Origin: Alphaproteobacteria bacterium | GTDB taxonomy: Bacteria > Pseudomonadota > Alphaproteobacteria > Rhizobiales > Xanthobacteraceae | Reading direction: 5' to 3' | Assembly (NCBI GenBank): GCA_016869215.1 | Contig: VGEP01000016.1 | Span: 1-64,000, forward strand | DNA: 64,000 nt | In this document: in pieces, positions 1 to 64,000 of the stretch | Position numbering within the stretch: position 1 is the first letter of the stretch | Layout: the number at the start of each line of letters is the position of its first letter | Made by a program: the position numbers and the translations under genes | The notes under the pieces: model-generated | What the model was told of the DNA's origin: nothing | Databases searched by the model: none | Seen by the model: the letters and a program-made list of their open reading frames with translations, nothing else

Positions 1-66
1 CTCGGCGGCAGGACGCCCGACGAGGTCTATGATATCGACATGGAGCCAGAAAAATTGGCGGCGTAA
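1..66 (+). CDS. IS3-type transposase, C-terminal end only (partial)
   Basis: The first 22 codons read L-G-G-R-T-P-D-E-V-Y and then an acidic/lysine tail ending in TAA. The LGGRTPDEVY block is typical of the extreme C terminus of IS3-family integrase-core transposases, downstream of the last catalytic Glu. The rest of the element lies left of the window. A 7-bp hairpin (104-110 with 114-120) lies just past the stop, and the IS right end probably falls near 120-130. That boundary is inferred, since the left inverted repeat is not visible. Confidence 0.7.
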   Translation, partial: LGGRTPDEVYDIDMEPEKLAA

Positions 67-227
67 TCAAACCCAGAATCCATCTTAGCCAAGCCGCCAA
101 ACTGTCCCGGAAACCGGGACCATCTCTGACGTCGACGACCAACAACATTGTATTTAGCTTCGAACGCATCGCGTGCTTCTTTAAATCAGAATACTATACT
201 ACGCGAACCCGCGCAAAAATACGTTCT

Positions 228-259
228 ACTCAGCAGCTTGGAGAAACGCTTTGCTGAGT
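228..259 (-). terminator. possible weak terminator of the FAD monooxygenase gene
   Basis: An 8-bp inverted repeat (228-235 with 252-259) with a 16-nt loop lies directly downstream of the minus-strand stop codon. On the minus strand it is followed after a few bases by a short T run. The long loop makes it a weak candidate. Confidence 0.3.
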
Positions 260-263
260 GTCG

Positions 264-1514
264 CTACGCCGCTTTGCCCGGCTTGTTGACCTGGCTCTGC
301 GCAAAGCCCGCGACGCCCGCGTAACCGCGCACGATTGCCTTGCGATCCTCGAACGACAGCACGTCGTCGACGTTCGTGAAGCCGTCAGGCGCACGCGCCT
401 CGACGGCGTCAATCACTCCCTCGGGGCCGCCGGTCCTGTTCATGCGCACGATCTGCGCCGTCGGCGGCAGACGCTCCTGCTCGTATTGCCACAGCGCGTG
501 GACCGCGTGCTCCGCGCTCACCAGCCGGTCAGCCAGACATCGCGCATCGAGAATGGCCTGCGAGGCGCCGTTGGAGCCGACCGGATACATAGGATGCGCC
601 GCGTCGCCGAGCAGCGTGACGCGGCCGTGGCTCCATCGCGGCAGCGGATCGCGGTCGCACATCGGGTATTCCCAGAACTCCGGCGTCGCCTCGATCAGCG
701 CCTTGGCGTCGACATAGGGAATGCGGAAGCGCTGCACGTGCGGCATCAGGTCCTCGAACCGGCCCGGCCGCGACCAGTCTTCTTTGTTCGGCGGCGCCCC
801 GCCCTCGCCGACCTTCACCAGCACTGCCCAGTTGGTCAGCGGGCGGTCATCGCGCACACCCTCGCCGATCGGATAGACCACGAGCTTGGCCGCCATTCCG
901 CCGGCGATCACCATCGAGCGGCCGGTGAGGAACTTCGGCCAGTCGAGCGCGCCGCGCCAGAGCATCGAGCCGTTCCAGCGCGCGGGGCCTTCGTTCGGGT
1001 AGAGCGTCTCGCGCACATACGAATGAATGCCGTCGGCGCCGATGAGCACGTCGCCCTGCGCGGTGCGGATGTGGCGGCCGTTGCGGTCGAAGAACCAGGC
1101 GGTCACACCCGCTTCGTCCTGCCGGTATCCGCCGAGGCGGTGGCCGGTGTGAAGGCGGCTCTCGCCGAGCCGCGAACGCACCGCCTGGTAGATCACGCCT
1201 TGCAGGCGACCGCGGTGGATCGAGAACTGCGGCACATCGTAGCCGGCGTCGAGCCCGCGCGGCTCGCGCCAGATCTCCTGGCCGAAGCGGTTGGTGTAGA
1301 TCAACTCGAAGGTGCGGATGCCGACCGCGTCGAGCCGGTCGAACAATCCCAGCTCCTTCAGTTCCTTGATCGCGTGCGGCAGCGTATTGATGCCGACGCC
1401 AAGCTCGCGGACGGTTTCGGACTGTTCGAACAGTTCGCAGTCGATGCCGCGGGCATGAAGCATGAGAGCGAGCGTGAGCCCGCCGATCCCGCCGCCGGTG
1501 ATGATGACCTTCAC
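264..1514 (-). CDS. FAD-dependent monooxygenase (PhzS / p-hydroxybenzoate hydroxylase superfamily)
   Basis: This 416-residue flavoprotein is predicted to hydroxylate an aromatic or heterocyclic substrate using NAD(P)H and O2. The FAD fingerprint is GGGIGG at residues 7-12. The conserved DG motif is GADGIHSYVR (159-168) and the GD motif is LLGDAAHPMYP (from 301), so all three class A flavin monooxygenase signatures are present. Overall length and the LGVGINTLPHA block resemble 5-methylphenazine-1-carboxylate monooxygenase-like proteins common in proteobacterial catabolic loci. The substrate cannot be read from sequence. The gene diverges from the BKACE gene, with a REP-like palindrome between them, which suggests an aromatic or amino-acid catabolic context. 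Confidence 0.85.
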   Translation of the reverse strand: MKVIITGGGIGGLTLALMLHARGIDCELFEQSETVRELGVGINTLPHAIKELKELGLFDRLDAVGIRTFELIYTNRFGQEIWREPRGLDAGYDVPQFSIHRGRLQGVIYQAVRSRLGESRLHTGHRLGGYRQDEAGVTAWFFDRNGRHIRTAQGDVLIGADGIHSYVRETLYPNEGPARWNGSMLWRGALDWPKFLTGRSMVIAGGMAAKLVVYPIGEGVRDDRPLTNWAVLVKVGEGGAPPNKEDWSRPGRFEDLMPHVQRFRIPYVDAKALIEATPEFWEYPMCDRDPLPRWSHGRVTLLGDAAHPMYPVGSNGASQAILDARCLADRLVSAEHAVHALWQYEQERLPPTAQIVRMNRTGGPEGVIDAVEARAPDGFTNVDDVLSFEDRKAIVRGYAGVAGFAQSQVNKPGKAA

Positions 1515-1557
1515 GGTCTTGAACGCTCTAAACGACCCGGGGCTTTGTTACGTTTGG

Positions 1558-1602
1558 GCATGATCCGTTCCGAAAACCGGTTTCCACTTTTCGGGATCAT
1601 GC
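1558..1602. repeat. REP-like palindromic intergenic repeat, full copy
   Basis: Outer arms GCATGATCC (1558-1566) and GGATCATGC (1594-1602) enclose a second pair, CGAAAA (1571-1576) with TTTTCG (1588-1593). A partial copy with near-identical sequence lies at 29775-29800. It sits between divergent genes. Short dispersed palindromes of this kind are common in Bradyrhizobium-like genomes, from general knowledge; no search was run. Confidence 0.6.
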
Positions 1603-1705
1603 CTTGAACGCCACCCAACGCCGCATCCGGCCGCTATAATGTCCGCCCCGGAGGAAACTGCAAACCATACCCGGCCGATTGGTTGACGGGCAAAAGGAGT
1701 GGAAA

Positions 1706-2590
1706 ATGGCGCGTAAAGTGATGATTTCCTGCGCGGTGACGGGCTCGGCGGACACGCCCCGCCGCAATCCGGGCGTCCCGGTGACACCCGAGCAGATCGC
1801 GCAGTCCTCGCTCGACGCGGCCAAGGCCGGGGCCTCGATCGTGCACATCCACGTGCGCGATCCCAAGACCACCAAGCCCAGCATGGACAAGGCGCTCTAC
1901 AAGGAGGCGGTCGACCGCATCCGTGAGAAAAACAGCGACGTCCTGATCAACCTGACCACGGGCCCGGGCGCGCGCTTCTACCACGACGACAAGGACCCCT
2001 CGAAGCCGAGCGCGGACTCGGTGCTGCGCGGTCCCGACGACCGCGTACAGCACGTCATGGAGATCAGGCCGGAAATCTGCAGCCTCGACATGGGCAGTCT
2101 GAACATGGGCGACCGGGTGTTCGTCAACACGCCGACGCATCTGAAGCAGATGGCGCTCAAGATCAAGGAAGCGGGCGTGACTCCGGAGCTCGAAGTATTC
2201 GAGACCGGGCACCTGCTGCTCGCCAAGAGATTTTTGGAGGACGGGCTGGTGAAGGGGCCCGGCCTGTTTCAGATTTGCCTCGGCATCTCCTGGGGTCAGC
2301 CGGCGACCCCTGACGCGATGATGTATATGCGCAATCTTCTGCCCAAAGACTGCACCTGGTTCGCCTTCGGCATCTCGCTCTGGCAGTTCCCGATGGCGGC
2401 GCAGGCGGTGCTGCTCGGCGGCCATCCGCGCGTCGGCATGGAGGACAATATCTATCTCGACAAAGGGGTGCTTGCGCCGAGCAACGCGGCGCTGGTCGAG
2501 CGCGCGGCCAAGATCATCGTCGATCTCAACGATCAGGTCGCAACACCCGCCGAAGCGCGGCAGATGCTCGGCATCGGCTCGAACGCATAA
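1706..2590 (+). CDS. BKACE-family enzyme (beta-keto acid cleavage enzyme, formerly DUF849)
   Basis: This 294-residue protein is a Zn-dependent TIM-barrel enzyme of the 3-keto-5-aminohexanoate cleavage (Kce) superfamily. Such enzymes condense a beta-keto acid with acetyl-CoA to give acetoacetate and a new CoA ester. Visible hallmarks are the N-terminal SCAVTGS, the metal-binding pair H47/H49 in VHIHVRDP, and E246 in GGHPRVGMEDN near the C terminus. The ATG at 1706 is chosen because AAAGGAG lies about 7 nt upstream; an earlier in-frame start would add ten unconserved residues. The substrate of individual BKACE members varies (carnitine, lysine and other keto acids) and is not predicted here. 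The neighbouring fumarylacetoacetate-hydrolase-family gene suggests catabolism. Confidence 0.9.
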   Translation: MARKVMISCAVTGSADTPRRNPGVPVTPEQIAQSSLDAAKAGASIVHIHVRDPKTTKPSMDKALYKEAVDRIREKNSDVLINLTTGPGARFYHDDKDPSKPSADSVLRGPDDRVQHVMEIRPEICSLDMGSLNMGDRVFVNTPTHLKQMALKIKEAGVTPELEVFETGHLLLAKRFLEDGLVKGPGLFQICLGISWGQPATPDAMMYMRNLLPKDCTWFAFGISLWQFPMAAQAVLLGGHPRVGMEDNIYLDKGVLAPSNAALVERAAKIIVDLNDQVATPAEARQMLGIGSNA

Positions 2591-2594
2591 ACAA

Positions 2595-2620
2595 AATGCC
2601 CGGCCGCGAGGCCGGGCATT
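2595..2620. terminator. bidirectional intrinsic terminator between convergent genes
   Basis: An 11-bp GC-rich stem (2595-2605 with 2610-2620) has a GCGA tetraloop. It is followed on the minus strand by TTTGTTT, so it should best terminate the minus-strand FAH-family gene's convergent partner region; it can also serve the BKACE gene ending 5 nt upstream. Confidence 0.75.
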
Positions 2621-2646
2621 CGTCCGCAATCCGATTGCAGCGGCGG

Positions 2647-3582
2647 CTACTTCGCCGGCGCGTACTTGCCGCCGATCTGCGGCGTGTGCACGCCCTGCGC
2701 CCCGCTCTCCTTGTGCTTGAGACGGGTGATGCGCGCCCAGGTGCGCTTCAAGTCGTCGCGCACGTTGATCTTCAGCGTTCCGACGCTCTCGATGCTCAGC
2801 TCGATCTTGTCGCCGTCCATGAACGGGTGCAGGCCGCGGTGGTTGGTGCCGGTGGCAACGATATCGCCCGGCTCCAGCGCGTGGATCGCACTCACCCACT
2901 CGATGCAGCGCGGGATCTTGTGCGCCATGTCGTCGGTGTTGAAGCTCTGCATCGTATCGCCGTTGTTGGTCAGCTTCACCGCGAGCTTGTGCGGATCCTT
3001 GACCTCGTCGGCGGTGACGATCCACGGCCCGATCGGCGCGAACGTGTCGCGCGACTTCATCTGGTAGAAGACGTTGGTCGGCGGCACCACGCCGCGCGCC
3101 GAGCCGTCGATGAAGTTGGTGTAGCCGAAGATGTAGTTCATGGCGTCGGCGGCTTTCACGTTCCGGGCGTGCTTGCCGATCACGACCGCGAGCTCGGCCT
3201 CGCCTTCGAACACCGAGGCCGCCATGTCGGGCAGCACCATCGTGTCGCCGTTGCCGATCACGGTGTTGGAGGTCTTGAGAAACGCGTTGATCGGCGCCGG
3301 CTCCGGCAGCGTGCCGTCCTCCATGTAGTTCACCGCCATGCAGACGATGTGCGCGGGCTTCGGCACGGGCGAACGCAGACGTACCTGCGACAGCGGCACG
3401 CCTTTGCCCTTGGCGGCGGCGTCCGCGAGCTTGCCCTTCAGCTGCCCGAAGTTCTCAATCACGCCGCGGATCACGTCCTGCGGACCGAGCCGCGGGATGT
3501 CCTTGACCGCATCCGACACGTCGACGACGGAATCGCCGGTGACAACGCCGAGTTTGTAGTCGTCGAAGAACGCCAATTTCAT
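2647..3582 (-). CDS. fumarylacetoacetate hydrolase-family protein
   Basis: This 311-residue protein has the FAH fold, which cleaves or decarboxylates C-C bonds of 1,3-diketo or enol acids with a divalent metal. The metal ligands are visible as GEAELAVVIGK (E128, E130) and FIDGSARG (D159). The C-terminal block FMDGDKIELSIESVGTLKINV is also typical. The family includes acylpyruvases and HpcE-type decarboxylases/isomerases of aromatic meta-cleavage pathways, so the exact reaction is open. It converges on the BKACE gene, with a shared terminator between the two stops. A strong start context is not seen, but the MKLAFFDDYK opening is typical of the family. Confidence 0.88.
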   Translation of the reverse strand: MKLAFFDDYKLGVVTGDSVVDVSDAVKDIPRLGPQDVIRGVIENFGQLKGKLADAAAKGKGVPLSQVRLRSPVPKPAHIVCMAVNYMEDGTLPEPAPINAFLKTSNTVIGNGDTMVLPDMAASVFEGEAELAVVIGKHARNVKAADAMNYIFGYTNFIDGSARGVVPPTNVFYQMKSRDTFAPIGPWIVTADEVKDPHKLAVKLTNNGDTMQSFNTDDMAHKIPRCIEWVSAIHALEPGDIVATGTNHRGLHPFMDGDKIELSIESVGTLKINVRDDLKRTWARITRLKHKESGAQGVHTPQIGGKYAPAK

Positions 3583-3894
3583 GTCTGCTCCTTGAGCCCG
3601 ATCTTGTCGTTGCGCGCCGAACGAACGTCCCCCGTGGACGGATCGTGACGCCGGCGCCTTTCCATTTCAAGCCGCGCACGGCGGCCGCCATGGCGGCAGG
3701 CCGCCGGGGGCGCGCCGAAGGTCATGCGCCAAGTCGGGTGCGATTCCAAGACCCTTGTGCCGGATGCGGCCCTGCTCCGGCGCATCTGCATGCGCGCCCG
3801 CGGCCTTCACATTCCACATTCGCTCACACTTTGGGTCACACGCCACCTGCCGATGCTGCCTCGCTCGCCGGCAACCCTTAAGAGGAGCAGGATC
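3583..3894. other. 312-base divergent intergenic region
   Basis: No supportable gene is seen between the FAH-family gene (minus) and the OsmC gene (plus). The open frames that cross it lack ribosome-binding sites and family features. A GC-rich block near 3678-3716 contains overlapping GGCGGCC/GGCCGCC inverted repeats that could be cruciform-forming. Promoters for both genes must lie here, but no clear -35/-10 pair was found. Confidence 0.5.
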
Positions 3895-4521
3895 GTGCAG
3901 ACCGCAACCGCCATCCGCGAAGCGGCGGCGAACGCAGGCTTCATCGACATCCAGTCGGAACCGCCCCGGCCCCGCAATGGCGTCGACACGCCCGCGCTGC
4001 TGGCGACCGTTTTCGGCGTCATCGCAAGCCGGCCGGCGCTTGCGGCGTTCCGGTTTTGCGCCGCCAATAGGTGGGTGACCGGAACGCACAGCCGCACCGT
4101 CATGCTGCGCTTCCGGGGCGCCGCCGGCGAGCATTCGCATCTCGCCGAATACACCGCCGAGGGCGATTATCCGGCGGTCCTGTGCGGCACCGACGAGGCG
4201 CCGGCCCCGGTGGAATGGCTGCTGCACGCGCTGGCCACCTGCCTCGCCGCAGGCATAGCCAACATCGCCGCGACCCGCGGCATCACCCTGCGCCGCGTTC
4301 AGTCGTCGCTCGAAGGCGATATCGACTTGTGCCGGATCTCCGGGCCGCCGGACGAGGCGCGGGCCGGCCACCGGAGCATCCGCGTCGTCGTCGAAATCCA
4401 GGGCGACGGGCCGCCCGACGTGCTGCGGGACATCGTCGAGCATTCCCGCGACCGCTCCGCCGTATTCGACATCCTCGCCAACGGCGTGCCGGTGGCCGTC
4501 GCAGTCGACGCGGTGCCCTGA
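3895..4521 (+). CDS. OsmC/Ohr-family protein
   Basis: This 208-residue protein has the OsmC fold, seen in the central block GTDEAPAPVEWLLHALATCLAAGI, which carries the family Cys in ATC. OsmC/Ohr proteins reduce organic hydroperoxides using a pair of cysteines. Here the usual first peroxidatic Cys is not obvious, so a peroxidase role is uncertain, and it may belong to the broader OsmC-like group. The start is taken as GTG 3895, with AGAGGAGC 7 nt upstream. The open frame extends 57 codons further upstream, but that part looks non-coding. The gene stands alone, 209 bp before an MFS transporter on the same strand. Confidence 0.8.
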   Translation: MQTATAIREAAANAGFIDIQSEPPRPRNGVDTPALLATVFGVIASRPALAAFRFCAANRWVTGTHSRTVMLRFRGAAGEHSHLAEYTAEGDYPAVLCGTDEAPAPVEWLLHALATCLAAGIANIAATRGITLRRVQSSLEGDIDLCRISGPPDEARAGHRSIRVVVEIQGDGPPDVLRDIVEHSRDRSAVFDILANGVPVAVAVDAVP

Positions 4522-4730
4522 ACGGCCCAACAGGTTTGCCGGGCGGCCTGTCGTGGGCAGTTCCCGCGGCACCGTGTGAATGGCCGTAGTGCCGTAGGCC
4601 GCCATTTCGCGGTCCTGCGGGCCCTCATCCGCCATTTCCCACGTTGACTGCCACGCCCCCTCTCACGCTGCGGTGCGATCAAGGGCAGGACCGGGCCTGT
4701 GTGCCCTGCCCTTCGCGCTGGAGAAATTCC

Positions 4731-6050
4731 ATGAGTTTGCTCGTTTCGGCAGTCGGCGTGCCCCCGCCGTTTGCCTGGCTGCTGCGGCCCTGGCCGCGCC
4801 AATGGCTGGTGGTCGCTGCCGCAGCCGTCGGCATGCTGGCGTCGTTCGTGGTCAACACGTCGATTGCCGTGTTCCTCAAGCCGTTTGAGGCCGAGTTCGG
4901 CTGGCTGCGCGCGGACATCGCCATCGCCTACACGCTGATGAGCGCGGGCGCCGCGCTCGGCGGCCTCATCGTCGGATGGCTGTTCGACCGCATCGACGTC
5001 CGGCCGATTGTCGTGTTCGGCATGACGGTCTGCGGATGCGGATTGATCGTGCTGTCGTTCAGCACCGACCTCTTCATGATTCAATGCATTTACCTCGCCA
5101 TCGGGATTTTCGGTTTTGCCTGCCTCTACACTCCGCTGATCGCAATCGTCGGCGTCTGGTTCGAGCGCCGACGCGGTCTGGCCATGGGCATCGTCACCGC
5201 CGGCGGGACCCTGGGACAGGGCATTTCGCCGCTGGCGGTCCAGCCGATGATCGAGGCCTTCGGCTGGCGGCACGCCTATCTGGTCTTGGGCATCGTCTAT
5301 CTGATCGTGCTCGTGCCGCTGATGCTGCTGTTCACCAAGCCGTTGGCCACCGAGGGACCGGCGAAGAGTGCTGCGGCGGACGCTGCCGCAAGTCCGGGCC
5401 CCTCGCCCTGGGTCAGCGTGCCCTGGCTCGGCGTGGCCGCGCTGTTCTGCTGCGTAAGCATGGCGATCCCGGTCATCCACCTTGTCCCGTTGCTTGCGGA
5501 CAAGGGACTTCCCACCGCTGCGGCCGGCGGGCTTATGCTCACCACCATGCTGTCCGCATCCGTTGGACGGGTTTGCTTCGGCATGTTCTGCGACCGCATC
5601 GGGCCGTTGCGAAGCTATGCGCTCGCCGTGTTCGTGCAGACGATCACCGTACACTGGTTCGTCGAACTGCCGTCCTTGCCCGCGCTCTATGCCCTCGCCG
5701 TCGTGTTCGGCTTCGGCTACGGCGGCGTGATGACGACGCTTACGCTCTCGGTGCGGGCCGCCGTTCCGGTGCGCTATGCCGGCATCTCCATGGCCGTCGT
5801 CGGGCTGCTGGCCTGGCTCGGCATGGGCCTCGGCGGCTACCAGGGCGGTTACTGCTTCGATCTGACCGGAAACTATCGGCTGTCGTTTGCAAGTGCGGCC
5901 CTAGCAGGAGTGGCCAATCTGCTGGTCATCGCGGGCTTTGCCGCGCACCTGAGATGGAATGGGCGGCTCACGCGGCTTGTTCACGACCTCCGTCGCGCAA
6001 CTGCGGATGCCCTCCGGCGCGGCGGGGTTCGCCCGGCGCCGCTGCGTTAA
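4731..6050 (+). CDS. MFS transporter
   Basis: This 439-residue polytopic protein has about 12 hydrophobic segments. The inter-TM2/3 loop GGLIVGWLFDRIDVRPIV is a version of the major-facilitator signature (G-x-x-x-D-R-x-x-R). A second copy, GRVCFGMFCDRIGPLRSY, lies in the second half, showing the usual duplicated architecture. The best match is the monocarboxylate/oxalate-formate-like branch of the MFS. The ATG at 4731 is chosen because GGAGAAATTCC precedes it; the longer frame adds residues without features. The substrate is unknown, though the neighbouring catabolic genes suggest an organic acid. Confidence 0.85.
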   Translation: MSLLVSAVGVPPPFAWLLRPWPRQWLVVAAAAVGMLASFVVNTSIAVFLKPFEAEFGWLRADIAIAYTLMSAGAALGGLIVGWLFDRIDVRPIVVFGMTVCGCGLIVLSFSTDLFMIQCIYLAIGIFGFACLYTPLIAIVGVWFERRRGLAMGIVTAGGTLGQGISPLAVQPMIEAFGWRHAYLVLGIVYLIVLVPLMLLFTKPLATEGPAKSAAADAAASPGPSPWVSVPWLGVAALFCCVSMAIPVIHLVPLLADKGLPTAAAGGLMLTTMLSASVGRVCFGMFCDRIGPLRSYALAVFVQTITVHWFVELPSLPALYALAVVFGFGYGGVMTTLTLSVRAAVPVRYAGISMAVVGLLAWLGMGLGGYQGGYCFDLTGNYRLSFASAALAGVANLLVIAGFAAHLRWNGRLTRLVHDLRRATADALRRGGVRPAPLR

Positions 6051-6053
6051 CGG

Positions 6054-6077
6054 CGGAGCCGCTTCGTTGCGGCTCCG
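6054..6077 (+). terminator. possible terminator after the MFS gene
   Basis: A 9-bp perfect stem CGGAGCCGC/GCGGCTCCG (6054-6062 with 6069-6077) with a 6-nt loop starts 4 nt past the stop. No U tract follows, so it may be a stability element rather than a true terminator. Confidence 0.45.
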
Positions 6078-6116
6078 CGAACTGCCAAGAAAATCGCAAG
6101 AAATCGTTCGCAAGCT

Positions 6117-9100
6117 TTGAACCCTTCGGCGATCTGGCGCGACCAAGTCGTGACAAATGCTGAGCACCGGGGGGTGCCATTGCTAAGCCTGCGATTGCTG
6201 GGCGAAATCGAGGTCCTGCGCGATGGACGGCGGCTGTCCCTGCCGCCGTCGCGGAAAACCCGTGCTTTGCTCGGTTACCTGGCGGCGACGGCCAAACCCC
6301 ACCGCCGGGAGCGCCTTTGCACCATTTTCTGGGAAATTCCCGACGATCCGCGCGGGGCCCTGCGCTGGAGCCTGAGCCGTCTTCGCGCCCTGGTCGACGA
6401 TCCGGGCCAGCCGCGGATCGCGGCGACCCGGGACACCGTGGCCTTCGAAGCGGCCGGAGCGGACGTGGACCTGCTGCAGGTTCGCGAACGGATGAGGTCG
6501 GGATTTCCGGCAATTTCAGTCGATGACCTGGAGTCGCTTGCGGGCGCTTTTCAGGGTGAGTTCCTGGAAGGGATCGACCTGCCCGATCTGCACGACTTCC
6601 AGGCTTGGTGCCTGGCCGAGCGCGAGGATTTGCGCCGGATGCAGGCGCGCATCCTGTCGACGCTGATCGGCAAGCTCGGCGAGCGGGCGGACGCCGCTCT
6701 CCCCCATGCCCGCACCCTGGTCAAGATCGATCCGTTCAACGAAGCGGCCCGCGCGAGCCTGCTGCGCACTCTCGTCACCCTCGGCCGCAGGACCGAAGCC
6801 GAACGCCACTTCGACGCCGCCGTGTGCGTCTTCAAGGAACTCGAAGACGGCGCCGAACTTGGCCTCCTGCGCACCTGGCGCAAGCTCATGGAGAACCCGC
6901 CCGCGCTGGCGGCTCACGACGCACCTGCGCTTGTCACCCCGGCCGAGACAGTCACGCTGGCCCAGGCGGTCCCCAAGGCGGGCAGCGCGGCCGGGCCGCT
7001 GGTCGGACGGACGCAACAGTGGAACAGGATCGTCGAACTGATCGGTGCGACCGCGGGAGCCGGGCAATGCCAGGTGGCGTTGCTGTTGGGCGAGCCCGGC
7101 ATGGGCAAGAGTGCACTGATCGGCGAAATGCAGAAGGAAGCGACCGCGCGCGGGATGATCACGTTCTGCGGCCGCGCCTACGAAACCGATCGCGGGCATC
7201 CGTACAGTCCCTGGATCGAGGCGCTCGGAACGCTACCCGATGTATCCGATCCGGACGCAAGCACCGGCGCCACGGAACGGCTGCCGTCGATGCGCGATCG
7301 CCTGTTCTCGGCCGTCGCCGAACGGCTGTGCGCGGACGACAGGCCCGTGCTGCTGGCCATCGACGATGTTCAATGGTGCGACGAGGCATCGGCCGATCTG
7401 CTGCAATATGTCGTTCGAACGGCACGGCAGCGCCCGCTGCTGGTCGTGCTGACGGCGCGGGCTGGCGAGCTTTCGGACAACCTGCACCTTCATGCGCATT
7501 TGCGCACCTTGCGCCAGGCGCAGCCCGTCCACGAGATCAGGCTCTCGCCGCTCGACGCCGGCGAAATGGCGGAGCTTCTCCGCACGATCGCGCCTGAGAT
7601 CGATCCGGCGCCCGTGGTGTCGCAAAGCGGCGGCAATCCGCTGTACGCGATCGAGATTGCCCGCAGCCTCGCCGGCAGCACCACCGAGGTTCCCGGATCG
7701 CTGAAGGAACTGGTGCGCGACCGTGTCGACCGGCTGCCCGCTCATGCAGCCGAAACGCTCAGATGGTCGAGCATCCTCGGCCCCTGGTTCAGCCTAGACC
7801 GCCTGGTCCGGATCGCACCGCTGGCGCTCGACGAGCTCACCTCCGCACTGGAAATCATCGAACGGCACGAGCTGCTGCGGACCGTACCGGCCAACGGACG
7901 GGAATGCGAATTCCGCTTCACGCACGACCTCGTTCACCGTGCGATCTATACGGGCCTGTCGGAGCCGCGCCGGCGGCTCATGCATCTGAAGGCTGCCCGC
8001 GCCTTGAAGGCGATGGAATCGAACGACGAGGATTTCGCCGCCGACGTCGCCCATCACGCCGGTCTTGCCGGCGAAGCCGGCATGGCCGCCGCCGCCTGCC
8101 TCGCCGCAGCGCGGCGCTGCCTTCGCCTGTTCGCCAACGCCGACGCGGAATCGCTTGCGCGCAAGGGACAACGCTACGCCGAAACGCTGGCGGAGCCCGA
8201 ACAAGTGCAGCGGCTGCTGGAGCTGATCCAGGTCGAGCTTCTGGCGCGCCCCCCGGCCGACCGCAGCCAGGCAATCGCGCGCGTGGACGCGCTCGCCGAA
8301 CGCGCCGTCGACCACGGATGTCTCGAACATGCGCGGCTCGGCTATCACATCCTCAGCCATCTTCGTTGGGAAGGCGGGCTCTGGTCCGACGCCAGGCGCG
8401 ACACGCTGCGCGCCGAATTCGTCAGCCGCTCGGGCGACGAAAAGCAGCAGGTCCATGCCATCGCGGAAGCGGCGCGCTGTCTTGCGATGCTCGAACGCGA
8501 TCTCGGTCACGCCGAAGCGCTGGCGCTCGAAGCGCGCGCCATGTCAACCCGCCTGGGCGTCGAGCCGAACGCGGTTTCCGACGCCACCGGCCTGCTTCGA
8601 ATGCACCTGGGCGAGCTCGACGAGGCGGCGGAGCAATTCAAGCGCGCGCAGGACGTGGCGCGCCGCGACGGCGACCGGACCAGCGAGTTTATCGCGATCG
8701 AGCACCGGATCGAACTGGAACTGCAGCGCCGGCGCTACGCGGACGCCGAACGCCTTTGCGCCGAGCTGATCGCATTGAGCGAGAAGCTGCGCGACGGCAG
8801 CGAAATTCCCTTTGCCCGCGCCATCCACGCGTTTGCGCGGTGGGCGCAGAATCTGCCGGATGCGCAGGCCGAGTTCGAGCGCCGCCTGCCGGGCCTGCGC
8901 GCGGCCGACGCCAAACACCGGCTCAGTCTCGTTCTTCTCCATGCCGCCGAACGTGACGTTAACGACGGCGATCTCGTGCGCGCCAGGACGCGCGCCGAGG
9001 AAGCGCTCGAACTGGCGATCGTCCTGGATCGGGCCAGCGAGATTGTCATCGCACGCTCGATCCTGGCGCGGATTGCGGCCCAGTCAGGCGCCGCGGATGA

Positions 9101-9275
9101 CTGGCAACGCCATTCCAGGGCGGTGCGCGATCTCGCAACGGAGCGGCAGCGGCTGTCGCGGCAAGCGGCGGCACAGGCTGACATGGCTCTTCGATGCACG
9201 CTCGCGGCCGGTGCGCTTCCGGCCCCACGCGCCTCGGCGGCGGCGCGGCGGCCTGCAAGGACCGCCGCCCTATGA
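6117..9275 (+). CDS. SARP-type winged-helix / BTAD / AAA-ATPase / TPR transcriptional regulator
   Basis: This multidomain signal-transduction ATPase runs to as many as 1052 residues. Domains in order are: an OmpR-like winged helix (about 20-100, LSLRLLGEIEVLRDGRRLSLP); a BTAD helical domain (about 110-260, with FQGEFLEGIDLPDLHDFQAWC); a P-loop NTPase with Walker A GEPGMGKS near 324 and Walker B LLAIDDVQW near 412; then a long alpha-helical TPR-like region to the end. This build is shared with AfsR/SARP and MalT-like STAND regulators, and the ATPase probably gates DNA binding on ligand. The start is uncertain: TTG 6117 opens the frame, but GTG 6174 or TTG 6180, directly before the conserved domain, are equally likely, and no good ribosome-binding site decides it. 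The stop overlaps the next gene by 4 nt, so the two are probably co-translated. Confidence 0.88.
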   Translation: MNPSAIWRDQVVTNAEHRGVPLLSLRLLGEIEVLRDGRRLSLPPSRKTRALLGYLAATAKPHRRERLCTIFWEIPDDPRGALRWSLSRLRALVDDPGQPRIAATRDTVAFEAAGADVDLLQVRERMRSGFPAISVDDLESLAGAFQGEFLEGIDLPDLHDFQAWCLAEREDLRRMQARILSTLIGKLGERADAALPHARTLVKIDPFNEAARASLLRTLVTLGRRTEAERHFDAAVCVFKELEDGAELGLLRTWRKLMENPPALAAHDAPALVTPAETVTLAQAVPKAGSAAGPLVGRTQQWNRIVELIGATAGAGQCQVALLLGEPGMGKSALIGEMQKEATARGMITFCGRAYETDRGHPYSPWIEALGTLPDVSDPDASTGATERLPSMRDRLFSAVAERLCADDRPVLLAIDDVQWCDEASADLLQYVVRTARQRPLLVVLTARAGELSDNLHLHAHLRTLRQAQPVHEIRLSPLDAGEMAELLRTIAPEIDPAPVVSQSGGNPLYAIEIARSLAGSTTEVPGSLKELVRDRVDRLPAHAAETLRWSSILGPWFSLDRLVRIAPLALDELTSALEIIERHELLRTVPANGRECEFRFTHDLVHRAIYTGLSEPRRRLMHLKAARALKAMESNDEDFAADVAHHAGLAGEAGMAAAACLAAARRCLRLFANADAESLARKGQRYAETLAEPEQVQRLLELIQVELLARPPADRSQAIARVDALAERAVDHGCLEHARLGYHILSHLRWEGGLWSDARRDTLRAEFVSRSGDEKQQVHAIAEAARCLAMLERDLGHAEALALEARAMSTRLGVEPNAVSDATGLLRMHLGELDEAAEQFKRAQDVARRDGDRTSEFIAIEHRIELELQRRRYADAERLCAELIALSEKLRDGSEIPFARAIHAFARWAQNLPDAQAEFERRLPGLRAADAKHRLSLVLLHAAERDVNDGDLVRARTRAEEALELAIVLDRASEIVIARSILARIAAQSGAADDWQRHSRAVRDLATERQRLSRQAAAQADMALRCTLAAGALPAPRASAAARRPARTAAL

Positions 9276-9826
9276 CCGCGGTCGTGCAGCTTCGCGATTT
9301 CGACACGCCGACGACCGCTGCGGATATGCACGCCGCAGCGGCAGCGAGCCGATGGTGTCTGGAACTCTATCGCGTCGCGCCCAGGATGCACTTTGTTGCG
9401 GAGGACGGGTTGCGGTGTGCATGCGTCTTCGAGGCGCCCGATGCGGAGGCGATGCGGAACGTTCTGCGCGGCACCGGCTTCAGCGTTCCCCGCGCCCTTT
9501 GGTCTGCGACCGTTCACATGGGTTCCGCGGACCGCAACGGAATGTTCGATCCTCCTGCGTTCGAAGGCGCGCTGACGGTGGTGGAGCGCCGGTTCGTGCA
9601 GCCGCTCGCCTTCGACGATATTCAGGCGCAGGAAGACCGGGCCGCCGCCTGCCTCGCCCTGCACCGGGTCAAGTTCCTGCGCAGCTACTTCTCGGTGGAC
9701 CGCACGAACATGGTCTGCCTTTACGCGGCGCCCGACGCGGAAGCGGTTCGCTCGGCCAACCGGCAGACAGGCTTGCCGTTCGAGAGCGTCTGGCCGGCCA
9801 CGGTGGTCGTGCCGGGACGCGCCTGA
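9272..9826 (+). CDS. tandem DUF4242-like (SCO4226-type) protein
   Basis: This 184-residue protein is made of two copies of one small ferredoxin-like domain. Copy 1 (about 29-85) contains CLELYRVAP, then EAPDAEAMRNVLRGTGF. Copy 2 (about 127-180) contains CLALHRVKF, then AAPDAEAVRSANRQTGL. Single-domain DUF4242 relatives include the nickel-binding SCO4226 of Streptomyces, so a small-ligand or metal-binding role is possible but unproven. It starts at ATG 9272 inside the stop of the BTAD-ATPase gene, implying coupled expression and probably a linked function such as sensor or effector. No signal peptide is seen. Confidence 0.75.
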   Translation: MTAVVQLRDFDTPTTAADMHAAAAASRWCLELYRVAPRMHFVAEDGLRCACVFEAPDAEAMRNVLRGTGFSVPRALWSATVHMGSADRNGMFDPPAFEGALTVVERRFVQPLAFDDIQAQEDRAAACLALHRVKFLRSYFSVDRTNMVCLYAAPDAEAVRSANRQTGLPFESVWPATVVVPGRA

Positions 9827-9893
9827 ATCGCTGCGCGCGGCGTTAACGGCGGCCGGACCACGTCAGTTCTGCGGATGAATATTCAGGGCAATC

Positions 9894-9970
<77 letters not shown>

Positions 9971-10038
9971 GCGGGGATGCAGCGGACTTAAGGCCCGCGC
10001 TGCGGCAAGTCAAGGAAAGCCGAAACGGGTCCGTCCGG

Positions 10039-10422
10039 TCAGGGTTGTTCGCGCCGGTCCGACGCCGCCGACGGCGTCCAGCGCTCGTTTTCGATCGCCC
10101 GGCCGCCGAGCTGCGTCCAGCGCCCCTCCCAGCTACCGTCGGGCTTGCGCGCATAAAGCGCCAAGCCCACCTGCCGCCCCGACAGGTAGGTCACGACCAG
10201 AAAGTTCTCTCCGCCCATCCCGGTTCCAAATGCGATCTGGCCGGCGATGTCCCAGACGATCTGGTAGGTGTCGCCGGTCTTGCGGACCATCACCTGGCCC
10301 TCATAGGTCCGCTCGGTGCCGGGCGAACTTCCTTTGACCGTGTACTTGCCGACCGGGTCCGCGGCCGCGGCCGAGAGGCCGAACGCCAGCGCCACAATCG
10401 TCGCAGCAATTCCTCGAGTCAT
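10039..10422 (-). CDS. secreted/periplasmic hypothetical protein
   Basis: This 127-residue protein begins with a clear Sec signal peptide (TRGIAATIVALAFGLSAAAA, cleavage near AAA-DP). The mature part, starting GKYTVKGSSPGTERTYEGQVMV, is rich in beta-strand and Gly/Thr, with a lipocalin- or avidin-like look (repeated YxGxV...VWDI...GTG). I do not recognise a specific family. Similar small exported proteins of unknown function are common in Rhizobiales. The ATG at 10422 is preferred because GGAGAT lies 8 nt upstream; the frame extends further but reads through the leader. It lies between two tRNA genes and appears monocistronic. Confidence 0.7.
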   Translation of the reverse strand: MTRGIAATIVALAFGLSAAAADPVGKYTVKGSSPGTERTYEGQVMVRKTGDTYQIVWDIAGQIAFGTGMGGENFLVVTYLSGRQVGLALYARKPDGSWEGRWTQLGGRAIENERWTPSAASDRREQP

Positions 10423-10549
10423 GTTCGCGATCTCCGCCGAAGTACGTCCGCCGGCCGCAATCAATAATTTAAGCATACTCCCGGGCCGCCCATGCACAAA
10501 GCGCGATGCACAAGTCTTGCCACTTTGCCGTTCGGAACGCGGGATAACC

Positions 10550-10625
10550 TGGTGGGCGGTGACGGGCTCGAACCGCCGGCCTTCTCGGTGTAAGCGAGAC
10601 GCTCTACCAGCTGAGCTAACCGCCC
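10550..10625 (-). tRNA. tRNA-Val (TAC anticodon)
   Basis: The minus-strand cloverleaf has acceptor GGGCGGT, D arm AGCTCAGCTGGTAGAGC, and anticodon stem TCTCG-CTTACAC-CGAGA giving anticodon TAC. The T arm contains GGTTCGAGCCC and CCA is encoded at 10550-10552. Confidence 0.96.
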
Positions 10626-10752
10626 TCGCCGCACCTTATCGCCCCGGACGCGTTCGGCCGCAAGGTCTCGCATGCGGCCATGCAGCAAACGCGCAAACGC
10701 CCCCGCGACAGGTCGCGAGGGCGTCGGCAGCCGAAAAAACCGGCTGAACGGA

Positions 10753-11028
10753 TTACTTGTTCACCGCTTCCTTCAGGCCCTTGCCGGCCGAGAAGCGCGG
10801 ACGCCGCGCCGCCTTGATCTTCACCGGAGCGCCGGTGCGCGGATCGCGGCCTTCGCGCGCGGCACGCTTGACGACCCTGAAATTCCCGAACCCCATGATT
10901 TTGACTTCGCCGCCCTTCTTCAACGTCGCAGTGATGGCGTCGAAGGTTGCATCCACGGCGGAGGCTGCCGCGGTCTTTGTCATTTGCGCCTTGTCGGCCA
11001 CCGCAGCGATGAGCTCGTTCTTGGTCAT
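10753..11028 (-). CDS. hupB: DNA-binding protein HU
   Basis: This 91-residue nucleoid protein matches the usual HU length of about 90. It opens with MTKNELIAAVADKAQMTK, the DNA-gripping arm carries the signature MGFGNFRVVKRAAREGRDPRTG, and it ends KGLKEAVNK. The start at 11028 is fixed by homology and an upstream AAAGGA; the open frame upstream is leader sequence. HU bends DNA non-specifically and organises the chromosome. In many proteobacteria it sits directly next to lon; here the two are 5.5 kb apart, with a catabolic block in between. Confidence 0.95.
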   Translation of the reverse strand: MTKNELIAAVADKAQMTKTAAASAVDATFDAITATLKKGGEVKIMGFGNFRVVKRAAREGRDPRTGAPVKIKAARRPRFSAGKGLKEAVNK

Positions 11029-11343
11029 CTGACCGATCCTTTCCCTGCATCGAATCAACGGCGTATTTGCCGTTAGGGCGCGGATAGTTTGCCGGAACAA
11101 CTGCAAAAGCAATGATTCGTTTTCGAAGAATCCAGCTACGCCCAGGAATTGCGTTGCGCAGCCCGGCGCGAATGCAGGCGCCATATGAATTTGCGGCGGA
11201 GCGATTCGCTGTTGGCGGCGCTTGTCCGCGGCTCTCCGGCACGAAAGAATTCAGGCACGACGGGACCGACCAAGGACAGGCGATGGCTCGACGACTCACT
11301 TGCGCGCCCGACGCGGCGCCCGCTCCGGCCGGGAGCTGATTCC
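11029..11343. other. 315-base divergent intergenic region
   Basis: It holds the HU leader and promoter on the minus side and the leader of an FAD monooxygenase on the plus side. Open frames reading through from both genes are extensions of the real genes and have no independent support. Nothing else is seen. Confidence 0.5.
11084..11112 (-). promoter_or_regulatory. probable housekeeping promoter of hupB
   Basis: On the minus strand TTGCTT (11112-11107) and AACTAT (11089-11084) are spaced by exactly 17 bp. Predicted transcription would start near 11077, leaving a leader of about 50 nt before the HU ATG. The -10 match is only moderate. Confidence 0.45.
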
Positions 11344-12564
11344 GTGCCGAAGCCGCGCGCGCTGGTGATCGGAGGCTCGGTCGGCGGGCTGTTTGCCGCC
11401 CATCTGTTGCGGCTGGCGGGCTGGGATATCGCTGTATTCGAGCGCGCCCGTGGCGATCTCGGCGACCGCGGCACCGGGATCGGAACGCGCGCGGAGCTGT
11501 TCGCCGTCATGCGGCGGATCGGCATCGCCGTCGACCTCGCTTCGATTGGTGTCAACGTGCAAGGCCGGACCGGCCTCGGCGCGGACGGAACCGTCGTTCA
11601 CGAGCTTTCCATGCCTGCCGTGAACAGCGCATGGTCGCGCGTGTGGCGGCCGCTGCGGGCGGCGCTCCCCGGCGGGAGCTTTCACGGCGGCATGACGCTG
11701 ACGCGGATCGAGCACGACGCGGACGGCGTCACCGCGCACTTCGCCGACGGCACGAGCGTTGAGGGCGAACTCCTGGTCGCAGCGGACGGATTGCACTCGA
11801 TCGTCTGCATGCAACTCTGGCCCGGCGCCGGTCCGCAGTACGCCGGCTACGTCGCCTGGCGCGGCGTCGTGGAACAAGGTGCGGTCGCGCCGGAGCTGCA
11901 GGAACTTCTGTTCGATCGGATGGTGTTCGGATGTCCCGCGGGCGAGCTGTTCTTGTCATTGCCCATGCCGGGCCCCGACGACGGGCCTCTTCGCGGCAAC
12001 CGCCGCTGCCATTTCGTGTGGTTTCGGCCGGTGGCCGAAGAGGCCCTGCCCAGTCTCTGTACCGATGCGAGCGGCCGCGCGCATGGCATTTCGATCCCGC
12101 CACCGCTGATCCGGCCCGAACTGATTGCAGCTCTCCGGCGCGATGCCGATGCGCTGCTTGCGCCGCAACTGGCGGCATCGGTCAAGGCTACGGGGCAGAC
12201 CATCCTGCAGCCGATCTTCGACGTGGAATCGCCTGCGATTGCGTGCGGTCGCGTTGCGCTTCTGGGCGATGCCGCCTTCGTCGCCCGGCCGCATGTCGCG
12301 ACCGGGGTGATGAAGGCGGGGATGGACGCTGCATGTCTTGCGGACTCGCTTGCCGCCACAAAGAACCTTCCGTCGGGCCTTGCGGCCTACGACGCGGAAC
12401 GCCGGCCTTACGGCCGATGGCTGGTCGAGCGCGGCCGCCACATCGGGGCGACTGCGATGGCGCGCGATCTGCCGTTCCAACAGCGCATCGAGACCCTGAT
12501 GCGAGAATACGGCGCGGCCGGTGTGGTGCGCGACCAGCCGATCGCCGCGCGTCTGTCCGGATAG
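11344..12564 (+). CDS. FAD-dependent monooxygenase (salicylate/2,6-dihydroxypyridine hydroxylase type)
   Basis: This 406-residue class A flavin monooxygenase has Rossmann FAD motif VIGGSVGGLFAAHLL near the N terminus, DG motif VAADGLHSIV in the middle, and GD motif LLGDAAFVARPHVATGV towards the C terminus. The PHVATGV variant resembles 2,6-dihydroxypyridine 3-hydroxylase relatives, so a hydroxylated N-heterocycle or phenol is a plausible substrate; this is inference. The start is taken as GTG 11344, with GGGAG 8 nt upstream. The frame extends 65 codons further upstream into unconserved Arg-rich sequence. Its stop abuts that of the convergent Bug-type gene with no space for a separate terminator. 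Confidence 0.85.
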   Translation: MPKPRALVIGGSVGGLFAAHLLRLAGWDIAVFERARGDLGDRGTGIGTRAELFAVMRRIGIAVDLASIGVNVQGRTGLGADGTVVHELSMPAVNSAWSRVWRPLRAALPGGSFHGGMTLTRIEHDADGVTAHFADGTSVEGELLVAADGLHSIVCMQLWPGAGPQYAGYVAWRGVVEQGAVAPELQELLFDRMVFGCPAGELFLSLPMPGPDDGPLRGNRRCHFVWFRPVAEEALPSLCTDASGRAHGISIPPPLIRPELIAALRRDADALLAPQLAASVKATGQTILQPIFDVESPAIACGRVALLGDAAFVARPHVATGVMKAGMDAACLADSLAATKNLPSGLAAYDAERRPYGRWLVERGRHIGATAMARDLPFQQRIETLMREYGAAGVVRDQPIAARLSG

Positions 12565-13536
12565 TTACTTCTGCTTCAGGTCGAGGTCCTTCACCAGCGC
12601 CACGGTCGCCCGCCACTCCTCCGCCATCAGCTTTGCCATCTGCTCGGGCGTGGTGGTCTCGATCGGCGTGCCGTTGTCGGCGAGCCGCTTGACCAGCGCC
12701 GGATCGCGCGAGGCTTTGACGAATTCCTCGCTCAGCCGTTTCACGATCTCGGGCGGCGTCCCGGCGGGCGCAGCGACGCCGAACCAGCTCGCCACCTTGT
12801 CCTTGTAGCCAAGCTCGCTCAGCGTCGGAACGTCGGCCATGGCGTCCCACCGCTTCGGTGCGTCGATGGCGAGCGCGCGAAGCTTCTTCTCCTGAAATTG
12901 CCCCTTGGCCGCGGTGAACGACGACAGCGCGAAGTCGACGCGGCCGGTGATCAGGTCGGCCATCATCGGTCCGCCGCCGCGGTAATGCACGTACTGCATC
13001 GGTGTGCCGCTCGCCTTGGCGAGCCGCGCCGCCATCAGGTGCGACGGCGTGCCGACGCCCGGCGATCCGAACGACAGTCCGCCTGGCTTCTTCTTGCCGT
13101 AGGCCCACAGCCCGGCCAGGTCTTTGGCCGGCAGCTCCGTCGGCACCGCGATCAGCGTCGCGATGTGGAACAAGAGCGACACCGGAGCGAAGCCCTTGAT
13201 GGGTTCATAGGGCGCGGTCGCCTGGATCGCCGGCACCGCCATGTGCTGTGAGCCCGAGAAGATCAGCACCGTATGGCCGTCGGGCGGCGCGTTCTGGACC
13301 GCCGCGGCCCCGATGGCACCGCCGGCTCCTGCCCGGTTCTCCACCACCACGCGCTGACCGATGCTCTTCGACAGGGCATCCGCGTAAATGCGTGCGGTCA
13401 CGTCGGTGATGCCGCCGGGCGCGAGCCCCACGATGATCGTGATCTGCTTGCTGGGAAAGCCCTGCGCGGCAGCCGAACCGCAGAACCATGCGGCCACGGC
13501 GATTGCGGCCATCCCGGCCAGGCTGCGCCTGAACAT
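12565..13536 (-). CDS. Bug-family (TctC) tripartite tricarboxylate transporter substrate-binding protein
   Basis: This 323-residue periplasmic binding protein has a Sec signal peptide (MFRRSLAGMAAIAVAAWFCGSAAA) followed by the family opening FPSKQITIIVGLAPGGITDVTAR. Further Bug hallmarks are ENRAGAGGAIGAAAV, YVHYRGGGPMMADLITGRVDFA and PTLSELGYKD. Bug proteins bind carboxylates or amides with high affinity. No TctA/TctB membrane partners are nearby, so this is an orphan receptor, as is common for this family. It lies divergent to the decarboxylase-dioxygenase-hydrolase set and may capture the aromatic acid degraded by it; that link is inferred from position only. Confidence 0.9.
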   Translation of the reverse strand: MFRRSLAGMAAIAVAAWFCGSAAAQGFPSKQITIIVGLAPGGITDVTARIYADALSKSIGQRVVVENRAGAGGAIGAAAVQNAPPDGHTVLIFSGSQHMAVPAIQATAPYEPIKGFAPVSLLFHIATLIAVPTELPAKDLAGLWAYGKKKPGGLSFGSPGVGTPSHLMAARLAKASGTPMQYVHYRGGGPMMADLITGRVDFALSSFTAAKGQFQEKKLRALAIDAPKRWDAMADVPTLSELGYKDKVASWFGVAAPAGTPPEIVKRLSEEFVKASRDPALVKRLADNGTPIETTTPEQMAKLMAEEWRATVALVKDLDLKQK

Positions 13537-13671
13537 GCTGTCCTCCCCGTCGAGTTTTCGCGCCTTGCTGGCGGCGTCTCGTACAATCTATCACTGAAAG
13601 CGCTGCGGGCGGCCCGCGGGCGGGTACAAAATTTCATGCCTCGCCTATAGTCCGCCCCCGCCGGAGGATGC

Positions 13672-14670
13672 ATGAGCCGACTGCCGATCACCATCGCGAC
13701 CTGGGATTACGATCGCGTGCGGCCGCTGGTCGACGGCCGCGTCCGGGTCGAGGGCTGCGACGTCAACTATCTCACCATGCCGGTCGAGGAATGCTTCGAG
13801 CGCGCCTACTTCCACGGCGAGTTCGAGGTCGCCGAGATCGGCTTCAGCCCCTATCTGATCGCGCTGTCGCGCGGCGAGCCGCCTTACGTCGCGGTGCCGG
13901 CGTTTCTCTCCCGCATGTTCCGGCACTCGGCGGTCTATATCCGCACCGACCGCGGCATCGAAGGACCCGCCGGCCTCAAGGGCAAACGCATCGGCGTGCC
14001 CGAGTATCAGATGTCGGCGGTGATGTGGTTTCGTGGCTATCTCCAGGACGAGTTCGGGATTACCACGAAGGACATGCAATGGATCCAGGGCGGGCTGGAG
14101 AACCCGGGCCGGCGCGACAAGTTTCCGCTCAACCTGCCACCCGACTTTCCCCTCTCCTCCGCCCCCGAGGGCGCGACGCTTTCGCGCATGTTGGCCGACG
14201 GCGAGCTTGATGCCGTGATGTCGGCGCGGCGTCCGTCGTGCTTCGTTTCGGGTCACCCCAAGGTGCGTCGGCTGTTTCCCGACTACAAGGCGGCGGAACA
14301 GGAGTACTTCCGGCGCTCCGGGATATTCCCGATCATGCATGCGGTCGGCATCCGCCGGGACATCCACGACCGCCACACCTGGCTCGCGGCAAGCGTCTAC
14401 AAGGCCTTCGCGCAGGCCAAGCGCCTCGCCGACGCCGAGTTCGCCGAGACCACCGCGCTCAAGATCGGCCTGCCCTGGGTCAACGCCGAATACGACGAGA
14501 CCCGCGCGCTGATGGGCGACGACTTCTGGTCGTACGGCGTCGGCGAGCGGAACCGCAAGACACTTGCCGCCATGGCGCGCTATTCCTATGAGCAGGGCTT
14601 GGCGGTACGCTTGCTTACGGTCGACGAGATGTTCGCCGAAAGCACGCTTGGCGGGGAAACCCGGGTGTAG
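13672..14670 (+). CDS. 4,5-dihydroxyphthalate decarboxylase-like protein
   Basis: This 332-residue cytoplasmic protein lacks a signal peptide and has the periplasmic-binding-protein type II fold used by 4,5-dihydroxyphthalate decarboxylases (Pht5/OphC type). Recognisable blocks are ATWDYDRVRPLVDGRV at the start, EECFERAYFHGEFEVAEIGFSPYLIAL, and GIEGPAGLKGKRIGVPEYQMSA. It ends with VRLLTVDEMFAEST. The known reaction is 4,5-dihydroxyphthalate to protocatechuate plus CO2, but annotated relatives are numerous and often untested, so the substrate may differ. GGAGGATGC precedes the ATG. A 9-nt gap separates it from the dioxygenase gene, indicating an operon. Confidence 0.8.
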   Translation: MSRLPITIATWDYDRVRPLVDGRVRVEGCDVNYLTMPVEECFERAYFHGEFEVAEIGFSPYLIALSRGEPPYVAVPAFLSRMFRHSAVYIRTDRGIEGPAGLKGKRIGVPEYQMSAVMWFRGYLQDEFGITTKDMQWIQGGLENPGRRDKFPLNLPPDFPLSSAPEGATLSRMLADGELDAVMSARRPSCFVSGHPKVRRLFPDYKAAEQEYFRRSGIFPIMHAVGIRRDIHDRHTWLAASVYKAFAQAKRLADAEFAETTALKIGLPWVNAEYDETRALMGDDFWSYGVGERNRKTLAAMARYSYEQGLAVRLLTVDEMFAESTLGGETRV

Positions 14671-14679
14671 GAGAAGGCC

Positions 14680-15621
14680 ATGCCGGTCCAGTTGATCTGC
14701 GCGTCGCACAGTCCGCTGATGACGGCGGAGATGGAGGAGTCCCAACAGGGCGTCCAGGCGCAGTTCTTCCGCGAAATGGACCAGTGCGCCGAGGCGCTGC
14801 ACCGCTTCAACCCCGATCTGGTGGTGGTGTTCGGCCCGGACCATTTCAACGGCTTCTTCTACGAGCTGATGCCGGCGTTCTGTATTGGCACCGCGGCCGA
14901 AGCCACCAAGGACTGGCATTTTCCGGGTGGCCCGTTGCGCGTGCCGCGCGATCTGGCGGTCAACTGCGTGCGCCATCTGCAGTCGCGCGACTACGACGTT
15001 GCGCTGTCGCACGCCATGAAGGTCGATCACGGCATCACCATCCCGCTGTTCAAGCTCACCGGCGGGCTCGACCGTTACGACGTGCTGCCGGTGTTCATCA
15101 ACTGCGCGGCCGATCTGCGCCCGTCGTTCCGGCGCGTTCGCGGCTTCGGTGCGGCGCTCGGAGAATTTCTCGCCGGACAGGGCATGCGCGTGACCGTGGT
15201 CGGCTCGGGCGGGCTGTCGCACGATCCGCCGACACCGCGCATCGATCACAGCGAGCCCGAAAAAACCCAGCGGCTGGTCGATCGCGTGACGCCGACGCAG
15301 GCCGACCTCGACGCCCGCGAGAACCGCGTCATTGCAGCCGCGCGCGCGCTGGTCCAGGGCGGCGGCCCCTGCCTGCCGCCCGACGAGCAATGGGATCGCG
15401 ATTTCCTCGACCGCTTCGTCGGCGGCAGGCTCGATGCCTTCGACACGATGAGCGACGCCGAGATCGACCGGGTGGCGGGCTTCGGAGCGCACGAGGTCCG
15501 CACCTGGGTCGCGGCGGCGGCAGCAGCCCAGCACATGGGCAATCCGCAGACGCAGGTCCGCTACTACCACCTGGTGCCGGAGTGGATCACCGGCATGGGC
15601 ATCGTGGTCGGACAGGCGTGA
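14680..15621 (+). CDS. LigB/MhpB-type extradiol ring-cleavage dioxygenase
   Basis: This 313-residue class III extradiol dioxygenase is closest in layout to MhpB (3-carboxyethylcatechol 2,3-dioxygenase). Iron- and acid/base-type residues are visible: H10 in ICASHSP, D54/H55 in FGPDHFNG, H111 in ALSHAMKVDHG with D116/H117, and H in SGGLSHDPP. The enzyme opens a catechol ring next to the hydroxyls using Fe(II) and O2. It lies between the decarboxylase-like gene (9 nt) and the hydrolase (1-nt stop/start overlap), a typical meta-cleavage arrangement. The native substrate, protocatechuate-like or catechol-propionate-like, is not decided by sequence. Confidence 0.87.
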   Translation: MPVQLICASHSPLMTAEMEESQQGVQAQFFREMDQCAEALHRFNPDLVVVFGPDHFNGFFYELMPAFCIGTAAEATKDWHFPGGPLRVPRDLAVNCVRHLQSRDYDVALSHAMKVDHGITIPLFKLTGGLDRYDVLPVFINCAADLRPSFRRVRGFGAALGEFLAGQGMRVTVVGSGGLSHDPPTPRIDHSEPEKTQRLVDRVTPTQADLDARENRVIAAARALVQGGGPCLPPDEQWDRDFLDRFVGGRLDAFDTMSDAEIDRVAGFGAHEVRTWVAAAAAAQHMGNPQTQVRYYHLVPEWITGMGIVVGQA

Positions 15622-16466
15622 TGGCGGCGGCGGACGCGTCGACGGGATCGGTCCGTTCCGGCGACGTCGGCATTTTCTATCGACGGTTCGGCACGCCCGG
15701 CCGCACGCCGCTCCTGATCGTGCACGGCCTGTCGTACTTCTCCTACGACTGGATCGGGGTCGCTTCCGCGCTTGCGACCGGCCGCGAGATTGTCGCAATC
15801 GATATGCGCGGCTTCGGCCAGTCGGACTGGAGCTCCTCGCGCGACTACAAGCTCGAAACGCTGTCGTCCGACGCCATGAACGTCCTCGACGCGCTCGGCT
15901 GGCGGCAGGCGGTGCTGATCGGCCATTCGTTCGGCGGGCGGGTGGCGCTCGCGACTGCAGGCTGGAAGCCGGAGCGTGCTGCGGCCGTGGCGTTGCTCGA
16001 CTTCGCCCCCGACATCGCGGCGGCAGGACGCCGTGCCACCGCCGAACGGATCGGCCGCCAGCCGGACCTGTTTGCTACATTGGACGCGGCGCTGGCCTAC
16101 CATGGCGAGGACGACACGCCCGCGGCGCGCGCCCGCTACGAGGCGTTCCTCAAGGCTGTGCCGGGCGGTTTCCAGCTTCGCCGCGACCTGCATTTCCGCG
16201 ATAATTTCCGGAAGGCGCTCGACAGTGGCCAGTCGGCGCCGGTGCCGGCGTATCTCTGGCCGATGCTCTCGGAGCTCAAGGTCCCGGCGCTGGTGGTGCG
16301 CGGCAGCCACTCGGACATGCTCGACGCGCCGACGCTGGAGAAGGCCCGCGCCTGCAATCCGCGCGTGACCGGGATAGAACTCGAAAGCGGCCACGACCTC
16401 GCCGGCGACAATCCGGACGGCCTGGTGCGCGTCCTGCGCTCATTCCTCGACGCAAACCGGCTCTGA
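15621..16466 (+). CDS. alpha/beta hydrolase (probable meta-cleavage-product hydrolase)
   Basis: This 281-residue alpha/beta hydrolase has the oxyanion region LLIVHGLSYFSYDW, nucleophile elbow GHSFGG with S103, and a terminal catalytic His in ESGHDLAGDNP. In meta-cleavage operons such hydrolases (MhpC/BphD type) hydrolyse the ring-opened product. Its start ATG 15621 overlaps the dioxygenase stop (TGATG), showing translational coupling. A longer open frame starting at 14784 is an out-of-frame read through the dioxygenase. The C-C hydrolase function is inferred from context, since the fold alone also fits esterases and haloperoxidases. Confidence 0.82.
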   Translation: MAAADASTGSVRSGDVGIFYRRFGTPGRTPLLIVHGLSYFSYDWIGVASALATGREIVAIDMRGFGQSDWSSSRDYKLETLSSDAMNVLDALGWRQAVLIGHSFGGRVALATAGWKPERAAAVALLDFAPDIAAAGRRATAERIGRQPDLFATLDAALAYHGEDDTPAARARYEAFLKAVPGGFQLRRDLHFRDNFRKALDSGQSAPVPAYLWPMLSELKVPALVVRGSHSDMLDAPTLEKARACNPRVTGIELESGHDLAGDNPDGLVRVLRSFLDANRL

Positions 16467-16476
16467 GCACCCCACC

Positions 16477-16514
16477 AAACGCAAACGGCGGCCCGAAGGC
16501 CGCCGTCCGCGTTT
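16477..16514. terminator. bidirectional terminator between the hydrolase gene and lon
   Basis: A 9-bp core stem ACGGCGGCC/GGCCGCCGT (16485-16493 with 16498-16506) has a CGAA loop. It is extended by AAACGC/GCGTTT (16477-16482 with 16509-16514) across a 2x2 internal loop. It ends both convergent transcription units. Confidence 0.75.
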
Positions 16515-16532
16515 CGTGTCTGGCGTGGCCGA

Positions 16533-18965
<2,433 letters not shown>

Positions 18966-19265
18966 TTCCGTAGTCCTTGTTGTTGTGCCCCTTCCTCATG
19001 GCCCGCGGGGTGCGCAGCCGCGACGAAGTGCCGGTTTGCCGGACAGGTGCAGAAGGTGTCCCGCGGTCGAGTCAGGTGGGGTCGGGAACCGTGTCCGGAC
19101 GAGAAAACACGCGAATCTACCCAAGTTTCAGGCCTCTGCCCGGTACTAGGTGGATACCGGGGGCCAGAGTGTCAAGTTAACCTGTAGATTCAACCCAATA
19201 TGCCACTCGCCCGCCGTTCGGCGGATCGCGGGGAGGTATCACGCAACCGGAACGACGCGTCAGGT
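18966..19265. other. 300-base intergenic region between clpX and lon
   Basis: No gene is supportable here. It contains the lon leader of about 180 nt and a promoter candidate at 19147-19175. The block GGTACTAGGTGGATACC (19142-19158) is an imperfect palindrome overlapping that promoter and could be an operator. Confidence 0.5.
19147..19175 (-). promoter_or_regulatory. candidate lon promoter (heat-shock-like -35)
   Basis: On the minus strand CTTGACA (TTGACA 19175-19170) is followed 17 bp later by CACCTA (19152-19147). CTTGAC is a good -35 for sigma-70 and for alphaproteobacterial RpoH; the -10 is poor for either. Transcription from here would leave a leader of about 175 nt. Confidence 0.35.
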
Positions 19266-20531
<1,266 letters not shown>

Positions 20532-20750
20532 TCCGATCTCCGTGACCCCGCGGTGGGCGGGGCCTACCCTTTCCTAACAGCGCCGACGCTAAAAAACCGT
20601 AGCGCGGCGGTCGCACATTCCACGCACTCCATCCTCCCGGATACTAGCGAAACACGCTAAAGGAGGAACAATCAAGATTTCATTAACAATAACGCATTCC
20701 ACTGCCATGGCTTTTTCGGGGCTGGCAACCGGGGCGGAGGGAGTGCGTTC

Positions 20751-21395
20751 CTAGGCGGCCTTCGCGCCGGGGTCCTCGGGGCGCTTGTCGATCACCTTGT
20801 CGATCAGACCGAAGTCCTTGGCGGCCTCGGGAGTCATGAACGTGTCGCGCTCGAGCGCGTCCTCGATCTTCTTGATCGGCTGCCCGGTGTGTTTGACGTA
20901 GATTTCGTTCAGGCGCTTCTTGAGATTCAGGATTTCCTGGGCGTGCAGCATGATGTCGGTGGCCTGGCCCTGGAACCCGCCCGACGGCTGATGGACCATC
21001 ACGCGCGCATTCGGCAGGGCGAACCGCAGGTCCTTGGCGCCGGCGGAGAGCAGCAGGGAACCCATCGACGCGGCCTGGCCGCAGCAAAGCGTGGACACCG
21101 GCGGGCGGATGAACTGCATCGTGTCGTAGATCGCAAGCCCCGCGGTCACCAACCCGCCGGGCGAGTTGATGTACATGGAGATTTCCTTCTTGGGATTCTC
21201 CGCCTCCAGGAACAGCATCTGCGCCACGACCAGCGTCGCCATGCCGTCCTCGATCGGACCGGTGATGAAGATGATCCGTTCCTTGAGCAGCCGGGAGAAG
21301 ATGTCATAGGCCCGCTCGCCCCGGTTGGTCTGCTCGACCACCATGGGAACCAGGTTCATGTAGGTGTTGACCGGATCTCTCAAACTGTCCTCCAA
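20751..21395 (-). CDS. clpP: ClpP, proteolytic subunit
   Basis: This 214-residue serine peptidase has the full catalytic triad: S110 in [13 protein letters not shown]135 in VMVHQPSGG and D184 in LERDTFMTP. It assembles as two stacked heptamers and partners with ClpX (and ClpA). The first residues [23 protein letters not shown] resemble the short processed pro-region of alphaproteobacterial ClpP1. It lies downstream of tig with a 186-bp gap, and upstream of clpX. Confidence 0.98.
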
Positions 21396-21581
21396 ACGTG
21401 GGGCGGATCGCCCGCATCGGCGCCGAATCGTACGATTGGCCGACAGTATATAGGTTCGGCGGGCGTCAACACGAAGGCCCCCGCATGGCGCCGGGGCGGT
21501 AGTGGAATACTGGCGCCGGCGCGGTACCCGCTCGGCGCGCAGCGGGATGTGCGCGGTTCACCTGGCTGACGCCGGACGGCC

Positions 21582-22928
21582 TCAGAGTTCCTCTTCCTTG
21601 AAGAACTCCGCGCCCGGGACCTTGCGCTCGGTCACCTCGGCCAATTCGAGGATGTAGTCGACCACCTTGTCCTCGAAGATCGGCGCGCGCAGGTTCGCCA
21701 GCGCCTCCGGGTTCTTGCGGTAGAAGTCCCACACCTCCTGCTCGCGGCCTGGCATTTGGCGAGCACGATCCATGACCGCGCGGGAAATCTCCTCGTCGGT
21801 GACGCGGATGTTGTTCTTCTCGCCGATCTCGGCGATGACGAGGCCAAGCCGCACCCGCCGTTCGGCGATGCCGCGGTACTCGGCTTTCGACTTCTCCTCG
21901 GTCGAGCCTTCGTCCTCGAACGTCCGCTTCTGGGCGGTGAGGTCGTCGGTGATGTTCTTCCAGATGTTGTTGAACTCGTCCTCCACCAGCGTCGGCGGGG
22001 GCGCGAACTTGTGCTTGGCGTCGAGCTCGTCCAGGAGCTTGCGCTTCACGCGCTGCCGCGAGACCGCGGCGTGTTCGCGGACCAGGCGCTCCTTGACCAT
22101 CTCTTTCAGCTTCGCCACGGACTCAAGCCCGAGCTGCTTTGCGAACTCGTCGTCGATGGGGACATCCTTGGGCGCTTCGACCGACTTCGCGGTGACGTCG
22201 AACTCGGCGGCCTTGCCGGCGAGATTCTCCGCCGGGTAGGTCTGCGGGAAAGTGACCGTGACCAGGCGCTGCTCGCCCGCGCCGATGCCGATGAGCTGAT
22301 CCTCGAAGCCCGGGATAAACGTCCCCGAACCGATCAGCACTCCGACGTCTCCGCCGGTGCCGCCTTCGAACGGCGTGCCGTCGATCCGTCCGGTAAAATC
22401 CATGACGACGCGGTCGCCGGTCTCGGCCTTGCCGTCCTTCGCGGCGAACTGCCGGTTCTGTTCGGCGATGCGTTTGACCGCATTGTCGATCTCTTCGTCG
22501 GTTACGTCGGCCGTGACCCGTTCGAGCTTGATGCCTTTGAAGTCGGCAAGTTCGATCGGCGGCATGATTTCGAGTGCCACCGTGTACGACAGGTCGGTCT
22601 TGCCCTCGATGACGCTTTCGACCGCCGCCTGGTCCTCTGGCATGGTGATCTGCGGCTCGCGCGCCAGCTTCAGACCGCGCTCGGTGACGATCTGGGCGTT
22701 GGCCTCGCGCATCAGCGCTTCGATGGTCTCGGCCATCACGGCGCGGCCGTACAGGCGCTTCAGGTGCGCCACCGGCACCTTGCCGGGCCTAAAGCCGTTC
22801 ATCCGCACTTGGCCCTTGAGCTCCCCGAGCCGTGCTTCGGCTTTGCTCGCCAGATCGGCCGCGGCCACCACGACCTTGAATTCGCGCTTGAGGCCTTCGT
22901 TGAGCGTTTCGGTTACCTGCATCACCAC
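21582..22928 (-). CDS. tig: trigger factor (ribosome-bound chaperone / peptidyl-prolyl isomerase)
   Basis: This 448-residue protein has the N-terminal ribosome-binding domain with the signature GFRPGKVP ([20 protein letters not shown]). The FKBP-type PPIase domain is recognisable in [20 protein letters not shown] and [20 protein letters not shown] long helical C-terminal chaperone domain ends FFKEEEL. It binds nascent chains at the exit tunnel. It heads the tig-clpP-clpX-lon block; the order is conserved, but gaps of about 200 nt suggest partly separate promoters. Confidence 0.97.
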
Positions 22929-23009
22929 AATCTTCTAGCTATGCCGCCACTGGCGGCGCCAAGGGACACCTTCGGCCGGAAACGGTTTGCGGGCCGCGGC
23001 CGGGTGGGC

Positions 23010-23094
23010 TGGTGCGGGCGGAGGGACTCGAACCCCCAAGACTTGCGTCACCGGATTCTAAGTCCGGCGCGTCTACCAGTTCCGCCACGCCCGC
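23010..23094 (-). tRNA. tRNA-Leu (TAG anticodon)
   Basis: This 85-nt class II tRNA has acceptor GCGGGCG, D arm GGCGGAACTGGTAGACG, and anticodon stem CCGGA-CTTAGAA-TCCGG giving anticodon TAG. The variable arm is long (TGACGCAAGTCT), the T arm contains GGTTCGAGTCC, and CCA is encoded at 23010-23012. Confidence 0.96.
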
Positions 23095-23261
23095 CGAAGG
23101 CTCGCGCCGCGCCGCGCTCGGCCGGGCGGCGCGGCTTATATCATGGGCCCAACGCCGGACACCACCAAAATAGAACCGGTTTGATCGGTATCAAAGGTGG
23201 CCGTGTCCGGATTGCGGCATCTTGTACCGGGGCGGATTCGACAGGTGCTTCGGAGTTAGCC

Positions 23262-24713
23262 ATGTCCAATATCCATCCCTTCGGTCCTTTCCAGACCGCT
23301 TCGTTCACGCGCCGGCATGTCCTGACCGGCTGCGGCGCCGGCATTGCAGTTTCGGCGTTTCCGGCCGGTGGCCTCGCGGAACGGGGTCCGGCCGGCGATT
23401 TTCGCGTGCTGCGGGCGCGGCGTGGCGAAGCCCGGTTGCGCGGCGATGACCGCAGGGCAACGCCGATATGGGGCTACGACGGCATGGTCCCTGGACCGCT
23501 GCTGCGAGTTCGCCAAGGCGACGAGGTCCGGGTCCGGCTGGTCAACGACCTCACCCAGCCGACCGTCATCCATTGGCATGGGCTGCGCCTGCCGAACGCC
23601 ATGGACGGGGTTCCGCATCTGACGCAGATGCCGGTCGAGCCAGGCAAGAGTTTCGAATACCGCTTTGTCGCGCCCGACGCCGGCACGTTCTGGTACCACT
23701 CACACCTGCGATCCTCCGAGCAGATCGGACGCGGCCTCTATGGTGCGCTGATCGTCGACGAGCGCGAGCCTGTTGCCGTCGACAGGGACATCGTCGTGGT
23801 GCTTGACGACTGGCGGCTGACGGAGGACGGCAACATTCATCAAAGCTTTGGCTCGCCGATGGACGCGTCTCATGCCGGCCGTCTCGGCCAGTATGCGACG
23901 GTCAACGGCCGCGACTTTCCCGATCTGCCGGTGCGGACCAACGAACGGGTGAGGCTGCGGCTGATCAACGCCGCCAACGCGCGGGTGATGGTGTTGCGGC
24001 TTGATAGCCACAGAGCCACGGCGATGGCGCTGGACGGCCAGCCTGCGCAGCCGTTCGAATTGCGCGGCGGACGCATCACACTCGGCCCCGGCAATCGCGC
24101 CGACCTGTTCGTCGATGCCACGCTCGCGCCGGGCGCCAAGGCCCCGCTCGTTCTCGAATATGGCCGCGGCCAGGAACTCCCTATCGCGCAACTGACCTAC
24201 GGCGGCGAGCCGGTGCGGGGTGCTCCGCTTGCGGCGCTGTCGCCCCTGCCGTCCAACCCGTTGCCGGAACGGCTGGACCTGGCCAATGCGCTACGCCTCG
24301 AAATTCCATTGGACGGCGGCGCCATGAGCCGGTGGATGATGCGTGGCGGCATGATGGGGCCGGGCATGATGATGGGTTCCGGCGACCGGATGTTTTGGGC
24401 TTTGGCCGAGAAATCCTCGACCGGACATGACGGCGCGCCGCTGTTCCGCGTCGAGCGCGGCCGGACCGTCGCCATCGATTTTCTCAACCGGACGGCGTTT
24501 CCGCACTCGATGCATTTGCACGGGCATCATTTCCGCGTTCTCGATCGCGCCGATAACGCGGTCAGACCGTACTGGCTGGACACGGTGCTCGTGGAACCGC
24601 AGGCCTCCGAACGAACAGCCTTCGTCGCCGACAATCCCGGCAAGTGGATGATCCACTGCCACATGATCGAACACCAGGAGAGCGGGATGGCGGCTTGGTT
24701 CGAAGTTATGTGA
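23262..24713 (+). CDS. multicopper oxidase, Tat-exported (CueO/CopA/laccase type)
   Basis: This 483-residue periplasmic oxidase begins with a twin-arginine signal (SFTRRHVLTGCGAG). All four copper-binding motifs are present: HWHG (104-107), WYHSHL (H146, H148), HSMHLHGHHF, and HCHMIEHQESGM with H465, C466, H467, H471 and axial M476. A Met-rich insert (MMRGGMMGPGMMMG) before the C-terminal domain is like the copper-sensing Met segment of CueO, which favours Cu(I) oxidation and copper tolerance. The ATG at 23262 follows GGAG. The larger open frame that contains it runs antisense through tig and is not coding there. It stands alone, convergent with the NAD(P)HX repair gene. Confidence 0.92.
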   Translation: MSNIHPFGPFQTASFTRRHVLTGCGAGIAVSAFPAGGLAERGPAGDFRVLRARRGEARLRGDDRRATPIWGYDGMVPGPLLRVRQGDEVRVRLVNDLTQPTVIHWHGLRLPNAMDGVPHLTQMPVEPGKSFEYRFVAPDAGTFWYHSHLRSSEQIGRGLYGALIVDEREPVAVDRDIVVVLDDWRLTEDGNIHQSFGSPMDASHAGRLGQYATVNGRDFPDLPVRTNERVRLRLINAANARVMVLRLDSHRATAMALDGQPAQPFELRGGRITLGPGNRADLFVDATLAPGAKAPLVLEYGRGQELPIAQLTYGGEPVRGAPLAALSPLPSNPLPERLDLANALRLEIPLDGGAMSRWMMRGGMMGPGMMMGSGDRMFWALAEKSSTGHDGAPLFRVERGRTVAIDFLNRTAFPHSMHLHGHHFRVLDRADNAVRPYWLDTVLVEPQASERTAFVADNPGKWMIHCHMIEHQESGMAAWFEVM

Positions 24714-24738
24714 TTTGTGCCATCGTAGAGACGTCACG

Positions 24739-26259
24739 TCACGGCCACGCGCCGAGATCGACGAACAGCCGCCGATAGACCGCCGGCAACGCTTCGGGCA
24801 GGTCCTCGGAAATCAGCCCGGGGCCGACCTCATTTCCCGCCTCGCCGTGCAGCCAGACCGCGGCGGACGCGCCTTCGAACGCGGGCATGCCCTGGGCCAG
24901 CAGGCCCGCCGCCATGCCGGCCAGCACGTCGCCCGATCCTGCGGTGGCGAGCCAAGGCGGGGCGTTTTCGGCGATCGAGATGCGGCCGCCCGGTGAGGCC
25001 ACCACCGTGTCCGGCCCCTTCAGCACCACGGTCGCCCCGGAATCCACCGCTGCGATCAGGGCGCGATCGCATTTCGACGACATTTCAGCGGGTCGCGCGC
25101 CGCTCCTGAACAATCGCGCGAACTCGCCCTCGTGCGGCGTCAACAGCGTGGGCAGGCCGTCCCGCGCCTTGATGGCCGAAAACAGCGCCTCGGACTCGTC
25201 GGCGAAGCTGGTCAGCGCGTCGGCGTCCAGAACCACGGCGCGTTCGCCGGCGAGCGCCGTGAGCGCCAGTTCCCGCGTCCGGGCCCCCACGCCGGCGCCG
25301 GGACCGAGGACCACCGCGTTCAGGCGGACGTCGGCGAGCATTTCGCCGAGCGCTCCGGGCCCATCGACCGCACGCACCATGACCGCCGGATAGGATGCAG
25401 CGTTGATCGCCAGCGCGTCCGGAGGGCTCGCCAGCGTCACAAGTCCGGCCCCGGCCCGCAGCGCGCCGCGCGCGGCAAGCCGCGCCGCGCCCGTGTGCGA
25501 GGCGTCGCCCGACACGACAACGGCATGGCCGCGCGAGTACTTGTGCGCCTCCGGCCGCGGCACCGGAAACCGCTCGGCCCACAACGCCGGACAATTTACG
25601 AACAGGCTCGGCCGCAGCTTTTCCAGGACCGCATCGGGATTGCCGATGTCGGCAACTTCGATGGGCCCGCAATGCAGCCGGCCCGGCAGCAGGAGATGTC
25701 CGGGCTTGCGCCGAAAGAACGTCACGGTTTCGGTCGCCCGCACCGCCGCCCCCATCACCGCTCCGCTCGCGCCGGAAATGCCGCTCGGCAGATCGACGGC
25801 GACTACCGGCACGCCGCCGGCATTCATGGCATCGATCACGGTGCGCGCGGCGCCGGCGACCGGGCGATCGAGCCCCGCACCGAACAGTGCATCGACGATC
25901 AGGCCCGCTCCGGCGAGGCCGTCGGCGCCGGCCGGCTCCACATCGCCGGCCCAACGTGCCGCGGCCTCTGCGGCGTCGCCCTTCAGTTTGTCGCGGTCGC
26001 CCAGCAGCATCACGCGGACGGGATAGCCGCGCTCCCGCAGCACGCGCGCGGCGACAAATCCGTCGCCGCCGTTGTTGCCCGGGCCCGCCACCACGCAGAT
26101 CAGCGGCGCGGTCCGCCGGGCCCGGCGGACCACCGCGTCGGCCACGGCACGTCCGGCATTTTCCATCAGCGCCATGCCGGCGATCCCGCCCGCGATCGTC
26201 AGCCGGTCGGCGGCGGCCATGTCTGCGGGGGTCAGGAGTTCGATCATTCGGCAGGACAC
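24739..26259 (-). CDS. nnr: bifunctional NAD(P)H-hydrate epimerase / ADP-dependent NAD(P)H-hydrate dehydratase
   Basis: This 506-residue metabolite-repair enzyme fuses an N-terminal YjeF_N epimerase domain (about 1-215, GPGNNGGDGFVAARVL and VDALFGAGLDRP) to a C-terminal ribokinase-like dehydratase (about 230-500; KYSRGHAVVVSGD, LTPHEGEFARLF, and TAGSGDVLAGMAAGLLAQG). Together they return damaged R/S-NAD(P)HX to NAD(P)H. The first Met of MSCRMIELL or the second (ATG 26247) could be the start. In alphaproteobacteria this gene is often directly upstream of glnB; here it is divergent from glnB, with a 230-bp regulatory region between. Confidence 0.95.
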   Translation of the reverse strand: MSCRMIELLTPADMAAADRLTIAGGIAGMALMENAGRAVADAVVRRARRTAPLICVVAGPGNNGGDGFVAARVLRERGYPVRVMLLGDRDKLKGDAAEAAARWAGDVEPAGADGLAGAGLIVDALFGAGLDRPVAGAARTVIDAMNAGGVPVVAVDLPSGISGASGAVMGAAVRATETVTFFRRKPGHLLLPGRLHCGPIEVADIGNPDAVLEKLRPSLFVNCPALWAERFPVPRPEAHKYSRGHAVVVSGDASHTGAARLAARGALRAGAGLVTLASPPDALAINAASYPAVMVRAVDGPGALGEMLADVRLNAVVLGPGAGVGARTRELALTALAGERAVVLDADALTSFADESEALFSAIKARDGLPTLLTPHEGEFARLFRSGARPAEMSSKCDRALIAAVDSGATVVLKGPDTVVASPGGRISIAENAPPWLATAGSGDVLAGMAAGLLAQGMPAFEGASAAVWLHGEAGNEVGPGLISEDLPEALPAVYRRLFVDLGAWP

Positions 26260-26334
26260 TATCGGCGGCGGCTGTGAGCGACAACGCCGGGGGTATTGAC
26301 TACGGATTGGGCTGATTGCCTAACTCTTATGCAA

Positions 26335-26364
26335 AATGCCTGCGGCTTGGCATTCCCGAATGCC
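26335..26364. repeat. inverted-repeat array upstream of the glnB promoter
   Basis: AATGCC (26335-26340), GGCATT (26349-26354) and AATGCC (26359-26364) form two overlapping palindromes, 53-82 bp upstream of the sigma-54 -24 element. The position fits an NtrC enhancer, but the half-sites do not match the TGCACC/GGTGCA consensus well, so identity is open. Confidence 0.5.
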
Positions 26365-26379
26365 CCAAACTTCAGCTAA

Positions 26380-26829
<450 letters not shown>

Positions 26830-26886
26830 CGCGCCGGTCCATCCGCTCAATCACTCTATGTCCCCTCACGAAAGGGAAAGTATTCC

Positions 26887-28296
26887 ATGACGACCGCCAA
26901 GAATGTCATGAAGATGATCAAGGACAACGACGTCAAATACGTCGATTTTCGTTTCACGGACCCGCGCGGAAAGTGGCAGCACGTCACGTTCGACGTGTCG
27001 ATGATCGAAGAGGACACGTTCTCCGAAGGCCAGATGTTCGACGGCTCGTCGATCGCCGGCTGGAAGGCGATCAACGAGTCCGACATGTGCCTGATGCCCG
27101 ATCCGGCCTCAGCCACGATCGATCCGTTTTTCGCCGAGACCACGATGGTGCTGGTCTGCGACGTGCTCGAGCCGACCACCGGCGAGCCCTACAACCGCGA
27201 CCCGCGCGGCATCGCCAAGAAGGCCGAGGCGATGGTGAAGTCCTTGGGCGTGGGCGACACGGTGTTCTTCGGCCCGGAGGCCGAGTTCTTCGTGTTCGAC
27301 GACGTGCGCTTCAAGGCCGATCCCTACAACACCGGCTTCAAGCTCGATTCGATCGAACTGCCGACCAACGGCGACACCGCGTATGAAGGCGGCAACCTCG
27401 GCCACCGCATCGGCACCAAGAAGGGCTACTTCCCGGTTCCGCCGCAGGACTCGGTGCAGGACATGCGCTCCGAGATGCTCGCCGCCATGGCGCGGATGGG
27501 CTGCGTGGTCGAGAAGCACCATCACGAAGTGGCGTCCGCCCAGCACGAGCTTGGTCTGAAGTTCTCGCCGCTCACCGTGATGGCCGACCGCATGCAGATC
27601 TACAAGTACTGCATCCAGCAGGTCGCCAACATCTACGGCAAGACCGCGACCTTCATGCCGAAGCCGGTCTACGGCGACAACGGCTCGGGCATGCACTGCC
27701 ACCAGTCGATCTGGAAGGGCGGCAAGCCGGTGTTCGCGGGCAACAAGTACGCCGACCTGTCGGACACCTGCCTGTCCTACATCGCCGGCATCATCAAGCA
27801 CGCCAAGGCGATCAACGCCTTCACCAACCCGACCACCAACTCCTACAAGCGTCTGGTGCCGGGCTTCGAGGCGCCGGTGCTGCTCGCCTACTCGGCGCGC
27901 AACCGCTCCGCGTCCTGCCGTATCCCGTGGACCAGCAACCCGAAGGCCAAGCGCGTCGAAGTGCGCTTCCCCGATCCGCTGTGCAATCCGTATCTGGGCT
28001 TTGCCGCGATGCTGATGGCCGGCCTCGACGGCATCAAGAACAAGCTCAACCCCGGCGAGGCGATGGACAAGGACCTCTACGACCTGCCGCCGAAGGAGCT
28101 CAAGAAGATCCCGACCGTCTGCGGAAGCTTGCGCGAGGCGCTGGAGAACCTCGACAAGGACCGCGCCTTCCTCAAGGTCGGCGGCGTGTTCGACGATGAC
28201 TTCATCGACAGCTACATCGAGCTGAAGATGACCGAGGTGATCCGCTTCGAGCACACCCCGCACCCGGTCGAGTTCGACATGTACTACTCGGCGTAA
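26887..28296 (+). CDS. glnA: glutamine synthetase type I
   Basis: This 469-residue GSI makes glutamine from glutamate, ammonia and ATP. Signatures include FDGSSIAGW (51-59), GPEAEFF (129-135), the ATP-binding [16 protein letters not shown] (259-274) and [20 protein letters not shown]. The adenylylation tyrosine is Y398 in KDLYDLPP, so activity is controlled by GlnE as in other proteobacteria. GAAAGGGAAAG precedes the start. It is co-transcribed with glnB under the sigma-54 promoter; a strong hairpin terminator follows. Confidence 0.98.
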
Positions 28297-28322
28297 CGCC
28301 ACGGTCACATCATCCGGAATGC

Positions 28323-28348
28323 AAAGGGCGCTCCCCGGAGCGCCCTTT
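28323..28348. terminator. terminator between glnA and the convergent SDR gene
   Basis: A perfect inverted repeat AAAGGGCGCTCC/GGAGCGCCCTTT (28323-28334 with 28337-28348) has a minimal loop. The A/T-rich ends give a short U stretch on both strands, so it can act in both directions. Confidence 0.8.
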
Positions 28349-28372
28349 GTCGTTCGGGACTGCCAGCCACGC

Positions 28373-29173
28373 TCAGTCGTAAACCGACATCCGAAGCGGC
28401 GAAACCTGCCCGCCGTCCATGTCGATGGCGGAACCGTGCAGCCATCGCCCGCGCGGCGACACGATGAAGGCGACCAGCGCCGCCACGTCCTCGGGCAATC
28501 CGAAGCGCGTGATGTCGAGTTCCTTGCGGTGATGCTCGATGGCCCCCGTTTCGTCGAGGCCTGTGCGCTTCATGATGGTGCCGAGCCGGTGGCGGAAACG
28601 GTCGGTGTCGACCGAGCCGGGATTGACGACATTGACCTGCACGCCGTCGCGTTTGCCGATGTCGGCGAGCGACTTCATGAATGCGACCTGGGCGCCAATC
28701 ACCGACGAGCCGATCATGTAGTCCGCGACCGGAGCGCGCGCGCCGATGCCGCCGATCGCCACCACCGAGCCGCCGCCGGCCTTCAGCATCGGCCAGGCCG
28801 CGCGGCTGAGACGGACCTGGGCGAAGAATTTCAAAGCGAATCCGTCGGTCCACTCCGCGTCGGTCAGCGCGAAGAAATCGCCCCTGCGGGCTGCACCCGC
28901 ATTGTTGACGAGGATATCGAGGCGGCCGAAGCGCTCCTGTGTGGCGCGTGCCAGTGCTTCAGTCTGCCCGTCGTCGCGGAGGTCGGCGACATGCAACTCG
29001 GCTCGGCGGCCCTTGGCCCGCACCGCCTCGGCCACGGCTTCGAGCGCCGCGCGATCGCGCGCCGTGAGCAGCAGGTCGCAGCCGCAGGCCGCCAGTTCCA
29101 GTGCGATGCCCTTGCCGATGCCGCGGCTGGCGCCGGTCACCAGCGCGACCTTGCCGTCGAGACTGCCGGTCAT
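28373..29173 (-). CDS. SDR-family oxidoreductase with non-canonical catalytic residues
   Basis: This 266-residue Rossmann protein binds NAD(P) through TGASRGIG (13-20) and has NNAG (90-93). The usual catalytic YxxxK is replaced by Y152-MIG-S156, so the Lys is missing. The expected Ser before it also appears as Gly in IGGIGARAP. A divergent group of SDRs with YMIGSS in this place is known to me only as uncharacterised annotated proteins. It may use a different proton relay or be a binding protein. The gene converges on glnA, with a shared terminator between, and stands alone. Confidence 0.82.
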   Translation of the reverse strand: MTGSLDGKVALVTGASRGIGKGIALELAACGCDLLLTARDRAALEAVAEAVRAKGRRAELHVADLRDDGQTEALARATQERFGRLDILVNNAGAARRGDFFALTDAEWTDGFALKFFAQVRLSRAAWPMLKAGGGSVVAIGGIGARAPVADYMIGSSVIGAQVAFMKSLADIGKRDGVQVNVVNPGSVDTDRFRHRLGTIMKRTGLDETGAIEHHRKELDITRFGLPEDVAALVAFIVSPRGRWLHGSAIDMDGGQVSPLRMSVYD

Positions 29174-29363
29174 CGCGGCAGATCCGGCTGAGCGAACAGG
29201 CGACAGAACTTGCCTGAGGGAGGGCGGCGGTCCATCGCCGCCAAAGGTCGCAAATCGGGCGGTTCAGTCAATCGGCGCGCGGGTCTGGCCCTGCCCCGCC
29301 AATGCAGCCGGCGCTCGACGGCGCTGACGCCGGAGCCGGGCCGGCATCAAACCGGGAACGAGG

Positions 29364-29594
29364 TCAAGCCTGGTAAAGTGCCGCCAGCAGAAACACAGCG
29401 CCGGCGACAATGGCGTAGATCGTCAGCGCCGTATGTGGCTGCATCCAGGGCTTGCCGTAGGCGCCCGCCGCGCGGCGGGTTGCGATCGTCTCGGCCTCGT
29501 ATTCGGCGGACGACGAATAGGCGCAGACGAACGCCTGCCGCGCCCAAGCCGCGCTGTCTTCCAGGTGCACTGCTTTCGCGTAAGGTCTCGGCAT
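29364..29594 (-). CDS. small single-pass membrane protein
   Basis: This 76-residue protein opens MPRPYAKAVHLEDSAAWARQAF and ends in one hydrophobic segment (LTIYAIVAGAVFLLAALY), so it should be a C-tail-anchored inner-membrane protein. The start is taken as ATG 29594 because GGAAGG lies 7 nt upstream; an in-frame ATG six codons earlier is possible. I do not recognise the family. It stands alone between the SDR gene and the GGDEF gene. Confidence 0.55.
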   Translation of the reverse strand: MPRPYAKAVHLEDSAAWARQAFVCAYSSSAEYEAETIATRRAAGAYGKPWMQPHTALTIYAIVAGAVFLLAALYQA

Positions 29595-29774
29595 GGTTCG
29601 GCCTTCCATCATGAGCGCATGATGACCGACCGCCGGTAAACGCCCGGTGACAAGACAAGCTTAGCAATTGGTTTCCAGAGGCCCTTCGCGCACGATCTTG
29701 GCCGACCTGCCTTCGCCCGCCGAAGCATCAACCCGCACGACGAGAAGGTGCCAAGGCTTCGCGCAGGCGGGACA

Positions 29775-29800
29775 CCGGTCCCCACTTTTCGGGATCATGC
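29775..29800. repeat. REP-like repeat, partial second copy
   Basis: The sequence matches bases 1577-1602 of the first copy at 24 of 26 positions, including CCACTTTTCGGGATCATGC. It abuts the stop codon of the GGDEF gene. The left arm of the palindrome is not conserved here. Confidence 0.6.
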
Positions 29801-31003
29801 TCAGCGCAGCGCAGCCGCGGGAGCGCCCACGGGCGGCGCCGGCTGGGCCGCCCCGTCGGGCAACTCCATTGCGTCGACCGCCAGCTCAAGACGGTTCCGC
29901 CCCAGTTCCTTTGCCCGGTAGAGCGCCGCATCGGCACGCGCCAGCAGCACCCCCACCTCGACCGGCGGAATGCCCGAAGCGGCGCCGATGCTGACGGTGG
30001 CGCCCATCGCATGGCCGGAGATTTCCTTGCCCGCGGTCTGAAAGGCTGTGCGGACGCGTTCGGCCACGACGGTCGCATCGGAAATGTTGCCGGGAATGAA
30101 GGCGGCGAATTCCTCGCCGCCCAGCCGGCCGATTACGTCGGTCGCGCGTGTGCTGGCGACCGCCACCTTGGCGAACACCTGCAATGCATCGTCGCCGACC
30201 GCGTGTCCGAAACGGTCGTTGATCGATTTGAAGTGATCGAGGTCGAACAGCAGCACGCTCACGGGCTGCAGCTGGCGCTTGCGCCGCGAGACCATGAGAT
30301 TGGCTGCCTCCATGAATGCACGCCGGTTGTAGAGGCCGGTCAACGGGTCCGTCATCGCGGCGGTCCGGTGAACCAGCACCACGCGCTCCTTGGCCATCAG
30401 CACGACGATGAATGCGGTTCCGACGACGTAGAGCATGATCTCCAGCGCGAACAGTGCAAACACGCCGTCGGCGGACGAGTCCGAAGCCAGTTTCAAACCG
30501 ATCGGAACGGGCGCGAGAAACACCGCGCCGTGCATCAAAGGAATGACCAGCGAGCGGAATGACGCGGCCAACTCGCGCCGCCGCTCGCGCCCGAGGTCGA
30601 ACGCGGTCATGAACGCGTAGGGCGCGACCACCAGCGACGACAGCACGACGCGCCCCTGCGCCGAACCGCCGATGTCCGGAATCTGCACCGCGCCGAGCCA
30701 GAGGACCGCGCCCGCAAGCGCCCATGCCGGCCGGACCGAGCGTCCGTGAAACAGCCTCGCGCCGGTCCAGATCATGCCGCAGGCCACGAACAGGAGCGCA
30801 TTCGGCAGTTCGGCCACCAGCAACGAGCCTGGCTTCCAGGTGCTCCAGAAAGTCACCGCGGAGGCGCCGAACAGATAGGCCGCGCACCACCAGGCCAGCG
30901 CCCGCACGTTGCGCTCCTGGATCCACAGCAGCAGCAGGAAGACGCCGAGCAGCCCCGTGATCCCGGTGGCGACCGTCATCAGCGTTGCGGTGTCGAGCGC
31001 CAT
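29801..31003 (-). CDS. membrane-bound diguanylate cyclase (GGDEF)
   Basis: This 400-residue protein has roughly six N-terminal hydrophobic segments (1-205) acting as an undefined sensor and a C-terminal GGDEF domain (about 215-380). The active-site motif is GGEEF (295-299), and an RxxD inhibitory site (R286-A-T-D289) sits exactly five residues upstream, so product inhibition by c-di-GMP is expected. It should synthesise c-di-GMP from two GTP and influence attachment or exopolysaccharide. The start is placed at the MALDTATLMT Met (31003); the open frame extends 33 codons further without membrane or family features. Confidence 0.9.
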   Translation of the reverse strand: MALDTATLMTVATGITGLLGVFLLLLWIQERNVRALAWWCAAYLFGASAVTFWSTWKPGSLLVAELPNALLFVACGMIWTGARLFHGRSVRPAWALAGAVLWLGAVQIPDIGGSAQGRVVLSSLVVAPYAFMTAFDLGRERRRELAASFRSLVIPLMHGAVFLAPVPIGLKLASDSSADGVFALFALEIMLYVVGTAFIVVLMAKERVVLVHRTAAMTDPLTGLYNRRAFMEAANLMVSRRKRQLQPVSVLLFDLDHFKSINDRFGHAVGDDALQVFAKVAVASTRATDVIGRLGGEEFAAFIPGNISDATVVAERVRTAFQTAGKEISGHAMGATVSIGAASGIPPVEVGVLLARADAALYRAKELGRNRLELAVDAMELPDGAAQPAPPVGAPAAALR

Positions 31004-31203
31004 ACACGTCCTGGACTGGACTCTGGAACCGGAAACGGGGCCTGAAGAAGCGGTTTGACGGCCGCCGGACCCTTGTGCGTCGCCGGCTCGAAAGGCGCGC
31101 ATCCTGAGGCAGGGACTTTGCGGAAGGCTTACGTGACACCGGCCTTTTGTCGCATAAATTCCTGTAAAATTTGGCGCGATCCCGCAAGCCTCGATTCAGG
31201 CCC

Positions 31204-31235
31204 AAAACAAACAGGGGGCGCGGATGCGCCCCCTG
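31204..31235 (-). terminator. intrinsic terminator of rplM-rpsI
   Basis: A 10-bp stem CAGGGGGCGC/GCGCCCCCTG (31212-31221 with 31226-31235) with a GGAT loop is followed on the minus strand by TTTGTTTT. It lies 25 nt past the rpsI stop. Confidence 0.85.
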
Positions 31236-31259
31236 CCGGCAGAAATCGTGTGCGAGCCG

Positions 31260-31736
31260 TCAGCGCTTGGAGAACTGGAACGACCGGCGGGCCTTGGCGC
31301 GGCCGTATTTCTTGCGCTCGACCACACGGCTGTCGCGGGTCAGGAAGCCGCCGCGCTTGAGGGCACCGCGCAGGTCCGGCTCGAAGTTGGTGAGCGCCTT
31401 GGACAGACCGTGGCGCACCGCGCCAGCCTGGCCGGACAGGCCGCCGCCGGAGACCGAGCACATGACGTCGTACTGGCCCTGGCGGTTCGCAGCCACCAGC
31501 GGCTGCTGGATGATCATGCGCAGCACCGGGCGCGCAAAAAACACTTCGACCGCCCGTTCGTTCACGACGATCTTGCCCGAGCCCGGCTTGATCCAGACCC
31601 GCGCCACGGCGTTCTTGCGCTTGCCGGTGGCGTAGGCACGGCCCTGCTTGTCGAGCTTCTGCACGTGCTTCGGAGCCTCGGGGGCCGCCGGCTTGAGCGT
31701 CGACAATTGATCCAGCGATTGGATGGTATCGGCCAT
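31260..31736 (-). CDS. rpsI: 30S ribosomal protein S9
   Basis: This 158-residue ribosomal protein has the S9 signature [18 protein letters not shown] and the invariant basic tail [16 protein letters not shown] that reaches into the P site. The roughly 30-residue N-terminal extension before [10 protein letters not shown] is normal in alphaproteobacteria. It starts 2 nt after the rplM stop, making one operon with the promoter upstream of rplM. Confidence 0.98.
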
Positions 31737-31738
31737 GA

Positions 31739-32203
31739 TCAGGCGGCCCTCGTGTTCTTGCGGTTCATGGCGCGGATATCGAGCACTTCCGGCTGCTGCG
31801 CCGCATGGGGATGGTCGGGGCCCGGATAGACCCGCAGATTGCCGAACTGCTGGCGGCCGAGCGGGCCGTGCGGCAGCATCCGCTGCACGGCCTTCTCCAC
31901 CACGCGTTCGGGGAAGCGGCCTTCGAGGATCGAGCGCGCGGTGCGCTCCTTGATCCCGCCGATGAAGCCGGTGTGGTGGTGATAGACCTTCTTCTCGCGC
32001 TTGCGGCCGGTCAGGACCACTTTAGCGGCGTTGACGACGATGACGTTGTCGCCGTCGTCCACATGCGGCGTGTACGAAGGCCGGTGCTTGCCGCGCAGGC
32101 GCATGGCGATGATGGTGGCGAGCCGGCCGACAACCAGGCCGGTGGCGTCAATCATTACCCATTTCTTCTGCACGTCCGCGGGTTTGACGGAAATTGTGCT
32201 CAT
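31739..32203 (-). CDS. rplM: 50S ribosomal protein L13
   Basis: This 154-residue protein matches L13: [47 protein letters not shown] near the N terminus and [32 protein letters not shown] towards the C terminus. It is an early 50S assembly protein. It is the first gene of the two-gene rplM-rpsI operon, with a good promoter 33-68 nt upstream. Confidence 0.98.
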
Positions 32204-32242
32204 ATCGGTTGAGGTCCGTGAATGCCGAATTGGCGTTGCGGG

Positions 32243-32271
32243 CTTCTAACGGAGGGACGATACCCGGTCAA
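32243..32271 (-). promoter_or_regulatory. housekeeping promoter of rplM-rpsI
   Basis: On the minus strand TTGACC (32271-32266) and TAGAAG (32248-32243) are spaced by exactly 17 bp. This gives a predicted start near 32236 and a leader of about 33 nt. An AT-rich stretch directly upstream (32281-32340) could act as an UP element, as expected for a ribosomal protein operon. Confidence 0.65.
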
Positions 32272-32344
32272 TGGCGCGCGATAACAAATTATGTAACTGA
32301 ATCAATACGATGAAATTTAGGTACTATAATACCGTATCGCAAAC

Positions 32345-32776
32345 TCACTTGCCGGCAGGGATCGAATAGGTCGACGTGACATGGGCAACCGGCTCGTCCT
32401 GGCCGTCCGAATGGATCGTCACCTCGCCGACCGCCAGCCGTTTGCCGAGTTTCAGCAACCGGCACCGGGCAATGAGATCCTTCGTGCCCGGCTTGCGCAG
32501 GAAGTTGATGTTGAGATTGGTGGTGACCGCGAGCGGCACGGGCCCGATGGCCGCCAGCACGCCGACGTACATGGCGAAGTCGGCCAGTGCCATCATGGTC
32601 GGCCCGGAAATCGTGCCGCCCGGACGAACGAAGTCGGGCCGATAGAGTTGCCGGACGCGGGCGCCGCCGTGCCAGGCCTCCTCGATGACCAACCCGCTCT
32701 GCGCGTGAAACACCTGGGGGAATTCCTTCGCCAGGAACCGCTCCAGCGCCTCGACATCCATCGCGGGGGCCGTCAT
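32345..32776 (-). CDS. PaaI-family hotdog thioesterase
   Basis: This 143-residue hotdog-fold protein has the core PGGTISGPTMMALADFAMYVGVLAAIGPVPLAVTTNLNINFLRKP, typical of PaaI/YbgC-like acyl-CoA thioesterases, with D in LADFAMY as a likely catalytic acid. It should hydrolyse aryl- or acyl-CoA esters. GGGGAGG precedes ATG 32776, and the open frame further upstream overlaps the divergent gene. It is divergent from the adjacent enoyl-CoA hydratase gene with about 100 bp between, so the pair probably shares a regulatory region and a CoA-ester pathway. Confidence 0.85.
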   Translation of the reverse strand: MTAPAMDVEALERFLAKEFPQVFHAQSGLVIEEAWHGGARVRQLYRPDFVRPGGTISGPTMMALADFAMYVGVLAAIGPVPLAVTTNLNINFLRKPGTKDLIARCRLLKLGKRLAVGEVTIHSDGQDEPVAHVTSTYSIPAGK

Positions 32777-32877
32777 GGCCGCCTCCCCTTGCCCGTTCGC
32801 CGGTTCGCGCCGGTCGCGCGCTTGCCCGGATCGGATACAATGATCGAGTCCTTGCCGCAAAGGCCGTTCGCATTCGC

Positions 32878-33705
32878 ATGAACGCTCCGTCGCCCGTTCC
32901 ACGTTCCGGCGCTGCACCGCCGCTTGTGACGCGCGCCGACCACGGCGGCATCGCGGTCCTGACGCTCGACCGGCCGCAGACGCGCAACGCCCTGTCCGAA
33001 GCGATGCTGGCGGAATTGAGCGGAGCCTTCACCGGCATCGCGGCGGACCAGCGCGTGCGTGCGGTGGTGCTCGCGGCCAACGGGCCGGCTTTTTCGGCCG
33101 GTCACGATCTGAAGGAAATCACCAAGCGCCGCGCCGACCCGGATCGCGGGCGCGCCTACGTACAGGACCTGATGGTCCGCTGCAGCGCCATGATGCAGGG
33201 CATCGTCCGCCTGCCGCAGCCGGTGATCGCCGCGGTCGAAGGCGCGGCCGCGGCCGCCGGCTGCCAGCTGGTCGCGAGCTGCGACTTGGCGGTTGCCTCG
33301 CAAAGTGCGCGCTTCGCAACGCCCGGCGTGCATATCGGCCTGTTCTGCTCGACGCCGATGGTGGCGCTGACGCGCAACGTCGCGCCCAAACACGCCATGG
33401 ACATGCTGCTGACCGGCGACGCGATTTCGGCGGACGGCGCCTTCCGCATCGGTCTCGTCAACCGCGTCGTGCCCGCTGGCGAAGCGCTGCGCGCGGCCAC
33501 CGAGCTCGCGCACAAGATCGCCGCCAAATCCATGCTGGCCCTGAAGATCGGCAAGGAGGCGTTCTACCGCCAACTCGACATGACTTTGGCCGACGCCTAC
33601 CGGTACACGGGCCAGGTCATGGTGGATAACATGATGGCGCGGGACGCCGAGGAAGGCATTTCGGCCTTCGTCGAAAAGCGCGACCCGAAATGGGAGGACC
33701 GATGA
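32878..33705 (+). CDS. enoyl-CoA hydratase/isomerase family protein (ECHDC3-like)
   Basis: This 275-residue crotonase-fold enzyme has the oxyanion/CoA signature FSAGHDLKEITK, and IAAVEGAAAAAGCQLVASCDLAVAS around the second glutamate position. FATPGVHIGLFCSTPMVALTR and the C-terminal AFVEKRDPKW are also conserved. The FSAGHDLKE variant marks the ECHDC3-like subgroup rather than classical hydratase, so the reaction (hydration, isomerisation or hydrolysis) is uncertain. The following small membrane protein gene overlaps its stop by 4 nt. Confidence 0.87.
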   Translation: MNAPSPVPRSGAAPPLVTRADHGGIAVLTLDRPQTRNALSEAMLAELSGAFTGIAADQRVRAVVLAANGPAFSAGHDLKEITKRRADPDRGRAYVQDLMVRCSAMMQGIVRLPQPVIAAVEGAAAAAGCQLVASCDLAVASQSARFATPGVHIGLFCSTPMVALTRNVAPKHAMDMLLTGDAISADGAFRIGLVNRVVPAGEALRAATELAHKIAAKSMLALKIGKEAFYRQLDMTLADAYRYTGQVMVDNMMARDAEEGISAFVEKRDPKWEDR

Positions 33706-33950
33706 TGACCGCACTCGCCTTCGCGACCTCCGACATTCGCCGCCTGCGATTGAGCCGCGCGGCGCTGGCACGCGGGCTTGTCGCGGGTTCGGTCTGGGGC
33801 GCGACCATGACGGTCGGACTGACCGCGCTGACCGCCTGGCAATGCGGCGTCATCTGCACTCCGGAGGTCGCGGTCAACGCGGTGCTGTCGTTCGCAGCCG
33901 GCATCGCGGGCATCGGCCCGGTCGCGGCTTACGGCGGCGCCGACCGTTAA
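33702..33950 (+). CDS. small hydrophobic membrane protein of unknown function
   Basis: This 82-residue protein has a basic N-terminal part (TSDIRRLRLSRAALARG) and two hydrophobic segments, about 28-48 (LVAGSVWGATMTVGLTALTAW) and 58-78. The start is ATG 33702 (an ATGATG pair overlapping the upstream stop), with GGGAGGACC before it. No family is recognised. Translational coupling suggests an accessory role to the upstream CoA enzyme, but this is weak. Confidence 0.6.
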   Translation: MMTALAFATSDIRRLRLSRAALARGLVAGSVWGATMTVGLTALTAWQCGVICTPEVAVNAVLSFAAGIAGIGPVAAYGGADR

Positions 33951-34019
33951 CGCAAGCGCGGACACCGGCTTACCGGCGGTCGTGGCAATGATTATATGCG
34001 GCCGCAAGGCAGGCCCACG

Positions 34020-34637
34020 ATGAACCACGACAGTTACCCCGACAGCTATATCCGCGGCATCCTCAACACGGTGAAGTCGATCGCCATGGTCGGCATTTCG
34101 CCGAAGGACAACCGACCGAGCTATTTCGCGTTCAAGTATCTGCTGGAGCGCGGCTACCGGATGATCCCGGTCAATCCCGGCCAGGCCGGCAAGGACATCC
34201 TCGGCCAGAAGGTCTATGCGCGCCTCGCCGACATTCCGGAGCCGGTGGACATGGTCGACATCTTCCGCGCGCCGCAGTTCGCGCCGGCGGCGGTCGACGA
34301 GGCGCTGGCGATGTCGCCCAGGCCGCGGGTGATCTGGATGCAGCTCGGCGTGCGCAACGACGAGGCCGCGGCCAAGGCCGAGGCGGAAGGCCTCAAGGTG
34401 GTGATGAACCGCTGCCCCAAGATCGAATACGGCCGGCTGTCGTCGGAAATCGGCTGGATCGGCGTCAACTCCCGCACGCTCAGTTCCAAGCGCGCGCCGC
34501 TTCTGGGCAAGGGCGTGCAACGCATGTCGCTCAACCGCACCACAATGGCGGGCGGCACGACCGAGGCGGCCGAACGGGCGGCACCGCAGTCCGAGGGCGC
34601 CGCGCAGGAGCCGGGAAAACCCGCCTCCGGCGGTTGA
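34020..34637 (+). CDS. CoA-binding domain protein (YccU type)
   Basis: This 205-residue protein has a Rossmann-like CoA-binding domain resembling the N-terminal part of succinyl-CoA synthetase alpha: KSIAMVGISPKDNRPSYFAFKYLLERGYRMIPVNPG, then VDIFRAPQFAPAAVDEALAMSPRPRVIWMQLGVRN. YccU relatives are about 140 residues; here a 60-residue Ser/Gly/Glu-rich tail follows. Function is unknown; related proteins have been linked to the O-acetylhomoserine sulfhydrylase locus, and one lies two genes downstream here. The ATG is not preceded by a strong ribosome-binding site. Confidence 0.82.
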   Translation: MNHDSYPDSYIRGILNTVKSIAMVGISPKDNRPSYFAFKYLLERGYRMIPVNPGQAGKDILGQKVYARLADIPEPVDMVDIFRAPQFAPAAVDEALAMSPRPRVIWMQLGVRNDEAAAKAEAEGLKVVMNRCPKIEYGRLSSEIGWIGVNSRTLSSKRAPLLGKGVQRMSLNRTTMAGGTTEAAERAAPQSEGAAQEPGKPASGG

Positions 34638-34713
34638 AACCTTCCATCGTCTGATGCGTTTTAGGGATGCGGCGGGCTTTGCCGATTCGATGGCCGCGCC
34701 AAAGGAGGATCGC

Positions 34714-34989
34714 ATGCTGATCCGCTCCGTTCTGATCGCCGCGTTGCTGTCGCTTTCATTGCCGGCGGCGCTCGCGTCCGAAACGCAGAACACCGAAACG
34801 CCCGAGGAGCAGCAAGCCTGCATGTACGATGCGTTCCGCGTCTGCGGCCACGCCATTCCGAGCCGCGAGCGGGTCATCGCCTGCTTCCGGGACAATCTCG
34901 ACGACCTGTCCGCGCTGTGCCGCCAGGTCATGCTCCGCTACAACAAGCCCGCCCCGCGGGCCCGCAAGCGGATGACCAACGCGCCTTAA
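34714..34989 (+). CDS. small secreted cysteine-containing protein
   Basis: This 91-residue protein begins with a clear signal peptide (MLIRSVLIAALLSLSLPAALAS). The mature part holds four cysteines (QACMYDAFRVCGH, VIACFRDNLDDLSALC) that could form two disulfides in a helical hairpin, and it ends in a basic tail. AAGGAGG 6 nt before ATG 34714 fixes the start; an in-frame ATG at 34654 is poorer. I recognise it only as the type of small periplasmic cysteine-rich proteins common in Rhizobiales; no function is known. Confidence 0.7.
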   Translation: MLIRSVLIAALLSLSLPAALASETQNTETPEEQQACMYDAFRVCGHAIPSRERVIACFRDNLDDLSALCRQVMLRYNKPAPRARKRMTNAP

Positions 34990-35168
34990 CGACCGCGTCT
35001 GGCCTTCGTTAAAGAAAAATTGTCCCGCCGCGCGCCGTTTTGCAGCGCGGCGGTTGCCAATTAACGCAACCGCCCGTTCGCGCCTTGACGCACCCCGGGG
35101 GTTCGATAAACCCGCCCGGCTGGGCGCATTACCGCGCAAGGACCAGGACGAGCTTAAGGGACGAACCG

Positions 35169-36449
35169 ATGACCGAACGCACGCCAGGTTTCTCCACGCT
35201 TGCGATCCACGCCGGCGCGCAGCCCGACCCGACCACCGGCGCGCGCGCGACGCCGATCTACCAGACCACGTCGTTCGTGTTCGACGACGTCGATCACGCC
35301 GCCTCGCTGTTCGGCCTGCAGGCGTTCGGCAACATCTACACGCGCATCGGCAATCCCACGAACGCCGTGCTGGAGGAGCGGGTCGCTGCGCTCGAAGGCG
35401 GCACCGCGGGACTCGCGGTCGCGTCCGGCCACGCCGCGCAGGTCCTGGTGTTCCATTGCATGATGAAGCCCGGCGACGAGTTCGTCGCGGGCAAGAAGCT
35501 CTACGGCGGCTCGATCAACCAGTTCAACCACTCGTTCAAGAACTTCGGCTGGAACGTGGTGTGGGCCGACACCGACGACCTCGCAAGCTTCGAGCGCGCG
35601 ATCACGCCCAAGACCAAGGCGATCTTCATCGAGTCGATCGCCAACCCCGGCGGCGCCGTCACCGACATCGAGGCCATCGCCAACATCGCGCGCCGCGCCG
35701 GCGTGCCGCTGGTCGTCGACAACACGCTCGCCACGCCCTACCTCTGCAAGCCGATCGACTACGGCGCGGACGTGGTGGTGCATTCGCTGACCAAGTTTCT
35801 CGGCGGCCACGGCAACTCCATCGGCGGCATGATCGTCGACGGCGGCACCTTCAACTGGTCGCGCGAGGGCCGCTATCCGATGCTGTCGGAGCCGCGCCCG
35901 GAGTATCAGGGCATCGTGCTGCACGAGACCTTCGGCAACTTCGCCTTCGCCATCGCCTGCCGCGTGCTGAGCCTGCGCGACATCGGCCCGGCGCTGTCGC
36001 CGTTCAACGCCTTCCTGATCCTCACGGGCATCGAGACGCTGCCGCTGCGCATCCAGCGCCATTGCGACAGCGCCGTGGCCGTGGCCGAATGGCTCGCGAA
36101 GCACCCGAGCGTCGCCTGGGTGAGCTACGCCGGCCTGCCCGGCGACCGCTACCACAACCTCGCCAAGAAATATGCGCCCAAGGGCGCGGGCGCGGTGTTC
36201 ACCTTCGGGCTCAAGGGCGGCTTCGACGCCGGCGTGAAGCTCGTGTCCAACGTCAAGCTGTTCTCGCACCTCGCCAACATCGGCGACACGCGCTCGCTGA
36301 TCATCCACCCGGCTTCGACCACGCACCGGCAATTGTCCGACGCGCAGAAGGTCCAGGCCGGCGCCGGCCCCGACGTGGTGCGGCTGTCGATCGGGCTGGA
36401 GGACGTGGCGGATATTATTGCGGATCTGGAGCAGGGATTGGCGGCGTAG
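35169..36449 (+). CDS. O-acetylhomoserine aminocarboxypropyltransferase (sulfhydrylase)
   Basis: This 426-residue PLP enzyme of the Cys/Met metabolism family makes homocysteine from O-acetylhomoserine and sulfide. The PLP lysine is K209 in VVVHSLTKFLGGHGNS. The substrate-phosphate region reads ASGHAAQVLVFHCMMKPGDEF, and YTRIGNPTNAVLEERVAALEGG is the typical tetramer loop. Length and the long C-terminal half fit the MetY/OAH sulfhydrylase branch rather than cystathionine synthase. ATG 35169 follows AAGGGACG. It stands alone; the 43 extra upstream codons are not conserved. Confidence 0.92.
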   Translation: MTERTPGFSTLAIHAGAQPDPTTGARATPIYQTTSFVFDDVDHAASLFGLQAFGNIYTRIGNPTNAVLEERVAALEGGTAGLAVASGHAAQVLVFHCMMKPGDEFVAGKKLYGGSINQFNHSFKNFGWNVVWADTDDLASFERAITPKTKAIFIESIANPGGAVTDIEAIANIARRAGVPLVVDNTLATPYLCKPIDYGADVVVHSLTKFLGGHGNSIGGMIVDGGTFNWSREGRYPMLSEPRPEYQGIVLHETFGNFAFAIACRVLSLRDIGPALSPFNAFLILTGIETLPLRIQRHCDSAVAVAEWLAKHPSVAWVSYAGLPGDRYHNLAKKYAPKGAGAVFTFGLKGGFDAGVKLVSNVKLFSHLANIGDTRSLIIHPASTTHRQLSDAQKVQAGAGPDVVRLSIGLEDVADIIADLEQGLAA

Positions 36450-36575
36450 CGCAAACTGAAGCTTGAATATCGACTTCAGCTCCTGCCCTGTCGCCGATAC
36501 AGCCTCGTGCGCGGCCTATAAATCCGGCCTCCGGTGTGATAGATATCTACTGATTGAACCGTAGAGATTTCTGTC

Positions 36576-36824
36576 ATGGCCCATGCACAATCCGATACGG
36601 CAATCGACAGGATCACCATCGATCCGGATGTCTGCAACGGCAAGCCTGTGGTCAGGGGCCTGCGCATCACGGTCGAGAGCATTCTGGACTATCTCAGCGC
36701 GGGCGAAGCGCCCGAGACAATCCTGCGCCAGCACCCGATGCTGGAGCCTGAGGACATTTCGGCCTGCCTGGCTTTTGCAAGCCGGCTGATGGGCCGCCGA
36801 TACAGCGTCAAAGAAACGGCCTGA
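36576..36824 (+). CDS. DUF433 antitoxin-like protein
   Basis: This 82-residue DUF433 protein has the family core RITIDPDVCNGKPVVRGLRITVESILDYLSAGEAPETILRQHPMLEPEDISACLAFA, a small winged-helix-like DNA-binding fold. DUF433 genes commonly pair with DUF5615 (PIN-like) genes as putative toxin-antitoxin modules, and such a gene follows with a 1-nt ATGA overlap. It probably represses its own promoter and neutralises the partner. The module sits between metabolic genes next to the structured repeat region, as expected for mobile stress modules. Confidence 0.8.
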   Translation: MAHAQSDTAIDRITIDPDVCNGKPVVRGLRITVESILDYLSAGEAPETILRQHPMLEPEDISACLAFASRLMGRRYSVKETA

Positions 36825-37165
36825 TGGCCCGTTATCTGATCGATGCCAATCTGCCGCGTTGGTTCTCGCCCTGGTCCGGCAGCGACTATGAATTCATCCA
36901 CGATATTGGTCAGGCCTGGACCGACAGCCGAATTTGGCAGTATGCCGCGGCCAACGCGCTGACCATCGTTACGAAAGATGCGGATTTTTCCGACCGCGTT
37001 CTTACCAGTTCCAGCGGACCGCACGTCATTCACATCCGGGTCGGCAATCTCACCATCGGCGACCTTCACCGCTATCTTTCGAACGTCTGGACGGACGTTT
37101 GCCTGGCGAGCGAGAACTGCCGCCTCGTGCAAGTTTACCGGGACCGGATCGAAGCCATCGAGTGA
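36824..37165 (+). CDS. DUF5615 PIN-like toxin candidate
   Basis: This 113-residue protein opens MARYLIDANLPRWFSP and carries acidic positions in LIDANL, HDIGQAW, TIVTKDADFSD, and then HIRVGNLTIGDLHRYL. That is the layout of Mut7-C/PIN-like DUF5615 nucleases (D-x-N and KDxDF motifs). It is translationally coupled to the DUF433 gene through ATGA. By analogy with VapC-like systems it may cut RNA, but toxicity has not been shown for most members. A small hairpin (37164-37178) overlaps its stop. Confidence 0.78.
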   Translation: MARYLIDANLPRWFSPWSGSDYEFIHDIGQAWTDSRIWQYAAANALTIVTKDADFSDRVLTSSSGPHVIHIRVGNLTIGDLHRYLSNVWTDVCLASENCRLVQVYRDRIEAIE

Positions 37166-37318
37166 AAGCCGCGCTTTCGCGCGCCGCAAGCCTTTCAAGG
37201 CAAAGCGGAATAGGTTCGCAGACAAAACTTATCCCCGCTTCTGAATCCGGTCTTACAATTCGCGCATCTTGCCCAGTCGCAGGCGTCGTCGATCGCGGCG
37301 TTCGAGGACAGAGCAAGG

Positions 37319-37344
37319 CGCGGCGGCCACATATTGCCGCCGCG
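37319..37344. repeat. flanking hairpin A of the structured region
   Basis: A perfect 9-bp stem CGCGGCGGC/GCCGCCGCG (37319-37327 with 37336-37344) has the 8-nt AT-rich loop CACATATT. It begins 28 nt upstream of the large element. Confidence 0.7.
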
Positions 37345-37346
37345 GG

Positions 37347-37478
37347 TGGAGCGCCGGGAGGCGCCCAGGGTCCTCTGCGCCGGAGGACTCGTGCGTCTCG
37401 CCAGACGCACGGCCGGTCGCGCCAGACCGGTCGGGGAGCTCCCGACAGTAGCTCCCCGGGCGCCTTCCCGGCGCTCCA
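37347..37478. repeat. compact multi-hairpin element: outer 20-bp stem enclosing four hairpins
   Basis: The outer arms are 37347-37366 and 37458-37478 (20 pairs, one bulged T). They enclose hairpin 1 (37370-37375/37383-37388), hairpin 2 (37391-37398/37403-37410), hairpin 3 (37413-37418/37425-37430) and hairpin 4 (37433-37440/37450-37457). Consecutive hairpins are separated by exactly 2 nt, and hairpin 4 joins the outer stem with no gap, so a five-way junction with almost no unpaired bases is implied. It may be a structured RNA or a DNA-level repeat. The pairing is symmetrical, so the strand is not known. Confidence 0.72.
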
Positions 37479-37479
37479 T

Positions 37480-37496
37480 CCCCTCATGTCGAGGGG
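37480..37496. repeat. flanking hairpin B of the structured region
   Basis: CCCCTC (37480-37485) pairs with GAGGGG (37491-37496) around an ATGTC loop, one base after the closing stem of the large element. Confidence 0.6.
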
Positions 37497-37541
37497 CAAC
37501 GGAGAACAGGGAGACGGGCCAGCCGGGCGCCCGAAAACAAA

Positions 37542-37559
37542 GCTCCGGCCCTGCGGAGC
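37542..37559. repeat. flanking hairpin C of the structured region
   Basis: GCTCCG (37542-37547) pairs with CGGAGC (37554-37559) around GCCCTG. It is weaker and further away than hairpins A and B; it may belong to the same element or be chance in GC-rich DNA. Confidence 0.4.
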
Positions 37560-37765
37560 GTTGGCTTGGAACACAACCGGCAAGAGCATGGAATTTTCAC
37601 GCGCCTCCGGGCGTCATTGCGCCGCAGCGTGCGCGGAGGCGCCGCACGCAGCCATGGCGTCTGCGCATATCTCGCCATGCTAGGTTTCCCGCATTCGCGC
37701 CGGAAACCATCCGGCAGCGGCTTCGCTGTCGCTTAAGCGGGGCGGTTTCGACTGAGGGAGATGAG

Positions 37766-38740
37766 ATGATGTCGTTTCGAAAACTCGCGCTCGCGTCCGC
37801 GCTGACGCTCGGCTTCGCCGGCGCCGCGTCCGCGCAGACCATGGGGATCGCGACCAACCCGCAGGGTTCGCTGTACTACGCGGTCGGCTCGGCGGTGTCG
37901 CAAGTCGTGTCCAACAAGACCAAGCACCAGCTCCGGGTGCAGCCCATGGGCGGCTCGTCGACCTACGTGCCGACGATCAACCAGGGCCAGATCGAGTTCG
38001 GCCTGCTGAACGTGATCGATCCGGCGTTCGCCTGGGACGGCGTCGAGAACTTCAAGGGTCAGCCGCCGGCGAAGAACCTGCGCCTGGTCGCGACGATCTT
38101 CCAGCTGCCGATCGGCATCGCGGTGCTCGACAACTCGAAGTTCAAGACGCTGGCCGATCTCAAGGGCGCGAGCATGCCGTCGGAATTCACCGCGCAGAGC
38201 ACGATCCGTTTCGTGCAGGACGCGGTGCTGGCGAACGCCGGCCTGTCGAGCAAGGACATGAAAGGCGTGCCGGCGCGCGACTACGTGCAGGGCATGCGGA
38301 TGCTCGGCGAAAAGCGCGTGGACGCCGCGCTGATGGGCGTCGGCGCGGCGCAGGCGCAGGAGGTTCATGCCAAGCTCAAGAGCGACGGCGGCATCCGGTT
38401 CCTCGATCTGGTTGACACGCCGGATGCGCGCAAGCGCATGGCGGCGATCATGCCGGCCTATCCCTACAAGCAGGCGCCCTCGCCCGCGATTCCGGGCGTC
38501 AAGGACGGCGGCGCGATGCTGATGACCTACAGCGCCTTCATCGTGTCGAGCAGCCACGTCAAGGACGACGTGGTCTACGACATCGTGAAGACCGTCCACG
38601 CCAGCGCGAAGGAACTCGCGGAGTCGCACGGCTCGCTGCGGCGTTTCAATCCCGCCAAGATGTCGGAAAACCACAAGGTCGAGTGGCACCCCGGCGCGAT
38701 CAAGTTCTACAAGGAAATCGGCCAGTGGCCGCCGAAGTGA
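37766..38740 (+). CDS. TAXI-family TRAP transporter solute-binding protein (first copy)
   Basis: This 324-residue periplasmic binding protein has a Sec signal (MMSFRKLALASALTLGFAGAASA) and then the TAXI pattern MGIATNPQGSLYYAVGSAVSQVV, with TYVPTINQGQIEFGLLNVIDPAFAW. Family members bind glutamate or other dicarboxylates for TRAP transport, but the ligand here is unknown. GAGGGAG precedes ATG 37766. It ends at a strong terminator shared with the convergent fused TRAP permease, its probable partner. A second, different TAXI gene lies on the far side of that permease. Confidence 0.9.
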   Translation: MMSFRKLALASALTLGFAGAASAQTMGIATNPQGSLYYAVGSAVSQVVSNKTKHQLRVQPMGGSSTYVPTINQGQIEFGLLNVIDPAFAWDGVENFKGQPPAKNLRLVATIFQLPIGIAVLDNSKFKTLADLKGASMPSEFTAQSTIRFVQDAVLANAGLSSKDMKGVPARDYVQGMRMLGEKRVDAALMGVGAAQAQEVHAKLKSDGGIRFLDLVDTPDARKRMAAIMPAYPYKQAPSPAIPGVKDGGAMLMTYSAFIVSSSHVKDDVVYDIVKTVHASAKELAESHGSLRRFNPAKMSENHKVEWHPGAIKFYKEIGQWPPK

Positions 38741-38780
38741 CCGGTGCGTCGCCGCGCTGAGCGGCGGATTGAAAAACGAC

Positions 38781-38810
38781 AAGCCCCGCACGGTCCGCCG
38801 TGCGGGGCTT
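38781..38810. terminator. bidirectional terminator between TAXI gene and TRAP permease
   Basis: A perfect 13-bp stem AAGCCCCGCACGG/CCGTGCGGGGCTT (38781-38793 with 38798-38810) with a TCCG loop. An A stretch before it and TT after it favour termination on both strands. Confidence 0.85.
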
Positions 38811-38842
38811 TGCATTGCGCGTCCGAACGGGCGTTTCCGCGG

Positions 38843-40768
38843 CTACGCCGGTGCCGGCGTCCGCTTGACGCTGCGGTACTCGTAGCCCAGCAGCAGAATT
38901 CCGAGCACCGCGCCCGCGGCGTCGATGAAGCCGCCGGCGCCGATCGCGGTGTCCGGAAATATCGTCATCATGCCGGCCACCAGCATGAGCGCCTTCTTGC
39001 CCAGCGTCAGCGGCCGCACGAAATAGCCCGCGAACGCGACCGAGATGATGTAGACGCCGAACGACGCGGTCACGATGTTCATCGCGATGTGCAGCGGATC
39101 GCCCTTCATGATCAGCGTCGGCGACAGCACGAACATGAACGGAATGATGTAGGCGACCCAGCCGAGCCGCATCGCCTGAAATCCCGTGGACATCGCGTTG
39201 GCGCCGCTGATCGTCGAAGCCGCGAACGAGGCGAGCGCGACCGGCGGCGTGATCATCGACATCATGCCGAAGTAGAAGATGAACATGTGGGCTGCGAGCG
39301 GATCGGCGCCGGCCTTGGTGATCGCGGGCGCGACCAGCGTGGCGAGCAGGATGTAGACGCCCGAGGTCGGCATCCCCATGCCCAGAACGATGCAGACCAC
39401 GGCCGATATGGCGAGCAGCAGATAGAGGCTGCCCGCTCCGATCTGCACCAGCACCAGCGTCAGCGTGAACCCGAGCCCGGTCAGGTTGAGCACGCCGATC
39501 ACGAAGCCCGCGCCGCCCAGGATCATGAACAGCTCGATCATGGTCGAGCCGGTGTCGGAGAAGCTTCTCGCCAGGTCCTTCAAGCTCAGCCGCGAGCCCT
39601 TGTACGAGAACAGCATGCCGAGCACGACAATCGACAGGCAGGCGTAGATCGCCGCGATCTCGGCATCCTCGTTCCATTGAAACAGCGCAAACAGCAGCAC
39701 GACGAACGGCACCAGGAAGTGCCAGCCCTGCCTGAGCACGTCGCGCGGCCGCTCCAGCGCGTCCTCCACCGGAACGATCGTCTCGCGCGCGGCGACCAGA
39801 TCGACCTGAATGAAGGTCGCGAAGTAGTAGAGGATCGCGGGCACCAGCGCGGCCAGCATGATGCTGCGGTAGGGAAGCTCCAGAAACTCGGCCATCAGGA
39901 ACGCGGCCGCGCCCATGACCGGCGGCATGAGCTGGCCGCCGGTCGAGGCCACGGCCTCGATCGCGCCGGCGTCGCGCGCCGAATAGCCCGAGCGCTTCAT
40001 CATCGGAATGGTGATGATGCCGGTGGAGGCGACGTTGGATACGGCGCTGCCGGAGATCGAGCCGAACAGCGCCGAGGCCACGACCGCGACCTTGGCCGGC
40101 CCGCCGCGGCGGCGGCCCATCATGGCCATCGCGATGTCGGTGAAGAACTGCCCGCCGCCGGCCTTGAACAGCAGATTGCCCATCCAGATGAAGATCACCA
40201 CGACCGTGGCGCCGACCGTGATCGGAGAGCCGAACAACGCGCTGGGATCGAACGACAGATAGACCGGCAGCCAGTCGAGATCGACCGGCCGGGCCCGAAA
40301 CTGACCGGGGATCAGGTGTCCGACCAGCGCATAGGCGAGGAACAGCACCACCACGACGAACAGCGAATAGCCCGTGGTGCGCCGCAGGCCCTCCATGACG
40401 AAGGCCAGGACGATCACGCCGAGCACGACCACTTCCACGGTGCGGAACGGCAGTTCGATCAGCAGCCGGGAGTATTGCGCGGTGATCCACAGCAGCGCGC
40501 CGAGCCCGACCGCGGCCATGACCCAGTCGTACCAGGGCGCTGGTCGTGTATCCCCCTTGCGCGCCCGTACGCTGAGGAACATCGCCGCAATCGAAAGGCC
40601 CAGAACGGGCGCGAGAAACTGTTCGCGGTAGAATGCGTAGCCGAGGTAGCGCGGCAGATCGAGCACCCACAACAGGCAAGCGGCGGTCAAGGTGCCGTTC
40701 GCAAGGGCTGCGAGGCGGTATGCCGGATCGAATTGCCGTGCTGGGCCGGGCGCCGTCTCGTCGTTCAT
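38843..40768 (-). CDS. fused TRAP transporter permease (DctQM, TAXI type)
   Basis: This 641-residue integral membrane protein fuses the small DctQ and large DctM subunits, as in TAXI-type TRAP systems. About 16 hydrophobic segments are visible. DctM features include GSISGSAVSNVASTGIITIPMMKRSGYS, GGQLMPPVMGAAAFLMAEFLELPY and GMGMPTSGVYILLATLVAPA. It imports its substrate with an ion gradient, taking ligand from a periplasmic TAXI protein. The start is taken as ATG 40768 (MNDETAPGP); the frame runs 150 codons further but has a poor composition there. It is divergent from the second TAXI gene, with a 223-bp gap. Confidence 0.92.
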   Translation of the reverse strand: MNDETAPGPARQFDPAYRLAALANGTLTAACLLWVLDLPRYLGYAFYREQFLAPVLGLSIAAMFLSVRARKGDTRPAPWYDWVMAAVGLGALLWITAQYSRLLIELPFRTVEVVVLGVIVLAFVMEGLRRTTGYSLFVVVVLFLAYALVGHLIPGQFRARPVDLDWLPVYLSFDPSALFGSPITVGATVVVIFIWMGNLLFKAGGGQFFTDIAMAMMGRRRGGPAKVAVVASALFGSISGSAVSNVASTGIITIPMMKRSGYSARDAGAIEAVASTGGQLMPPVMGAAAFLMAEFLELPYRSIMLAALVPAILYYFATFIQVDLVAARETIVPVEDALERPRDVLRQGWHFLVPFVVLLFALFQWNEDAEIAAIYACLSIVVLGMLFSYKGSRLSLKDLARSFSDTGSTMIELFMILGGAGFVIGVLNLTGLGFTLTLVLVQIGAGSLYLLLAISAVVCIVLGMGMPTSGVYILLATLVAPAITKAGADPLAAHMFIFYFGMMSMITPPVALASFAASTISGANAMSTGFQAMRLGWVAYIIPFMFVLSPTLIMKGDPLHIAMNIVTASFGVYIISVAFAGYFVRPLTLGKKALMLVAGMMTIFPDTAIGAGGFIDAAGAVLGILLLGYEYRSVKRTPAPA

Positions 40769-40991
40769 ATCGCTGCGGCCGCCCGATCCTTGCTGTTGCG
40801 GGACAGTGCCCCCGCGCGAGGCCGGACGTCGCCGTGCGGAGTGCGGCGCGAGGCTATGCAGACGCCACAGTCGAGGCAAGGTATTTGATCGCCGCAGGTA
40901 CGCTGGAGCGATGCAAGCGGCTCGACACGCAATGCTTGCAGCGCATACACTCCGCGCCCCGATTGTGCAGGCCTGAGAACAGGGGCGTGCC

Positions 40992-41933
40992 GTGACGAAG
41001 ATCCGAATTGCATTTCTTGCCGCAATGACAATGGCCACCATGACCAACGCAGCAGCCCAAACCAAAGTCACGCTCGCCACCGCCACGCCCGGCGGCGGCT
41101 TCCCGTTCTTCGGCGACAACGCCGCAGCGGTCATCAACGAAACTGACAAGTCGCTGCTGGTGCAGACGATGAACACCAAGGGCAGCACCGAGAATATCGG
41201 CCTGCTCAACGGCCGCAAGGTCGACATCGCTCTGGTCGCGGGCGAGCCCGCCTACGAGGCGTTTCAGGCCATCGGGCAGACCAAGACCACGGCGCTGGTG
41301 ATCCAGGCGATCTATTCCAACCCCGGCATGTTCGTGGTGCGCGGCGACAGCCCGGCGAAGACCCTGCGCGACCTCGTCGGCAAGCCGATCGCCTGGGGCA
41401 CGCGCGCATCGGGACTCACGCTGCTCGGCCGCTACGTCACCGACGGGCTCGGCCTCGACCGCGAGAAGGACTTCCAGGCGCACTATCTAGAGAAGGCCGG
41501 CGACGGCCCGGTGATGGTCGCCGACGGCCGCGTGGCTGCGCTGTGGGGCGGCGGCATCGGCTGGCCGGGCTTCACCGCGGTGATGAAGGCCGGCGGCCGC
41601 TTCATCGGGCTAACGGCGGACGAGGTGGCCAAGGTCACGGCCAAGCACAACTTCCTGAAGCCCATCACGGTGCCGGCCGGCTCATACGAGGGGCAGAAGG
41701 AGGCGGTCAATTCGGTCGGTTCGTGGAGCTACATTCTGGCGCGATCCGACCTGCCCGACGACGTCGCCTATCGTCTCGCCAAGGCGCTGCACCAGGGCCA
41801 CGGCGCGCTGGTCAAGCGGCTCGCGCAGGGCCGCGAAACCACGCCGCAGAGCACGGCGATGGCCGCGCCGAGCCCGTCGCAAATCCATCCCGGCGTGCAG
41901 AAGTATCTGCGCGAAATCGGCGTGCTGCGCTGA
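40992..41933 (+). CDS. TAXI-family TRAP solute-binding protein (second copy)
   Basis: This 313-residue protein has a signal peptide (TKIRIAFLAAMTMATMTNAAA) and the TAXI opening KVTLATATPGGGFPFFGDNAAAVINE, with GSTENIGLLNGRKVDIALVAGEPAYEAF and DLVGKPIAWGTRASGLTLLGRYV. The start is GTG 40992. It is clearly different in sequence from the TAXI protein at 37.8 kb, so the two probably bind different ligands and may share the single fused permease between them. Its stop is 7 nt from the convergent enoyl-CoA hydratase stop. Confidence 0.9.
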   Translation: MTKIRIAFLAAMTMATMTNAAAQTKVTLATATPGGGFPFFGDNAAAVINETDKSLLVQTMNTKGSTENIGLLNGRKVDIALVAGEPAYEAFQAIGQTKTTALVIQAIYSNPGMFVVRGDSPAKTLRDLVGKPIAWGTRASGLTLLGRYVTDGLGLDREKDFQAHYLEKAGDGPVMVADGRVAALWGGGIGWPGFTAVMKAGGRFIGLTADEVAKVTAKHNFLKPITVPAGSYEGQKEAVNSVGSWSYILARSDLPDDVAYRLAKALHQGHGALVKRLAQGRETTPQSTAMAAPSPSQIHPGVQKYLREIGVLR

Positions 41934-41939
41934 ACCTGC

Positions 41940-42689
41940 TCAGCTCTTCTTGAGCGTCCGGCTGACGTAGTCGCGCATGCGTTCGAGCGTCTCGGGCGCG
42001 GTCCAGATGTCGGTCGCCGCCGTATCGCCGCCCGCCCTCGCCACACGTTCGGCCACCGGCGCGCGAAGCTGGCCCTTGGTCATGGCGAATGCCCGCGGCG
42101 AAAGTGCCGCCATTTGTTCGGCGGCTGCGATCGCCCGGTCGCGTAGCGCCGAAGGCTCGGCCACTTCGTCGACCAGCCCGCGTGTCAGGGCCTGTTCGGC
42201 CGCAAACGTTGCCCCGCTCAGCACGCCGTCCGAGAAATACTGCGGCGCGGTCGCGTAGCGCATCACCTCGAACGCCAGCGGCGGGAACGGCACGCCGACC
42301 AGCAGTTCCGTCACGCCGATGCGTCCGCCGTCGCGCGCGGCGATCCGCCGGTCGGCGCAGCAGGCCAGCACGCAGCCGCCCGCGATGGCATGGCCGTTGA
42401 TCGCGGCGACCACGGGCTTGGCGTGAAAAAACACGGCCTGATAGAGCCGGTGCAGCGCAGGCAGGAACGCACGCACGTAGTCCACACCACCCTCGCTCAG
42501 ACGCAGCAGATCGACGCCCGCCGAGAACATCCGGCCCTGCCCGGTCAGAACCACTGCGCGCGCGGACGATTTCTCGATCGACTCGAAGTGCGCGGCAATG
42601 GACTCGCAAAACTCGATGTCGAGCGCATTGGCCTTGCCGTGAACCAGTGTGACGACGGCGATATCGCCGTGACGGTCGAGCTGAATCAT
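41940..42689 (-). CDS. enoyl-CoA hydratase/isomerase family protein
   Basis: This 249-residue crotonase-fold protein has the oxyanion signature [17 protein letters not shown] and [28 protein letters not shown], then the trimer contact [21 protein letters not shown]. The usual catalytic glutamates are only partly matched, so hydratase activity is not certain. It begins within the ctaA stop (4-nt overlap), an unusual partner for a haem A synthase gene, and probably is translated from the same message. Confidence 0.85.
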
Positions 42690-43804
42690 GACGTTCCCCG
42701 CGGCAATACAATCTCATGAGTAGACTCGGTATCGGGCGCGCGGCGCGGCCACAGCCGTTCGGCATGCACGACTGCGATGCTGAGCACGACAATGGCCATC
42801 GCCTGATGCAGCAACGCAAGCGGCAGCGGCGACTGGTGCAGCAGCGTGACGATTCCGATCCCGGCCTGCAAGGTCATGGCGCAGGCGAGCGCCACGGCGC
42901 CGTTGAACGCCGCGCCGCCGCTGCGCGTTCGAACGACGTCGAAGGCATGCCAGATCGCCAGCAGCCACAGCAGATAGGCGAACATGCGATGATTGAACTG
43001 AACCGTCAGCGCATTCTCGAACAGATTGCGCCACAGCGGCGTGTTGAACCAGAGCCGCTCGGCTGCGGGAACGAGCGCGCCGTCGATCAATGGCCAAGTA
43101 TTGTAGATCAGCCCCGCGTCGAGCCCCGCGACCAACGCGCCGAGGTAGATCTGCGCCAGCGTCAGCACGACCAGCGCCATGGCGGACACACGAATGCGCC
43201 GCGGCACAAGCTGCGGCGCGCCGGCGCCGATTTCGCGGGCGGTCCACAGGATCGCGGCGTAGATCGCGCAGGCAAGCGTGAGGTGGAATCCGAGCCGGTA
43301 TTGCGACACGCTGACCCGTTCGGTCAGCCCGGAAGACACCATCCACCAACCGACCGCACCGAGCAGAGCGCCGCCGCCGAACAGCGCCCATAGGCGCAGG
43401 CGCAGCCGCGGCTCGATCCATCCGCGCCAGAGGAAAAACAGGAACGGCAGCAGGAAGGCCGCGCCGACCAGCCGCGCCAGGAAGCGGTGCGACCATTCCC
43501 ACCAGAAGATGGTTTTGAATTGCTCCAGGCTCATGCCGCGGTTGAGTTCGCGGTATTGCGGGATCTGCTTGTACTTGGCGAACTCGGCTTGCCAGCTTTG
43601 CTCCGACAGCGGCGGCAGCGCCCCGGTCACCGGCCGCCATTCCACGATCGAAAGTCCGGACTCGGTGAGCCGGGTCGCGCCGCCGACCACGAGCGTAACC
43701 ACCATCAGCGCCGCCACGGCATAGAGCCAGGCGCGGACGGCGCCGGAACGAACGGTTGCGGGATCGGTGTGCGTCATCGTGCTTGCAGGCAATGCCGGGG
43801 ACAT
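42686..43804 (-). CDS. ctaA: haem A synthase, CtaA/COX15 type
   Basis: This 372-residue inner-membrane protein converts haem O to haem A for aa3-type oxidases. Features include about eight membrane spans, [26 protein letters not shown] near the N terminus, haem-ligand regions [32 protein letters not shown] and [13 protein letters not shown], and HQAMAIVV. The COX15-type length (about 350-370, alphaproteobacterial) fits. The start is placed at ATG 43804, where CAGGACTAT lies just upstream. It is divergent from the DUF2842 gene, which in Rhizobiales usually neighbours ctaA. Confidence 0.94.
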
Positions 43805-43868
43805 ATAGTCCTGCCCTGCCCGTCCCAGCAATGCCGCCGATGCCTGTCAGGCCAAATCTGTCAGCCCA

Positions 43869-44084
43869 ATGTCCATCCGTATCCGAAAGCTGATCGGCGC
43901 CGTTGCACTGCTCTTGCTGGTGACGGTCTGGGCGCTGGTCGCGATGGCCGTCGCGCAATTCCCGCCGATCTTCCAGAGCAAGCTGATATCCGGGATCTAC
44001 TACGTCGTGGCGGGCATAGGCTGGGTGCTGCCGGCCATGCCGCTGATCAAGTGGATGTCGAGTGGTCCGGTCAGGCCACGTTGA
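43869..44084 (+). CDS. DUF2842 family small membrane protein
   Basis: This 71-residue protein has two transmembrane segments (about 8-30 and 42-62). The conserved pattern RIRKLIGAVALLLLVTVWALVAMAVAQ, then YYVVAGIGWVLPAMPLIKWM, is the alphaproteobacterial DUF2842 family. Function is unknown. It diverges from ctaA and its last 14 nt overlap the convergent deacetylase gene's 3' end. Confidence 0.85.
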   Translation: MSIRIRKLIGAVALLLLVTVWALVAMAVAQFPPIFQSKLISGIYYVVAGIGWVLPAMPLIKWMSSGPVRPR

Positions 44085-45129
44085 GTTTGCGAAAGCCGTT
44101 CCAAAGTCCGGTGGCGGCGCCCGAGAGCAGCACCTTGGCGTGGCGCAGGTGCTGGAACTCGCCGTTGAGCGAAAGCCGCGGCAGCGCCAGCAGATGCCCG
44201 GCGTGCTCCGGGAAGATCATGCCGGGACGGGTCGTGACCGCGGTCTTGTAGCCGAGTTCGGCCGCGATCTGGAATTCGCGAGGGCCGGCGGCGGTCCGGT
44301 CGCCGACCGGATAGGCGAAGTGCTGCGGGCGCGTGCCGGTCGCCGCCTCGATCACGGCACGGCTGTTCTCAAGCTCCGCGCGCACCGCATTGTCCGTGAT
44401 TTTGGCCAGGATCGGGTGGTTGACGGTATGCGCGCCGATCGTGACCAGCGGATCGCGCGCCAACTCGGCCAGTTCCTGCCAGTCCATGCACAGATCGCGG
44501 CAAAACGAGACGACGTCGACGCGATGGCGCGACGCCATATCGCGCACCACCTGGCGCAGCGCGTCCTCCGTCTTGAGCGCGCGCAGGCAGCCGTAGATGT
44601 GGTCGAACACCGCGCGCTTCTCCTGAACCGTACGGGCCTCGAACCAATAGTCGCGGCCCTCGATGCGCGCGCCAACCAGGTCGTTGCGGGCGACGACGGC
44701 CTCGAGCGCGAGCCACCACAATTCCCCGACCCGGTCGGCGAAGCTCGTCGCCACGTAGACCGTGAACGGCGCGTTATGCTTCTTCAGGATCGGATAGGCA
44801 TGATGCAGCGTGTCGCGGTAACCGTCGTCGAAGGTGATGCAGACGAAGCGCCGGGAGAAATCGCGCTCGGTGAGCCGGCGGTGGGCCTCGTCGAGCGAAA
44901 CGATATCCACGCGCGACTTGCGCACCTTGCGGATCACGTCGTCGAAATACGACGGCGTCACCTCCAGCAATCGGTTCGGCTGGAAGCGGTCGGACCGCCC
45001 CGGCCGCACGTGATGCAGCATCAGGATCGCGCCAACGCCGCCAAGCAGCGGACGCAGCACTGCGTAGGCCCCGCTGAAATAGAGCGCCTCCAGCGCCGTG
45101 CGAAACAGCTTGTACCTGAGGCTCGACAC
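44071..45129 (-). CDS. polysaccharide deacetylase (NodB homology)
   Basis: This 352-residue carbohydrate esterase family 4 protein has the metal-binding motif TFDDGY (99-104) and HTVNH (234-238), plus ARG/Pro-rich motif 3 in HFAYPVGD. It should remove N- or O-acetyl groups from an exopolysaccharide with a divalent metal. No signal peptide is obvious, although an N-terminal hydrophobic stretch (13-38) may anchor it. It lies downstream of the Wzz-kinase-like gene on the same strand, 15 nt apart, so it belongs to the polysaccharide locus and probably acts on its product. Confidence 0.9.
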   Translation of the reverse strand: MSSLRYKLFRTALEALYFSGAYAVLRPLLGGVGAILMLHHVRPGRSDRFQPNRLLEVTPSYFDDVIRKVRKSRVDIVSLDEAHRRLTERDFSRRFVCITFDDGYRDTLHHAYPILKKHNAPFTVYVATSFADRVGELWWLALEAVVARNDLVGARIEGRDYWFEARTVQEKRAVFDHIYGCLRALKTEDALRQVVRDMASRHRVDVVSFCRDLCMDWQELAELARDPLVTIGAHTVNHPILAKITDNAVRAELENSRAVIEAATGTRPQHFAYPVGDRTAAGPREFQIAAELGYKTAVTTRPGMIFPEHAGHLLALPRLSLNGEFQHLRHAKVLLSGAATGLWNGFRKLNVA

Positions 45130-45144
45130 CGGCTATCCCGCGGT

Positions 45145-47328
45145 TCAGGCCGCTGCGGAGCGCGCAGCACCTTGTTCGAGCGCCGGCGGAGGGCCGGTCA
45201 GCACCGTCACCTCGAATCCGGCCGACGATATCTGGCCGGCCATCGCCTTGAGTGATTTCGCGGGCGTGTCGCCGCCGACCAGCACGGCGCGCGGGGCTGC
45301 CGTCACCAGCGGATCGAGCGCCACGTCGGACTGCGCGCCCGCGTCGATCACGAGATAATCGTAGCTCTGCGCCAGTGCGCCAAGCGCCGCAGGAAGCATG
45401 TGCGAGGACCACAGGCCGTCGGGATCGTTGCCGACCGAACCGGCCGCCACGATCTGAAGCCGCGAAATCTGGTCGCGCGTGATGATGTCGCCGAACGACG
45501 CCGTGCCGCGGACCAGGTCGGCGATGCCGGGCGCCTTCGGATCGTTCGAAATGACGTCGATGTTGGGCGATGCGAACGCAAGGTCGACCAGAATGACGCG
45601 GGCATGGCGCGCCAGCGCCCGGCCGAGCGCGATCGCGGTGAGCGTCGTGCCGACATTGCGCGCGGCCCCGATCGCGGCGATCCGCCGGCCGCGATCGCCC
45701 TCCTGCTGCAAGGCCGCGGCAAGCTCCTCGAGGTCTTGCGCCGGCGCTGAATCCATTGCGGCCGCCGCGGCAACGACGGTCGGCGGCGCGATGTTGGCGG
45801 CGGCCGGCAGCCGGTCCGTGGATCGGGTGCGCGCCTTCGTCGAACGCCGCGCCCTGCGCTCGGCATTCGATGCAGGCGCGTTGGCCGGCGGGGTCCGGTC
45901 GATCTGGAGTGGAGCCGGCCGGTAGGTCTCGCCGCTGAGCAGCGCGCCAGTGACCACAAATGCCGACGACAGGCAGAACGTCGCCAGCGCCGTGATGACG
46001 ACGATCGGCGCCTTCTTCGGGAAATACGGCACGTTCGACACCACCGCGCGCGAAATGATCCGCGCATCGGCCGGCGCGGCCGCGATGCTGTCGCGGGCGC
46101 TCGCTTCCCGGTATTTGGCGAGATAGGACTCGAACAGATCGCGCTGCGCCTTGGCCTCGCGTTCGAGCGCTCGCAGCTGCACGTCCCGGTCGCTGGTCGA
46201 TGCGCTCTGATTTTTGAGCTGGTCGAGACTCGCAGTCAGCGACTCAAGCCGGGCGGCAGCGATTTTGGCGTCGTTTTCCAGCGAGCGCGCGAGCTTTTCG
46301 CCCTCGCTGCGAATCTGCTGGTCGAGGTCGACGATCTGGGCCCGCAATTCGCGGATGCGCGGATGCTGCGGCAAAAGCGTCGACGACTGCTCGGCAAGCT
46401 GCGCGCGCAGCGTCACGCGCTGCTCGGACAGCCGGCGGATCAGCTCGGAGTTGACGACCTCCGACGACTCGATCGCCTGACCGGTGCGCAGCGCGTCGCG
46501 CAGCAGGCGCGCCTTGGCTTCGGCGTCGGCCTTCTGGGCGCGGGCGGCCGACACCTGGCTGCTCAGTTCGGTGAGCTGCTGGTTTGCGAGGCTCGTGCTG
46601 CCGCTGCCCACGAACAGGTTGGACTTGGCGCGGAACTCCTCCGCCTTGGCTTCCGCTTCCGACACCTTGGTGCGCAGCTTTTCCAGCTCTCCGGACAGCC
46701 ACTGCCCCGCGGCACGCGCCTGGTCCTGCTTGGCCACCTGTTGCAGCGTCAGGTAGTTCTCCGCGATTACGTTGGCGCCGCGCGCGGCAAGCTCCGGGTC
46801 GGCCGACTGGAACTCGATGGCGATCACCCGCGACTTGTCGATGGCGTAGGCCCGCAGCCGGTCGAAATAGGCCGAAAAGACCCGCTCCTCCAGCGTCATC
46901 GATTGCGGGTCGCGCCCGATGCCGATGTGGCGCAGCAGCGCCATCGGCGAGAAATCGGTCGAGGCCGCGTTGAACTCCGGCCTCTTCTCCAGGTCCAGTT
47001 CGCGGATCACGATCCGGGCGAGATCGCGCGACAGCACGAGCTGCACCTGGCTTGTGACGGTCTCCTGGTCCGCGGTCGCGCGGTCGATCAGCGCCTTTTC
47101 CGCCTCCGGACGCAGGAAGATGTTTTCGCGGCTTTCGACCAGCACCCGCGCTTCGGACTTGTAGCGCGGCGTGATCTGAGTGACGGCGATATAGGCCGCC
47201 AGGGCCAGGATCAGCGTCGGTCCGATGATCGACCGCTTCCGGCGCCACAGCGCGCGCGCGATCCCGCTGAGATTGACTTCACCGTCGACGGCGGCTGGAT
47301 CGCCCACCATCTGAACTCCGCCTCGCAT
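45145..47328 (-). CDS. Wzz-domain chain-length/export protein fused to a degenerate tyrosine-kinase domain
   Basis: This protein of about 727 residues has an N-terminal Wzz domain with two membrane segments (near 30-50 and 480-505) flanking a long periplasmic coiled coil (about 180-460). A cytoplasmic domain from about residue 540 resembles BY-kinases, but the Walker A Lys is missing: the loop reads GAARNVGTTLTA instead of the usual G-E-G-K-S/T. Walker A' (VILVDLAF) and B (YDYLVIDAG) are recognisable, and no C-terminal Tyr cluster is seen. It probably organises polymer length and export without phosphorylating. ATG 47328 or 47310 both have GGAG 5 nt upstream. Confidence 0.85.
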   Translation of the reverse strand: MRGGVQMVGDPAAVDGEVNLSGIARALWRRKRSIIGPTLILALAAYIAVTQITPRYKSEARVLVESRENIFLRPEAEKALIDRATADQETVTSQVQLVLSRDLARIVIRELDLEKRPEFNAASTDFSPMALLRHIGIGRDPQSMTLEERVFSAYFDRLRAYAIDKSRVIAIEFQSADPELAARGANVIAENYLTLQQVAKQDQARAAGQWLSGELEKLRTKVSEAEAKAEEFRAKSNLFVGSGSTSLANQQLTELSSQVSAARAQKADAEAKARLLRDALRTGQAIESSEVVNSELIRRLSEQRVTLRAQLAEQSSTLLPQHPRIRELRAQIVDLDQQIRSEGEKLARSLENDAKIAAARLESLTASLDQLKNQSASTSDRDVQLRALEREAKAQRDLFESYLAKYREASARDSIAAAPADARIISRAVVSNVPYFPKKAPIVVITALATFCLSSAFVVTGALLSGETYRPAPLQIDRTPPANAPASNAERRARRSTKARTRSTDRLPAAANIAPPTVVAAAAAMDSAPAQDLEELAAALQQEGDRGRRIAAIGAARNVGTTLTAIALGRALARHARVILVDLAFASPNIDVISNDPKAPGIADLVRGTASFGDIITRDQISRLQIVAAGSVGNDPDGLWSSHMLPAALGALAQSYDYLVIDAGAQSDVALDPLVTAAPRAVLVGGDTPAKSLKAMAGQISSAGFEVTVLTGPPPALEQGAARSAAA

Positions 47329-47509
47329 GGCGACTCCATACCGACCGAATGCGGCGACTCTGCACCGGTTTCGATTACGAACGATTATGGTTGCCGCCCC
47401 GTTAAGCCCCGCCTCGTGGCGCCCTCCCGGAAATCTTCTCGGAGACGAATTGTTAACCATGATGAGGCGTTAATCCGGCTTAACCTTTGCCTTGCGGGCC
47501 CGGATTCGC

Positions 47510-48187
47510 ATGCGGCTGCGCCGCCTTCTCGTGCTTTGCCTCGCCGCTCTCGCGCTCACGGCCTGCGCGCGGGAGGCGCCGCGCTACGCCATGGCCCCGC
47601 AGGCACAGCCGCGCTCCGACCTCGACATGATGATGTATGGCGCGCCCGCCGCAGCCTCCCGCACCGTGCGTCACGCCCAGCGCGCGGTGCCGGTGCAAAG
47701 CGGCCCCGCTCCCATCGTCGAAGACGCCGGCACCTATACGCTCGACGCGGGAGATAAGTTGCGCATCGTCGTGTTCGGCCAGGACGCGCTCAGCAACACC
47801 TATGCGGTGAGCGCGGCGGGCCAGGTCACGATGCCGCTGATCGGTGCGGTCAACGCCCGCGGCATGACCACGCAGCAGCTCTCGCAGTCCATCGCCGGGC
47901 GATTGAAACAAAGCTTCATCCGCGATCCGAGCGTGGCGGTCGAGGTCGAAACCTACCGGCCGTTCTTCGTGCTCGGCGAGGTGACGTATCCCGGCCAGTA
48001 TCCTTACGTGCCCGGCATGACGGTGCAGAACGCCGTCGCCATCGCCGGCGGCTTCACCCCGCGGGCCAGCAAGAGTCGCGTCACGCTGACGCGCACCTAC
48101 AACGGCGTGCCCGCGCGCTACGCCCTGCCGATGCATTATCCGGTGCGGCCCGGCGATACGCTCACCGTCGGGGAACGGTGGTTCTGA
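47510..48187 (+). CDS. polysaccharide export outer-membrane lipoprotein (Wza type)
   Basis: This 225-residue lipoprotein has a signal peptide ending in the lipobox LTAC. It contains the poly_export domain (TYTLDAGDKLRIVVFGQDALSNTYAVSAAGQVTMPLIGAVNARGMTTQQL) and one SLBB domain (FFVLGEVTYPGQYPYVPGMTVQNAVAIAGGFTPRA). It forms the periplasm-spanning channel of a capsule or exopolysaccharide exporter. It is shorter than Wza of E. coli, as usual for rhizobial relatives. It diverges from the Wzz gene, and the next gene follows at once, so this is the first gene of the plus-strand polysaccharide operon. Start ATG 47510 is chosen over TTG 47492. Confidence 0.92.
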   Translation: MRLRRLLVLCLAALALTACAREAPRYAMAPQAQPRSDLDMMMYGAPAAASRTVRHAQRAVPVQSGPAPIVEDAGTYTLDAGDKLRIVVFGQDALSNTYAVSAAGQVTMPLIGAVNARGMTTQQLSQSIAGRLKQSFIRDPSVAVEVETYRPFFVLGEVTYPGQYPYVPGMTVQNAVAIAGGFTPRASKSRVTLTRTYNGVPARYALPMHYPVRPGDTLTVGERWF

Positions 48188-48189
48188 CC

Positions 48190-49326
48190 ATGGCCGGCAA
48201 CACGCCGCTCAAGATCGTTCACGTCACGCGCACGCCGGTCGGCGGCATTTTCCGCCACATCCTCGACCTGGCGGCGGGACAGGCGGAGCGCGGACACGCG
48301 GTCGGCATCGTCTGCGACAGCACCACTGGCGGCGACCGGGCCGCTGCAGCCCTTGCCGCGCTTGCGCCGCGCATGACGCCCGGCGTCGCGCGCTTCCCGA
48401 TTCAGCGCGAGATCGGCCCGGCCGACCTCGGCGGGTTCCTGCAGGTCGCAAGCCATCTCAAATCGCTCGGACCCGACGTGCTGCACGGCCACGGCGCAAA
48501 GGGCGGCGCCTTCGTTCGCACGATGCGCGCGCCGAAGTCCATCCGCGTCTACACACCGCACGGCGGCTCCCTGCACTACGGCCTGCACACGCTGCGCGGC
48601 ATCGTATATGCGATGATCGAGCGTTTTCTGTCGCGCCGCACGGAGCTCTTTCTGTTTGAGAGCGAATTCGCTCGCGGCGCCTATGAGCGCATGGCCGGCA
48701 AGCCCCGCGGAATCGTCCGTGTTGTGTTCAACGGCATCACCGCGGCGGAGATGAACCCGATCGAGCCGAACGCAGATGCCGCCGATATCCTGAGCGTCGG
48801 CGAGTTCCGCCACATCAAGGGCACCGACGTGCTGATCGACGCCGTCGCCGAACTGCACCGCATCGGCCGCCGCGTCAGCCTTGCGGTCGCAGGCGATGGC
48901 GAGGAAGGCGACGCGTTGCGCGCGCAGGTCGCGCGCCTGGGCTTGACCGATCGTGTCCGCTTCCTCGGCCACACGCCGGCGCGGCGGGCGTTCGCCTTCG
49001 GCCGGCTGCTCGCGGTCCCGTCGCGCGCCGACTCCCTGCCCTATGTCGTCATCGAGGCCGGTGGCGCCGGTATCCCGATGGTGGCGAGCGGCGTCGGCGG
49101 CATTCCGGAGATTCTTGGGCCCGGCGCTGCGCTCGTCCCGCCGCAAGACCCGGCACGGCTGGCACAGGCGATCGCCGCGGCACTCGACGACCCGGCCGGT
49201 GCAAAGGCAGGTGCGGAGCGGCTGCGCGAGCGCATCCGCAGCCATTTCTCGCAGGGCGCGATGGTCGAAGGCGTCCTGGCCGCCTATGGCGAAGCGATTA
49301 AGTCCAAGTTTCGGCATTCGCAATAA
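48190..49326 (+). CDS. GT4-type glycosyltransferase
   Basis: This 378-residue GT-B glycosyltransferase has the acceptor-side block VHVTRTPVGGIFRHILDLAAGQAERGH and the donor-binding region SVGEFRHIKGTDVLIDAVAEL. The EX7E-like motif appears in PSRADSLPYVVIEAGGAGIPMVASGVGGIPE. It should add a sugar to the growing lipid-linked repeat. It lies 2 nt after the export lipoprotein gene and 44 nt before the initiating phosphotransferase gene, in one operon. Confidence 0.88.
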   Translation: MAGNTPLKIVHVTRTPVGGIFRHILDLAAGQAERGHAVGIVCDSTTGGDRAAAALAALAPRMTPGVARFPIQREIGPADLGGFLQVASHLKSLGPDVLHGHGAKGGAFVRTMRAPKSIRVYTPHGGSLHYGLHTLRGIVYAMIERFLSRRTELFLFESEFARGAYERMAGKPRGIVRVVFNGITAAEMNPIEPNADAADILSVGEFRHIKGTDVLIDAVAELHRIGRRVSLAVAGDGEEGDALRAQVARLGLTDRVRFLGHTPARRAFAFGRLLAVPSRADSLPYVVIEAGGAGIPMVASGVGGIPEILGPGAALVPPQDPARLAQAIAAALDDPAGAKAGAERLRERIRSHFSQGAMVEGVLAAYGEAIKSKFRHSQ

Positions 49327-49370
49327 CGGTTTTTTGAACTTTCTTAACTAGTTTCCGCAGCGATTGAGAG

Positions 49371-50960
49371 ATGGTCGCCGGCATCCAAATTTGCGGCGGC
49401 GGAACGGGTTTTCGGGCCATGGCCGCATTCGACTCGCGCAGCATGATTGAGGCGGCCGCCGCGGGCGCGACCTCGGCATCGGGGTCGCGGCGGCCCGAGC
49501 CGCACCGGCTCGCAGAAGCCGCGGCCGACGTTGCGGCCGAGCCCGCGGCGCCTGCGATGTCGCCGATCGTCTTGGCCGGCGCGGTGCGCATGATCGAGAT
49601 GGCGCTGGTCGCAATCATCGGCACCGCGATCTACGCCGCCTATGTCGTGCCGCTCGACGGAATCGAATGGCGTTACTTCGCGGCCATCGCGGGCATTGCG
49701 CTGCTCTCGATGCTGGCCTTCCAGATCGCCGACATTTACCAGGTGCAGGCTTTCCGGGGACACGAGAAGCAATACTTCCGGCTCGCGTCGGCATGGTCGG
49801 TGGTGTTCCTGATCGCGATCGGCGTGTCGTTCTTCGCCAAGACCGGCGATCAATTCTCCCGCATCTGGCTCGGCAGCTTCTACGTGATCGGCCTGCTCGC
49901 GCTCCTGGCTTTCCGCCGCGCGCTGTTCCTGATGGTGCGCCGCTGGACCCGCGAGGGACGGCTCGCGCGCCGCACGGCAATCGTCGGCGGCGGCGGTGCG
50001 GGTGAATCGCTGGTCGGCGCGCTCAAGGGCCAGCGCGACAGCGACATCCGGGTGCTCGGCCTGTTCGACGACCGCGGCGACGACCGTTCGCCAAACGCAG
50101 CCGGCGGCGTCCGCAAGCTCGGCACGGTCGACGATCTTGTGGAATTCGCCCGCCGCACGCGCGTCGATCTCGTGATCTTCTCGCTGCCGATCATGGCCGA
50201 GGGACGCATCCTGCAGATGCTGAAGAAGCTCTGGGTGCTGCCGGTCGACATCCGGCTTTCGGCGCACAGCAACAAGCTGCGATTCCGTCCCCGCTCCTAT
50301 TCGTACCTCGGCAGCGTCCCGGTGCTCGACGTGTTCGACCGTCCCATCACCGACTGGGACGTGGTGATGAAATGGCTGTTCGACAGGATCGTCGGCGGTA
50401 TCGCGCTGCTGCTGCTGGCGCCGCTGATGGCGGCGGTCGCGGTCCTGATAAAGCTCGACAGCAAGGGGCCGGTGTTCTTCAAGCAGAAGCGGCACGGCTT
50501 CAACAACGAACTGATCGAAGTCTACAAGTTCCGTTCGATGTACGCCGACAAGACCGACCACACGGCGCAGAAGAGCGTGACCAGGGACGACCCGCGCGTC
50601 ACGCGCGTAGGCCGGTTCATTCGCAAGACGTCGATCGACGAGTTGCCGCAGCTCATCAACGTCGTGTTCAAGGGCAATCTGTCGCTGGTCGGCCCACGCC
50701 CGCACGCGGCCAACCAGAAATTCGAGAACCGCCAGTTCGACGAGGCGGTCGACGGCTATTTCGCGCGCCATCGCGTCAAGCCCGGCATCACCGGCTGGGC
50801 GCAGATCAACGGCTGGCGCGGCGAGATCGACAGCCCCGAAAAGATTCAGAAGCGCGTCGAATACGATCTCTACTACATCGAGAACTGGTCGCTGCTGCTC
50901 GACCTCTCCATTCTGGCGCGGACGCCGCTGGCGCTGCTCAAGGCCGAGAACGCCTATTGA
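49371..50960 (+). CDS. undecaprenyl-phosphate glucose phosphotransferase (WcaJ/ExoY type)
   Basis: This 529-residue polyprenyl-phosphate hexose-1-phosphate transferase starts polysaccharide repeat assembly. It has about five N-terminal membrane segments, a CoA-binding-like domain (RTAIVGGGGAGESLVGALKG), and the catalytic C-terminal bacterial sugar transferase domain. The last includes KWLFDRIVGGIALLLLAPLM, GPVFFKQKRHGFNNELIEVYKFRSMY and SIDELPQLINVVFKGNLSLVGPRPHA, then GITGWAQINGWRGE. Start ATG 49371 or 49419 is possible. Its stop overlaps the start of the ligase-like gene (TTGA). Confidence 0.92.
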   Translation: MVAGIQICGGGTGFRAMAAFDSRSMIEAAAAGATSASGSRRPEPHRLAEAAADVAAEPAAPAMSPIVLAGAVRMIEMALVAIIGTAIYAAYVVPLDGIEWRYFAAIAGIALLSMLAFQIADIYQVQAFRGHEKQYFRLASAWSVVFLIAIGVSFFAKTGDQFSRIWLGSFYVIGLLALLAFRRALFLMVRRWTREGRLARRTAIVGGGGAGESLVGALKGQRDSDIRVLGLFDDRGDDRSPNAAGGVRKLGTVDDLVEFARRTRVDLVIFSLPIMAEGRILQMLKKLWVLPVDIRLSAHSNKLRFRPRSYSYLGSVPVLDVFDRPITDWDVVMKWLFDRIVGGIALLLLAPLMAAVAVLIKLDSKGPVFFKQKRHGFNNELIEVYKFRSMYADKTDHTAQKSVTRDDPRVTRVGRFIRKTSIDELPQLINVVFKGNLSLVGPRPHAANQKFENRQFDEAVDGYFARHRVKPGITGWAQINGWRGEIDSPEKIQKRVEYDLYYIENWSLLLDLSILARTPLALLKAENAY

Positions 50961-52249
50961 TCGCCGCCCCGCATTCCGCGCAGCTCGGCGCGCATTGGGC
51001 CGAACCGGCGCCGCAGGCGCGGCCGTTGACCGTCTCCGCTGAGCGCGTCCGGCTGCTGCTGCTGTGGCTGACCGGCGCGACCTGCTCCATCGTCTTCATC
51101 GAGCCGAGCCCCTACGAGATCGCCTCGTTCATGGCGATTTCGGTCTTCGCCATGGGCGCGCTTGCACTTCGCCCGTCCCTGCTGCCGCTGGCCGTCCTGC
51201 TGATCCTGACCAACATCGGATACAGCGCCTCGGCCGCTTCGCTGCTCGGCGAGCAGGGCGTCCTGACCTGGGTGCTGACGTCCTGGTATCTCGCCGCGAC
51301 CGCGCTGTTCTTCGCCGCCATGCTCGGCGCCAACACCGAGGCAAGGCTTGCCGCGCTGACGCGCGGCTGCCTCGTCGCGGGCATCATCGCCGCGCTGGCC
51401 GCGATCGTCGGCTATTCCAGGGTGTTTTCCGGCGCGAACGAACTGCTGCTGCTCTACGACCGCGCCCGCGGCACGTTCAAGGATCCGAACGTGCTGGGCG
51501 CATTCATGGTGCTCCCGGCCTTGCTCGCGCTTCATCGCATCGTCGCCGGCAACCTGCGGCAGGCCGTCGGCGGCATGATGCTGATGGCGCTGTTCGCGGC
51601 TGCGATCCTGTTGTCGTTTTCGCGCGCCGCCTGGGGCCAGGTGGTGTTTGCCTCGCTGATCGTTCTGCTCCTGACCTTTGTCACCGCACGTTCGCCGACG
51701 CTGCGCCTTCGGATCGTGTTGCTGGGCGCGCTCGGCGCCATGGCGGTTGCGGCGTTTCTCGCGGCGCTGCTTTCGATCGACGCCGTCGCGCAGCTGTTCA
51801 AGGAGCGCGCCAGCCTTCAGCAAAGCTACGACCTTGGCGAACAGGGCCGGTTCGCGCGTTACGCGCTCGGCGCAGTGATGGCGCTCGACTTTCCGCTCGG
51901 TATCGGGCCGCTGCAGTTCAGCAAGTTCTTCCCCGAAGACCCGCACAACTCCTAACTCAACGCCTTCATGGCCGGAGGCTGGCTGTCGGGCGCGTGCTAT
52001 CTCACGCTGGCGCTGTTGTCGCTCGCGTTCGGGCTTCGCGCGGCGCTGACACCCTCGCCCTGGCAGACCGGCACGATCGTGATCTACGCCGGCTACGTCG
52101 GCGTTGCCGCCGAAAGCGTCATCATCGATACCGACCACTGGCGTCACACATTCCTGCTGCTCGGCCTGCTGTGGGGCTTGATCGGGGCCACCCGGGCTCA
52201 TGCCCTGCGGCTGCGAAACGAGGCTTATTCCAGTGAAATCCGGCGGTAG
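50957..52249 (+). pseudogene. O-antigen ligase/polymerase-like gene with an in-frame stop
   Basis: The reading frame encodes a Wzy/WaaL-type polytopic protein, with about nine membrane segments before 51953 and the ligase signature SFSRAAWGQ and FKDPNVLGAF. TAA at 51953-51955 interrupts the highly conserved block that reads DPHNS-stop-LNAFMAGGW, and the same frame continues open to 52249 with further membrane helices. One base change from TAC/TAT (Tyr) would restore it. Hence it is a recent pseudogene, a readthrough gene, or a sequencing error. The start TTG 50957 overlaps the upstream stop; an internal start is possible. Confidence 0.82.
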
Positions 52250-52301
52250 GGGCCGGGCCTTGCACGCCCGCGGGGGGCGGCGTACAGACGGGGCCGAAAG
52301 T

Positions 52302-52379
52302 CGGAGCGTAGCGCAGCCCGGTTAGCGCACCAGTCTGGGGGACTGGGGGTCGGGAGTTCGAATCTCCCCGCTCCGACCA
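52302..52379 (+). tRNA. tRNA-Pro (GGG anticodon)
   Basis: The plus-strand cloverleaf has acceptor CGGAGCG, D arm TAGCGCAGCCCGGTTAGCG, anticodon stem CCAGT-CTGGGGG-ACTGG giving anticodon GGG, and T arm with GAGTTCGAATCTC. CCA is encoded (52377-52379). Its 3' CCA is the first part of a 19-bp tandem repeat. Confidence 0.95.
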
Positions 52380-52433
52380 TTCCCCTCGCGACGCACCATT
52401 CCCCTCGCGACGCACCATTCCCCTCGCGACGCA
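52377..52433. repeat. three perfect 19-bp tandem repeats starting at the tRNA-Pro CCA end
   Basis: The unit CCATTCCCCTCGCGACGCA occurs at 52377-52395, 52396-52414 and 52415-52433 with no mismatches. The first copy begins with the terminal CCA of tRNA-Pro, so two further copies of the tRNA 3' end plus trailer lie downstream. Confidence 0.9.
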
Positions 52434-52467
52434 CAAGTGCGGCTGCGCCGTGATCGCCAACGGGCTC

Positions 52468-52884
52468 TCAGCGATTTGGATTGGGCGGGCTGAGCAGCGG
52501 GAGCAACGGGACGTTGTTGGTCGGCACTTGCAGCGAGAGACCGAAATAGGACGGGTCGTCCCGCTTCCTTGCCTCAAGGCCCGGAATTGTCCGCCCATCG
52601 GAAAATTGATTCTGCCGGAACTGCGACTTGGTTTCGAGGCCGAACGAGCCGGTTTCGAGCGGCACGCGCGTCGGGCTTTGAGCCGAAATCCGCGGCACCG
52701 GACGGGACTGGGCAGCGGGCTTGCCGGGCAGCGCCTGCTCAATCGTCCAGGTCGGGCTGTAATCGTTGTTCTGCCCGGGGCGGACCGAAGTGGAACCGGT
52801 CGACTGCGCACCGCCCGGCCCTGCCATAGCCGCCAGCAGCAATACGGCCCCGGCGGCGCTCAAAAGCGCGTTCGCGAACTTCAT
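52468..52884 (-). CDS. secreted Pro/Ser-rich hypothetical protein
   Basis: This 138-residue protein begins with a signal peptide (MKFANALLSAAGAVLLLAAMAGPGGA, cleavage near GGAQ). The rest is low in regular structure, rich in Pro, Gln, Ser and Asn, and ends PLLPLLSPPNPNR. A GGGGAG site before ATG 52884 supports the start. I do not recognise the family; it may be an envelope-associated disordered protein. Confidence 0.6.
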   Translation of the reverse strand: MKFANALLSAAGAVLLLAAMAGPGGAQSTGSTSVRPGQNNDYSPTWTIEQALPGKPAAQSRPVPRISAQSPTRVPLETGSFGLETKSQFRQNQFSDGRTIPGLEARKRDDPSYFGLSLQVPTNNVPLLPLLSPPNPNR

Positions 52885-53111
52885 ACCCAACTCCCCGGCA
52901 CCCGATCTGCCGTCCGTCGCTGCGCCAAGCCCGAACAAAAACGCATGAGAACACCGGGACAGACTCTGCGCCACACCGGCATTTGACTGCCGTCGGGCTT
53001 GAATTTCAAGCGCGCTTGCGGCTTTTCCCGATGCGCTTGCCACCCCCTCTGGATAAGATTGTTTGTATTAACGATCCCCTGATGTGTGACGGTCTTCGGG
53101 TCGCAGCCTCC

Positions 53112-54155
53112 ATGACAGCAATGTCGCAGATGCAGGCGTTCGGGCCGGTCCTTGTGACCGGAGCGAGCGGATTTGTCGGTTCCGCCATCGCCAATGCATT
53201 GCGCCGCGACGGTTATCGCGTCCGCGTCATGGTCCGCCCCTCAAGCCCACGCATCAACATCGATCCCCGCGACGAAATCGCGGTTTGCGACATTCGCGAC
53301 CGGACTGCGGTCGCCGAGGCCATGCGGGGCGTGCGCTACCTGATCCATGCCGCAGCCGATTACCGTCTGTGGGCGCCCTCCCCCGACGAAATCATGCAGA
53401 CCAACGTCGATGGCACACGCGTCGTCATGGAGGAGGCCGCGCGCGCCGGGCTTGAGCGCATCGTTTATACGAGTTCGGTCGCGACCTTCGACATCTCCGG
53501 ACCGGTGCCGGCCGACGAAACGCGCGCGCTTCCGCTGGAAAAGGCCGTGGGCGCGTACAAGCGCAGCAAGGTCATCGCCGAGAGGCTGGTCGTCGACCTT
53601 GCGCAAACTCACGGCCTTCCTGTGGTGGTCACCAACCCCTCGACTCCCATTGGGCCGCGCGACGTGCGCCCGACGCCGACCGGCCGCATCGTCGTCGAGG
53701 CCGCCGCCGGCCGTATGCCGGCTTTCGTCGACACCGGACTGAACTTCGTTCACGTCGACGACGTCGCCAACGGCCATATCGCTGCGCTGCACCGGGGGCG
53801 GGTCGGGGAGCGCTATATTCTCGGGGGCGAAAACCTGACTCTCCGTCAGGTGTTGACCGACATCGCGGAGATCGTCGGCCGCAAGCCCCCGCGCGTAAAA
53901 CTGCCGCGGCTGGCGGTCTATCCGTTCGCGGTCGGCGCGGAACTGCTGGCGCGGCTCAGCGGTTCGGAGCCGTTTGCGACCGTCGACGGGCTGCGCATGA
54001 GCCGCCACTACATGCATTTCGACGACGGCAAGGCGCGGCGCGAATTGGGCTACACGTCGCGGCCCTACCGCGAGGCGCTGTCGGACGCCATCGACTGGTT
54101 CGCCAAGGCCGGATACCTGCCGCAAACCGTGCGGGCCCGCGCCGCGGCCTTGTAG
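53112..54155 (+). CDS. hpnA: hopanoid-associated sugar epimerase (HpnA-type extended SDR)
   Basis: This protein of about 348 residues has NAD(P) motif VTGASGFVGSAIANAL, the Tyr-Lys pair in GAYKRSK, and HAAADYRLWAPSPDEIMQTNVDGTRVVM. The last is the HpnA pattern, a dihydroflavonol-reductase-like branch. HpnA is linked to hopanoid side-chain biosynthesis, but its exact reaction is less well defined than HpnI or HpnJ. Start choice is ambiguous among ATG 53082, 53112, 53121 and 53130; none has a strong ribosome-binding site. It converges on hpnJ, whose stop is 17 nt away. Confidence 0.85.
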   Translation: MTAMSQMQAFGPVLVTGASGFVGSAIANALRRDGYRVRVMVRPSSPRINIDPRDEIAVCDIRDRTAVAEAMRGVRYLIHAAADYRLWAPSPDEIMQTNVDGTRVVMEEAARAGLERIVYTSSVATFDISGPVPADETRALPLEKAVGAYKRSKVIAERLVVDLAQTHGLPVVVTNPSTPIGPRDVRPTPTGRIVVEAAAGRMPAFVDTGLNFVHVDDVANGHIAALHRGRVGERYILGGENLTLRQVLTDIAEIVGRKPPRVKLPRLAVYPFAVGAELLARLSGSEPFATVDGLRMSRHYMHFDDGKARRELGYTSRPYREALSDAIDWFAKAGYLPQTVRARAAAL

Positions 54156-54171
54156 CCGCCGCGAGCTGGCC

Positions 54172-55602
54172 CTACAGCGCAGCCTGCCGCCGCTCCCGCA
54201 GGAACTGGAAGAACTCCACGCCCTCGCGCAGCCGGCGCTTCATCATCTGCGGCGAGCGGATCATCTCGTTGAGGATGGCCGCGATCTTCGGGGCGCGGAA
54301 ATAGAACGCCCGGTAGAACTCCTCGACCGAATTGAAGATTTCGCCGTGGCTCAGGTGCGGATAGTGCAGCGGCGCGATCTGAATGCCGTTGTCGTCCACG
54401 AGGTCCGCGTTGTTGGTGTCGAACCAGCCGTTCTCCTTGGCCTGCTTGTAGAGGAACGTGCCCGGATACGGCGCGGCGAGCGAAATCTGGATGGTGTGCG
54501 GATTGACCTCGGTCGCAAACCGGATCGTCTCCTGGATCGTCTCCTTGGTCTCGCCGGGAAGGCCCAGGATGAAGGTGCCGTGAATCTTGATGCCGAGCTC
54601 GTGGCAGTCCTTGGTGAACTTCCTGGCGACGTCGATCAGCATGCCCTTCTTGATGTTGTGCAGGATCTTCTGGTTGCCGCTCTCGTAGCCGACCACGAAC
54701 AGCCGGCAGCCGTTGTCGGCCATCACTTCGAGCGTCTTGCGCGGCACGTTGCCCTTGGCGTTGCAGGCCCAGGTGATGCCGAGCTTGCCGATCTCACGCG
54801 CCAGCGCCTCGACGCGCGGCAGGTCGTCGGTGAGCGTATCGTCGTCGAAGAACACCTCCGCGACCTGCGGGAACGCCTGCTTGGCGTATTTCAACTCGTC
54901 GATGACGTGGCCGACGCTGCGCGTGCGGTAGATATGCCCGCCGACGGTCTGCGGCCACAGGCAGAAGGTGCAGCGCGATTTGCAGCCGCGGCCCGTATAA
55001 AACGACAGGTAGGGGTGGCGCAGATAGCCGATGAAGTAGTTCTCGATTTTCAGGTCGCGCTTGTAGACCGGCGAGACGAACGGCAGCTCGTCCATGTTGT
55101 GCAGCGGCGCGCGTTCCTCGTTGTGCACGATGCGCCCGTCGCGGCTGCGGTACGAGAGCCCCTTGATGGCGGCGAAGTCCCGGCCCTCCGCCACCTCCTT
55201 CACGGTGAAGTCGAACTCGTTGCGGGCGACGAAGTCGAGTTCCTCGCAGGCCTGCAGCGCACCGGCCGCGTCGACCGCCACCTTGGCGCCGATCATGCCG
55301 ATCTTGAGGTTCGGATTGGCGTCCTTGAGCGCGCGCGCGGTCTTGACGTCGGAGGCAAACGACGGCGTGGAGGTGTGCAGCACCACCAGTTCGCGGTCCT
55401 TGGCGTGCGGCAGCACGTCGGCAAGACCGAGGCGGTGCGGCGGCGCATCGATCAGCTTGGAGCCGTCGACCAGCGCCGCCGGCTGCGCAAGCCAGGTCGG
55501 ATACCAGAACGACTTGATCTCGCGGCGGTTCTGATACCGCGCGCCCGCGCCGCCGTCGAAGCCTTCGAACGACGGGGCCTGAAGGAACAAGCTCCGCATC
55601 AT
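54172..55602 (-). CDS. hpnJ: hopanoid biosynthesis radical SAM protein HpnJ
   Basis: This 476-residue protein has a cobalamin-binding-like N-terminal domain and a radical SAM domain with the [4Fe-4S] cysteines C207, C211 and C214 (GRGCKSRCTFC). It is assigned to HpnJ from its neighbours and the GAGARYQNRREIKSFWYPTWLAQPA opening; HpnJ makes the ring-contraction step giving bacteriohopanetetrol cyclitol ether. Start ATG 55602 overlaps the hpnI stop by 4 nt. No hpnK is found next to it. Confidence 0.92.
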   Translation of the reverse strand: MMRSLFLQAPSFEGFDGGAGARYQNRREIKSFWYPTWLAQPAALVDGSKLIDAPPHRLGLADVLPHAKDRELVVLHTSTPSFASDVKTARALKDANPNLKIGMIGAKVAVDAAGALQACEELDFVARNEFDFTVKEVAEGRDFAAIKGLSYRSRDGRIVHNEERAPLHNMDELPFVSPVYKRDLKIENYFIGYLRHPYLSFYTGRGCKSRCTFCLWPQTVGGHIYRTRSVGHVIDELKYAKQAFPQVAEVFFDDDTLTDDLPRVEALAREIGKLGITWACNAKGNVPRKTLEVMADNGCRLFVVGYESGNQKILHNIKKGMLIDVARKFTKDCHELGIKIHGTFILGLPGETKETIQETIRFATEVNPHTIQISLAAPYPGTFLYKQAKENGWFDTNNADLVDDNGIQIAPLHYPHLSHGEIFNSVEEFYRAFYFRAPKIAAILNEMIRSPQMMKRRLREGVEFFQFLRERRQAAL

Positions 55603-56750
55603 GGCGTCCGGGATCTCCCTTCCGAACTGATCTCGCCTTTCGGCGTAAGCCGGTATCGCCGTCCCTGCCAATCGACGTTGCGGGCGGCAAATCCGGCGAC
55701 AAACACGGCGAAGGACAATAGATCACGCAGCGGAACCAGCCAATACGGCGGACGCGGCGACGCAAAGCTGCGCGAAACGGCGAAAAGCACGGCGGCACGG
55801 CAAAGCAGGGCCGCAACCGTCACCGCCGCCGCCGGCGCGCCGCCCCCGGCCGCGAGCGCCAGCAGCGCGAACGGCAGCGGATTGCTCACAATCCAGCCGG
55901 CATAACCCGCCGGATCGATGATGCGGATGGTGGACGCCCAGCGCACCTCGTGCCGCCACAATTGCCGGAACGACGTTTCGCCGCAGGTGTGGCCGACCGC
56001 GAACGGCGGCAGGGCCACCGTCTCCCCGCGCCGGCGCAGAGCCGCACCGATCTCGTAATCGTCCGCCAGCGTGTCCGCGACCGCCGCAAATCCGCCGAAG
56101 GCCGCAAGCGTCGACGCGCGCATCGCGATGGTCGAGCCAAAGCACGGCTGCGCCAGTCCGAGACGCAAGCCCGTCACCACGCCGGGCAGGAAGTGACCGT
56201 CGATCTGAAGCCGGGACAGGCTCGACCACAGCGAGTCCGTCTCGACGCCGTGGTACAGGCAGGTCACGGCGCCGTTTGCGCTTCGCTCCAGTTCGCCGAC
56301 CACGCCGGCGAGATAGTCCGGCCGGACACGGATGTCGCTGTCGGCGATGACCACGATGGCGTTCCGGACCTGCCCGCTCATGTTGATCAGGTTTGCAACC
56401 TTGGGATTGGAGCCCGCCACGGTCCGGTCGGCGACAAGAGCGAGGTCGTGGCCGGGGAATTCAGTGCGCAGCCGCTCGACCGCGGCAACGGCGGGATCGT
56501 TCGGGTCGGCGACGCCGAACACGATCTGCACCGGTCCCGGATAGTCCTGGCGGCAGAACGAGGCGAGGTTGTCGTAGAGATCCGGCTCTTGCCCGTGCAG
56601 CGGCTTCAGGATCGTCACGGCTGCGCCGGACGGCCTCGGCGCGCGCGGACGCCGCGCAAAATCGGTCACAAGCCATGCCGCCGCGGCAAGATAAACGCAG
56701 CCCGCAACGGCCGCGCCCAGCAGCACGACAAGCGCGACATCCCCGATCAT
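55599..56750 (-). CDS. hpnI: hopanoid biosynthesis glycosyltransferase HpnI
   Basis: This 383-residue GT2 glycosyltransferase has an N-terminal membrane segment, the donor region ILKPLHGQEPDLYDNLASFCRQDYPGPVQIVFGV, and ADSDIRVRPDYLAGVV with the DxD-type motif. Acceptor-side ADDYEIG and QxxRW-like residues (RQLWRHEVRWAST) follow, and it ends in several membrane helices. HpnI adds N-acetylglucosamine to bacteriohopanetetrol. It overlaps hpnL by 4 nt upstream and hpnJ by 4 nt downstream, so the three are one coupled operon. Confidence 0.92.
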   Translation of the reverse strand: MIGDVALVVLLGAAVAGCVYLAAAAWLVTDFARRPRAPRPSGAAVTILKPLHGQEPDLYDNLASFCRQDYPGPVQIVFGVADPNDPAVAAVERLRTEFPGHDLALVADRTVAGSNPKVANLINMSGQVRNAIVVIADSDIRVRPDYLAGVVGELERSANGAVTCLYHGVETDSLWSSLSRLQIDGHFLPGVVTGLRLGLAQPCFGSTIAMRASTLAAFGGFAAVADTLADDYEIGAALRRRGETVALPPFAVGHTCGETSFRQLWRHEVRWASTIRIIDPAGYAGWIVSNPLPFALLALAAGGGAPAAAVTVAALLCRAAVLFAVSRSFASPRPPYWLVPLRDLLSFAVFVAGFAARNVDWQGRRYRLTPKGEISSEGRSRTP

Positions 56751-57760
56751 GGGCGCTCCGGCCCGCCGGTTTGCGATCGCGCCGCCGAGCGCCGGAAAAA
56801 GTTCCGACCCTCCATCGCCTGCCAGGCCAGCACGCCGGGAATGCCGATGACGAAGTCGGGGATGCGCTTGACCAGCGACAGCGCGACGGCGGCGTCCGGC
56901 GGAATGCCGTACATCGCGCACAGCACGATCAGTCCGCCCTCCTGCGCGCCCAGCGCGCCGGGTATGGCGAAGGCCGCGCCGCGCACCGCTTGCATCAGGC
57001 TTTCGATGATGAGCGCCTGCTCGATCGAAATCGCGTATCCCATGAAGTTGAGCACGATCCAGACTTCGACGACGCCGACGAACCAGTCCGCAAGATGCCA
57101 GAAGAAGCTTCGGACGAGGCCGATACGGTTGGCGTAGAAACGCTGGAGCTGCGCGAACAATTCGTCCACCGCCCCGAACACGCGCCATTCGCGGCCGCCC
57201 GCCAATGCGGTCAGCGCTTTCGTGATCAGACGATGGCCGTGCTCGCTCTGCGCGACGAAGAACGCGGCCAGCGCGGGAATTGCGATGCCGATCCCGATGC
57301 CCGCCGACCAGGCCACGATTTCGCTGCCGCCGTTGACGAGCAGCAACGTCAGCCCGATCAGGGCGAACGCAACCATCGTCGCGGCCTGCACCAATACGTC
57401 GACCATGACGCTGGCCGCGGCGACCGAGCCCCTGGTGCCGCGCAGAGCGAGGCAGCGCGCGCCGATGAAATCGCCGCCGATCTGGGCCAGCGGCAGGATC
57501 GCGTTGGTCGCCTCGCGGATGAACCGGATGCCCATCAGCGCCGGCAGCCGCGGCCGGATGTCCGCCGGAAACAGCAGCCACCATCCCGCGCCGGCGCCGG
57601 CCACGCCGGAAATGCGGATCAGGACCACGGCCGCGACCGCCCATCCCGAATCCAGGATCGCCTGCCCCACCAGGCCCGCGCCGGACCACAGCGTCAGCCC
57701 GATCAGGACCGCAACGCCCAGAGACCAGACGATCAGCGTAGCCAGCCGCGCGGTGGCCAT
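56747..57760 (-). CDS. hpnL: HpnL-like lysylphosphatidylglycerol synthase-type membrane protein
   Basis: This 337-residue membrane protein has about eight spans and the family blocks IREATNAILPLAQIGGDFIGARCL and QAVRGAAFAIPGALGAQEGGLIVLCAMYGI. It belongs to the flippase-like UPF0104 superfamily; HpnL is the member found in hopanoid loci and is proposed to help transport or synthesis. The specific role remains open. The start is ATG 57760 (MATARLATLI), and the stop overlaps hpnI by 4 nt. Confidence 0.87.
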   Translation of the reverse strand: MATARLATLIVWSLGVAVLIGLTLWSGAGLVGQAILDSGWAVAAVVLIRISGVAGAGAGWWLLFPADIRPRLPALMGIRFIREATNAILPLAQIGGDFIGARCLALRGTRGSVAAASVMVDVLVQAATMVAFALIGLTLLLVNGGSEIVAWSAGIGIGIAIPALAAFFVAQSEHGHRLITKALTALAGGREWRVFGAVDELFAQLQRFYANRIGLVRSFFWHLADWFVGVVEVWIVLNFMGYAISIEQALIIESLMQAVRGAAFAIPGALGAQEGGLIVLCAMYGIPPDAAVALSLVKRIPDFVIGIPGVLAWQAMEGRNFFRRSAARSQTGGPERP

Positions 57761-57871
57761 ATTCCGTCTCGACTTTGGCCGCGCGACGCGCGGCACGCCC
57801 GGCTCTGGATTATCGCGCTTGTCGGCTCGCTGGCAAACGCGCGCGGGCACGGCGGGCCGCCCGCGCGCCGG

Positions 57872-58426
57872 TCAGGCTGCTTCGTCCTTGAGCGCTGCGT
57901 CGATCAGACGGCGGCATTCGCTCAGTTCGTGCAAGGCGCTTTGCAGGCGCCGGACGTGTTCGCGCGTCATGGCGGGCTCGGCAGCCTGCGGCGCAGGCTG
58001 GCGGCCGGCCGGCTCGGCTTCAGTTTCGCGCGGTGGCGCCGCGGGCGACTTCAAAAGCCCGAACAGCGTGCGTGCGGCTTCGTCGGGCGGAAGCCGTTCG
58101 GGCTCCTGCTGCGGCCCGGGTTCGTCCTGCGGCGCGCCGACAGGCTGCACCGCCCCCGCCTGCCAGACCGTCTGGACGAACTTCGGTCCCTTGTCGCGCA
58201 GAATTCCCTGCACGCCGCGGATGGTATAGCCCTCGCCGTAAAGCAGATGGCGGATGCCGCGCAGCAGATCGACGTCGTCGGGCCGGTAGTAACGCCGGCC
58301 GCCGGCCCGCTTCATCGGCTTGATCTGCGGAAAGCGGCTCTCCCAGAACCTCAAGACATGCTGCGGAATGTCGAGTTCGTCCGCGACCTCGCTGATGGTG
58401 CGGAACGCGTCGGGCGATTTTTCCAA
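57872..58426 (-). CDS. MerR-family transcriptional regulator
   Basis: This 184-residue regulator has an N-terminal winged helix-turn-helix of MerR type ([46 protein letters not shown]) and a Pro/Glu/Ala-rich C-terminal part with a final helix. The start is the TTG at 58426, with GAGGGAGC about 10 nt upstream; no ATG is available close to the conserved domain. In alphaproteobacteria this gene regularly follows ihfA (76-nt gap here), in the bamE/plsX/fabH/ihfA block. Its effector and target are unknown. Confidence 0.9.
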
Positions 58427-58503
58427 GGCGCCGTGCTCCCTCGAAAATATCGCGGCTCCGGCTCCCAGCCGGCAACGCGCCGCCGCCGATACACGCTGCT
58501 GGA

Positions 58504-58812
58504 CTAGCCGCCCGAGCCGCCGCTCGAATTGATCCGCTGCTTGAGGATCGCCGACGGCTTGAACACCATCACCCGGCGCGGAGAAATCGGAACTTCCTTG
58601 CCGGTCTTGGGGTTGCGGCCGATACGCTGGCCCTTCTTGCGCACCACGAACGAACCGAACGACGACAGCTTCACCGTTTCGCCCCGTTCGAGGCAATCAG
58701 TGATCTCCTGCAGAACCAGTTCGACGAGCGCCGCCGACTCCGTGCGGGACAGGCCCACCTTCTGGTAGACCGCCTCACACAGGTCCGCTCGCGTTATGGT
58801 CTTTCCCGCCAT
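58504..58812 (-). CDS. ihfA: integration host factor alpha subunit
   Basis: This 102-residue DNA-bending protein opens [34 protein letters not shown] and contains the IHF arm signature [40 protein letters not shown]. It pairs with IHF-beta (not in this window) to bend DNA at specific sites, and would assist sigma-54 promoters such as that of glnB. It follows fabH by 186 nt. Confidence 0.97.
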
Positions 58813-58998
58813 CGCCAGCCCCAGTCACGGCGAGCATATCCCGCTGAATTTCTAACGATATTCACTTGAACCGGGGTGGTCAACCGGGCTTTCGCAGGCG
58901 CCATCGGCATTTTCGGCGCCCCAGGAGGGCCGGCTAAAGGCCGGAAAATCGCCGTTCGGGCGCCGCAGATGCGGCTCGCGGGCTTCCGTCCCGGCTTC

Positions 58999-59976
58999 TC
59001 ACCAGCGCAGCAGGGCCGAGCCCCAGGTGAAGCCGCCGCCCATGGCTTCCAGCAGCACCAGGTCGCCCTTCTTGATCCGGCCGTCCTTGACCGCGGTGTT
59101 GAGCGCGAGCGGGATCGACGCCGCCGACGTGTTGCCGTGCTGGCTCACCGTCATCACGACCTTCTCCGGCGCGATGCCGAGCTTCTTTGCGGAGTCGTCG
59201 ATGATGCGTTTGTTGGCCTGGTGCGGCACGAACCAGTCGATGTCGTTGGCGGTATAGCCGGTGGTGCGGAATGCGTCCTCGATCACGTCGGTGATCATGG
59301 CGACGGCGTGCTTGAACACGGCGCGGCCCTCCATGCGCAGGAAGCCCACGGTGCGCGTCGAGGACGGGCCGCCGTCGACATAGAGCTTGGACTTGTGGCG
59401 GCCGTCGGAGCGCAGATGCGTCGTGAGAATGCCGCGGTCGTCGCGCTCGCCCGGCTGCTGCTGGGCTTCGAGTACGACTGCGCCCGCGCCGTCGCCGAAC
59501 AGCACGCAGGTGGTGCGGTCGGACCAGTCGAGTATGCGCGAGAAGGTCTCCGCTCCGATCACCAGCGCGCGCTTGTAGGTGCCGGTGCGCAAGAGGCCGT
59601 CGGCCGTCGCCAGAGCGAAGACGAAGCCCGAGCACACGGCCTGCAGGTCGAACGCCGCCCCGCGCGTGATGCCGAGGCCCGCCTGCACCGTGACCGCCGA
59701 GGCGGGAAACGTGTTGTCCGGGGTCGAGGTGGCCAGCACGATCAGGTCGATCGTCTGCGGGTCGACATGGGCGCTGGCGAGCGCCGCGCGGGCTGCATGG
59801 ATGGCAAGGTCGGAGGTCAGTTCGCCTTCGGCCGCGACGTGCCGCTGGCGAATTCCCGTGCGCTGCACGATCCATTCGTCGGACGTATCGACGCTCGCGG
59901 CCAATTCCGCATTGCTGACCACCCGGGACGGCAGGTAGCTTCCGCAGCCCAGCACCACCGTTCTGAGCATGGTCAC
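58999..59976 (-). CDS. fabH: beta-ketoacyl-ACP synthase III
   Basis: This 325-residue thiolase-fold condensing enzyme starts fatty acid synthesis from acetyl-CoA and malonyl-ACP. The catalytic triad is C115 (AVCSGF), H252 ([11 protein letters not shown]) and N282 (HGNTSAAS). Its start overlaps plsX by 4 nt, the standard plsX-fabH pair. Confidence 0.97.
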
Positions 59977-61034
59977 GAGGCCGCTCCGCCGACGGCGCGG
60001 GATGCGGCCGCTGTGCGCGTGTGCTGATGGATCGTCTCGCCGATCTTGGCGAGCAGTTCGTGGCGCACCATGTTGTATCCCATGTCGATCGCGGCCGCGT
60101 AACCTTCCGGATCGGCACCGCCGTGACTCTTGATGACGACGCCGTTCAATCCGAGGAAGACGCCGCCGTTCGATTTGTTCGGATCCATCTTGTTGCGCAG
60201 CATCCGGAACGCGGGCCGCGCCAGCAGATAGCCGAGTTTGGTGAGAATGCTCTGCGACAGCGCCATCCGCAGATAGTCGGCGAACTGCCGCGCGGTGCCT
60301 TCAGCCGTCTTGAGCGCGATGTTGCCGGCGAAGCCTTCCGTCACCACCACGTCGGCGGTGCCCTTGCCGATGTCGTCGCCCTCGACGAAGCCGACATAAT
60401 TGACATGCGGCGGCGGGTCCTCGCGCAGCATGCGTCCGGCTTCCCGCACCGGTTCCAGACCCTTGACCTCCTCGACGCCGATGTTGAGCAGGCCCACGCT
60501 CGGCCGGTCGAGACCGAACAGCACGCGCGCCATCGCGCTGCCCATCACCGCCATGTTCACCAGATGCTCGGCATCGGTGCCGATCGAGGCGCCGAGATCG
60601 AGCACGATCGACTCGCCCTTCAGCGTCGGCCAGACCGCGGCGATGGCCGGGCGCTCGATGCCCGGCATGGTCCGCAGATTGAACTTGGCCATGGCCATCA
60701 GCGCGCCGGTGTTGCCGGCGGACACCGCGACGTCGGCCTCGCCTTTCTTGACCGCGTCGAGCGCGAGCCACATGGAGGATTTCCACCGGCCGTTGCGCAG
60801 CGCCTGGCTCGGCTTGTCGTCCATGCGGACGGCGACGTCGGTGTGGACGATCCGGGACGCGGCCTGAAGCCGGGGCGCGGCAGCGAGCAAGGGCTCGATC
60901 CGGGTGCGGTCGCCGAACAAGACGAACTCGGCATCGGGATGACGGGACAGCGCCAATTCGGCGCCGGGGACGACCACCGGCGGGCCGTGATCACCGCCCA
61001 TGGCGTCGAGCGCGATGCGGACCTTCTGCGGCAT
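59973..61034 (-). CDS. plsX: phosphate acyltransferase PlsX
   Basis: This 353-residue enzyme makes acyl-phosphate from acyl-ACP for phospholipid synthesis. Signature blocks are [65 protein letters not shown] and [18 protein letters not shown]. Length and motifs are complete. It follows the DUF177 gene by 140 nt and overlaps fabH by 4 nt. Confidence 0.97.
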
Positions 61035-61174
61035 GGGTCAACCTGGGCGGCGAGACATCGGTGACGCCGGGATCGGTCCTTCGCCAGCGGTGAGGTAACG
61101 ATCGACAATAGCCGTTCGGCGGCGGGACACAACAGGGCGCAACGGCCCTGCGAAACCCACCCAAATGGGGGAAA

Positions 61175-61735
61175 TCACTGGGGTTTTCCGCCGGCCTTGG
61201 GCTTCAAGGCGGCCAGAGCCGCGAACGGGTGGCCGGAGGGGTCGGAGGCGGCGGCCTGCACGGGGAGCGTGGCGCCGGCCTTCCGGGGATAGGGATCGAT
61301 GCCGAGCATCAGATACTCGGTCGCGACCGCCCCGAGATCGACCGTGCCGTCCTGCAGGAGTTCCGGCGGCTCCTCGGCATCCAGCGGCCTGGCTCCGGGG
61401 CCCGTCGCGGTTTCGGCCGCCGGCGGCACGAACGCCAGATCGACAGCCTCGTCGATTTCGCTGCGCACCGGATCGAGGGTGACGACGCAGCTCTGGTCGA
61501 CGGTCGCCGAAACCCGCCCGACGACGCGCAGTCCGTCGCGGCCGATGCGCGTGAGATCGAAGACCGCCTCAAGCCGCGGCAACGCCACCACGCCCGCGAG
61601 CTTCGCGACCGCCTCGCGCGTCGCGGCATCCGCGGCCAGTTCGACATGACGGCCGGTCTCCGCGACCTCCGCCACGGCGACCGTGACGCTCCACGGCCTT
61701 TCGGCCGGGTTCGTGTCGGTGGTCCGCGCGTTCAT
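61175..61735 (-). CDS. DUF177 / YceD-family protein
   Basis: This 186-residue acidic protein has the family pattern VVALPRLEAVFDLTRIGRDGLRVVGRVSATVDQSCVVTLDPVRSEIDEAVDLAFVPP and the C-terminal DLGAVATEYLMLGIDPYPRKAG. YceD-like proteins are linked to 23S rRNA accumulation in other bacteria; the role here is untested. It overlaps the upstream cytochrome-chaperone gene by 4 nt, a fixed pair in Rhizobiales. Confidence 0.88.
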   Translation of the reverse strand: MNARTTDTNPAERPWSVTVAVAEVAETGRHVELAADAATREAVAKLAGVVALPRLEAVFDLTRIGRDGLRVVGRVSATVDQSCVVTLDPVRSEIDEAVDLAFVPPAAETATGPGARPLDAEEPPELLQDGTVDLGAVATEYLMLGIDPYPRKAGATLPVQAAASDPSGHPFAALAALKPKAGGKPQ

Positions 61736-62295
61736 GGTGCAGGCATGCCTTCGGGTTCGCGCGCCGCCGCCGGATCGGGAAACGGGCTCCGGCCGGCGAG
61801 CAGATCGCTGGCGTCGGCGCCGGCAAGGCGGCCGGCCGCGTCCCGCATATAGGCTGCGAGCGCCCGCGCGCCAGCCGGCGGCTCGGAGGCGCCAAAGACG
61901 TTGCGGCCGACGGCTTCAAGCAGCGCCGGCATGTCGGCCCGGTCGAGCGCCGCGTCATAGACTTTGGAGCGGCCGTAATAGGCCTCCGCGACCTTGCGCA
62001 TCTCTTTCGGCACGCCGAGGTCGCCGATGCCCATCTCGCGGAAGTTGTCGTCCATGTCGCGGCAGAAGCGGTCGAACAGCCGCTGGCCAACCTCGCCCAC
62101 GCCGGGCTGGCCGGCACGCAGCCGCCGCATCAGCAGGGCCAGATGCAGCACCAGCATCTCGAACCGCCCGGTGACGGTGTCCGCCACGCCGTAACCACGA
62201 TAGAATTCGGGGGATCGCGCCTGCGCCACGATCATGCCATACAGAGCGTCGATGCTGCGGTCCTGTGCGGGACGGCGAAACGGGAACGAAATCAT
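61732..62295 (-). CDS. ubiquinol-cytochrome c chaperone (CBP3-like) family protein
   Basis: This 187-residue protein has the CBP3/ubiquinol-cyt-c chaperone pattern SIDALYGMIVAQARSPEFYRGYGVADTVTGRFEMLVLHLALLMRRL, then RLFDRFCRDMDDNFREMGIGDLGVPKEMRKVAEAYYGR. Mitochondrial CBP3 helps cytochrome b insertion into complex III; the bacterial protein probably assists bc1 assembly. The start is ATG 62295 (MISFPFRRP); the open frame above it lies within the divergent bamE leader and gene. Confidence 0.9.
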   Translation of the reverse strand: MISFPFRRPAQDRSIDALYGMIVAQARSPEFYRGYGVADTVTGRFEMLVLHLALLMRRLRAGQPGVGEVGQRLFDRFCRDMDDNFREMGIGDLGVPKEMRKVAEAYYGRSKVYDAALDRADMPALLEAVGRNVFGASEPPAGARALAAYMRDAAGRLAGADASDLLAGRSPFPDPAAAREPEGMPAP

Positions 62296-62389
62296 AGGGT
62301 TCGCTGGCCTGCTTCGGCCTCGATCCGGCCGGGCGTTGCAAAATTCCGGCCCCTCGGGTACGCCCGCAAGCACGTGGGATGCAAGCGAA

Positions 62390-62878
62390 ATGACGACTTC
62401 CGAGGGCAAATCGGGCACGGGCGGGGTCCGGCGGCCAGGGATTTCGGCGGCGTGGCTGCTCGCGGCCGCGTTGTGCATTCCGCTCGGCGCCTGCGGCGGC
62501 GACGGCCTCACGCAAGTCTATCAGCGCGGCTACGTCGTTGCGGACGGCGCGCTGGAACAGGTGCCGCTCGGGGCGACGCAGGAACAGGTCCTGATCGTTC
62601 TGGGCACGCCCTCCACCGTCGCGACCGTCAGCGGCGAGGCCTTCTACTACATTTCCCAGCGCGCCGAGCAGAAGCTCGCCTTCATGCCGCGCGAAGTGAC
62701 CAATCAGCGTGTGGTCGCGGTGTATTTCGACAAGTCCCGCCGCGTCGAGCGGATCGCCAATTACGGCCTCAAGGACGGCAAGGTGTTCGACTTCGTGAGC
62801 CGCACCACGCCGACCAGCGGCTCCGAGCTGTCGTTCCTGAGCTACATCTTCGCGGTCGCAAAGCCGCTCGGGAGCTAA
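62390..62878 (+). CDS. bamE: outer-membrane assembly lipoprotein BamE (SmpA/OmlA)
   Basis: This 162-residue lipoprotein has a signal peptide with lipobox LGAC and the SmpA/OmlA domain (VYQRGYVVADGALEQVPLGATQEQVLIVLGTPSTVATVSGEAFYYIS). BamE is a minor part of the beta-barrel assembly machine. The C-terminal extension is typical for alphaproteobacteria. It is divergent from the chaperone gene, with 94 bp between starts, so promoters must overlap there. Confidence 0.92.
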   Translation: MTTSEGKSGTGGVRRPGISAAWLLAAALCIPLGACGGDGLTQVYQRGYVVADGALEQVPLGATQEQVLIVLGTPSTVATVSGEAFYYISQRAEQKLAFMPREVTNQRVVAVYFDKSRRVERIANYGLKDGKVFDFVSRTTPTSGSELSFLSYIFAVAKPLGS

Positions 62879-62939
62879 CTCTCGCTGCATAGGAACGCAG
62901 CCGGACTGCGAGCCTGGATTGCTCTGTCCGAAAAATAAA

Positions 62940-62965
62940 AAGCCCCGCGGTTTCCCGCGGGGCTT
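62940..62965. terminator. intrinsic terminator between bamE and hppA
   Basis: A perfect 11-bp stem AAGCCCCGCGG/CCGCGGGGCTT (62940-62950 with 62955-62965) has a TTTC loop and a long A run on its left (T run on the minus strand), so it strongly terminates hppA transcription; it can also serve bamE. Confidence 0.88.
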
Positions 62966-62989
62966 CGTGTTTGAGAGTGCGTGCGCCGT

Positions 62990-64000
<1,011 letters not shown>

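Follow-up and report, generated by a model that had tools for sequence, protein, structure and literature searches.

The hairpin block at positions 37347-37478 of the window (the whole 64,000-nucleotide stretch of Xanthobacteraceae DNA analysed here, from contig VGEP01000016.1) forms a single domain within a larger element that is dispersed in the genome, and, judging from sequence comparison and predicted folding, we assign a probability of roughly 0.8 to 0.85 to the reading that this element belongs to a stand-alone, promoter-driven, multi-copy family of structured non-coding RNA genes. The best reading of the data is that the element represents a mobile, or once mobile, structured RNA gene that is wired to stress responses and would act in trans. 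In the window it forms a unit of about 340 bp on the + strand, from about 37224, where a promoter box and a -10-like site are located, to about 37566, with a predicted RNA of about 300 nt. If the element is transcribed, it would represent a large class of structured RNA that is missing from Rfam and that about one in four of the family's sampled genomes possess, some with dozens of copies, and it would show that apparent repeat DNA can be a regulated and selected family of RNA genes. The operator shared with an orphan DnaA-domain-IV protein, the putative SOS induction and the common loop motif offer concrete handles for experimental tests.

The initial annotation of the block, made from the letters alone, described an outer stem of 20 bp with one bulge that encloses four perfect hairpins of 6, 8, 6 and 8 bp, and our re-examination of the pairing reproduced these coordinates and base pairs exactly. 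The outer arms of this five-way junction, here called P3 (37347-37366 and 37458-37478, + strand, 20 bp with one bulged T), enclose hairpins H1 (37370-37388, 6 bp), H2 (37391-37410, 8 bp), H3 (37413-37430, 6 bp) and H4 (37433-37457, 8 bp); as had been claimed, successive hairpins are separated by 2 nt and none precede the closing arm, and three nucleotides (AGG) absent from the first description precede H1. The predicted fold of the 132 nt has an energy of -107.3 kcal/mol; 200 dinucleotide shuffles of the sequence gave -67.4 (sd 4.0), which corresponds to z = -9.9, and none of them reached the stability of the original. The arrangement is not due to chance, because three other copies occur elsewhere in the window's genome, aligned to a 181-base query over 156-181 bases with identities of 90, 92 and 95%; the same query additionally gave three short partial matches in that genome. 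Among relatives the outer stem is conserved, but neither the sequence nor the number of the inner hairpins is constant: counting hairpins of at least 4 bp, the 78 cores contain 2 to 5 each.

In the sense of the RNA, the order of parts is a promoter-like start, P1, P2, P3, P4, a purine-rich linker, P5 with a pseudoknot, and the conserved 3' end GGAGCGTTGGCT, all on the + strand of the window. The start contains the box ACTTATCCCCGC (37227-37238), a regulated-promoter motif of this lineage, and a -10-like TTACAAT (37253-37259). P1 (37265-37318) is predicted to be a long imperfect hairpin, with its inner stem (37282-37300) in GGCGTCGTCGATCGCGGCG, and P2 (37320-37343) a hairpin. Of 78 copies, 34 have a P2 loop region that fits CCGACAAY; the window copy departs from this motif, with CACATAT. 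Downstream of P3 follow the P4 hairpin CCCCTC-ATGTC-GAGGGG (37480-37496), a purine-rich stretch (37499-37512) for which the majority consensus of the aligned relatives is about CGGAAAAAGGGA, and the P5 and pseudoknot region (37515-37551), in which the loop GCCGG (37522-37526) of the P5 hairpin proper (37515-37533) can pair with CCGGC (37545-37549). The 3' end, recognised in alignments, occupies 37555-37566. When 37258-37570 is folded as a whole, the junction remains unchanged and flanking hairpins are added (-191 kcal/mol, z = -7.1). Positions 37555-37563 of the 3' end can also pair with the 3' arm of P3 (37469-37477), in competition with the 5' arm; the 8 consensus pairs of this alternative are each kept in 37-39 of 39 rows, with none changed on both sides, and could reflect a strand-exchange switch or merely sequence conservation.

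To assess the agreement between structure and sequence among relatives, we collected 120 distinct copies, of which 20 were dropped for a weak orientation score, leaving 100; a further 22 were dropped for redundancy, short flanks, short cores or Ns, leaving 78. Three alignments were used, one of 54 hand-picked rows and two of 39 and 35 rows chosen for recognisable ends or the P2 loop, the window row being added by hand to the last. RNAalifold reported no covarying pairs in the 3' domain and recovered only the competing helix between the 3' arm of P3 and the 3' end, and the pseudoknot was therefore tested by permuting pairing partners among copies. This type of test does not remove relatedness among the copies; within that limit, the pairing of each loop with its own tail scored 13.29, against 10.70 ± 0.26 for shuffled partners (0 of 1000 as high; 68 of 78 copies parsed), and the same procedure gave 0 of 500 for each of the inner and outer stems of P1 (n = 60 of 78), for P4 (n = 76 of 78) and for P2 (n = 34 of 78, 19 distinct pairs). 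In P2, 20 cells were changed on both sides, compared with 6.9 ± 1.9 in shuffles (0 of 500), and two further measures did not exceed the shuffles (pairs with a change, 275 of 500; further types, 241 of 500). The initial annotation had held that homologues without compensatory changes would speak against its proposal; in the part of this comparison that we ran, by permutation of partners, the helices and the pseudoknot covary.

The strand on which the RNA would be read also stands out. The sense strand folds more stably than its complement in 77 of the 78 full-length copies, by a mean of -14.0 kcal/mol, compared with 48 of 77 for the upstream flanks and 59 of 78 for the P3 core alone, and all 78 non-redundant cores have z < -3 (20 shuffles each). 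The inner hairpins differ in the sequence of their stems and often carry a common YCGCA-type loop: [UC]CGC[AC] is present in 122 of 282 loops, against 180 of 2911 in shuffled cores, which indicates that the loop type persists in a large minority of hairpins while the stems change. A protein-coding origin was rejected, core lengths falling into all three classes modulo 3 (34, 25 and 19); 41 of 78 copies do have a sense frame without stops across the RNA, a count of little weight in GC-rich DNA.

These observations bear on a competing explanation, namely that we are looking at a purely DNA-level repeat with no RNA function, such as a non-autonomous transposon or a cluster of REP/BIME-like palindromes. 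The GC-rich palindromes, their dispersed and mostly intergenic placement, the near-identical cores within a genome and the existence of counterpart sites without the element are all what such a repeat would produce. We nevertheless regard it as improbable, since it does not account for the strand asymmetry, the covariation between the P5 loop and its tail, the loop motif that stays common as stems change, or the promoter-type boxes that stand at similar distances across copies while the spacer between them has drifted, and neither terminal inverted repeats (by eye) nor a signal of target-site duplication was found. REP/BIME repeats are short palindromes, single or in pairs, that are tied to a RAYT transposase. 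REPs of the GTAG and CGTC families are, according to PMC3733652, short palindromes of 20-40 bp, and the element resembles them, as well as Br-REP1 and Br-REP2 (PMC5082802), in being a dispersed intergenic palindromic repeat of Bradyrhizobium-type genomes; however, it is a unit of about 340 bp that begins like a promoter and comprises several domains in a set order, a pseudoknot among them, and the consensus sequences of Br-REP1 and Br-REP2 printed in the latter source differ from it.

The structured RNA family that we favour is widespread among relatives of the window's genome (genomes and loci are named below by our own G and L labels). An 18-base pattern of the outer arm, with one mismatch allowed, matches in 11 of 11 genomes of the genus, with 0-1 matches per genome for the reversed control, and 10 of the 11 also yield relatives when searched with a covariance model built on the 3' domain. 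We give the genus count as 10 of 11, because in G004 the arm matches are no better than the reversed control (nearly so in G001 as well) and the covariance model finds none. Of 296 genomes across the family, 79 contain relatives according to the model, and these represent 20 of the 47 genera; for the model counts stricter filters were applied, and no more than 13 places were scored in any genome. Copy number ranges from 1-2 model matches in some genera, several of whose copies have CUCGCAA-like loops in all inner hairpins (by eye), to dozens of arms in G006; the copies occupy unrelated sites, and similarity ends on both sides (by eye). An exact 24-base pattern occurs in 88 stretches of named records. 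The 80 of the 88 that were listed all come from metagenome-assembled genomes, nearly all labelled Hyphomicrobiales, Rhizobiales, Xanthobacteraceae, Bradyrhizobiaceae, Rhodoplanes, Pseudorhodoplanes, Pseudolabrys or Rhodopseudomonas, with a few labelled merely Proteobacteria or Alphaproteobacteria and one Candidatus Marinimicrobia. The vague impression, recorded at the outset, that related hairpin blocks recur in Bradyrhizobium-like genomes thus finds broad support in the named records (Xanthobacteraceae, Bradyrhizobiaceae, Rhodopseudomonas and Pseudolabrys among others) together with the family search. Carriage on plasmids or phages was rejected: viral contigs gave 0 exact matches to the 24-base pattern, and three plasmid queries and one phage query gave no match to the element.

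The elements are mostly intergenic. In 8 of 100 the overlap with a called frame exceeds 50 nt, and the copy in the window is among these eight because of an extended frame of the TAXI-type gene. This gene (Pfam NMT1_3) lies 288 nt downstream on the same strand, and its position had led to the proposal that the block is a riboswitch-like leader acting in cis. Such a leader should be linked in sense to the gene that it controls, but relatives adjoin varied genes at unrelated loci, have a promoter-like start of their own, and, with neighbours called by a simple codon score, have the next downstream gene in sense in 38 of 96 cases and in antisense in 58, convergent placement being the commonest (34 of 82 copies with both neighbours called). 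We reject the leader on this gene context and regard it as extremely improbable. The two other interpretations offered in the initial annotation, a structured non-coding RNA and a dispersed structured repeat, both find support, as two descriptions of a single entity. Just upstream of the window copy, at 36576-37165, is a pair of genes with DUF433 and DUF5615 domains, which we take to resemble a toxin-antitoxin type pair.

Presence and absence of the element can be compared at one locus. One copy in G002 lies in a gap of about 430 bp between flanks that are separated by 10 bp in G006 and 75 bp in G007, both without the element, and in G003 the same gap holds an element of a larger type (type B, described below); exact insertion junctions cannot be placed because the relatives are too diverged. 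The element is like a MITE in that it is short, has no evident gene, is multi-copy and has counterpart sites that lack it. It differs in having no terminal inverted repeats that we could see by eye and no signal of target-site duplication (3.80 against 3.65 ± 0.11, with 48 of 500 controls as high; 51 of 78 copies usable), and a MITE was rejected on these two grounds. In a G006 copy (L093, about 1016-1320, + strand), P3 is interrupted by about 180 bp flanked by the direct repeat CTGCGTCACTG; this interruption is another small insertion.

The promoter boxes differ by lineage, with LexA boxes in two genomes and a TTATCCCCG box in others. The motif GTTCN7GTTC, which we take to be the alphaproteobacterial LexA box, precedes the outer arm by no more than 300 nt in 22 of 100 copies, every one of them from G003 or G006, and is present upstream on the other strand in 10 more (8 of them in G006); in the 300 nt that follow the copies, with both strands considered, it occurs in 1 of 100. 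A more stringent version of the box has 51 sites in G000, G003 and G006; the 30 of these that were examined include elements and also the starts of SOS-like genes, among them a radA-like gene (names by eye), and the three in G000 are not at elements. When 11 copies of G006 are compared, P3 is 97.2% identical and the spacer between the -35 and -10 sites 48.9% (flank baseline 52%), with the LexA box kept in 11 of 11; TTGAC served as anchor, and 13 copies were named, one being set aside for lack of TTGAC and one merged as a duplicate. LexA (SOS) control would probably govern the elements of G003 and G006. The window copy has no LexA box, and a simple sigma-70 scan finds no consensus promoter in it.

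The window's genome contains 11 exact sites of ACTTATCCCCGC, of which 10 were examined and each start an element (by eye); the eleventh lies upstream of a gene, adjacent to mucR, for a DnaA-domain-IV-like protein, a relative of the protein at L238, and the L238 protein, the one submitted to family matching, matches Bac_DnaA_C (PF08299). Small proteins of this kind, related to the helix-turn-helix of DnaA domain IV, are encoded at G000:C74:1353-1673 (L358), L238, L355-L357 and L359, with a TTATCCCCG-type box in front, and orthologs in G002, G005, G007 and G008 are also preceded by a TTATCCCCG box. The ortholog in G097 has the box GGGGATCGCTATCCCC, close to the GGGGATACGAATCCCC of the G097 elements. 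The gene that precedes the DnaA-domain-IV gene of G000 has a ROS_MUCR match at its end (mucR-type), and the sequence before the orthologs of G005, G007, G008 and G097 resembles that of G000 (by eye). No good match to the gene was found in G003 or G006, the genomes with LexA-type elements, and none in G009 or G010 (80% and 88% complete), even though TTATCCCCG elements are present in both. The box sites are not confined to intact elements: 2 of 10 examined in G010 lie away from elements (L233 and L236), and among those of G002 one belongs to a truncated copy (L229) and one stands 43 bp from another (L217/L220). The TTATCCCCG-type box presumably resembles the DnaA box TTATCCACA. From the shared operator, the DnaA-domain-IV-related proteins are candidate regulators of the element, and we consider stress-type regulation of the element promoters probable.

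A structured RNA gene of this kind may work as follows. The element would be transcribed from its own promoter, under LexA in two genomes and, in others including that of the window, under the small DnaA-domain-IV regulator or DnaA itself. The RNA would then act in trans as a rigid, multi-branched scaffold that presents several copies of one YCGCAA-like loop, and these loops may bind or titrate a protein or another RNA. Within genomes the family would spread, its core being kept near-identical by selection or gene conversion. What we tentatively propose is a dispersed chromosomal "RNA-only" cassette that would encode nothing but an ornate RNA, in which the hairpins are interchangeable and for the most part show one kind of loop, whose control switch has been exchanged between LexA and a DnaA-domain-IV regulator sharing its operator, and whose copies across the genome are fired together by DNA damage or replication state. 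A function as sponge or scaffold, presenting loops in trans, is a somewhat doubtful guess guided by the anatomy. Sponge RNAs of the CsrB/RsmZ type consist of repeated hairpins that display a common loop motif, GGA, and bind a partner protein through these loops; the element is similar in its repeated hairpins with a common loop motif but differs in the motif itself, YCGCAA, and in its many gene copies, and the likeness lies in the repetition of a loop motif.

The family could instead be a selfish RNA-encoded mobile element with no function for the host, its RNA serving to propagate the element itself, mobilised in trans by, for example, a host reverse transcriptase or transposase. Copy numbers that vary widely among genomes, the locus at which the element is present or absent, and the lack of any partner gene noticed alongside (on casual inspection) would fit a selfish origin. 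We consider it unlikely, although a serious contender: the promoter is retained, which a retro-copy would lose; spacers and flanks have drifted while the boxes persist, which fits long residence under selection; and none of the plasmid and phage queries carried a copy.

Comparison with Rfam 15 gave only four tRNAs above the gathering cut-off in the window. Six loci with relatives (E up to 10) gave 12 matches, all far below cut-off, and seven further loci (E up to 1) gave only a 16S gene above it. The library presumably includes the GOLLD, ROOL and OLE models, and these had no match from the window or the relatives' loci. We know of no system with the element's combination of features. In the open literature searched, nothing was recognised as this family; it may have been noticed earlier as repeat DNA, and PMC1273637 cites a paper from 2003 that dealt with long intergenic repeats in alphaproteobacteria. 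Large RNAs of unclear role are, as such, nothing unusual. GOLLD, ROOL and OLE (PMC12286853) are likewise large bacterial RNAs with many hairpins, a multi-way junction and an unclear role; the element differs from them in having no Rfam match, in its many chromosomal copies per genome, in its alphaproteobacterial distribution and in its absence from the viral, phage and plasmid queries.

A larger relative of about 500 nt, type B, has a similar 3' half and a big extra domain in place of P2, and, from the parts they have in common, types A and B are inferred to be homologous. Type B elements occur several times in the window's genome and at many sites of G003 and G097 selected by their tails; the type B relatives at L303-L332 (G003, G097 and G000) end in tails like CTGTTTGACAATTGAATC, of which G003 has 33 sites and G097 has 20, and the tail sequence is also found in the 16S rRNA leader (L350 and L352). 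This boxA-like tail after the 3' end suggests another reading, in which the element would carry boxA in order to capture Nus factors, either as a decoy or as a leader. With up to 2 mismatches, the tail follows 18 of 100 copies, compared with 0 in upstream and 0 in reversed controls and 2 of 100 further downstream; element-like sequence lies upstream in 27 of 30 loci selected by their tails (by eye), from which the frequency of the tail cannot be read because the tail itself was used to pick them; and TGTTTGACA is present in the five rRNA leaders that were inspected, at positions -243 to -263. Yet 82 of 100 copies, that of the window included, have no such tail, a single element of G000 has one within 1 mismatch despite several type B elements there, 3 of the 5 rRNA leaders match in the first half only, and the copies read differ from an rRNA leader in that no 16S gene follows them. 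We regard the decoy as quite improbable. At L329 in G097, a lone boxA-like tail directly follows a coding-like region; we saw no element upstream of this tail, which may be a remnant or an independent use of the tail.
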